33,009 bases of DNA from Planctomycetaceae bacterium (GTDB lineage Bacteria > Planctomycetota > Phycisphaerae > Phycisphaerales > SM1A02). Below are positions 1-33,009 of the stretch, piece after piece. Position 1 is the first letter of the stretch; every line of letters begins with the position of its first letter. The position numbers and the translations under genes are program-made. The notes below the pieces were generated by a model, which saw only the letters and a program-made list of their open reading frames with translations, was not told the origin of the DNA and made no database searches. The DNA lies in assembly GCA_947480055.1 (NCBI GenBank), contig CANKBX010000008.1, positions 1-33,009 on the forward strand, written 5' to 3'.

Positions 1-2
1 TA

Positions 3-746
3 GCCGCCACAAACGCCGCGCCCAGGCAAAATCACCCCGACATGTTGGTGCCAATTGTCATGTACCACCATGTTGGCGATTGGGGGAAGGCCAATTCGGA
101 TTGGGCTCCTTATGTTGTAAAGCCTCAAGAATTTCAGCGACAGTTGGACTGGCTTGTGGCGAATCAATTTCACACGATTACATTTCAAGAATTGCTGGCG
201 TATCAGTCCAGCAACATGCGGCCGCCGGCACATAGCGTCATTCTTACTTTTGACGATGGTTGGGCGGAGGATGTTGACATAGCCAAGAATTTTCTTGCGC
301 CGCGTGGAATGCGCGGAGTGTTCTTTGTGTACACCGGCGCAGTGGCGCAGCAGGACAATGGTTCTGGATATGTGTCGTGGAATCAAGTGCGGCAACTCGA
401 GGAGGCTGGCCAAGAAGTGCAATCGCACACGGTTTCGCATTCGCCATTAGACACGCTGGCGCCTTCGCGTTTGCAATTTGAAATGGTCAACAGCCGCGAC
501 GAAATGCAGGCGCATGTGGGGCATCCGGTTGAAGTGCTCGCGTATCCATTTGGCCGTCATGATGCGCGGGTGATTCAAGCCACGCGCGACGCTGGATATA
601 AGTTGGGAATTGCCGCAGACGACGAGCCCGTTGCTGTGCTGCCGCGCAGGGAGTGGGGCAACTTTCAAGTGCGCCGCTTTAAGGTGGGGTATGGCGATGG
701 CATTGATGTGTTCGCGGCGCGCATGGCGGAGCACGCGCAAAAATAA
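3..746 (+). CDS. Polysaccharide deacetylase (NodB/CE4 family), 5'-partial
   Basis: Metal-dependent deacetylase that removes N- or O-acetyl groups from envelope or extracellular polysaccharide. Numbered from the Met at 42 (234 residues), the CE4 motifs are clear: TFDDGW at 69-74 (catalytic base and metal Asp), HTVSH at 129-133 (metal His pair) and AYPFGRHD at 167-174. The frame is open upstream of that Met to the window edge (codons from base 3 read Ala/Thr/Asn/Pro-rich residues), which resembles the stretch after a signal peptide. The true start is therefore probably outside the window, and the Met at 42 sits only about eight residues before the MYHH strand that opens the domain. No terminator is obvious; a 5-bp stem with GGGG loop lies at 792-805. 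The family is certain, the substrate unknown. Confidence 0.85.
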   Translation, partial: AATNAAPRQNHPDMLVPIVMYHHVGDWGKANSDWAPYVVKPQEFQRQLDWLVANQFHTITFQELLAYQSSNMRPPAHSVILTFDDGWAEDVDIAKNFLAPRGMRGVFFVYTGAVAQQDNGSGYVSWNQVRQLEEAGQEVQSHTVSHSPLDTLAPSRLQFEMVNSRDEMQAHVGHPVEVLAYPFGRHDARVIQATRDAGYKLGIAADDEPVAVLPRREWGNFQVRRFKVGYGDGIDVFAARMAEHAQK

Positions 747-895
747 GTTGAGCGCTGGTGCGGGTGTCTTGAGAATTGACATCTTGAAATTCAAGCGGGG
801 GCTTGCGCAAAAAATAAGTTGCGGAAAAAAGGCAGCAAAAATTTTTATCGTTGTGAATCCATTTATGTTGCGTCTTCTTGAAAGGAGGCCAACTC

Positions 896-1639
896 ATGGT
901 CGCGATCAAATCTTTATGTGGTGCCACGGAGGCAAAAATGCAAGAGGGCGCAAATGGCAAAGAGCAACAGAAGCGCGCGCGCGCAAAAAGCGCGGGCGGG
1001 CGCGGGAAATTTGGCAAGTTGGGTGAAGTGGAAGCGCTTGGCGAAGTGAGTGAACTCGCCGAATTGGCCTCTCAAATGAATGGCGCTGAAGATGGCGGCG
1101 AAGTGAGTGGCGACGCGGCGCCGCCAACGCGTCCGCGTAAGCGTGGATTGCGGGCGGATGTTTCCCAGCAACGCGAGAAAGCCATAGATCAATTGGTAGC
1201 CGATGCCGCGGAGCGCGGCGATTGCGTGGACCGTTTTTACTGGATGTTGGTGTACGACCTGGAAATGGCGCCCATGACCAGCAATTTAAAGCAACTCACG
1301 GATCTAGGTTTAGCGGTGCCGCCGCCGGCTGAAATGGACGAGCGTGAGTTGCATGAAAAGTTGTGGGAGGTTGTGGAGTCGCTCGGTGATTTGGGCGTGT
1401 TTCTATTGCATACGGATGGCTTGAGCGATCGTGAATTATATTCCAGGCTGTTTCACGAAATCTTGACGGAGCCCGTAAGAGACTTGCCACCAACCGAAGG
1501 CGTGAGTGAGTTTATTGATTTGCTTGGTGGCGCGGCGCAAGCATGCGCCAATGCGGAAGGTGTTGAAGTGGTTGCAAAAGTTGATCGAGATCGCTTCCTT
1601 CCCAAGCCAGAGGGTGGCGAAATAAAAGAAAGTGGATAA
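896..1639 (+). CDS. Conserved hypothetical protein with basic N-terminal linker
   Basis: Unrecognised 247-residue cytoplasmic protein. The ATG at 896 is chosen over a TTG at 878 because a perfect AAAGGAGG lies at 881-888, seven bases upstream; this is the best ribosome binding site in the window and overlaps codons of the longer reading. Residues ~10-90 are low-complexity, first Lys/Arg/Ala/Gly-rich and then Glu-rich, with a second basic patch (PTRPRKRGLR). From ~95 on it is a mostly helical acidic domain with the phrase HTDGLSDRELYSRLFHEIL. I have the impression this phrase belongs to an uncharacterised family seen in planctomycetes, but I cannot name it. No signal peptide or membrane segment. 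It stands alone and is followed by a 13-bp hairpin. The basic linker could bind nucleic acid (inference). Confidence 0.75.
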   Translation: MVAIKSLCGATEAKMQEGANGKEQQKRARAKSAGGRGKFGKLGEVEALGEVSELAELASQMNGAEDGGEVSGDAAPPTRPRKRGLRADVSQQREKAIDQLVADAAERGDCVDRFYWMLVYDLEMAPMTSNLKQLTDLGLAVPPPAEMDERELHEKLWEVVESLGDLGVFLLHTDGLSDRELYSRLFHEILTEPVRDLPPTEGVSEFIDLLGGAAQACANAEGVEVVAKVDRDRFLPKPEGGEIKESG

Positions 1640-1645
1640 AAATGA

Positions 1646-1676
1646 AAGGATCCAGCTCACCTCGAGCTGGATCCTT
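1646..1676 (+). terminator. Perfect 13-bp hairpin after the hypothetical gene
   Basis: AAGGATCCAGCTC (1646-1658) and its exact reverse complement (1664-1676) flank a five-base loop, starting six bases after the stop codon. There is no T-run after it on either strand, so it may be a transcript-end stabilising hairpin or a non-canonical terminator. Its position argues for a role in ending or protecting the upstream transcript. Confidence 0.55.
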
Positions 1677-2011
1677 CAGACTCGGTTGGATGCTTTGAAT
1701 TACTTTGCATCACCAAGTCATGGTCGAGTGGCTCACTCGACACTTTGAATATTCAATACAAAAAACAAAATGCAAGCACACAAATGTAAATATCAAATTT
1801 TTACTTCAAAAATGAGCTTATTTTTTTTGTGAAGGGTCATAAGTGTTTGGCAGGAAATTTCGCTGAACCGCGGCTTCAATTTGCAAAATTCTCGCAGCGT
1901 TCAGGGATTTTATTGCGATGTGGGGTGAAATCGTGGCGTGATTTGAAGGAAAGGCTTTGAGTGATACAAGGCGAATCCGCTTCACGGCTGAACTTGTTAT
2001 ACAGTTCTATT
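1677..2011. other. Intergenic region with hairpin and palindrome
   Basis: This gene-free stretch holds a perfect 8-bp hairpin, GTCGAGTG/CACTCGAC with loop GCT (1723-1741), followed four bases later by the 12-bp palindrome TTGAATATTCAA (1745-1756). From ~1756 to 1860 it is strongly A/T-rich, as expected for a promoter region of the downstream lipoprotein gene, but I cannot fix -35/-10 boxes. The hairpin may be a second transcript end and the palindrome an operator; both are inferences. Confidence 0.4.
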
Positions 2012-2425
2012 GTGAAACGAATTCTTCAAATTGTGGCAGCGCTTTTGCTTGCAAGTTGCGCCGCTGAGCCTGAAAAAGTTTCCAGCCCCAAATTAATCGG
2101 CGCGTGGAAAAGTGATTTTGATTCGACCACATTAACCTGCGAGGACACGGGCTTGTTCACATTGACATTCACAGGTCCAAAGACTCGGCCAATCGTGGGC
2201 GACTACACCTTTGACGGAAAAATTCTCACTTTCCGCAATCGCCCCGAGACCAAATTGTGCGTGGATGAAACCGGCGTGTATGAAATCAAGATTGATGGCT
2301 TGTTGTTGATCGCGCGCAAAGTGAAAGACTTCTGCCCTTTGCGTGAAAAGCAAATGGATCATTCTTGGACGCGTGTGAAAGCGGCGGGGGCGGGCTCTTC
2401 GGCTGTTTCCGCAACAGAAAAATAA
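2012..2425 (+). CDS. Small lipoprotein with lipocalin-like beta domain
   Basis: Predicted 137-residue lipoprotein. The GTG at 2012 is preferred over one at 1961 because it gives a textbook signal: MKR, a hydrophobic core, and the lipobox LLASC with the lipidated Cys at 16. The mature part reads as short beta strands (LIGAWKSD, LFTLTFTG, GDYTFDGKILTFR, YEIKIDGLLLIAR, HSWTRV), the pattern of small lipocalin-like or META-like domains that begin with a GxW motif. Three further cysteines may form a disulfide. The tail is Ala/Ser-rich. No Shine-Dalgarno is visible. It lies 95 bases upstream of malic enzyme on the same strand, with no evidence of a shared function. Envelope localisation is well supported, the ligand is unknown. 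Confidence 0.7.
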   Translation: MKRILQIVAALLLASCAAEPEKVSSPKLIGAWKSDFDSTTLTCEDTGLFTLTFTGPKTRPIVGDYTFDGKILTFRNRPETKLCVDETGVYEIKIDGLLLIARKVKDFCPLREKQMDHSWTRVKAAGAGSSAVSATEK

Positions 2426-2520
2426 ATTTTCAGCCACGTCGCGTGTCGGGCATGAAGTCTGCGCAGATTTTTTGCCAGTCAACACCGTCACGACCACCGA
2501 AGCAAAGCTAGACTTTATCC

Positions 2521-4125
2521 ATGCAAGGACGCACACTTTTACTTGATCCAAGACTGAACAAAGCCACGGCATTCACAGAGGCGGAGCGCGAAAAATTGGG
2601 GTTGATTGGGTTGCTTCCCGACGGAATTGAGACCAGCGCCACCCACATTCAGCGCGTGAACACGCAACTTGGTCATTGCACATCGCAACTGGAAAAATAT
2701 GTGTACTTAAGCGAGTTGGCCGATCGCAATGAGCGGTTGTTCTACATGCTGTTGCGCGCGGAGCCGGAAATGTTGATGCCGATCGTGTACACGCCAACCG
2801 TTGGCGAAGCGTGCCAGCAATTTGGACACATCATGCGCCGGCCTCGAGGTTTGTATGTGAGTTTGAAGCGCCGCGGAAAAATAAAAGATGTGCTGCGCAA
2901 CTGGCCTGAAAGAGATGTGCGCTTTATTGTTGTGACCGACGGCGAGCGCATTCTTGGTTTGGGCGATCAAGGCGTGTGCGGCATGGGCATTCCAATTGGA
3001 AAGTTGGCGCTGTACGCCGGTTTGGGTGGCGTGCCGCCCAATGTCACGCTGCCGGTGACGCTTGATGTTGGAACAAACAACGAAACGTTTCTAGAAGATC
3101 CGTTGTATCCAGGCATGAGGCAGCGAAGAATCACGGGCGACGAGTACACATCTTTCGTGGATGAATTTGTGGACGCGGTGCAGGAAGTTTTTCCACATTG
3201 CTGTATTCAATTTGAGGACTTCACCAACAAGACCGCCATTCCGTTGCTGGAGCGGCATCGCAATCGCGTGTGTTGTTTCAACGACGATATTCAAGGCACG
3301 GCCGCCGTCGCGGTGGCTGGATTGTTCGGCGCATGTCGCATTATGAAAAACAAAGTGCGCGATCAACGCGTCTTGTTCTACGGCGCTGGAAGCGCTGCGA
3401 TTGGAATCGCCGAATTGTGCGTGTTGCAAATGACGCGCGAAGGATTGCCGGAGGCGGACGCGTTGAAGCGCTGCTTCTTGATGAATTCCAAGGGGCTTGT
3501 GACCGCGGAATCCGCGGGGTTAAGCGATCAGCAACGGCGCTTTGCGCATGCGAACCCGGCCACAAAAGATTTGTTGCAGGTGGTCGAAATGGTCAAACCC
3601 ACTGCGTTGATTGGTGTCAGCACAATTGCGAACGCGTTCACGCCGGCCGTGATCGCCGCCATGGCCAAAATGAATCCTCGGCCGATTTTGTTTCCTTATT
3701 CAAATCCAACCAGCAAGAGCGAGTGCACGGCCAAAGACGCCATTGAACATTCGCAAGGCCGCGCTATTTTTGCCGCAGGCAGTCCATTTCCACCTTTGCA
3801 CTATCAAGGGAAACTTTTTGTGCCGGGGCAAGGCAACAATGTTTACATTTATCCAGCGGTTGGTTTGGCCGTGTACGCCACGGAGGCCAAGCGCGTGACC
3901 GACGACATGTTCCTGCGCGCCGCCGAAAGTTTGGCGGCGCAAGTGACGGAGGAGGATTTAAATGTGGGCTTGATCTATCCACCTGTCGCGGAAATTCATC
4001 CAACGCTGATCAAGGAGGCGGTGGATGTGGCGACTTTGATTTTTGACCAAGGTCTTGCTGGCGTGGAGCGACCCAGCGACATTGAAGCTTTTGTGCGCGG
4101 CAAGATTTATAATCCGAGTTACTGA
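2521..4125 (+). CDS. maeA: NAD-dependent malic enzyme (oxaloacetate-decarboxylating)
   Basis: Converts L-malate to pyruvate, CO2 and NAD(P)H, linking the TCA cycle to pyruvate. At 534 residues it is the long bacterial/eukaryotic-type enzyme. Visible landmarks: YTPTVGEAC with the catalytic Tyr at 90; RGLYVS at 109-114; the GLGDQGVCGMGIPIGKLALY block with catalytic Lys at 161; QFEDF (metal Glu231/Asp232); CFNDDIQGTA with metal Asp255/256; and a Rossmann GxGxxxxG (GAGSAAIG) at 288-295. The C-terminal third has the expected PxxxPYSNPTSKSECT nucleotide-domain block. All key residues are present. The Met at 2521 gives the usual short N-terminal arm (HIQRVNTQL follows at ~42-50). NAD rather than NADP preference is inferred from the SfcA/MaeA type, not proven. 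A terminator follows at 4150-4174. Confidence 0.95.
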   Translation: MQGRTLLLDPRLNKATAFTEAEREKLGLIGLLPDGIETSATHIQRVNTQLGHCTSQLEKYVYLSELADRNERLFYMLLRAEPEMLMPIVYTPTVGEACQQFGHIMRRPRGLYVSLKRRGKIKDVLRNWPERDVRFIVVTDGERILGLGDQGVCGMGIPIGKLALYAGLGGVPPNVTLPVTLDVGTNNETFLEDPLYPGMRQRRITGDEYTSFVDEFVDAVQEVFPHCCIQFEDFTNKTAIPLLERHRNRVCCFNDDIQGTAAVAVAGLFGACRIMKNKVRDQRVLFYGAGSAAIGIAELCVLQMTREGLPEADALKRCFLMNSKGLVTAESAGLSDQQRRFAHANPATKDLLQVVEMVKPTALIGVSTIANAFTPAVIAAMAKMNPRPILFPYSNPTSKSECTAKDAIEHSQGRAIFAAGSPFPPLHYQGKLFVPGQGNNVYIYPAVGLAVYATEAKRVTDDMFLRAAESLAAQVTEEDLNVGLIYPPVAEIHPTLIKEAVDVATLIFDQGLAGVERPSDIEAFVRGKIYNPSY

Positions 4126-4149
4126 AATTTTATTTCGCGATTGATTGGC

Positions 4150-4174
4150 GCGCGTTTTGACGCGCTTGTTTTTT
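4150..4174 (+). terminator. Intrinsic terminator of malic enzyme gene
   Basis: A 6-bp GC-only-plus-one stem GCGCGT/ACGCGC (4150-4155 and 4160-4165) with a four-base loop is followed by TTGTTTTTT, 24 bases after the stop. A second perfect inverted repeat, AATTCAC/GTGAATT (4177-4183 and 4189-4195), follows in the convergent gap and could serve the minus-strand ATPase gene, though it has no T-run. Confidence 0.7.
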
Positions 4175-4227
4175 GCAATTCACCCGCTGTGAATTCCAAG
4201 CACATGAAGCGGTTTGACAAAGTCGCT

Positions 4228-6255
4228 TTATTTTTTGGGCTCACGAAAAGCCAGCAAACGCAGGCCATTGATCACCACGGCAACCGTGCTGCCCTCGTGC
4301 ATGATCACGGCAAGCGTGGTGCCAATCAAGCCGCTTAACGTCAGCGGAATCAGAATGAAGACCATGCCCATGCTCACCGCAACATTTTGACGGATCACTT
4401 TGCGCGCGAAACGCGCCAAGCCAATCGCAAATGGAATTCGTTGCAAATCGTCGGCCATAAGCGCTATGTCCGCGGCTTCAAGCGCCACATCCGTGCCGCC
4501 GCGGCCCATGGCAATTCCAACCGTGGCCATCGCCAACGCGGGGGCGTCATTCACGCCGTCGCCAACCATGCCGATCGAGTGATATTTTTCCAGCAACGCT
4601 TTCACGCGGTTGATCTTGTCTTCTGGCAGAAGTTCGGCTTCGATTTCGTCAACTCCAACATCGTTGGCAATCGCTTGCGCCACGCCTTTGCGATCGCCAG
4701 TGAGCATGATCACGGGTCGGACATTCAGCGCATGCAACAGGCGAATGGCTTCGGCTGCCTCAGCGCGTGGTCGATCCGCAAGCGCGATGAAGCCAAGGAT
4801 TTTTTCGCCGCAACTCAACACCACAACGGTGTTGCCACTGGCGTCGTGTTGCGCCAACGCGGTGTTTATTGCGTCGCTGAGCGCGGCGCCGCGCTCGCGC
4901 ATAAGTCGCGCGGAACCAACTTCAATGGTTTGGCCCGCGACAGTTCCAGTGACGCCTTTCCCTTTGATGGCGGTCACATTCTCGGCGGCCGCAACGCGAA
5001 TTTCTTTCGCCTCCGCGGCGCGCACAATCGCGCGCGCAATTGGGTGCTCGCTGCGTTGCTCAATGGCGCTGGCTGTTTCCAAAAGTTGACGCTCGCTCAC
5101 GCCATCCGCGGTGAACATGCCGACAATTTGCGGACGCCCATTTGTAAGCGTGCCGGTTTTATCCAGCGCGATGGCGCGAATAATGGCGAGTCCTTCCAAA
5201 TGCAAACCGCCCTTGATCAACACACCAGATCGCGCGGCGCGGGCCACACCGGAAAGAACGGCGGCAGGCGTGCTGATTGCAAGCGCGCAGGGGCTTGCGC
5301 CCACAAGCATTGCGATTGCGCGCAAAAGTGATTCGTCAAATGTAAGCCAGCCAAAATATTGGGGAACAATCAACGCCGCGATGGTGGCAACCACAACGCA
5401 AGGCACATAGACGCGCGTGAACGCCTCGGCCGCGCGTTGAGTTTGTCCTTTTTGTTGTTGCGCGTCCTCCACCAAAAGAATCATGCGCGACATGGTGGAT
5501 TGCGAACTTGGCCGCGATACGCGAATTTCAAGACTGCCGTCGCCATTCACGGTGCCCGCGAAGACTTCGTCGTTCACATCTTTTTCAACAGGCACGCTTT
5601 CACCGGTGATTGGACTTTGATCGATGCTTCCGCTGCCCGCCAAAATAATTCCGTCGGCAGGCAGGCGCTCGCCTGGTCGAACCACCACGACATCGCCCAC
5701 AACAAGTTGCTCCACCGCGATTTCAATTTCTTGCGCGCCACGTTTTACTTTTGCGAATTTCGGAGCCAGCTTTCCAAGGGCGCGTATGGCCTTGCGTGAC
5801 TGACCCATTGCGTAATGTTCCAGCGCGTTTCCCAGCGAAAACAGAAACAGCAAAAGTCCGCCGTCAATGCCTTCGCCAATCCACGCCGCGGCAATGGCGG
5901 CAACCACCATGAGAAAATCAACATCAAGCCGCGCCTTCAATGCCAAGCGCAGACCCACCAAAAACGCGTTCCAACCCGCCACCACATACACAATCGCGAG
6001 GCACGCAAGAGAAATTTTGTGGTTGGTCACAATCCATTCACGTGGCAGCAATGATTGAAGAAACACATTCTGGTCGGCGACAATCCAGCCGCGCTGCAAG
6101 CACCAGGCAAGCATTAAAAAAATGCCGGCGACAAATGGAATCCACAAATCATTGCGCCACCAGGCGGCGGAAGCTTCGGACGAATTCAATTCGCCGTCTT
6201 GAGATTTGCGCGCGCCGCTCATGGCTTGAAGATAGCGGCGATTGTTCCACGGCAT
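4228..6255 (-). CDS. P1B-4-type heavy-metal-translocating ATPase
   Basis: Membrane pump exporting a transition metal at the cost of ATP. 675 residues with all P-type marks: TGES 217-220 (actuator), SPC 321-323 in the metal-binding membrane helix, DKTGT 365-369 (phosphorylated Asp), SEHP 402-405, TGD 519-521, GDGVNDAP 565-572. SPC instead of CPC, together with HEGST at 653-657 in the last helix, marks the P1B-4 subgroup, whose members are reported to move Co2+, Fe2+ or Zn2+. There is no N-terminal metal-binding domain (no CxxC) and only about six membrane helices, both usual for P1B-4. An alternative start is Met12. It is divergent from the CoaC-like gene and convergent with malic enzyme. Metal identity cannot be told from sequence. 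Confidence 0.92.
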   Translation of the reverse strand: MPWNNRRYLQAMSGARKSQDGELNSSEASAAWWRNDLWIPFVAGIFLMLAWCLQRGWIVADQNVFLQSLLPREWIVTNHKISLACLAIVYVVAGWNAFLVGLRLALKARLDVDFLMVVAAIAAAWIGEGIDGGLLLFLFSLGNALEHYAMGQSRKAIRALGKLAPKFAKVKRGAQEIEIAVEQLVVGDVVVVRPGERLPADGIILAGSGSIDQSPITGESVPVEKDVNDEVFAGTVNGDGSLEIRVSRPSSQSTMSRMILLVEDAQQQKGQTQRAAEAFTRVYVPCVVVATIAALIVPQYFGWLTFDESLLRAIAMLVGASPCALAISTPAAVLSGVARAARSGVLIKGGLHLEGLAIIRAIALDKTGTLTNGRPQIVGMFTADGVSERQLLETASAIEQRSEHPIARAIVRAAEAKEIRVAAAENVTAIKGKGVTGTVAGQTIEVGSARLMRERGAALSDAINTALAQHDASGNTVVVLSCGEKILGFIALADRPRAEAAEAIRLLHALNVRPVIMLTGDRKGVAQAIANDVGVDEIEAELLPEDKINRVKALLEKYHSIGMVGDGVNDAPALAMATVGIAMGRGGTDVALEAADIALMADDLQRIPFAIGLARFARKVIRQNVAVSMGMVFILIPLTLSGLIGTTLAVIMHEGSTVAVVINGLRLLAFREPKK

Positions 6256-6390
6256 GGTCTAGGCAATGCAAACGCGCGAGAAAGATGTAGGCAACGAGCG
6301 GGACGCAGTCGTAATTTTCGAATATCCAAACCACTTTCAATTGAAATTGCGGACCGTGGACAACACTCGGACTTGGTTAGAATGATTTGC

Positions 6391-7008
6391 ATGGATGCAT
6401 TTGAATTTCCACCACCAACACCCAGCGATTTAGGCGACCAAGAAATTGCGCGCGAAAGCGACGCGCTTGATGGCGTGCGCGTGGCGTTGCTTGTGACTGG
6501 CGGGATTGCCGCAATGAAGACGCCATTTCTGGCTCGCTCGCTTCGCCGCCATGGCGCCAACGTGACCGCATTTTGCACGGATGAAGCGTTGCGCTATGTG
6601 GCGCAGGACGCCTTGGCTTGGAGCACGACTTCGCCCGTCATCACCAAACTTTCCGCTTGCGCCGAGCACTTGAGCGACGACGCGCCATTTGATGTGTATT
6701 TGGTGGCGCCGGCGACCGCCGCAAGTATTGGCCGCATGGCGCACGGTATCGCCGAGGGCGCGGTTGGAGCCACGTTGGCCGCCGCGATTGGACGAATGGA
6801 GCAAGGCAGGGCGAAAGTTCTGGTTGCGCCAACCATGCACGGCAGCATGCATAATTCTATTTTAGTGAAAGCCTTGCGTGAACTTCATGACATTGGCGTG
6901 CGCATTATCACTCCACGTGACGCGTATGGAAAACATAATTTGCCCGATGATTCCGTGTTGGTCGCGGAAGTTTGCGATGCCGTAGCATCATTGCGATTGC
7001 GTCGCTGA
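6391..7008 (+). CDS. CoaC-like flavoprotein (HFCD family)
   Basis: Stand-alone 205-residue Rossmann-like flavoprotein of the homo-oligomeric FMN-containing Cys decarboxylase family, which includes the phosphopantothenoylcysteine decarboxylase half of CoaBC. Seen: LLVTGGIAAMKTP near residue 32-44, YLVAPATAASIGRMAHGIAEGAV (the PASANTxxK-like FMN segment), and VAPTMHGSMHN where CoaC has PAMNxxMW. The substrate-binding Asn of that motif is replaced by His; I recall archaeal Dfp proteins with a similar PAMH form. There is no CoaB synthetase domain here. A Met three codons upstream (6382) is an alternative start; no Shine-Dalgarno decides. It is divergent from the metal ATPase and unlinked to other CoA genes. 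Either a split CoaC or a paralogue acting on another Cys-containing substrate. Confidence 0.75.
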   Translation: MDAFEFPPPTPSDLGDQEIARESDALDGVRVALLVTGGIAAMKTPFLARSLRRHGANVTAFCTDEALRYVAQDALAWSTTSPVITKLSACAEHLSDDAPFDVYLVAPATAASIGRMAHGIAEGAVGATLAAAIGRMEQGRAKVLVAPTMHGSMHNSILVKALRELHDIGVRIITPRDAYGKHNLPDDSVLVAEVCDAVASLRLRR

Positions 7009-7079
7009 TCAATTCATTTCGTGGCCGAGTTTTCAAATATGCCTGGCACTATTTGATGTACATCTAAAGGATTTTCCAA

Positions 7080-8465
7080 ATGATTTTTTCGATATTGATT
7101 CCGTTGATTCTTGCGCAAACTCTCACGCCAAATCCCGCGCCTCCCAAACCCGCACCGGCACCAAAGGACGACAGCGTTATGCCGAGTCGGCCGGCAGTTG
7201 GATTTCGCGGACAACCAGTTGCATTGACAAAGGAAACGCAAGTTGTGGATGCGCCCGGACCCACCGTTTCGATGGCGTTTGGGAACGTGGTGGCTTTTTC
7301 TGGTGATCGATTGCTGATCAGCGGCGCCGTGATATCGCGGCGCATGGGCGCCGACGGACAAATTTTCACATTTGAATTTAAAAATGATAAATGGACATCG
7401 GTTTCGGAGATGGTGCAAGTGCAGGCATTGGCTCCCGATGATGTTGCGATTCAGCGCATTGTGGCCGATCCAGAATTTCTATTGACCAACATTTCCCGCA
7501 AAGGCAAATCCAGCGAGATTATTTCCTTCGCGCCAATCGAGGGCCGCGAGGCGTGGAAGCAATCTGGTTCAATCAAGCCGCCGCCAAACGAAACTGTTTT
7601 AAATTTCGCCTCGGCCATGGCGCTCAGCAATACGTTGTTGGCGGTGAGCGAAGTGAGTTCACGTCCCAATCAAAAAGATGAGGACGTTCCAACAAATCCG
7701 CGCGTGTTTATTTTTCAGCGCACCGCCGAGGGATGGAAAGCGCAAGGAGTGATTCAGCGCGAAGCCAAGAAGGCGCCGTGGTGGTTTGGAATTTCTTTGG
7801 CCATGGATGGCGACACATTGGCGGTGGGAAACCCAAGGGCGTTGATTCCATTCACAACAGACAAAGTTCGTTCAAGCCAAGAGCCCGCCATGGTGTGCGT
7901 GTATCGACGCACCGCCGATGGCTGGAAACTTGAACAGGAAATTGACAACAGTGGCTTGAGTCCGTGGCATGGATTTGGAGTGAACATCGCGTTGCAGGGT
8001 GATTTGCTCGTGGTGCGATCCATGAATCCGTACGACCGCGATGAGGAAGTTGACGTGGGAGTGTTGCGCAGGGTGAACGGCTATTGGACAAAAGAGGGTT
8101 CGCTTACCCCCGCGCAAGGTGTGATGAAAAGCAAGGCATATGGATACGCGCTGGCCATAGATCAAGGCCGCATTATTGTGGGCGACTCCATGGCTGTTGA
8201 GGGAAGCGATAGCAACGGTCGCGTGTATGTGTTTGAAAAAACCGACAAAGGTTGGCAGGAGCAGTGGCGACTCGCGCCCAAAGTTTTTGTGTCTCCCAAT
8301 TCATTTGGAAACACCATCGCTGTTCATTGGCCATGGATTGCGATTGGTCGCACGCGCAGCGAGCGCCTGGGAATTGAACCGGGCGGCGCTTTGCTTTACA
8401 AATTAGAAAAGCGCGCGCCTCAACAAGATGGCGCGGCCGCGGGCGCAAATCCCGATCCGAAATAA
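7080..8465 (+). CDS. Secreted FG-GAP-like beta-propeller protein
   Basis: 461-residue exported protein. Residues 1-13 form a short hydrophobic signal, followed by a Pro/Ala-rich linker. The rest repeats about every 55-65 residues a blade of the form xxxAxxGDxLxVG followed by VYVFxRTxxGWxxE: VAFSGDRLLISG, ALSNTLLAVSE, AMDGDTLAVGNP, ALQGDLLVVRS, AIDQGRIIVGDS, AVHWPWIAIG. This is the FG-GAP/integrin-propeller pattern seen in many planctomycete secreted proteins; six to seven blades are implied. AAAGG lies about eight bases before the ATG. No catalytic motif is seen, so a binding or structural role outside the membrane is inferred. Six bases separate its stop from the convergent membrane-protein gene. 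Confidence 0.75.
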   Translation: MIFSILIPLILAQTLTPNPAPPKPAPAPKDDSVMPSRPAVGFRGQPVALTKETQVVDAPGPTVSMAFGNVVAFSGDRLLISGAVISRRMGADGQIFTFEFKNDKWTSVSEMVQVQALAPDDVAIQRIVADPEFLLTNISRKGKSSEIISFAPIEGREAWKQSGSIKPPPNETVLNFASAMALSNTLLAVSEVSSRPNQKDEDVPTNPRVFIFQRTAEGWKAQGVIQREAKKAPWWFGISLAMDGDTLAVGNPRALIPFTTDKVRSSQEPAMVCVYRRTADGWKLEQEIDNSGLSPWHGFGVNIALQGDLLVVRSMNPYDRDEEVDVGVLRRVNGYWTKEGSLTPAQGVMKSKAYGYALAIDQGRIIVGDSMAVEGSDSNGRVYVFEKTDKGWQEQWRLAPKVFVSPNSFGNTIAVHWPWIAIGRTRSERLGIEPGGALLYKLEKRAPQQDGAAAGANPDPK

Positions 8466-8471
8466 TGGGAT

Positions 8472-8792
8472 TTATTTCCACCAACGAACGCTGAAAGCAA
8501 GAAACATTGCCCCGCTCGCCATGGCAAATGGTTTCTCCCAACCTTGTGGCCATTCAATTGGTGCCAAGGGATTGAGCAAAACCAAAAGTGCCGCAAATAT
8601 GCCGCACCAAAGTGGGCTTTGATTGCGCGCGGCCAAAAACGCGCTGATTCCAGCAATGCAACAGCAGGTTGGACGCAGCCAGCTATCGGCGTCGGAGATC
8701 CAGACTTGGGTCAAAATGCCAAATTGATACGCGCCGATTGCAAGCAACCACGCGCCAGCGATTGCATTCACGATTAGCCACCATCGAGTCAT
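8472..8792 (-). CDS. Small integral membrane protein (DUF6804-like)
   Basis: 106 residues, almost wholly hydrophobic, with about four membrane segments (WLLIVNAIAGAWLLAIGAYQ-like start, the CCCIAGISAFLAA segment, IFAALLVLLNPLAPI, and FAMASGAMFLAFSV). The NPLAPIEWPxxWEKP turn before the last helix resembles small membrane proteins such as the DUF6804 group; this is a recollection, not a search. A run of three cysteines (CCC) sits at the start of the second helix. Convergent with the FG-GAP gene and divergent from the agmatine-type cluster. Function unknown. Confidence 0.6.
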   Translation of the reverse strand: MTRWWLIVNAIAGAWLLAIGAYQFGILTQVWISDADSWLRPTCCCIAGISAFLAARNQSPLWCGIFAALLVLLNPLAPIEWPQGWEKPFAMASGAMFLAFSVRWWK

Positions 8793-8836
8793 ATTTGCAT
8801 ATCGGTCAAACTCTGGCTCTGGCTACACTCGCAACC

Positions 8837-8853
8837 ATCACGGCATCCGTGAT
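8837..8853 (+). promoter_or_regulatory. Perfect inverted repeat just before the agmatine-type cluster
   Basis: ATCACGG-CAT-CCGTGAT ends five bases before the ATG at 8859, where a ribosome binding site would be expected and none is seen. As DNA it could be an operator; as RNA a 7-bp hairpin covering the translation start region. A possible -10 (TACACT, 8825-8830) lies just upstream. Function inferred only. Confidence 0.35.
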
Positions 8854-8858
8854 TCGCA

Positions 8859-9077
8859 ATGTCAAATAAAATAAAGATCGCCCTATTGCAGCACGCAGCG
8901 CCTCCGAGCGAGCCGAGTGATTCTGTCTTGAAACGTGGCGAGCAAATAGCGGGCGAGGCCAAATCGAGTGGCGCTAGAATTATTCGCACGCAAAAATTGT
9001 TCACGGGTTCTTATTTTCGCCCAGTGGATGCGCGCGGCGGTATCACGCAACTCTTTCGAGATGGTGCCGAGCGATGA
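8859..9077 (+). pseudogene. Truncated N-carbamoylputrescine amidase (AguB-like) fragment
   Basis: 72 residues whose first ~52 read like the start of a nitrilase-superfamily AguB: KIKIALLQHAA, a helix, GARIIRTQKLFTGSYF, matching the family's KVALIQM...GAQIVLLQELFxxxYF. A functional AguB is about 290 residues, so three quarters, including the catalytic Lys and Cys, are missing. At the LQELF position the catalytic Glu is read as Lys. The last ~18 residues do not fit the family. The stop overlaps the start of the next gene as ATGA, so this small frame may still be translated and couple translation of its neighbour. AguB normally completes agmatine-to-putrescine conversion after AguA, so the adjacency to an AguA-like gene supports the assignment. 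Alternative: a short unrelated protein. Confidence 0.55.
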
Positions 9078-10096
9078 AAGTGGATCCAATTGGTCCAATA
9101 GATTTGCAGCAGTCCGCGGCGAGCCAAGGATTTTCAATGCCCGCGCAATGGGCGCCATTGGAATCCGTTTGGTTGGCGCGTCCGCGCAATGAAGAGACGT
9201 GGCCCGGGTGTTTGGAAGCGGCGCAAGCCGAGTGGGATGCGTGGCGCGCGTCCATGGAAACAGTGGCGCGCGTGCGAACCACGGATGAATTGGGCATTGC
9301 AACCAGCGCTTGGATTCGTGAATTTGGTCCGGTCTTTGTCAAGAACAAAGCGGGTCAGGTCGCGGCGCATTCATTTGTGTTCAATGGTTGGGGTGGCAAG
9401 CGCCAGGTCGGCTCGCTTGAGAACGCGGTGTCAGACGCGCTGCAAAAAGATTTGGGGATTCCAATGTGGCCCCATCAATGTGTGTTGCAAGGCAGCAGCA
9501 TTGACAGCAACGGCGCGGGTACTTTGCTGACCACGCGCCAGTGCTTGGAAAATAAAAATCGCAATTCAGAATCTGGCGCCGCCGGCATTGAGCAAGTTCT
9601 GCGCGATGCGCTTGGAATCACAAATATTATTTGGCTTCCTGGTGGCATCGAAGGCGATGTCACCGACTGCCATGTGGACAATGTCACGCGATTTGTTCGT
9701 CGCGATGCGATTGCCGCTGTGCGGACCACCCAGGATCACCCTGATTACGCCAAGCTTGAGGCGAATTGGAAAGTGTTGCAGGATGCGCGCGACGAGCAAC
9801 GGCAAAAGTTTGAATTGCTCGAGTTGCCCGCGCCAAAACCTTTGCACTATGAATTTCCATCGGATCGATTTGGTCCAGGCGGTCGACGAATATTGCCGGC
9901 GAGCCACGCCAATTTTATTTTCGCCAACGGAGTGATTTTTGTCCCGGCGTTTGGCGGAGCGAGCGACGAGGTCGCATGCCGCATGTTGGAAAATGCCACA
10001 GGTTTTCGCGCACAACCCATCATGGCCAAGGCGTTGGTTGTTGGTCTTGGAAGTTTGCATAGTTTCAGTTGCCAGCAACCGCAAGCCAAGCAATGA
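9074..10096 (+). CDS. Agmatine-deiminase-family protein with altered active site
   Basis: 340-residue protein of the AguA / Porphyromonas-type arginine deiminase family (pentein fold). Family blocks are plain: MPAQWAPLESVWLARP 22-37, FNGWGGK 103-109, GTLLTTRQCLEN 149-160, WLPGGIEGD 187-195, ILPASHANFIFANGVIFVP 273-291, LHSFSCQQP 328-336. AguA catalysis needs Asp (WxRDxGP), His and Asp (GHVD) and a Cys (GGGxxHCITQQ). Here His200 and Asp202 remain, but the first Asp is Glu83 (WIREFGP), EGGSID is QGSSID (139-144), and the nucleophile is Ser330, with a Cys three residues later (Cys333). Agmatine deiminase activity is therefore doubtful: a pseudoenzyme, an altered catalyst or a decaying gene that has kept its frame. 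ATGA overlaps couple it to the fragment before and the exporter after. Confidence 0.8.
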   Translation: MKVDPIGPIDLQQSAASQGFSMPAQWAPLESVWLARPRNEETWPGCLEAAQAEWDAWRASMETVARVRTTDELGIATSAWIREFGPVFVKNKAGQVAAHSFVFNGWGGKRQVGSLENAVSDALQKDLGIPMWPHQCVLQGSSIDSNGAGTLLTTRQCLENKNRNSESGAAGIEQVLRDALGITNIIWLPGGIEGDVTDCHVDNVTRFVRRDAIAAVRTTQDHPDYAKLEANWKVLQDARDEQRQKFELLELPAPKPLHYEFPSDRFGPGGRRILPASHANFIFANGVIFVPAFGGASDEVACRMLENATGFRAQPIMAKALVVGLGSLHSFSCQQPQAKQ

Positions 10097-11340
10097 CCCA
10101 GGGTTTGATACGAGTCGATGAGCCGAAGCCGTCCACGGACAACAAGGCCGACGCGGAAATTTTTTTGGTGGAGTGCGCAAGAACGTTGCATCTCTATGGC
10201 GCGCCCGCGCATGTTCTGGAGGCGGAGTTGGTGCGCACAGGTTCGCGCCTTGGGCTCGCCGTGCAAATCTTTAGCCTTCCAACGTATCTCGCTATTTCGG
10301 TTGGACCGCTTGATCGCCAGCGCACATTTCATTTGCGGGTTGATCCAGGATCCATTCAACTCAGTAGCCGCGATGAAATGCATGTGATTCAGCGCCAGGT
10401 TCTTGAGGGCGATATCACTTGCGCCCAGGGAACACGCGCCTTTCGTGAATTGCATTTGCGTCCCAATGATTTTGGATTGCTGTGGCAAATGCTGGCGTAC
10501 GGATTGTCCGCCGCGGCCGCCGCGCGGTTTTTCTCCGGTGGCATCCGTGAAATTGTGGCCAGCGCGATTTTGGGAATGATCATTGGAACTATGGTTGTTC
10601 TATTGAACATGCGAAGGGACCGCGCCGCGGTCACCGAGTTCATCGCGGGAATTTTAGCCACCATGGGCGCGTGGATGATCGCGTGGATCGTTCCGCCAAT
10701 AGGCACAAACATTGTTGTGCTTGCCAGCATTGTGTCGCTGCTGCCGGGGTACACGCTCACCACATCGCTGACCGAAGTGGCCACGCGCAATTTAGCCAGC
10801 GGCGGAAGTAGATTTGTTGGCGCCGCCATGACGTTGTTGGCGCTTGGATTTGGCGTGGCGATTGGCGACAAAATTCTCGAGCATTTGCCCGCCATTCAAA
10901 ACATTGTCAGCGAACCGCTGCTGCCTTGGACCATTCTTCCCGCCGCATTTTCAATCGCATTGGCCATGTTGATTTTGCTTCAAGCAAAAATTAGAGATAG
11001 TTTTATTATTTTGTGCGCGGTGTTGTTGGGTTTATACGGCGCACGATTTGGCGCGGTGTTGGTTGGCCCGCAACTTGGTGTGTGCATTGGCGCGTTTCTT
11101 GTGAGTTTAACTGGAAATATTTTCAGCCATGTCACAAAGCGTTCACCCAACATGGTGATCGCGCCTGGCTTGATTCCATTGGTGCCAGGTTCGTTGGGAA
11201 TGCGCGGAGCGTCGGCCTTGTTTCACAATGACGCGGCAAGCGGAGCGAGTTGGGCCATTGCGGCGCTTGTTGTCGCTGGATCGTTAGTCGCAGGACTTTT
11301 GGCGGCCAACGTGTTTGTTCCGCCGCGGCGAACAGCGTAA
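10093..11340 (+). CDS. ThrE-family amino-acid exporter (threonine/serine type)
   Basis: 415-residue membrane protein with the ThrE layout: a soluble N-terminal part with the LHLYGAPAHVLEAEL and FSLPTYLAISV motifs (residues ~25-75), then about ten hydrophobic helices. The first half (to ~260) corresponds to the DUF1212 unit and includes GYTLTTSLTEVATRNLASGGSRFVGA; the second half is the ThrE_2-like unit ending in VIAPGLIPLVPGSLGMRGA. Known members export L-threonine or L-serine by proton antiport. The ATG at 10093 is chosen because it overlaps the upstream stop as ATGA, indicating translational coupling; an in-frame upstream GTG/ATG would lie inside the previous gene. Co-translation with an AguA-like protein is unusual for this family, so a different amino acid or amine substrate is possible. 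Confidence 0.85.
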   Translation: MTQGLIRVDEPKPSTDNKADAEIFLVECARTLHLYGAPAHVLEAELVRTGSRLGLAVQIFSLPTYLAISVGPLDRQRTFHLRVDPGSIQLSSRDEMHVIQRQVLEGDITCAQGTRAFRELHLRPNDFGLLWQMLAYGLSAAAAARFFSGGIREIVASAILGMIIGTMVVLLNMRRDRAAVTEFIAGILATMGAWMIAWIVPPIGTNIVVLASIVSLLPGYTLTTSLTEVATRNLASGGSRFVGAAMTLLALGFGVAIGDKILEHLPAIQNIVSEPLLPWTILPAAFSIALAMLILLQAKIRDSFIILCAVLLGLYGARFGAVLVGPQLGVCIGAFLVSLTGNIFSHVTKRSPNMVIAPGLIPLVPGSLGMRGASALFHNDAASGASWAIAALVVAGSLVAGLLAANVFVPPRRTA

Positions 11341-11403
11341 CTCAAGCGTGAACGAGTTCGCGCGCCCTGGAAAAATATTTTTTCATAACTCGCACAAGCG
11401 AAA

Positions 11404-12417
11404 TTAAATTTTTGCGTGCGTGTTCAAAACCAATTCAAGACGCCGCCTTGATTGCGCCAGTCGATCTTGTGAAATGCGGCCACTGGCAATGGCCCGCGAA
11501 AGACCATCAATCGCCTGGATTTGCGCGGGCAGATTTTTGCATACAAGAAGTATGTCGCATCCAGCCTCCACGGCACGCACGGCGGCGTCGCCAATTTCAA
11601 AGCGATCGGCGACGGCTTTCATTTCCAAATCATCGGTCAAAATCAATCCATCAAATCCAAGCGCGCCGCGCAGCAACCCCGTGATCACTTGCGCGCTGAG
11701 TGTTCCGGGCACGTGTGGATCGATGGCTTCAAATACAACATGCGCCGACATGATGGCCGCGATATTGGCCTTGATTGCCGCGCGAAATGGAACAAATTCA
11801 AGTTGCTCCAAGCGCGTGAGTGGGTGGGGCAGTTTTGGCAAATCAAAATGGCTGTCAACATCGGTGTCGCCATGGCCAGGAAAATGTTTCCCGCACGCCG
11901 CCACGCCACAAGCCTGCATTGCTTGCACGCACGCCGCGCCAAGTTGCGCCACAATATTCGCGTCACGGCTCAATGATCGATCGCCAATCACGGGGTTCTT
12001 AGGATTGCTATCCACATCAAGCACTGGAGCCAAGTTCATATTCACGCCGCATGCGCGCAACGCCAACGCAGTTTCGCGGGTCCACTTCGCAACCGCTTGT
12101 ACGCCTTCGTGACCCAAGTCGCGCGCGGCGGGTTGATCTGGAAACGGCGCGCCGCAAAACCGCTGCACGCGACCGCCTTCTTGATCAACGCTGATCAACA
12201 CGGGCCCTTGTGCCGCGTTGCGAATGGTCGCACTGAGGCGCGTAAGTTGCGCACTGTCGCGGTAATTGCGCGCGAACAGAATGACGTTGCGTACACCGCC
12301 CGCGAGCAATGCAGCCTCTTGCTCAAGCAATTCAGTGCCGGCGATTCCAATACAAAGAAGTTCGCATGCCTCGCGTCGAGTTTTCACGGCCTGGGATTGA
12401 ACTATGTCGCTCTTCAC
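11404..12417 (-). CDS. nagZ: Beta-N-acetylhexosaminidase NagZ (GH3)
   Basis: Cytoplasmic-type glycosidase of peptidoglycan recycling, releasing GlcNAc from GlcNAc-anhydroMur peptides. 337 residues with the GH3 marks: ISVDQEGGRVQRF 75-87, NMNLAPVLDVDSNPKNPVIGDRS 126-148, KHFPGHGDTDVDSH 177-190 (the Asp-His general acid/base dyad of NagZ enzymes), and TDDLEM 261-266 with the nucleophile Asp262. No signal peptide. It starts with GTG at 12417, preceded by AAAGG nine bases upstream. It lies 200 bases downstream of the protease gene on the same strand; the gap between them shows no convincing gene. All catalytic residues are present. Confidence 0.93.
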   Translation of the reverse strand: MKSDIVQSQAVKTRREACELLCIGIAGTELLEQEAALLAGGVRNVILFARNYRDSAQLTRLSATIRNAAQGPVLISVDQEGGRVQRFCGAPFPDQPAARDLGHEGVQAVAKWTRETALALRACGVNMNLAPVLDVDSNPKNPVIGDRSLSRDANIVAQLGAACVQAMQACGVAACGKHFPGHGDTDVDSHFDLPKLPHPLTRLEQLEFVPFRAAIKANIAAIMSAHVVFEAIDPHVPGTLSAQVITGLLRGALGFDGLILTDDLEMKAVADRFEIGDAAVRAVEAGCDILLVCKNLPAQIQAIDGLSRAIASGRISQDRLAQSRRRLELVLNTHAKI

Positions 12418-12618
12418 GACGTCACCTTTAATTTACAAGGCACGAACAAACGTGCAGCGCATGGATTGAAGATCATGTCTATGAACACGCCTTTATCTTC
12501 GCCGAAATTCAAATTGCGTGCGAGGCTATTTCGGCGTGCGACAAAATTGCTGTGGCGCACGCAAAGACATTCCATCAAACTGCTTGGCGCATCAGCCATT
12601 CAGGATCCAAGCGTGAAT

Positions 12619-14778
12619 TTATTCAGGAAGAAGCAACAACCACAATCCAAGGTCGGTGGAATTGGTTGTGCCATCGTTATCAAGATCGGTGATCCCGCCT
12701 TGACCAAAGCGAGTCAGCATCACGCCAAGATCGGCCGCATTGATTGCAAAGTCATTGTTGAAATCGCCTTGCGGACCGCACCACCCCAAGCCGTCGTCCG
12801 CAAGCAAGCGAACGCCATCAACACCCGCCTCAACAACGCTATCGCCCGTAGTGTCGCTTGCGATAAAGCGAACGCGTAGTTGGTTGGTGGCGTTGACAAA
12901 GTCTTGCACGGCAATCTGTCGGCTCACCCATCCTGCATTCGTTCCATCGGATTCAACCGTCTCCACATCAACCCAATTCAGTCCGTTGTCATCCGACAAT
13001 TGCACTTTCATCACGGCTTGCGTTGGCAAAGTTGTGGACTTGTTCACGGCCCATCTTGAGTAACTTAAATAAGGCGTGAACGCATTTGTGGCGTCAAGCA
13101 TGGGACTTGTCAGCGTCACGTTTCCAGCGCCCACACTGTTGCCTTCGATGTTTCCTGTGACAAAGCATTTACCACTGCCATCCGAGTCGACTAATGGATC
13201 GCCATTGAAGCCACCCGCATTTGGCGCGGCGCGAGTCCACAGACCCGTGGTGGTTCCCGAAGAACTTGTGGTCCATGATTGATCGGTTTCAAATGAGTCG
13301 GACCACAGCACAAGGTTGATAGATGTGGCCACGGCGGCATACCACTGTTGCGGCAGCGCGGATGGAGAAGTGCAAAGTCCGCCAGTTGAGCCAATTCTTG
13401 CTGAGAAGCCAAAGAGAACGCGCGAGCCGCAGGTGAACGCTGGCGTGGTGAATGTGTATGTGTTTCCAGAAACAAGAACACCGCTGATGGATGAAGTGGT
13501 GCTGGCGTTCTCGTATTTCCAAATCATTTTTGGCAGGGCCGCGGCGCTGCTCGAAGATGTGAATGTCACCGCAATTTGATCACCACCAGCCGTGCTGAAT
13601 TGTGTTGGCAATCCATTTGGATACGTGAATGCGATTGATTTGCAAGCGCCCTTTGGATTGGCGATGGCGTTTTGAATCGCGGTTAAGTTGTAACTGGTTC
13701 CAGAGTTGTATCCACCACTTGTGGTGCAACCACCGTTGGTGTGAATACCAACTGCAACGCCTAAGCCTTCAACAATAATTGGAGAGCCCGAATTGCCTCC
13801 GGTTGTGTCGACGGTGTATCGCAGTGTGGTTCCTGAGTTGCTGGTGAACGCACCGGTATGTGTTTGATTGGTCTGGCTTGCGGTGCCTGTGTCTACGCCA
13901 AAGCCGGTGATGCGGATAGTTTTTCCGCTGGCCGCTGGCGGGGCCGCCAAGGTGAAAGCGGCTTGTTGTTTTTGAAACGGCGTGAGTCCGGTGTTTGAAT
14001 TTGGAAACACTCCAAAGTAGCACCAATCATTGCCAATTCCACCGTTGGAATATTGAACGCTTGTGGTGTCGATTGCATATTGATCTTCTGGCGGCGGATT
14101 CACGATTGTTCCGGAGCTTTGCGAAAGCGGCACATTGAATTGAGCCACGGAGAAAGTAGTTCCGGGGCAGTGACCCGCGGTAAGAAACATGTGATTTGTG
14201 TCGTTGATCATCCAGCCAGTGCAACCGACCGAGGTGATTCTGCAAACACGCGGATCAAGCGATGCGATTCGATCGTCGGTGTTGCCGCATTGGGATTTGC
14301 TGATCACAATGTCTTCGCCCACTTGCGTGCTCTTGATGGAAATACTGCTGCTGGAATTATTCTTGCCCGAGATCAACTCAATGATCACCATGTCGCCATT
14401 GAAGTAGGCGCTGGTGTTGTGCCACTGCGCCAAACTTTGCGCGTTGAGAATTTGCTCCGCGCCATCAAATAAACTTGTGATGCGAATGTAGCTATCTGTT
14501 TCAGTGTCGTTGGCGGCCAAGGCCAATGTGGAATCATCGCTAAATTCAAGGCGAAGCCAATTTGCATTTGGCGCTTGAACCATGGAGTACCACGCGAGAG
14601 TTTCCTCAGCGGGCGAGCTTTGCTGAATTCCAGACGAGGCATCAATGGCGACATCCGACCAAATCAAGGGGGCGTCTATCTCTGTCTCTGTGTGAACCCT
14701 GCCAGCTTGCGCAAATGAACACAGCATGGCTGGTAAAGCCACAAGACCAGCAATGAATGAACCAGGGGTCAAATGCAT
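12619..14778 (-). CDS. Secreted trypsin-like serine protease with dockerin repeats
   Basis: 719-residue exported protease. Signal peptide 1-25 (core IAGLVALPAMLCSFAQA). Residues ~35-160 resemble a pre-peptidase beta domain. The S1 triad is visible: LTAGHC with His203, NDWCYF with Asp251, and GGNSGSP with Ser330; two Cys pairs flank them. Residues ~380-485 form an Ig-like module and ~490-660 a jelly-roll-like module (WSDSFETDQSW...VEAGVDGVRLL) of the kind seen after secreted proteases. The C-terminus (671-719) holds two dockerin-like Ca2+ loops, DFNNDFAINAADLG and DLDNDGTTNSTDLG, which in planctomycetes often end surface or secreted proteins. A -35-like TTGACC and an inverted repeat lie upstream. 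Role in degrading external or surface proteins inferred; complete and intact. Confidence 0.88.
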   Translation of the reverse strand: MHLTPGSFIAGLVALPAMLCSFAQAGRVHTETEIDAPLIWSDVAIDASSGIQQSSPAEETLAWYSMVQAPNANWLRLEFSDDSTLALAANDTETDSYIRITSLFDGAEQILNAQSLAQWHNTSAYFNGDMVIIELISGKNNSSSSISIKSTQVGEDIVISKSQCGNTDDRIASLDPRVCRITSVGCTGWMINDTNHMFLTAGHCPGTTFSVAQFNVPLSQSSGTIVNPPPEDQYAIDTTSVQYSNGGIGNDWCYFGVFPNSNTGLTPFQKQQAAFTLAAPPAASGKTIRITGFGVDTGTASQTNQTHTGAFTSNSGTTLRYTVDTTGGNSGSPIIVEGLGVAVGIHTNGGCTTSGGYNSGTSYNLTAIQNAIANPKGACKSIAFTYPNGLPTQFSTAGGDQIAVTFTSSSSAAALPKMIWKYENASTTSSISGVLVSGNTYTFTTPAFTCGSRVLFGFSARIGSTGGLCTSPSALPQQWYAAVATSINLVLWSDSFETDQSWTTSSSGTTTGLWTRAAPNAGGFNGDPLVDSDGSGKCFVTGNIEGNSVGAGNVTLTSPMLDATNAFTPYLSYSRWAVNKSTTLPTQAVMKVQLSDDNGLNWVDVETVESDGTNAGWVSRQIAVQDFVNATNQLRVRFIASDTTGDSVVEAGVDGVRLLADDGLGWCGPQGDFNNDFAINAADLGVMLTRFGQGGITDLDNDGTTNSTDLGLWLLLLPE

Positions 14779-14839
14779 AAATTTCTTTTCAGCATGAAAA
14801 ACTTAGAACGAAGGATCGCAACCTACATGCTTCACAATA

Positions 14840-14860
14840 GACCTAGATTTCATAGGTCAA
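14840..14860 (-). promoter_or_regulatory. Inverted repeat overlapping a -35-like box upstream of the protease
   Basis: GACCTA (14840-14845) and TAGGTC (14853-14858) form a perfect 6-bp inverted repeat with a seven-base spacer. On the minus strand TTGACC (14860-14855) overlaps one arm and resembles a -35 box, with TATTGT 15 bases further on as a poor -10. Plausible operator for the protease gene, unproven. Confidence 0.3.
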
Positions 14861-14995
14861 AATGAAATTTTGAAATGATGTTGAAATACCGGCAATATTG
14901 TCTTATAACTTCACTCTTTTTGGCAGTCTAAGTCGCATTTTGCTTGAAAGGGCCCACAGTCCAAAGGCGTTTCCGATCCATTTGACTGGGTTCAG

Positions 14996-15289
14996 TTGAG
15001 CCAGAAAAGTCGCATAGCGCGCTGGCACATAGGCAAGGGCAAAGTCAACAAGATGGATTTCATTTTGACCGCCAACATTCAATCTAGCGACGCATGGGTT
15101 GGTGGCTCCATGCAAACTTTGTGCATCGTTGAAATGAATTTGAAAGACAACAGCACGGTGTGGACAGATGAAGAGCCCCGCATAGGCGAGATCGCGACTC
15201 GGTTGGTGTTTGAGCGCATCAGGTTAGCATTGGTGCTGATTGGATTTTTGTCCACTTCATTTATCTTGGTGAGAACGCAATGTCCATAG
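14996..15289 (+). pseudogene. LpoB-like lipoprotein C-terminal fragment
   Basis: Open frame of up to 97 residues with a core (from the Met at 15053) reading MDFILTANIQSS...QTLCIVEMNLKDNSTVWTDEEP. This matches the C-terminal strand pattern of LpoB-type penicillin-binding-protein activators (DYVLxGxIxSI...Y.V.L.LxDLxTxxIVWxDEKxI). A full LpoB-like protein has a lipoprotein signal and ~100 more residues before this point; upstream the frame meets a stop at 14945 and shows no signal. After the match the tail turns hydrophobic and unrelated and runs ten bases into the kinase gene. I read it as a remnant of a deleted lipoprotein gene. Alternatively it could be a small real protein started at 15053. 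The remainder of 14779-15279 contains only A/T-rich sequence. Confidence 0.45.
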
Positions 15290-18123
15290 AAGCTGATCCA
15301 ATTCCGCCAACGCCGCCGCGCCCTGATTCTGCCTTGGATGCGCGGGCCAATGTTGTTCCAAGCGCGGCGCCAACAGTGGGTTCAGGAAATACGGACCCAA
15401 CAATTAATTCTGTCGTGGACAGCGATGTCACCATGCCAGCCGCGCACGTCGATTTGCGCGATGACCAGCACGCGAAGTCAGCTCAATCCTTTGCTCCGCG
15501 ACTTGAGCGAATTGGTGATTGCAAAATAGAAAAGCGATTGGGCGTTGGTGGATTTGGCGAAGTGTGGTTGGCCACGCAGGAGAGCGATCTGCTCAAGCGG
15601 CGCGTGGCGATCAAGTTGCTCAAGCGCGGAATGGATTCCGATTCCGTGCTGCGCAGATTTGATCTTGAGCGCAAGGTGCTTTCCACTTTGAACCATCAAA
15701 ATATTTCGCGGCTTCTTGGCGCGGGCATCACAGAGGACGGGCGCTCTTATTTCATCATGGAATTTGTGGAGGGCTTGACGCTGGATATGTGGTGTAAGCG
15801 CCAAAATTTGACTGTTTCCGAGCGCCTGGAAATTTTTCGGCAAGTGTGCTCGGCGGTGGCCCACGCGCATTCGCTTGGAATTGTGCATCGTGATTTGAAA
15901 CCCGCCAACGTGATCGTGGGTCCGGACGGCGTTCCCAAGTTGCTGGACTTCGGCATCGCAAAAATTATAAATCCAGATGTGAGCGCGGCGGAAAGTGGAC
16001 AAACTTTGCCAGGCGATGTTGGGCCGCTCACGCCCATGTACGCAAGTCCAGAGCAATTGCGGGGCGATCCACTGGCGGCCAGCACGGACATTTATTCGCT
16101 GGGCGTAATTTTGTACGAGACACTGACGGAGCAATTGCCGTTTGATTTCACCAACTTGCCATTTGAAGAAATGCGCCGCAAGGTGTGCGAGACAGAACCG
16201 CCTCTACCAAGCAACGCATGCGCGAACACAACGGTGGCGATTGGTGAGACCCACAAGACCAGCGAACTGGGCAAGAAGGCCACGCAGCAAGGCATCAAGG
16301 AGAGGTTGCGCCGAAGATTGCGCGGCGATCTTGACAACATTGTGTTGATGGCGATGCGCAAGGAGCCTGGGCGTCGTTACAAAACGGTGGACGCGCTTAT
16401 CGCGGATTTAGACGCGCATGCCGCGAATATGACCATCTCGGCGCGGCCCACAAGCGTTGGGTATCGCACGCAAAAATGGATGCATCGAAACAGATCCATT
16501 CTTGCGGTGGCGGCAAGCGCGGCGATTGTATTGGGAATTGTCTGGGCTATTTTTGCGGGGCTCGCCATGAACGCCAAAAAAAATGCGGATGCGATACTGT
16601 TGAAACTTGAGGAAAATCGAAAAGAAGTTGACAAGCGGGTTGTTGATCTGAGTTCTGGAGATTCATTTTTAAGATCTCCCGAAAAATCCTTGATGGCATT
16701 TATGGATCAAGAGAAAATTTTAAGATCCGATCTTCAAACAAATCCCAACGATATAAATGCCTTGCGGAAGCTGGCGGATAATTTGCAGCGACAAGTGGCG
16801 CTTCACAATAATTCAAAAAACATCAAAGAGGGCTTGCGTGTGTCGGGCGAATATCTTGGCCTTGCGAATCGTCTTTATGGCATCACAAAAAATAGCGGTG
16901 ATCAAATAAAATTGACCAGAGCCCTGCAAAGTCGCGGCGATATTTTATTTGCCAGCAAAGAATTTGGCGAGGCCAGAAAAATGTACGAGGAAAGTTTGCG
17001 TGTGCGCGAACAAATTCTGAAAGAAAAACCAGATGATCTTGACGCCGGGCGCGCGGTTGGGTTGGCCGTGGTCCGCATGCGGGAACTTTCGGTCGAGGAG
17101 GGCAATCTTCAAGAGAACTTGAATTACTCCACGCAGTTGGTGAATTTAAGGTCCAAAAATTTGAAGCAAGCCAAGGGGGGCGACACGTCGAAGGTGGAAT
17201 ATGACTGGTTGTTGGCATGTCTTTGGCACGCCGAAGACCTTCGCAACGTGGGTCGTCTTGAAGAGGCGCAAACTCAAATAACGCAGTATCTCATCATGGC
17301 AAACGCAAGGGCGAAAGCGGGTGATTCAGCGGAAAAACAAGATGAATTGTGTTGGGGTGAGGGTTTGCTTTGCAAGATTTATCTTGACAATCAAGATTTA
17401 AAAAAAGCAATAGAAGCAGCCAGTCGAATGTGCAAAGCGGCGCGCGCAAGCGTGGAATTGTCCAATGCGTTGAGCGCTTCACTGAATTCATTCATCGAAG
17501 CCGGCGGTATGAAATCGCGCGTGTTGCTTGAGGCAGGAGATGCCGAGGGCGCGCTTGATTTGATTGATTCCACGATATCCAGCGCGAACAATTACCGCAA
17601 AAATGCGGATTTAAAAATTACAGGAGTGGCGCTCTCCGATGAATTACGCTTGATGATGAACTCCAATAAAATTTGGGCATTGCGAATGCTGGGTCGTATG
17701 GATGAGGCCCGTCTCTTGGCTCAAGAAACTCTAGTGCTCACCGCGAGGCCTGAAGAGGGAGCGAGTTGGTTCGCCGCAATTTCGCCCGCGTATTCGCAAA
17801 TTGCGCTTGTCACCGCGGACCCGGCCGAGGCTTTGCGGCTTTCGCGTCTTGGCGTTCAGTGCGCGGTGAAGACCAAAGAGTTGATGCTTGAACTTGAATC
17901 ACGCGAAGCGCTGGTTGAGGTATTGAAAAAATTTGGAGCCACCGAAGAATTGAAGTCGGAGGTTGCCAACGCCACGCGGCTTGCGGGGTTGATCAAACGC
18001 CCGCGTGTTGGCGCCATCATGAAACGAATTCAGGCGGATGCGACGCAGGGCGCAAACATGAATGTTTCGCCAATGCCCACCGAGAAAGCTTCAAGCGCGC
18101 CTCCACCAGTTCCGCCAAGATAG
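15280..18123 (+). CDS. Membrane Ser/Thr protein kinase with TPR-like region
   Basis: 947-residue Hanks-type kinase. Residues 1-75 are a Pro/Ala/Asp-rich disordered arm. The kinase domain runs ~78-380: glycine loop GVGGFGEV 88-95, VAIK Lys112, HRDLKPAN 203-210, DFG 223-225, SPEQL 256-260, DIYSLGVILYE 270-280, and RLRGDLDNIVLMAMRKEPGRRY at ~346-367, a block typical of planctomycete kinases with TPR tails. One membrane segment at ~407-429, then ~500 residues of helical pairs (for example ALQSRGDILFASKEFGEARKMYEESLRVREQIL) consistent with degenerate TPRs. All catalytic residues are present. The kinase would face the cytoplasm and the helical repeats the periplasm or the reverse; the sequence does not settle topology. 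Followed by the coiled-coil gene on the same strand after 200 bases. Confidence 0.92.
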   Translation: MSIEADPIPPTPPRPDSALDARANVVPSAAPTVGSGNTDPTINSVVDSDVTMPAAHVDLRDDQHAKSAQSFAPRLERIGDCKIEKRLGVGGFGEVWLATQESDLLKRRVAIKLLKRGMDSDSVLRRFDLERKVLSTLNHQNISRLLGAGITEDGRSYFIMEFVEGLTLDMWCKRQNLTVSERLEIFRQVCSAVAHAHSLGIVHRDLKPANVIVGPDGVPKLLDFGIAKIINPDVSAAESGQTLPGDVGPLTPMYASPEQLRGDPLAASTDIYSLGVILYETLTEQLPFDFTNLPFEEMRRKVCETEPPLPSNACANTTVAIGETHKTSELGKKATQQGIKERLRRRLRGDLDNIVLMAMRKEPGRRYKTVDALIADLDAHAANMTISARPTSVGYRTQKWMHRNRSILAVAASAAIVLGIVWAIFAGLAMNAKKNADAILLKLEENRKEVDKRVVDLSSGDSFLRSPEKSLMAFMDQEKILRSDLQTNPNDINALRKLADNLQRQVALHNNSKNIKEGLRVSGEYLGLANRLYGITKNSGDQIKLTRALQSRGDILFASKEFGEARKMYEESLRVREQILKEKPDDLDAGRAVGLAVVRMRELSVEEGNLQENLNYSTQLVNLRSKNLKQAKGGDTSKVEYDWLLACLWHAEDLRNVGRLEEAQTQITQYLIMANARAKAGDSAEKQDELCWGEGLLCKIYLDNQDLKKAIEAASRMCKAARASVELSNALSASLNSFIEAGGMKSRVLLEAGDAEGALDLIDSTISSANNYRKNADLKITGVALSDELRLMMNSNKIWALRMLGRMDEARLLAQETLVLTARPEEGASWFAAISPAYSQIALVTADPAEALRLSRLGVQCAVKTKELMLELESREALVEVLKKFGATEELKSEVANATRLAGLIKRPRVGAIMKRIQADATQGANMNVSPMPTEKASSAPPPVPPR

Positions 18124-18323
18124 TCGCCAACGACTGGCTCCAATTCAGCGCCTTTCAAGCCGCCGCCACGCGTTTCAAAAAAGTTGAATATTTCTATTTG
18201 AACAGAATTCCCCTGTAATTTCGCACTTTTGAACTCAATTGCACACTTGAACAAAAATTGCAATTGGTTTGGGGAATGGTTTATGTCATAATCAAAATCC
18301 ACTGATTCTTGATTGGTTCCACT

Positions 18324-20636
18324 ATGGCAAAAACCACCCGAACTTTAGACGCCTACCTTGACGCTTGGGAATCCAAGCGCATGAGTGGTGGCCGCGCATT
18401 GACGGAAGCGGAACACGCCGTGGTGTTGGAGGTTGGTGAATTGGTGGCGCGCTTGCGCTTGCCGTCCGATGTTTCCCCTGAGTTGGTGGATATTTTGCGC
18501 CGCCATCAAAATGACGCCGCCGGCGCGCTGCAAATATTTGCCGAACGGTTTGAAACCAGCGCCATCGAACTTGATCTGTATCGGCGCAGTTGGCGCGATG
18601 TGCACGACGCCGCCTTTGAACGTTTGTTGCAATTGAGGATGGCGGCCATGAAGTCGCGCGACGCATCTGAGGAAAAAATCCAATTGTTCAAGGCGGAAAT
18701 TTGCACTTGGCGCGATCAACTTGCGCGCACGCGCCGGGAGCGCGAGCAAAGTCGAGCCGATCGGGCGCAACAGTTGGCCGCGGATCAAATCCGTTTTGCG
18801 GAGCAAGAACAAGAGCGGTTGGAAGCTCAATCGCGCGCCGAAGCAGAAGCGCGATTGGCGCATGAGCAAAAAGTAGCCGAGCAAAATGCGATTCACGAGG
18901 CTAATCTTGCCGCCCGCACGCAACGACTTGAGTCGATGAAATCCACGCACGCGGCTTCAATCTCGCAATTGCAAAGCGAGATTCAATTGGCGCAAGAGGA
19001 GCGCCAGGGATCGCAGAAAACGCTCCGTGAAATAGAGGAACGAATTGACCAAGCCGAGCAAATGCATCAGCAAGTTTCCGAGGCGCGTGGCGCGGCCGAT
19101 CAAGTTCGAGCCCAGGCCGTGCAGTCAAAAGAAAATGCGAATCAATTGCGAAACGCCTCTGAAAGCGCCACGCTTGAGGCCAAGCGATTGATGCAGGAGG
19201 CGGAGCAATATCGCGCATCCGCCGCGGCGTCCAAGGCGCACGCCGATGAAATTCGCGCCGCGGCGCAAACCGATCGCGAGGCCGCGCAAGAAGCCGAGAG
19301 CCGCTGGATGCGTGATCAAAATGTGGCCAAGGAAGCCCACGAGCGTTGTGAGGCGACGCGGTCAATTGTGGCCGAGGCCCAGCAACGCGCCGAGCGCGCG
19401 CAAGTTGTGGCGCGCGAATCGGAAAGTCGATCAGCTCGATTTGAGGAGGCCGTGCGTGTGGCCACCGAACAAGCGTTGCAAGAGCGCGCGCTTGTGCAAA
19501 CCATGATCGATCGCGTGGAGCGTGAGAGAACCTCAGTGGAGGAAGCACGTCAACGCGCCGATGAGGAGCGCAACGCCGCGGACGCCGCGCAACGGCGCGC
19601 CAATGAACAACGAATTGTGGCCGAAGAAGCCGCGCGCCGCGCCGACACTGAACGCATCGCGGCTGAGCAAGCATTTGCCCGCGCCGATGCGGCGGCCGCG
19701 CGCGAGCGCGAACTTATTGAAAGTGTTGAGAAGCAGCGCGAGTTGGCGATAGAGGCCATGCGTCGCGCTGATGAATTGTTGGTCACGGCGAAGACCGCGG
19801 GTGATCAAGCCAGCATTGCGCGCGCAGAACTTGGGCAATCAATCGCAATGCTCGAGCGGGATCGCACCGCTGAGATTGAAGCGCGAGCCGCCGCGGATAG
19901 GGAGCGCACCGTTGCCATAGAGGCGGAGCGCAGCGCGCGGCGTGAGCGCGACTCGGTTGAAGTTGCAAACAGCCGCTTATACAAGGAAATTGAAGCCATT
20001 CGCGAAGCGGATGCGCAAGCGGAAACAGCGTTCGCGCAGGCTCGAGAAGCCACCGCGTTGAGCCATGAAAAACAACGTCAAGCCAGCGAGGCGCAGGCAC
20101 GCATGGAAAAATTATTGGCCGAGGCGGAGTTGGCCCAGGCCGACGCAACTCGGTTGGAGCAAGAAGTGGAGCGAGTAGAGCGCGACCTTGATCGTCGCCG
20201 CGCCATGGCCAAGGAGCAGGCCAATCGTTTGCGCGAGCGGAGCGAGGCGTGTGAGCGGTTGCGCCAAGCGGTGGATGCCGCGGAGAAATCATTGAAGATG
20301 GAACTGGAAGCCATGGAGTTGGAGGAGCAGGCCATGCGCGAAGGCGCGGCCGCCACCGAAACTTTGGAGCGACTTGGGCGCTCGCTTTCTGAGGCGCAAA
20401 ATGCGGCGAATCAAATTCAACAGCAACGTCTCGCGGTGCAAGCCGAGCACGAACTATTGGCCGATCAAGAAGCCATCGCATTGCGGCGGCAATTGGAACT
20501 GGATCAAGAGTTGACCCAACGCGTGGACAGCGCCCGCAAGCGCGAGCAAGAGGCGCGCAATCGAGCCAGCCAACTTCGCAACGAACTACAAGATATGGCG
20601 CACAGCGCCGTTGAACCCAAGCTTGATATCGCTTGA
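18324..20636 (+). CDS. Long coiled-coil protein
   Basis: 770 residues; the ATG at 18324 is preferred to a TTG at 18309. Residues ~1-120 look globular and helical (TLDAYLDAWESKRMSGGRALTEAEHAVVL...). From ~130 to the end it is a nearly unbroken Ala/Glu/Gln/Arg-rich heptad pattern with many near-repeats of the form xEEAxRRADxERxAAEQA, typical of an extended coiled coil. No signal peptide, membrane helix or ATPase motif (no Walker A), so it is not an SMC. The opposite strand shows long open frames only because of this repetitive GC-rich composition. A filament or scaffold role, or a kinase substrate of the upstream gene, is possible but inferred. Confidence 0.8.
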   Translation: MAKTTRTLDAYLDAWESKRMSGGRALTEAEHAVVLEVGELVARLRLPSDVSPELVDILRRHQNDAAGALQIFAERFETSAIELDLYRRSWRDVHDAAFERLLQLRMAAMKSRDASEEKIQLFKAEICTWRDQLARTRREREQSRADRAQQLAADQIRFAEQEQERLEAQSRAEAEARLAHEQKVAEQNAIHEANLAARTQRLESMKSTHAASISQLQSEIQLAQEERQGSQKTLREIEERIDQAEQMHQQVSEARGAADQVRAQAVQSKENANQLRNASESATLEAKRLMQEAEQYRASAAASKAHADEIRAAAQTDREAAQEAESRWMRDQNVAKEAHERCEATRSIVAEAQQRAERAQVVARESESRSARFEEAVRVATEQALQERALVQTMIDRVERERTSVEEARQRADEERNAADAAQRRANEQRIVAEEAARRADTERIAAEQAFARADAAAARERELIESVEKQRELAIEAMRRADELLVTAKTAGDQASIARAELGQSIAMLERDRTAEIEARAAADRERTVAIEAERSARRERDSVEVANSRLYKEIEAIREADAQAETAFAQAREATALSHEKQRQASEAQARMEKLLAEAELAQADATRLEQEVERVERDLDRRRAMAKEQANRLRERSEACERLRQAVDAAEKSLKMELEAMELEEQAMREGAAATETLERLGRSLSEAQNAANQIQQQRLAVQAEHELLADQEAIALRRQLELDQELTQRVDSARKREQEARNRASQLRNELQDMAHSAVEPKLDIA

Positions 20637-20838
20637 TGTTCGCGTCCTGGTTTTAGCGTGTATCTCGTGTGGAATGTGCAACAACAGTTTCCACAACTCA
20701 GTTTCACGTGATCCGCGCCAGCGTTGAATTGTTTCTAAATCAGCAGCTTTGTCGCATCACGTGCAGCGCCGTTCGGTTTGCAATCCATAAAATTTTTGCG
20801 CAAGCCATGGAGCGCCCCGTTTGGTCTAATCTGACCCT

Positions 20839-22965
20839 ATGAACATTCGCTTTCGGCACAGTCTTTTGGGACAGTTCATTTTGTATGGAGTGGTGCCCTT
20901 CGTTGCGGTCGCACTTCTGGGCGCGGTGCTTGGCAGCTATCGCATCTCCAAGCTTTTACGCGGTCTTGGCGAAGAAGAAGTGCTTGTGAACGCCAAAAGT
21001 ATCGCCGCCGATATCAATGAGGAAAACAATGCGTCGATTCAGATTGCGCAACTCTTGGCCGCCGCCGCGGAGCAGGGGTTCTTTGGCAAGCGTGAGGAAA
21101 GTTTGACGTTCGCCCGCAAGGTTCTAGAAACAAGTCCTGAATTTTATGGCGTGCATTATTGCTACGAACCCAACGCCGATGGAAAAGATTCCGTCTATCT
21201 GAAGGCGAATCCAAGCACAAATGGCGCCGACGCACATCCGATTCTTGGCGCCAAGAACGCCGGCGCATCTTTGCCCGCCGAGGCCATGGATTCCAGCGGC
21301 CGATTTATTCCGTATTGGTTTCGTGATTCCAAACAAGGCGATAAAATTGCGCTAAAGCCTTTAGATGAATTTGAAAATAGTTGGTACCAAGAGCCGCTTC
21401 AAAATTGGCGCGATCGCAAAAGTCATGAAGCGACCTTAGGAGAGCCTTACACATACCAAGGAGACATGATCACCGAGTGCACCGTACCCGTGGTGATTGA
21501 TGGGAAATTTGCGGGAACAACAGGCGTTGACCGTTCGCTGAATGGAATTCAAGCCGTCTTGCAATCACAATCAAATGATTCTGGAAACAATGTGTTTTTA
21601 GTCTCTCGTGGCGGCAAATTTATTTGCGCCGTGTCGCCACAAGACCAGAATGGAAAATCGTTGACCGACTTCTCGGGTTTACAAACCAAGCTCGTCGGCG
21701 CCACGGAGTGGGGGCCAATTTTCACGCCTTTGCTCGCGGAACAAAAATCCGTCACCCTGTGGCTGAACGATCCTGTCACCAATACCGAAACTATTTTTGC
21801 GGCGAACAAAATTCCAACTGGTGGCTGGACGGTGTTGGTGGAGGTTCCGCCAGGAACAATACAAGCCACAATCTCCAATTTCACATTTGGAAATTCGATC
21901 GTTTTATTGGTCGGACTGAGTGTCATTGTGCTCCTATTTATTCGTTTGGCAAAGCGACTTGCGGGCAAAATTAAAAACGCCGCCACCGCCGCGGCGGTGA
22001 TCGCGCAAGGCGATCTCAGCCGTCGCTACGCGGATCCATCTCAGCAGGACGAGTCCGGACAACTTTTAGAATCCATGGATGTGATGGGTCAGCGCCTTTG
22101 CAGTTTGGTTGGCAAAGTTCGCGAAGCCACCATCACGATCACGGGAACCGCCAATGAAATGACCGCGGCCAGTCGGCAACAAGACGAGGTTGCCCAATCT
22201 TTTGGAGCAAGTTCAAGTGAAATTGCCGCGGCAATTCGTCAAATTTCCGCAACGAGTTCGGAATTATTCCGCACCATGGAGAACGTTTCCGCCAACACCC
22301 AGGAATCCTCGCGCTTGGCCAAAGAGGGGCGAACGGATTTGCAGGACATGGGTTTCACCATGGACGCGCTTGCAAAAGCAACGGGAGATATTTCAAGTCG
22401 CTTGTCAGCGATCAACGAGAAGGCCTCCAACATCAACGCGATTGTGATCGCCATCACCAAGGTCGCGGACCAAACCAATGTGCTTTCGGTGAACGCGGCG
22501 ATTGAGGCGGAAAAAGCTGGCGAAAGCGGCAAGGGATTCCTGGTGGTTGCGCGCGAAATTCGTCGGCTTGCCGATCAAACAGCTTCCGCAACGATGGATA
22601 TTGAACGCATGGTGGAGCAAATGCAAACCGCGGTTTCTGGCGGCGTGATGGAAATGGATCGCTTCGCCGATCAGGTGCGACGCGGTGTTGCGCAAGTGAA
22701 TTCCATTGGGCAGCGACTCACGGGCGTGATTCAAGGCGTGGGTGAAATTGGCGGACAATTTGGTGAAGTGACCAAGGGCATGCAAAGCCAGGTGCAGGGA
22801 GCCGAGCAAATTCGCCAAAGCATGGATGGCTTGTCGCAAAATGCCAGCCGAGCTCGCGACGCCACCAGGGAATTTTCAGAAGCCTCTCAGTCGTTGATTC
22901 ATTCCATCAGCGTGCTGCGAGAGGCCGTGGCGCTGTTTCGACTTGCCGAGCAGCACAAGCAGTGA
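20839..22965 (+). CDS. Methyl-accepting chemotaxis protein (Cache sensor, WspA-like tail)
   Basis: 708-residue transmembrane chemoreceptor. TM1 at ~12-34; a ~310-residue extracytoplasmic dCache-type sensor ([11 protein letters not shown]..., [42 protein letters not shown] are Cache landmarks); TM2 ~352-372; HAMP ~373-428; then the cytoplasmic coiled-coil signalling domain. The hairpin tip reads [39 protein letters not shown], followed by [19 protein letters not shown]. The EKAGE and VMEMDRF forms are those of WspA-like receptors rather than the QTNLLALNAAIEAARAGE of flagellar ones. No CheR-docking pentapeptide at the C-terminus. No CheA, CheW or diguanylate cyclase gene is in the window, so it must act on a pathway encoded elsewhere. 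Confidence 0.92.
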
Positions 22966-22971
22966 ATCCAA

Positions 22972-23013
22972 CTCAATCAGATTGAGGCGGTGAAGTGCGT
23001 TCGCAACGCATTT
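22972..23013 (+). terminator. Two small hairpins after the chemoreceptor gene
   Basis: CTCAAT-CAG-ATTGAG (22972-22986) and TGCGTT-CGC-AACGCA (22996-23010) followed by TTT lie 6 to 45 bases after the stop. The second has a short T-run and may be a weak intrinsic terminator in the convergent gap before the minus-strand lipoprotein gene. Confidence 0.4.
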
Positions 23014-23082
23014 GTGCTTGACGCAACAAAACATCGCACAACGCTAGTGCTTTGAAGCGCGCTAGTTTCCGCAAGAGCGTGG

Positions 23083-23616
23083 TTAAGTTTGAAACAGCGT
23101 GTAGCCCTTGGATTGCAATTCCATCACGCGCAACCACCCATCGTTGTCCACTTTCACGGCGGGTAAAAGATCCGCGTTACCAACGCCAAGTTCTTTCATG
23201 CGCCCGCCGCAGACTTCTGTTTCGGCGCCGGACTTTTGCAAGTCCATCAACAAACTCTTCCACGGATTTCCGGTGGTGGTTCCCATCACACGGTTGAACG
23301 CCGCGTCGTTCAACGCAAGCACAAGCGCTGGTCCATCAAACACAAAGATCAAACTCACTTGCTTTGTTCCATCGTTCTTGGCCTGGGCTATCGCGTCGCG
23401 CCAATCCGCAACGCCGTAAAAAATCACATCGGCTCCTGGGCGGCGGTTTGCATAGACCACTGTTTGCCACTTGTCCATTTTGGCATTGATGTCTGGCTTG
23501 ATTTGCGGCGCGGGCGTTAGGCGACTGGCCGGCGCTCCTGCGAAAGGTTGTGTTGCGGAGGAGCAACTTACTGCGGCAAGCGCGCTGATGACGGTGATGA
23601 ATGTTGTTCGAAGCAT
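23083..23616 (-). CDS. DsrE-family putative lipoprotein
   Basis: 177-residue exported protein. N-terminal signal MLRTTFITVISALAAVSC with a lipobox-like AVSC and Cys18 as likely lipid site, then a Pro/Ala linker. The mature domain (~60-177) fits DsrE/DUF1791 proteins: VSLIFVFDGPALVLALNDAAFNRVMG, GNPWKSLLMDLQKSGAETEVCGGRM, NADLLPAVKV, and the ending LQSKGYTLFQT. The conserved Cys in the EVCGGRM block (the sulfur-carrier position in DsrE relatives) is present. Periplasmic or outer-membrane members of this family have no settled function; sulfur transfer is possible. Divergent from the MscS-like gene with only 33 bases between the proposed starts. Confidence 0.75.
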   Translation of the reverse strand: MLRTTFITVISALAAVSCSSATQPFAGAPASRLTPAPQIKPDINAKMDKWQTVVYANRRPGADVIFYGVADWRDAIAQAKNDGTKQVSLIFVFDGPALVLALNDAAFNRVMGTTTGNPWKSLLMDLQKSGAETEVCGGRMKELGVGNADLLPAVKVDNDGWLRVMELQSKGYTLFQT

Positions 23617-23649
23617 GATGCAAGCATAATCACATATGGATCTGATCGC

Positions 23650-25260
23650 ATGCTGGCGAAGAAACTAAAAATGCGGCACAATACCCAAATGGAATCCGTT
23701 GTTCACGTGGAGCCGGCGCTTGAGGCTATTACGACAATTCATCCAGTTCTTAACACCGCTATTTGGTTGATAGCCATCTACGCCACGGTGCTTGGCGTGA
23801 AACTTTTTATAAAGACCAAAGGAGATTCCCGCAGATTGGGAATTGGTCTTCTGATCGCCGTGTTTGGACTGGCTGGCATCGCCGCGGGTTGGGAATATGC
23901 CATCAGAATTGTCATTCGCAACCCGGATGAAAGCAGCACGCTCAGTGTTCCTATTTTGCGAACGATTATGGAGTTGGGATTGCTCACGGCTTTGGTGAGT
24001 TTCACCCTGGTGATGCTGAGCAATTTTTTTCTCGCCCTGAAGGGCAGCGATGTCATCCGACTGCAGAAAGCGTTGTTGCGATTTGGATTGTGGATTCTTG
24101 GACTGTCCGTGATATATCAAGTTCACTTCGCGGATCAATATTCAATCAAGACAATAGTGATAGGAATTGGCGGAGCGTTGGTGTTTGTGGTTGGACTTGG
24201 TTTGCAAAGAACGCTCACGAATTTATTTTCTGGGTTTGATTTGCAAGCCGACCATGTGTTTCAAAAAGGCGACATGGTTCAGATTGGAGTAGGTGGTCTT
24301 GAAGGAGAGGTGTGGGACACCAGTTTGCGCTCCACGCGCATTTACACGCTGGATGGGCAAATGTTGATCGTGGCAAACGGCGAATTGCTGACCAAGGAAG
24401 TGTTGAACTTGGATCATCCAACACCCTCGTTAAGGGTTCGGCGCAATATTGGAATTTCCTACACCACGCCGCCCATGCGCGCCAAAGACGTCATGTTGCA
24501 AGTGTTGCGGCAAGATTCCGCGGTTTTGAAATCGCCCGCTCCCTTGGTTTTATTGCTCAATTACGGCGACTCATGCATTAATTATGAATTGCGATTTTGG
24601 GTGGCGAACCGACAGGTGATGGATGAGATTGTGGACGGCGTACTGAGTCGGGTGTGGTATGCGCTGCGTGAAAGCAATATTGAGATTCCATTTCCGCTGC
24701 GAACCATTCGCATGGTGGACATGAAAGCCGACGCGCAGATTGTGGCCGATGGCGAAGAGCGCATCACGCGCACGGAGCAAATCGTGTCCAAGTGTCCGCT
24801 GTTTGATGAGGCGCACATGGGAAGTTTGGAACGGCGCGAATTGGCGCGCGACGCGCAGGAAATCACGCTGCAGCCCGGAGAGTTAGCCGTGCGGCACGGT
24901 GAAGTGAGCGATCACATGTATCTGATTGTGCTTGGTTCTGTTCGCGTGCTGCTCAAAGGCAAAGAGCCAATCGAAATTCAAGCGCCGCATTGGTTTGGCG
25001 AAATGGCTTTGCTTCTTGATCAACCGCGTTCGGCGGATGTGATTGCGGGCGATAGCGGGGCGACGCTGTTGAGATTCGCCAAGGCAAGCGTGATGCCTGT
25101 GCTGAATCGGCGTCCGGAATTCGCTCAGAAACTACGGCAAATTTCGGATGAGCGGCGTAGCGCATCGGGCATCACGGAGGCGACAAATCGAATTCCTGCA
25201 TTCAAAGATCGCGTGGTTGAATTGCTCAAAAGAATCTCAGTGTCGCTGAAGCCGTGGTGA
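23650..25260 (+). CDS. MscS-type channel fused to a cyclic-nucleotide-binding domain
   Basis: 536-residue membrane channel. N-terminal helices at ~33-52, 60-82, ~100-125 and 140-155; then the pore-lining TM3 and MscS beta domain from ~165 (IVIGIGGALVFVVGLGLQR, FDLQADHVFQKGDMVQIG, VWDTSLRSTRIYTLDGQMLIVANGEL), ending with the cage part at ~365. Residues ~379-480 are a cNMP-binding fold: LQPGELAVRHGEVSDHMYLIVLGSVRV, then FGEMALLLDQPRSADV with the FGE and Arg-Ser-Ala positions that hold the cyclic phosphate in CRP-type sites. Small-conductance mechanosensitive channels with this fusion are known in some bacteria and are thought to be ligand-modulated. The start is uncertain (Met at 23650, 23671 or 23689). 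It may open on osmotic downshift, tuned by cAMP or cGMP. Confidence 0.9.
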   Translation: MLAKKLKMRHNTQMESVVHVEPALEAITTIHPVLNTAIWLIAIYATVLGVKLFIKTKGDSRRLGIGLLIAVFGLAGIAAGWEYAIRIVIRNPDESSTLSVPILRTIMELGLLTALVSFTLVMLSNFFLALKGSDVIRLQKALLRFGLWILGLSVIYQVHFADQYSIKTIVIGIGGALVFVVGLGLQRTLTNLFSGFDLQADHVFQKGDMVQIGVGGLEGEVWDTSLRSTRIYTLDGQMLIVANGELLTKEVLNLDHPTPSLRVRRNIGISYTTPPMRAKDVMLQVLRQDSAVLKSPAPLVLLLNYGDSCINYELRFWVANRQVMDEIVDGVLSRVWYALRESNIEIPFPLRTIRMVDMKADAQIVADGEERITRTEQIVSKCPLFDEAHMGSLERRELARDAQEITLQPGELAVRHGEVSDHMYLIVLGSVRVLLKGKEPIEIQAPHWFGEMALLLDQPRSADVIAGDSGATLLRFAKASVMPVLNRRPEFAQKLRQISDERRSASGITEATNRIPAFKDRVVELLKRISVSLKPW

Positions 25261-25308
25261 TTTTCATTTATCACCAGCGCAAATAATCAGCCTTTGAAAT
25301 TTTTCGTA

Positions 25309-26430
25309 TCACAGCGGCTTCGATTCCAGTGCAAATGGGTTGTGAAATTCAAATGGTATCGAGCGCACTCCATCGTCTCCAGGAAGCAGAACTAAAATAT
25401 CAGGGCGTTTGCCAGCAAGTTCGGGTGGAATTTCAAAGCTCCACTGGGTCGTCTGGGCCAACGCTGGATCTTGTTGAATGGCGGGCGAACGACTTTGACC
25501 TTTTATACGCGTGCCAGAATAATCCAGAATCAACTCTGGAATCATGGTGATTCCAGGTGATTTTGTAATTTCAACCGCGAACATATTGACCGGGTGGCAA
25601 GCGAATTCTGTGACTCGAATGCCGCGTTTGCTTAACGCCGCGCTCAGCAACTCTTTGGATTGGAATAATTTTACGGCATCGGGGATCAGATTGTTTTTGT
25701 CACCTCCAGTGCCGATGCGAATTTTACAGTCGGGCGGCACAGTATCTGTGGGCAATACTTTCACCACAACCAAACCATCTGGACGCGGCTTGCTGGAATA
25801 GAAGGGTTTGCCAGTGGAATCGACCAAGAAAAGCGTTGGAGGCAATCCCTTTTTGTCGCTTGAATAAAAGAATTGCAGATTGAATCGTTGCTGCTCGCCC
25901 AATTCCATGAGTTTGAATCCTTTTGCCTGCAATAAACTGCTTTGCGCAAATTGATAAGGCTCTCTTGATTCAGGCGCAACACGAATCACATTCTTGCCCA
26001 GTTTGAGTTCAAGCATTCCTCCGATTTTATGAATCGTGGAAAGCGCGCTGGTTGGATCGGAGTCAAGGGCAACAGAAAATGCCAACGTTCCGCCAATGTT
26101 CGCGGCGTCGCCGGTCGCTTCCCGCCATGCGGCGCGATTGGAGTCGCCAAGCACTGCATTGATATTCACTGGATTTCCCGTGACATCTGAAGCCTTGAGC
26201 GAAATCAAACGGAATGATTTGGCGAAGAGGCCTCGTTCGCCTGCCCAACAGAGTTGAGTGAGAGATTTGGTTTCTCCTTGCTCTGGCGTATGGGCCAAGA
26301 ATACCTGAACGCCACTTGGAGAATTTGAAGCCAGATGATTTGCGCAGATGTTGGTTGTTGCTGCCGGCGCAAGCGCCATTGTGGAGCACACCACCGCAAG
26401 CCATGCACATTGAGTAAGCGTGAATTTCAT
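25309..26430 (-). CDS. Secreted protein of unknown function
   Basis: 373 residues, not recognised. Signal peptide ~1-24 (core AWLAVVCSTMALAPA, cleavage near AAT). The mature part is a mixed beta protein with conspicuous pairs: an N-terminal region ~30-150 (NICANHLAS, LTQLCWAGERGLFAKSFRL, ALDSDPTSALSTIHKIGGMLELKLG) and a C-terminal region (ILDYSGTRIKGQSRSPAIQQDP, WSFEIPPELAGKRPDILVLLPGDDGVRSIPFEFHNPF) that resembles an Ig-like or DUF beta sandwich. Four cysteines in the mature chain may form disulfides, consistent with periplasmic or extracellular location. Convergent with the MscS-like gene; 130 bases downstream of the PEP-CTERM-like gene on the same strand but separated from it by a terminator. 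Confidence 0.65.
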   Translation of the reverse strand: MKFTLTQCAWLAVVCSTMALAPAATTNICANHLASNSPSGVQVFLAHTPEQGETKSLTQLCWAGERGLFAKSFRLISLKASDVTGNPVNINAVLGDSNRAAWREATGDAANIGGTLAFSVALDSDPTSALSTIHKIGGMLELKLGKNVIRVAPESREPYQFAQSSLLQAKGFKLMELGEQQRFNLQFFYSSDKKGLPPTLFLVDSTGKPFYSSKPRPDGLVVVKVLPTDTVPPDCKIRIGTGGDKNNLIPDAVKLFQSKELLSAALSKRGIRVTEFACHPVNMFAVEITKSPGITMIPELILDYSGTRIKGQSRSPAIQQDPALAQTTQWSFEIPPELAGKRPDILVLLPGDDGVRSIPFEFHNPFALESKPL

Positions 26431-26504
26431 AAGCGTGAAGTCTACCTTTTAAAGTTTTGAGAGAGAGCAATAAGTCAACACGCTCAATCCGCAATTGGGT
26501 TCGT

Positions 26505-26542
26505 AAAAACACAACAGCCGCGGCGAAATGCCACGGCTGTTG
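26505..26542 (-). terminator. Intrinsic terminator of the PEP-CTERM-like gene
   Basis: CAACAGCCG (26512-26520) pairs exactly with CGGCTGTTG (26534-26542); the stem continues inward with one mismatch. Read on the minus strand it is followed by TGTTTTTA, 19 bases after the stop codon at 26561. A good rho-independent terminator. Confidence 0.75.
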
Positions 26543-26560
26543 GAAAGTGCAAATAAAGAT

Positions 26561-27154
26561 TTAAGCTCGTCGGCGACGGCTTACTAACCCTGCGAGTCCG
26601 AGCAGTGCCAAAGCTCCCGGTGTTGGAACAAAGCCAATGGTGAGCAATTCAGCTGCCGAATAAGTTAATCCAGTTGTGCCAATGTGGCTCAACTCAAGCG
26701 AAGTAATGCTTGAGCCGGTTGTGATGAAACCACTAAACGTGGTTTGTGAAGAGATCGATCGGACAAAAGTTGTTCCATCGCTCAACTTAATCTTCATCAA
26801 ACCACTTTTGTATGCGCCGGCAGCGTCAACATAATGAAAAAGTCCTCCAACGCCGTAGACGTTGCTGGATGAAAAGTCGAATTTCAGAGTGTCGGTCGCG
26901 ACCATTGTTTGAATTACTCCAACTTGTCCAAGAACACCGCTTGGCGATGACGCGGACCATGAGTAATTGCCGGATCCGCCGCTAAATGCTGGTGCAGATC
27001 CACTGTAGGAATCAAATGTTTGCTCATATTTTGCAAGCGAACTGTCAGCCAATCCAGCGTTGAACACAGCTTCGTTGTCAAAAACCAAAACACTAGCAAA
27101 CGAAGTGGCGCAAATAAAAGTAGATACTGTGGCGACGAAAGGGAACGTGCGCAT
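26561..27154 (-). CDS. PEP-CTERM-like exported protein
   Basis: 197 residues. Signal peptide ~1-20 (FVATVSTFICATSFASV). The body is a beta-rich Ser/Gly/Thr domain with no catalytic motif (YSGSAPAFSGGSGNYSWSA, VYGVGGLFHYVDAAGAYKSGLMKIKLSDGTTF). The C-terminus ends in PTPGALALLGLAGL-VSRRRRA: a Pro-x-Pro motif, one membrane helix and an Arg cluster, the tripartite exosortase sorting tag, in the PTP variant seen in Phycisphaerae-like genomes. Exosortase would cut at the motif and release the protein to the surface or polymer matrix. No exosortase gene is present in the window. The adjacent upstream gap (27155-27447) is A/T-rich and carries the divergent promoters of this gene and adenine deaminase. 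Confidence 0.82.
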   Translation of the reverse strand: MRTFPFVATVSTFICATSFASVLVFDNEAVFNAGLADSSLAKYEQTFDSYSGSAPAFSGGSGNYSWSASSPSGVLGQVGVIQTMVATDTLKFDFSSSNVYGVGGLFHYVDAAGAYKSGLMKIKLSDGTTFVRSISSQTTFSGFITTGSSITSLELSHIGTTGLTYSAAELLTIGFVPTPGALALLGLAGLVSRRRRA

Positions 27155-27447
27155 AGTGGAACTCCAAACCGTTGATCGAATTTTTTGAGTGAGGGAACGA
27201 AAGGGGAACGTTAGAAACTAGTAAGGGAAGTGCCTCAAACATGCCACTAAATCAATAGTCAGCAAGTTTTAGTTCAGATATTTAGATATATGTTGATGAA
27301 TCGAATCGGAAAAAAGCCATAAATGACAGAGGTTATTGGACAAACTTGATTTTTCCTAAAATTACCCACATTGGATCGTTTCGAACGGGAGTTTCAATTT
27401 CAAACATTTGATTCGCAAATCAAGGGTGCTCTATCTTCAATCGGTCC

Positions 27448-29124
27448 ATGTTGGCAAACGCACAAACAGCTTCACAATCACTCGTGACATTGAGGCATTT
27501 GGTTGCCGATGTTTTTGCAAGACGCATTGAGCCCAAAGAAATTGATATTGAACAAGGGCGCATTGTCGCGCTGCGGCAAGCAAGTGGGGATGTGGACGAC
27601 GGGATTTTAATTCCGGGTTTGATTGACGCGCATGTTCATATTGAAAGCAGCATGTTGCCGCCAAGCGAGTTCGCGCGTGTTGCGGTGCGCCATGGCACCG
27701 TGGGCACGGTGAGCGATCCACATGAGATTGCCAATGTTTTGGGCGTGGCTGGAATTGAATTCATGTTGAGTGACGCGCGTCGAAGAACATTTCAATTTTG
27801 TTTTGGATGTCCTTCATGCGTGCCAGCCACGGCATTTGAAAGTTCGGGCGCCACGATTGACTCGCGGCAAGTGGCGAACATTTTAAAGCGCCCCGACATT
27901 CACTACTTAAGTGAAATGATGAATTGGCCCGGAGTGTTGCATGGCGATCCGGAAGTGTTCGCCAAGATCGCGGCGGCCAAGGCGCTTGGCAAGCCAGTGG
28001 ATGGGCATGCGCCGCAACTCATGGGCGCGGACGCCGCAAAATATTTTGCCGCCGGCATTTCAACCGATCATGAATGTGTCACTTTGGAGGAAGCGCGTGG
28101 CAAGGCGCGCCTAGGCATGAAGATTTTAATTCGTGAAGGTTCGGCGGCGCGAAACTTTGAAGCGCTTTGGCCAATTGTGCAGGAATACCCGCATTTATGC
28201 ATGTTTTGCACGGATGACGCGCACCCCGACATGTTGTTGAAAGGCCACATCAATGTGCTTGTGGCGCGCGCGGTTGAGCGCGGCGTGAATGTGTTTGACG
28301 CATTGCGATGCGCCACGGTGAATCCGATTGAGCACTACAACATCGGCAGTGGCTTGTTGCGAGTAGGTGACCGCGCCGACATGGTTTTGGTGAAAGATAT
28401 GCGGCAATTTCATGCCGTGAAAACTTGGATTGCTGGCGAATTGGTGGCCGACAATGGTCAAGCAACATTTACGCGGCTTATGGTGGACACACCCAATCGA
28501 TTTCGCCAGGCCACATTTACGGCGAATGATTTTTGCGTGGCGACCCAAGCGACGGGTCAAGTGCAAGCGCGCGTGATTATTCCCCATGATGGCGAGTTGG
28601 TGACAAGTGAGGCTATTGAATCTCTTGCCGTGCGCGACGGCGTGATCGAATTGAATCCAAGCGACCCGCGCGACATAGCGTTTTTAGCGGTGATCAATCG
28701 CTACACGGATGCGCCACCCGCGGTCGCATTTATTCGCGGACTTGGTCTTGTTGAAAAAGCGATAGCCGCCAGCGTGGCGCATGACAGCCACAATGTTGTT
28801 GTGGCCGCGGGCACGCGCCATGCGCTGGCAAAAGCGGCAAACGCAGTGTTTCAAGCGCGCGGCGGCTTGGTTCTTATTGATGGCGATCGCACGCATGTGT
28901 TACCTCTGCCAATAGCAGGATTGATGAGCGATCAACCTGCCGAGCAAGTGGGATTGAGTTATGAAACAATGACCCGCGAAGTTGGTGCCACATTCAAGGC
29001 ACCATTTATGACGCTAAGTTTCTTGGCGTTGCTTCCAATTCCAGCCTTGAAACTGAGCGATTTAGGATTATTTGACGCACGCGAATTCCGCTTCACCAGT
29101 TTGCAACTTGATGCCGCGGAATAA
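27448..29124 (+). CDS. ade: Adenine deaminase
   Basis: Converts adenine to hypoxanthine and ammonia in purine salvage. 558 residues with the amidohydrolase-type metal site: PGLIDAHVHIESSM 56-69 (His62, His64), SDPHEIANVLG 89-99, VDGHAPQL ~189-196, STDHECV ~207-213, CTDDAHPD ~254-261. The C-terminal half carries the Ade-specific domain (PHDGELVTSEAIESLAVRDGVIELNP, GLGL, VAHDSHNVVVAAGTRHALAKAANAV, HVLPLPIAGLMS), as in bacterial AdeC, and the length is usual. All metal ligands are present. No purine riboswitch is seen upstream. Monocistronic; divergent from the PEP-CTERM-like gene. Confidence 0.95.
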   Translation: MLANAQTASQSLVTLRHLVADVFARRIEPKEIDIEQGRIVALRQASGDVDDGILIPGLIDAHVHIESSMLPPSEFARVAVRHGTVGTVSDPHEIANVLGVAGIEFMLSDARRRTFQFCFGCPSCVPATAFESSGATIDSRQVANILKRPDIHYLSEMMNWPGVLHGDPEVFAKIAAAKALGKPVDGHAPQLMGADAAKYFAAGISTDHECVTLEEARGKARLGMKILIREGSAARNFEALWPIVQEYPHLCMFCTDDAHPDMLLKGHINVLVARAVERGVNVFDALRCATVNPIEHYNIGSGLLRVGDRADMVLVKDMRQFHAVKTWIAGELVADNGQATFTRLMVDTPNRFRQATFTANDFCVATQATGQVQARVIIPHDGELVTSEAIESLAVRDGVIELNPSDPRDIAFLAVINRYTDAPPAVAFIRGLGLVEKAIAASVAHDSHNVVVAAGTRHALAKAANAVFQARGGLVLIDGDRTHVLPLPIAGLMSDQPAEQVGLSYETMTREVGATFKAPFMTLSFLALLPIPALKLSDLGLFDAREFRFTSLQLDAAE

Positions 29125-29372
29125 ATTTTTGGCACAAAATTCTATTATTAGCTCTATATTTTTACCCAAAAATCCGGCAAATATGCCCCAAACTTTCAAA
29201 GTTTCCGTTGCGATTTTAGATTTTTGGTGCATACTAAACAAGTTCACGTGGGGTACCCACCATCAATACCCAAGCGGGGGCTTGATCTTTTGGTGATTCA
29301 TATGATTGGCATAAATAATTTTAAATATACAAGCGCGCCTGTTTGCCACGCGCAAATTCCGGAGAACTAATT
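29125..29372 (+). promoter_or_regulatory. Upstream region of the DGR-like target gene
   Basis: Contains the inverted repeat AAACTTT-C-AAAGTTT (29190-29204) immediately before a possible promoter TTGCGA (29208-29213) / 16 bases / CATACT (29230-29235), the hairpin CAAGC-GGGG-GCTTG (29271-29284), and a Shine-Dalgarno GGAG at 29361-29364, nine bases before the ATG at 29373. The palindrome next to the -35 could be an operator. The promoter boxes are weak, so confidence is low. Confidence 0.35.
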
Positions 29373-31778
29373 ATGAATCCCAAGAAAGCGCGCCATATAT
29401 TTGCAAACTTCATTAAAGGAACATTATTACAGTCTGTTGCACTTGCAATTTCGTTTTTGTTCACCGCATTGTCTGTTGCCGCGCGCGCCGATGAACCCCG
29501 TCTAGATGGCTTATTTCTTGAGTGGTCAAGCGCGAATCTCATTGCCACCGATCCCGCCGGCGACGCAACTGGCGCATTTGATATTCAAAATGTGTACGCC
29601 ATCAATCGTGGCACCCGTCTCTTTCTGCGATTTGATATTAGCTCAACCTTGAATATGCAATCAGGCCTTTCCACTGACGGAACGTTGATTGTGCAGATTG
29701 CAATGCCCAACAATAGATTTCTTTCGATCGATATGCGCAATCGAAAAATCTGGCATGATAATGATCCTGCATTAACAGTAACGAATGAATCAGTGGGTTA
29801 CGCCGTGGCGCCTTCTTACGCCTCCAACGAGTTTGAATTGGGAATTGATTTGCAAATGTTTGGAGTTGTATTGGGAAGTCCAATTACAATTAACTTTAGT
29901 TCAAGCGACTCGTTGACTAGTGCGGCTACATACACCATAGCTCTGAGTAATGTAATTATCACACAGGGCCGTTCTGCGGATCGATCCCCCGGCACAACAT
30001 TTCGCATCGCGAGTCTGAACACATATGTCACAGGGTTGCTGAATTCAACGCAAAGGCCACAAATTCAAAGGCTTGTTGACGCCATGAATGCCGACATTTA
30101 TTGCTTTCAAGAAGAATATTATTCGTATCCCGAAGACATTGCCCAAGCACTTGCAGAGGCGAACCCCATGGAGGATGGAGCCACATGGAATGTGTCCCAG
30201 TATTACGACATGGCAATTGCAAGTCGGTCACCCCTCATTTCACTTTCCAGCGGTAGTGGTCGACATGGGGTCATTGTTGATCTGCCAGGAGAGGGTCCGG
30301 AAGATGCGGTTGTGATTTTCTCCATTCACCCTAAATGTTGTGGATATATTGGATCCTCCTCGGACTTAACTCGCATTTCGCAAATGAATGGGCTTATTAC
30401 AACGGTCACGGATCTGCGCGCGGGCACGCTTGGCTCTCAATACGAACCATATCGCCAAGCACCCGTCATTATTATTGGCGACTGGAATTTGGTTGGTTCG
30501 CGTACACCACTTGATTTGGTGACAAATCCAGCAGGGTTAAATATGGTTGATGCATTGCCAGCCAATTTAATTGGCGAAGACGTAATGACTTGGCGCACTA
30601 ATACTGGTGAGACTTTTTGTCCGGGCAGATTGGACCTAATGGCCTACCAAGCCTCGAATGGGTTGGATCTTTTAGGTTCATTTATATTAGATAGTGCTTT
30701 GTTGAATCCGGCAGAACTTCTGACGCTGGGATTGCAATCAACTGATTCAAGTTGCAGTGACCATCTCATGCTTGTGGGAGATTTTAGGTTTTCTGCAGGA
30801 GATCCCAACTGCGTGGGCGACTTAAATCAAGATCATGCAGTGGACTCCGCAGATCTAGGAACATTGCTGGGTTTATTTGGCCCTTGCCAATCAGCTGACC
30901 CTGGTGACTTTAATTTTGATGCCGCCATTGATAGCTCTGATTTGGGAACCATGCTGGGAAACTTCGGACCGTGCCCATCTGATTTGGCGTGGGCCACGGT
31001 ACTTCAATGGAATCCAGACCCCGACGTGGTGCCAGACGCCGACGTGCGCGCCAAGATTGTTGCAAGCGGCTACCCATGGAGCGTGCGCGACACAGGCACT
31101 GGCATAGAAATGTTGCTTATTCCTGGTGGCACATTCAACATGGGTTGTAGTGCGTCCAATAGTTACAGCTGCTATTCCTCTGAGAACCCCACGCACCAAG
31201 TGACGCTAAGCAAGGCGTTCTATTTGGGTAAGACAGAAGTAACCCAAGCGCAGTGGCAAGCCAAAATGGGCAATAATCCAAGCTATTTCAGTGGCAATGC
31301 CAACAACCCTGTTGAGCAAGTAAGTTGGAATGACATTGCTGGCTTTAACACCGCAACAGGTTTGCGCTTACCTAGCGAAGCGGAATGGGAATATGCCTGC
31401 CGAGGCGGAACAACAACTGCGTTTCACAGTATGCCTGGCTACCCCAATGGCACCAATAATGACAGTTTGCTAGTAAACATTGCGTGGTACTCCAGCAATT
31501 CAAGAAGCACAACACACGCCGTTGCCGGCAAAGCCGCCAATGCGTTTGGCATGTACGACATGTCAGGCAATGTGTATGAGTGGTGCAATGATTGGTATGC
31601 AAGTTACGCCGCGGGCAATGCGACGGACCCAGCAGGACCTTCGACAGGTTCGTACCGCGTGCTGCGCGGCGGCTGCTGGTACGGCGGCTCCTACGGCTGC
31701 CGCTCGTCGGACCGTGGCGGCGGCGGTCCCGGCGACCGCGGCAGCTACTTCGGCTTCCGTGTCGCGAGGACTCCGTAG
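29373..31778 (+). CDS. Secreted EEP nuclease-like/dockerin/FGE-lectin protein, probable DGR target
   Basis: 801 residues; the ATG at 29373 is chosen for its GGAG site over a TTG at 29343. Order of parts: long signal peptide ~1-39 (core LLQSVALAISFLFTALSVAARA); a CBM9-like beta-sandwich ~40-200 (LDGLFLEWSSAN...GTRLFLRFDIS); an endonuclease/exonuclease/phosphatase domain ~208-475 with FRIASLNTY, FQEEYY (metal Glu), IIGDWN (catalytic Asp/Asn) and SDHLML (SDH); two dockerin Ca2+ loops ~482-540 (DLNQDHAVDSADLG, DFNFDAAIDSSDLG); and an FGE-sulfatase/C-type-lectin-fold domain ~575-801 (LIPGGTFNMG, LGKTEVTQAQWQ, RLPSEAEWEYACRGG, DMSGNVYEWCNDWY). Its last ~40 residues look like a DGR variable region (separate entry). 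EEP members cut nucleic acids or phosphodiesters or lipids; the substrate here is unknown. Confidence 0.88.
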   Translation: MNPKKARHIFANFIKGTLLQSVALAISFLFTALSVAARADEPRLDGLFLEWSSANLIATDPAGDATGAFDIQNVYAINRGTRLFLRFDISSTLNMQSGLSTDGTLIVQIAMPNNRFLSIDMRNRKIWHDNDPALTVTNESVGYAVAPSYASNEFELGIDLQMFGVVLGSPITINFSSSDSLTSAATYTIALSNVIITQGRSADRSPGTTFRIASLNTYVTGLLNSTQRPQIQRLVDAMNADIYCFQEEYYSYPEDIAQALAEANPMEDGATWNVSQYYDMAIASRSPLISLSSGSGRHGVIVDLPGEGPEDAVVIFSIHPKCCGYIGSSSDLTRISQMNGLITTVTDLRAGTLGSQYEPYRQAPVIIIGDWNLVGSRTPLDLVTNPAGLNMVDALPANLIGEDVMTWRTNTGETFCPGRLDLMAYQASNGLDLLGSFILDSALLNPAELLTLGLQSTDSSCSDHLMLVGDFRFSAGDPNCVGDLNQDHAVDSADLGTLLGLFGPCQSADPGDFNFDAAIDSSDLGTMLGNFGPCPSDLAWATVLQWNPDPDVVPDADVRAKIVASGYPWSVRDTGTGIEMLLIPGGTFNMGCSASNSYSCYSSENPTHQVTLSKAFYLGKTEVTQAQWQAKMGNNPSYFSGNANNPVEQVSWNDIAGFNTATGLRLPSEAEWEYACRGGTTTAFHSMPGYPNGTNNDSLLVNIAWYSSNSRSTTHAVAGKAANAFGMYDMSGNVYEWCNDWYASYAAGNATDPAGPSTGSYRVLRGGCWYGGSYGCRSSDRGGGGPGDRGSYFGFRVARTP
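31653..31770 (+). other. Probable DGR variable region (VR)
   Basis: Codons for residues 761-799 read YRVLRGGCW-x-CRSSDR-x-PGDR-x-FGFRVAR, the classic layout of DGR-diversified FGE/lectin ends (RVLRGGSW N-rich CRSxxR N-rich PGNRxxxxGFR). Codons at residues 770-772, 774, 775, 780, 782-785, 788 and 790-792 are TAC, GGC, GAC, AGC or GGT, that is, each derivable from AAY by changing only adenines. Codons ending in A or T, common in the rest of the gene, vanish abruptly here. The invariant 3' end (TTCGGCTTCCGTGTCGCG) would be the initiation site of mutagenic homology. No template copy is found in this window. Confidence 0.75.
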
Positions 31779-31793
31779 TTCCCTTTTCCCTTT

Positions 31794-31823
31794 GCTGATT
31801 CCTTGGAATCAGCTTCTATTTTA
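31794..31823 (+). terminator. Hairpin 3' of the DGR target, possible terminator
   Basis: GCTGATTCC and GGAATCAGC (31794-31802 and 31805-31813) form a perfect stem, best as 8 bp with a four-base loop, followed by a T-rich tail TTCTATTTTACTTTT. It begins 16 bases after the stop codon. It may terminate the transcript, or be one of the DNA hairpins found just after DGR variable regions. Confidence 0.5.
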
Positions 31824-31852
31824 CTTTTACCATTTCACTTTTACCTCTCTCC

Positions 31853-31878
31853 GCCAAAACTGCGGAAGCAGTTTTGGC
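31853..31878 (+). other. 11-bp hairpin with GGAA tetraloop, candidate DGR cruciform
   Basis: GCCAAAACTGC (31853-31863), loop GGAA, and the exact complement GCAGTTTTGGC (31868-31878). It has no T-run after it on either strand, so it is not a good terminator. It lies 75 bases past the stop codon of the probable DGR target. In the Bordetella phage DGR a short perfect stem with a GRNA-type tetraloop downstream of the VR is needed for retrohoming; GGAA fits that pattern. Confidence 0.45.
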
Positions 31879-32009
31879 AAAAAATCCCGCCTGAATTTGT
31901 GTGCACGCAATAAATTGGTTGCCACAAAATAGGCAAGCGAAAAATTGTCCCGCAAAGTAAATACCGAGTCCCCCAAGCGAAAGTGTTTCACGTAGTGATC
32001 ATGGCTACC

Positions 32010-32226
32010 ACCACAAGCAAGTTGAGCACCCGCGCAAGCTTCAAAAATTCCCACGTCGCAGAAAGGCTGGAAACACAAGCAAGTTGAGTACCCGCGCAAG
32101 CCTCAAAAATTCCCGCGTCGCAGAAAGGGTGACACCACAAGCAAGTTGAGCACCCGCACAAGCCCACAAATTCCCGCGTCGCAGAAAGGGTGGCACCACA
32201 AGCGAGTTTAGCACCCGCGCAAGCCC
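32010..32226. repeat. ~62-bp direct tandem repeat array, about 3.5 copies
   Basis: The phrase CACAAGC starts units at 32012, 32074, 32136 and 32197, giving periods of 62, 62 and 61 bases. Each unit has CACAAGCAAGTTGAGCACCC, a middle ending in AAATTCCC, and CGTCGCAGAAAGG; units differ by a few substitutions and the fourth ends early. The open frames across it are not genes: 62 is not a multiple of three, so each unit is read in another frame. Not CRISPR, since no part is variable like a spacer. Confidence 0.85.
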
Positions 32227-32274
32227 TGCTTGCGAGGGGTGCGTTGTCTGAGCGACTGGTGCCACCCTTTCTGC
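32181..32274. repeat. 17-bp perfect inverted repeat enclosing a nested hairpin
   Basis: GCAGAAAGGGTGGCACC (32181-32197), the end of a tandem unit, is exactly inverted at 32258-32274. Between them GCACCC-G-CGCAAGC (32211-32224) pairs with GCTTGCG-AG-GGGTGC (32228-32242) across a three-base loop. As RNA or single-stranded DNA this would fold into a long compound stem on either strand. Confidence 0.7.
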
Positions 32275-32342
32275 AAAGCGTTTCACTTTCTTGCGCCCGG
32301 TGCGCCACCCTTTCTGCAAAGCGTTTCACTTTCTTGCGCCCG
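32261..32342. repeat. 39-bp direct repeat, two identical copies
   Basis: Two identical 39-base copies, 32261-32299 and 32304-32342, offset 43 bases, begin GCCACCCTTTCTGCAAAGCG and end CTTTCTTGCGCCCG. Their first 14 bases are the reverse complement of part of the 62-bp units, so this pair is an inverted continuation of the same repeat family. Bases 31879-32009 and 32343-32380, on either side, show no gene. Confidence 0.85.
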
Positions 32343-32384
32343 TTGATTGCCCCCCGCGGCAACTTCTTTCATACGCCGCGGAAA

Positions 32385-32419
32385 TAAAAAACGCCGATCG
32401 GAAAAACCGAAATCGGCGT
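32385..32419 (-). terminator. Intrinsic terminator of tRNA-Gly
   Basis: On the minus strand ACGCCGAT pairs with ATCGGCGT (32412-32419 with 32391-32398), with an inner CGG/CCG pairing, and is followed by a run of six T. It starts nine bases after the tRNA 3' end. Confidence 0.85.
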
Positions 32420-32427
32420 GAAATGAA

Positions 32428-32499
32428 AGCGGGCGAAGGGGCTCGAACCCTCGACATTCACGTTGGCAACGTGACGCTCTACCACTGAGCTACGCCCGC
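32428..32499 (-). tRNA. tRNA-Gly (anticodon GCC)
   Basis: 72-base cloverleaf on the minus strand: acceptor GCGGGCG/CGCCCGC with discriminator T; D arm GCTC-AGTGGTA-GAGC; anticodon stem TCACG/CGTGA with loop TTGCCAA (GCC); T arm GAGGG-TTCGAGC-CCCTT with one G-T pair. The 3' CCA is not encoded. A -10-like TATACT lies just upstream and a terminator just downstream, so it is transcribed alone. Confidence 0.96.
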
Positions 32500-32510
32500 A
32501 GCGAGGGGGA

Positions 32511-32516
32511 AGTATA
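32511..32516 (-). promoter_or_regulatory. -10 box of tRNA-Gly promoter
   Basis: TATACT on the minus strand ends 11 bases before the tRNA 5' end, placing the start point a few bases before the tRNA. A -35 at the usual 17-base distance is poor; TTGTCT lies 21 bases upstream. Confidence 0.5.
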
Positions 32517-32573
32517 GCGAAATTTTGAATGTGATTTAGACAAAATGAATTTGAAAAAAATCGCATAAATGCG

Positions 32574-32601
32574 TTGCCTAATTTCATAAACTGGCTATAG
32601 T
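32574..32601 (+). promoter_or_regulatory. Sigma70-like promoter of the right-end gene
   Basis: TTGCCT (32574-32579), a 16-base spacer and TATAGT (32596-32601), followed by AAAGGA (32625-32630) eight bases before the ATG at 32639. The order and spacing support both the promoter and the chosen start. Confidence 0.55.
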
Positions 32602-32638
32602 TTGACCCTTCTGGGGGGCTTTATAAAGGACCCCAAGT

Positions 32639-33009
32639 ATGTCAAAAAACACAGTTCAGGTGAGTAGAAAACTCAAGGCCATGGTTTCGGAATTGAAAGA
32701 TCTTCGCGTCGTTCGCCGAGATTATGAGAAATTGTTGGAAACGCTGCATGAGTTGGGGCTCTGCGCCAAGCTCAATCTTCGCAAGGCAAGTCAATCCTCT
32801 CCCGCGAGCGTGAACAAAGGCGGGCCGCGATATCGCAGCACCAACAAGGAATTGTTGGAGCAATACAAATTGCTAGCCAAAAAACTTCCTGTGCAGTGGA
32901 GCACACGCGACGAAATTTGCACGGCCGCTGGTCTTGATCCCAAGGCCGTTGATGTGCCTTTTATGTGGCTAATTCAAGGCGGTAAGGATGAGAATAAGAA
33001 AGTGATGAA
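32639..33009 (+). CDS. Hypothetical protein, 3'-partial
   Basis: At least 123 codons open to the window end, starting MSKNTVQVSRKLKAMVSELK after a good AAAGGA site and a sigma70-like promoter. Residues 1-45 look like a charged helix (LKDLRVVRRDYEKLLETLHELGLCAKL), ~50-70 a Ser/Gly-rich linker, and from ~72 a second helical region with WSTRDEICTAAGLDPKAVDVPFMWLIQGG, which has the feel of a small winged-helix-like fold. I do not recognise the family. No signal peptide or membrane segment. It is divergent from tRNA-Gly. Because it runs off the window, whether it belongs with a nearby retroelement cannot be judged. Confidence 0.7.
   Translation, partial: MSKNTVQVSRKLKAMVSELKDLRVVRRDYEKLLETLHELGLCAKLNLRKASQSSPASVNKGGPRYRSTNKELLEQYKLLAKKLPVQWSTRDEICTAAGLDPKAVDVPFMWLIQGGKDENKKVM

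Follow-up and report, generated by a model that had tools for sequence, protein, structure and literature searches.

A probable dispersed target of a diversity-generating retroelement in a Phycisphaerales genome bin without a detectable reverse transcriptase

The window analysed here is a 33,009-nucleotide stretch on contig C8 of a draft planctomycete genome (G000; 2.22 Mb, 195 contigs, 82% complete). Near its right-hand end lies a gene whose last codons depart abruptly from the composition of the rest, which raises the question of whether this end was written by a diversity-generating retroelement (DGR) and, if so, where the reverse transcriptase (RT) and template repeat (TR) are. The switch to NNC-rich codons noted in the preliminary description was borne out: 28/40 codons of the variable region (VR) end in C, compared with 135/505 upstream, and the GC content climbs from ~0.50 upstream to 0.74 in the VR. 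Fourteen variable codons had also been placed at sites where a template would carry AAY. Thirteen of them stand at AAC positions in a consensus of 13 related TRs from other genera, and these were all NNC (TAC, GGC, GGC, TAC, GGC, GAC, GGC, GGC, GGC, GAC, GGC, AGC and TAC). The remaining GGT codon need not derive from AAY, since the TR consensus has ACG at this position and AAC is present in only 4/14 TRs.

The predicted product of the target gene (Table 1) comprises an Exo_endo_phos-like domain (PF03372, residues 240-474, E 7.7e-6, barely above the Pfam cut-off), dockerin-like repeats, which were identified by eye, and a C-terminal FGE-sulfatase domain (PF03781, residues 589-809, whole-protein E 5.4e-47). 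The best solved relative of the FGE domain is the Treponema denticola variable protein 1 (TvpA; 2Y3C, E 8.6e-41), and the C-terminal end of TvpA aligns with the window VR. Judged from the sequence, the VR occupies the 3′ end of a gene with the C-type-lectin/FGE fold, as is usual for DGR targets, and the protein tail probably forms a binding face of the C-type-lectin kind. FGE genes are present in many copies in this genome, with 17 matches to the family.

Table 1. Coordinates of the target gene, its VR and associated features. Positions are those of the window unless a genome and contig are named.
Feature	Location	Strand	Basis or remark
Target gene	29343..31778	+	ORF list; 811 aa counted from TTG; ATG at 29373
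FGE-sulfatase / C-type-lectin-fold domain, bearing the VR	31107..31769	+	Pfam, FGE matches in the same genome and relation to 2Y3C
VR	31656..31775	+	Framework codons near constant; 13 template-AAC codons read NNC
Putative 3′ end of the IMH (initiation of mutagenic homing), GTCGCGAGGACTCCG	31761..31775	+	TR/VR comparison with relatives
Conserved 3′ element after the VR	31776..31860	+	Five matches in the same genome
Hairpin	31794..31813	+	8-bp stem, CTTG loop; 18 nt after the VR
Frozen VR pair	G000:C51:1881-2029 (L010) and G011:C101:3394-3542 (L111)		AAG homing site; no differences in 105 VR bases

A DNA search of the same genome with the window VR identified nine further copies (71-83% identity, E <= 4.6e-14), all within FGE genes, giving ten VR-bearing FGE genes in total. 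The suggestion of a dispersed target was supported. Across these copies, named here by contig, the framework codons are almost fixed and the intervening codons differ mostly as NNC. VRs are carried by at least 8 of the 16 genus genomes. Some changes in the VRs of this genome are not adenine rewriting and count against the DGR reading: C29, C66, C87b, C11 and C51 show length differences, and the C87a VR lies 10-11/87 framework columns (11.5-12.6%) apart from the other four ungapped VRs of this genome.

The adenine specificity of the variation was analysed against the TR consensus, from which L134 had been dropped as a near-duplicate of L128. The analysis included the five ungapped VRs among the ten of this genome and 14 of the 22 VR rows of the genus; rows of other length, or without an anchor or frame (G002C15, G003C450), were excluded. 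The five own VRs vary at 31/33 template-A columns compared with 12/87 other columns (Fisher p ~1e-16, a nominal value, given the dependence between columns of one codon and between related sequences), with a mean pairwise difference of 0.655 at the template-A columns and 0.068 at the others. For the 14 genus VRs, 31/33 template-A columns and 39/87 other columns are variable (mean pairwise difference 0.633 and 0.114, respectively), and the third base is C in 170/182 template-AAC codons. Within the template-A codons, the first and second positions vary (0.63 and 0.56), with the third nearly fixed (0.025). The window VR itself differs from the consensus at 25/33 A columns and 12/87 others; some of the latter are expected, as the templates come from other genera. 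Variation is thus confined to the template adenines in the main but not strictly, the exceptions being C87a and the length changes.

The same pattern is present where relatives carry both repeats. The TR of G041 mismatches the local VR at 16/30 adenines and 1/80 other bases, and a VR on another contig at 17/31 adenines and 4/94 others. Four further loci showed mismatches at 22/34 adenines vs 2/94 other bases, 16/36 vs 3/89, 8/34 vs 3/90, and 23/31 vs 3/86. A remote VR in G020 fits the G020 TR less well (16/33 adenines vs 17/87 others) and ends in AAG; a different template may serve it, or it may have degenerated.

Overwriting by a common template was assessed in four paralogs of this genome (six pairs, without C87a and the five VRs of other length). 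Third codon positions differ at 250/1159 sites (21.6%) upstream compared with 6/240 (2.5%) in the VR, and we therefore consider that a shared template overwrote the VRs of these paralogs. Framework differences among the four were 1.1-5.7%, compared with 10.7-14.2% upstream; the window, C159 and C89 differ at only 1-2/87 framework columns, with 10.7-12.8% upstream. The homogenised stretch begins ~30 bases before the VR core, a start that is uncertain, with the ungapped comparison out of register further upstream.

The putative homing site distinguishes VRs from TRs. The window codon at 31767-31769 is AGG, the VR-type state, whereas 12/14 related TRs have AGC or AGT there; the two that do not (L126 and L076) have a different end. 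AGG was observed in 9/10 VR-bearing genes of this genome, near the VR end in 17/20 genus VRs, and in the VR of all four TR/VR pairs compared in relatives. The IMH of the window differs in this way from the IMH* of the TRs, which were taken from relatives, as is expected of a DGR target.

The hairpin downstream of the VR has a DNA fold of -7.0 kcal/mol (z -5.8, 0/200 shuffles as good), and can also be drawn as a 9-bp form with a TT loop. The same hairpin follows the VRs of C159, C89, G009C23 and G013C13, and no comparable hairpin was found after those of C87a, C29 and C66. The BPP-1 work describes a cruciform with a 7-10 bp stem and a GRNA loop, derived from phage-related DGRs (PMC3240598). The 8-bp stem and the z-score of the window hairpin stand beside a CTTG loop unlike the GRNA consensus of the phage DGRs, and a terminator-like, T-rich tail. 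It could be a candidate target-recognition cruciform, and could equally be a transcription terminator. The longer 3′ element in which it lies is matched after the VRs of C8, C159 and C89, in part 60 bases past the C87b VR, and weakly at C1.

As no match to the N-terminal part of the window gene was found in the remaining 15 genomes of the genus, orthologues were compared at other VR loci. C87b and G002C61b are orthologous, with flanks conserved on both sides; they provide the only clean locus. Their VRs differ at 27/102 bases (26.5%), compared with 37/600 (6.2%) and 33/612 (5.4%) in the flanks, and the differences fall at 22/33 template-A and 5/87 other columns. At C29/G002C101, which are probable orthologues, the VR differs at 33/99 bases (33.3%) and the flanks at 79/564 (14.0%) and 44/609 (7.2%). 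The reverse was observed at C51/G011C101, where the homing site reads AAG: the VR differs at 0/105 bases, the homing-site stretch at 2/18, and the flanks at 21/600 (3.5%) and 27/612 (4.4%). A further copy, G011C196 (G011:C196, L092), is nearer to C87a (92.0%) than to C87b (87.1%) upstream and nearer to C87b downstream, with VR differences of 25.5 and 24.5% and flank differences of 10.9-16.0%; it looks like a mosaic of two neighbouring copies and is weaker evidence on timing. From these sequences, we read homing as having continued once G000 and G002 had diverged, and as having ceased where the homing site was altered, each half of this reading drawing chiefly on one orthologous pair.

An identical VR in all close relatives had been named beforehand as an observation that would speak against a DGR. 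It was not found at C87b/G002C61b, and was found at C51/G011C101, where the homing site is altered. Taken with the adenine columns, the homogenised framework of the paralogs and the VR-type homing-site codon, the divergence at an orthologous locus supports the proposal that this end is a VR and that a DGR rewrote it from a template rich in AAC.

The preliminary description saw neither a TR nor an RT in the window, and this holds for the whole 82%-complete assembly as well as, for the DGR RT, all 16 genus genomes. RVT_1 had no matches in the 82%-complete assembly, and a protein search for DGR RTs found none in the genus (16 genomes). A search of the assembly with the inferred AAC-rich template returned the ten VRs as strong matches, and the rest were short and weak. 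The best match was the C55 VR (86%), with no near-AAC copy, and the best in the genus was G011C196 (89%), a VR with an AGG codon. The joint lack of a template copy and an RT, also listed in advance as speaking against a DGR, is thus what was observed, but only in an assembly that is 82% complete. The Avd-like family PF05635 was found in 0/16 genus genomes, and likewise in none of the control genomes. The SQ motif marks DGR enzymes. The sole RVT_1 match in the genus (L086, G014:C2) has a QG-type motif, YRDD and no SQ motif; it was rejected as not DGR-like, and we presume that it is perhaps a defence-type reverse transcriptase.

Completeness differs among these genomes. Of two that are 98% complete, G007 has a VR without a DGR RT and G001 lacks VR and RT alike. 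The product of the missing fractions over the eight VR-bearing genomes, by our own arithmetic from the completeness figures, is ~6e-8, so that random incompleteness alone cannot explain the absent RT. Cassettes are present among relatives: a DGR RT search of 181 family genomes gave some match in 18 at E 0.001, with 13 of these below 1e-40, and members of the same family and order have real TRs next to DGR-type RTs (motif GNLTSQ or GNQTSQ, with YCDD). Two related RTs tested against NCBIfam match only below the cut-off; the related RTs are called DGR-type because of the motif and the adjacent TR/VR pairs. Among the 17 related RT loci, L127 has the motif but its stretch yielded no TR; by pattern, no RT motif was seen in L128 or L135, though a clear TR/VR pair is present in L128.

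The related RTs lie near contig ends unusually often. Within 1.3 kb of an end were 13/17, where 5.0 are expected, and on contigs >=20 kb the count was 7/11, where 0.6 are expected. The 1.3 kb cut-off was picked after seeing the distances and the expectations come from contig sizes alone, and the other cut-offs point in the same direction: at 1.0, 2.0 and 5.0 kb the counts were 8, 13 and 15 of 17, with 3.9, 6.6 and 8.3 expected. The 17 comprise 15 loci from the DGR RT search, one from a separate RT search, and the RT of G097, an SQ-motif enzyme located 16 kb away from a contig end. For this reason, the loss of the TR/RT cassette in assembly or binning, with short contigs assumed to remain unbinned, is the preferred and likeliest cause of its absence.

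We are fairly confident that the region in the window is the VR of a remote, dispersed DGR target whose TR/RT cassette is most likely missing from the bins. A DGR reverse transcriptase would make cDNA from an AAC-rich template RNA, misreading adenines at random, and this cDNA would take the place of the VR at the 3′ terminus of those FGE-fold genes whose 3′ homing site is of the right kind. The cassette would exist in the lineage now, or would have done so until very recently; DGR loci would break assemblies and the resulting short contigs would go unbinned. A cassette on a plasmid, phage, integrative element or other separate replicon, acting in trans and lost in binning, overlaps with this reading, and we give it a limited chance. 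It would account for 16 genus genomes without the RT of which at least 8 carry VRs, and for targets so dispersed that only action at a distance serves most of them. Against it, the phage and plasmid collections gave no VR match, and scans of the viral contigs, whose reach extends only to near relatives, gave none to the exact VR framework, to an exact piece of the template, or to proteins closely related to one RT. Some RTs of relatives also lie on long contigs, chromosomal or other (G142:C11, 139.7 kb; G071:C16, 128.4 kb). An extension of this idea, in which the whole genus keeps chromosomal targets without a chromosomal RT, and a mobile RT and template edit them in trans when present, is speculative and doubtful; if it were true, receptor diversification in the genus would be on loan from a mobile element.

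It is also unlikely, in our view, that the RT and TR were lost from the lineage and that the VRs are leftovers, as in T. denticola isolates. The assembly without an RT or TR, the 16 genus genomes without a DGR RT, the drifted C87a framework, and the C51/G011C101 pair, which acts as a frozen VR, agree with such a loss, and there is a published precedent (PMC4891356). The C87b/G002C61b VRs, however, differ at adenine columns far beyond their flanks, and the near-identical frameworks of the window, C159 and C89 contrast with their divergent upstream regions. Homing into these VRs looks no older than the species split, so that any loss would have to be recent. It is highly improbable that ordinary positive selection, with gene conversion between the FGE paralogs, produced the pattern with no retroelement involved. 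Members of so large a family could recombine, and G011C196 resembles a mosaic of two neighbours, but neither process predicts variable first and second positions beside a near-fixed third, the fit to TR adenines defined in other genera, or the contrast of AGG with AGC/AGT. It was the third-position pattern that led to the rejection of positive selection alone.

The closest known systems to the dispersed target proposed here are the cassettes of relatives (G020, G142, G190, G135, G134, G065, G201, G071, G078, G204, G167, G079 and G041). The translated TRs share with the window VR an RVLRGG-like start, W, CR and a GFR-like end, and lie beside the RT. The likeness is in the TR/VR sequence; unlike the genome and genus of the window, these cassettes hold the RT and TR on one contig. 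The T. denticola DGR, which also provides the closest solved structure (TvpA, 2Y3C), similarly has several dispersed VR targets. Isolates with targets and without an RT or TR are reported (PMC4891356); there, the RT-less state occurs among isolates of one species, whereas here it extends to 16/16 genus genomes with VRs that diverged between species. The Thiohalocapsa PB-PSB1 study likewise describes loci that are incomplete and candidates for remote targets, some of them attributed to action in trans (PMC10907252), but the trans-explained targets have a matching TR in that genome, and the targets are putative conflict-system proteins. The remote variable proteins of cyanobacteria are dispersed C-type-lectin paralogs with VR/TR homology, as here, but were assigned to DGRs of the same genome (PMC7517822).

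Published work already covers remote targets, action in trans and coreless targets; new here is their unusual distribution. In the literature retrieved for DGRs with Planctomycetes or Phycisphaerae, no title or beginning of an abstract treats the remote targets of this group, and the global DGR survey states that remote targets would escape its approach (PMC8144416). The genus offers a natural test of trans-acting DGRs, with many dispersed targets, most homing sites intact and some altered, in species close enough for the comparison of orthologous loci. The data also suggest that genome bins can lose a DGR core and yet keep its targets, in which case RT-based DGR counts would miss target-rich genomes.

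Several features of gene arrangement were also observed. The VRs of L005 (C29), L006 (C66) and L115 (G002:C101) are not at the end of the protein. Past the VR, C29 and C66 continue in frame for 207-208 codons into a tail with Asp-rich repeats, identified by eye, and the length changes of both VRs are in-frame. Neighbouring pairs of VR genes share a contig at G000:C87 (L002, L007) and at G002:C61 (L090, L110). At G000:C11:20005-23406 there are three consecutive FGE genes (L033, L034 and L039), one of which ends VR-like; the other two, with tails that are related and of ordinary codon usage, are possibly ancestral or long-retired targets. Downstream of the VR gene in the window there are four head-to-tail copies of a 61-nt unit (31980-32225), the first only 66% alike, and two head-to-tail copies of a 42-nt unit (32261-32345). 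Inverted-repeat arms separate the two groups, and both lie between the VR gene and a tRNA-Gly gene on the minus strand (32428-32499).
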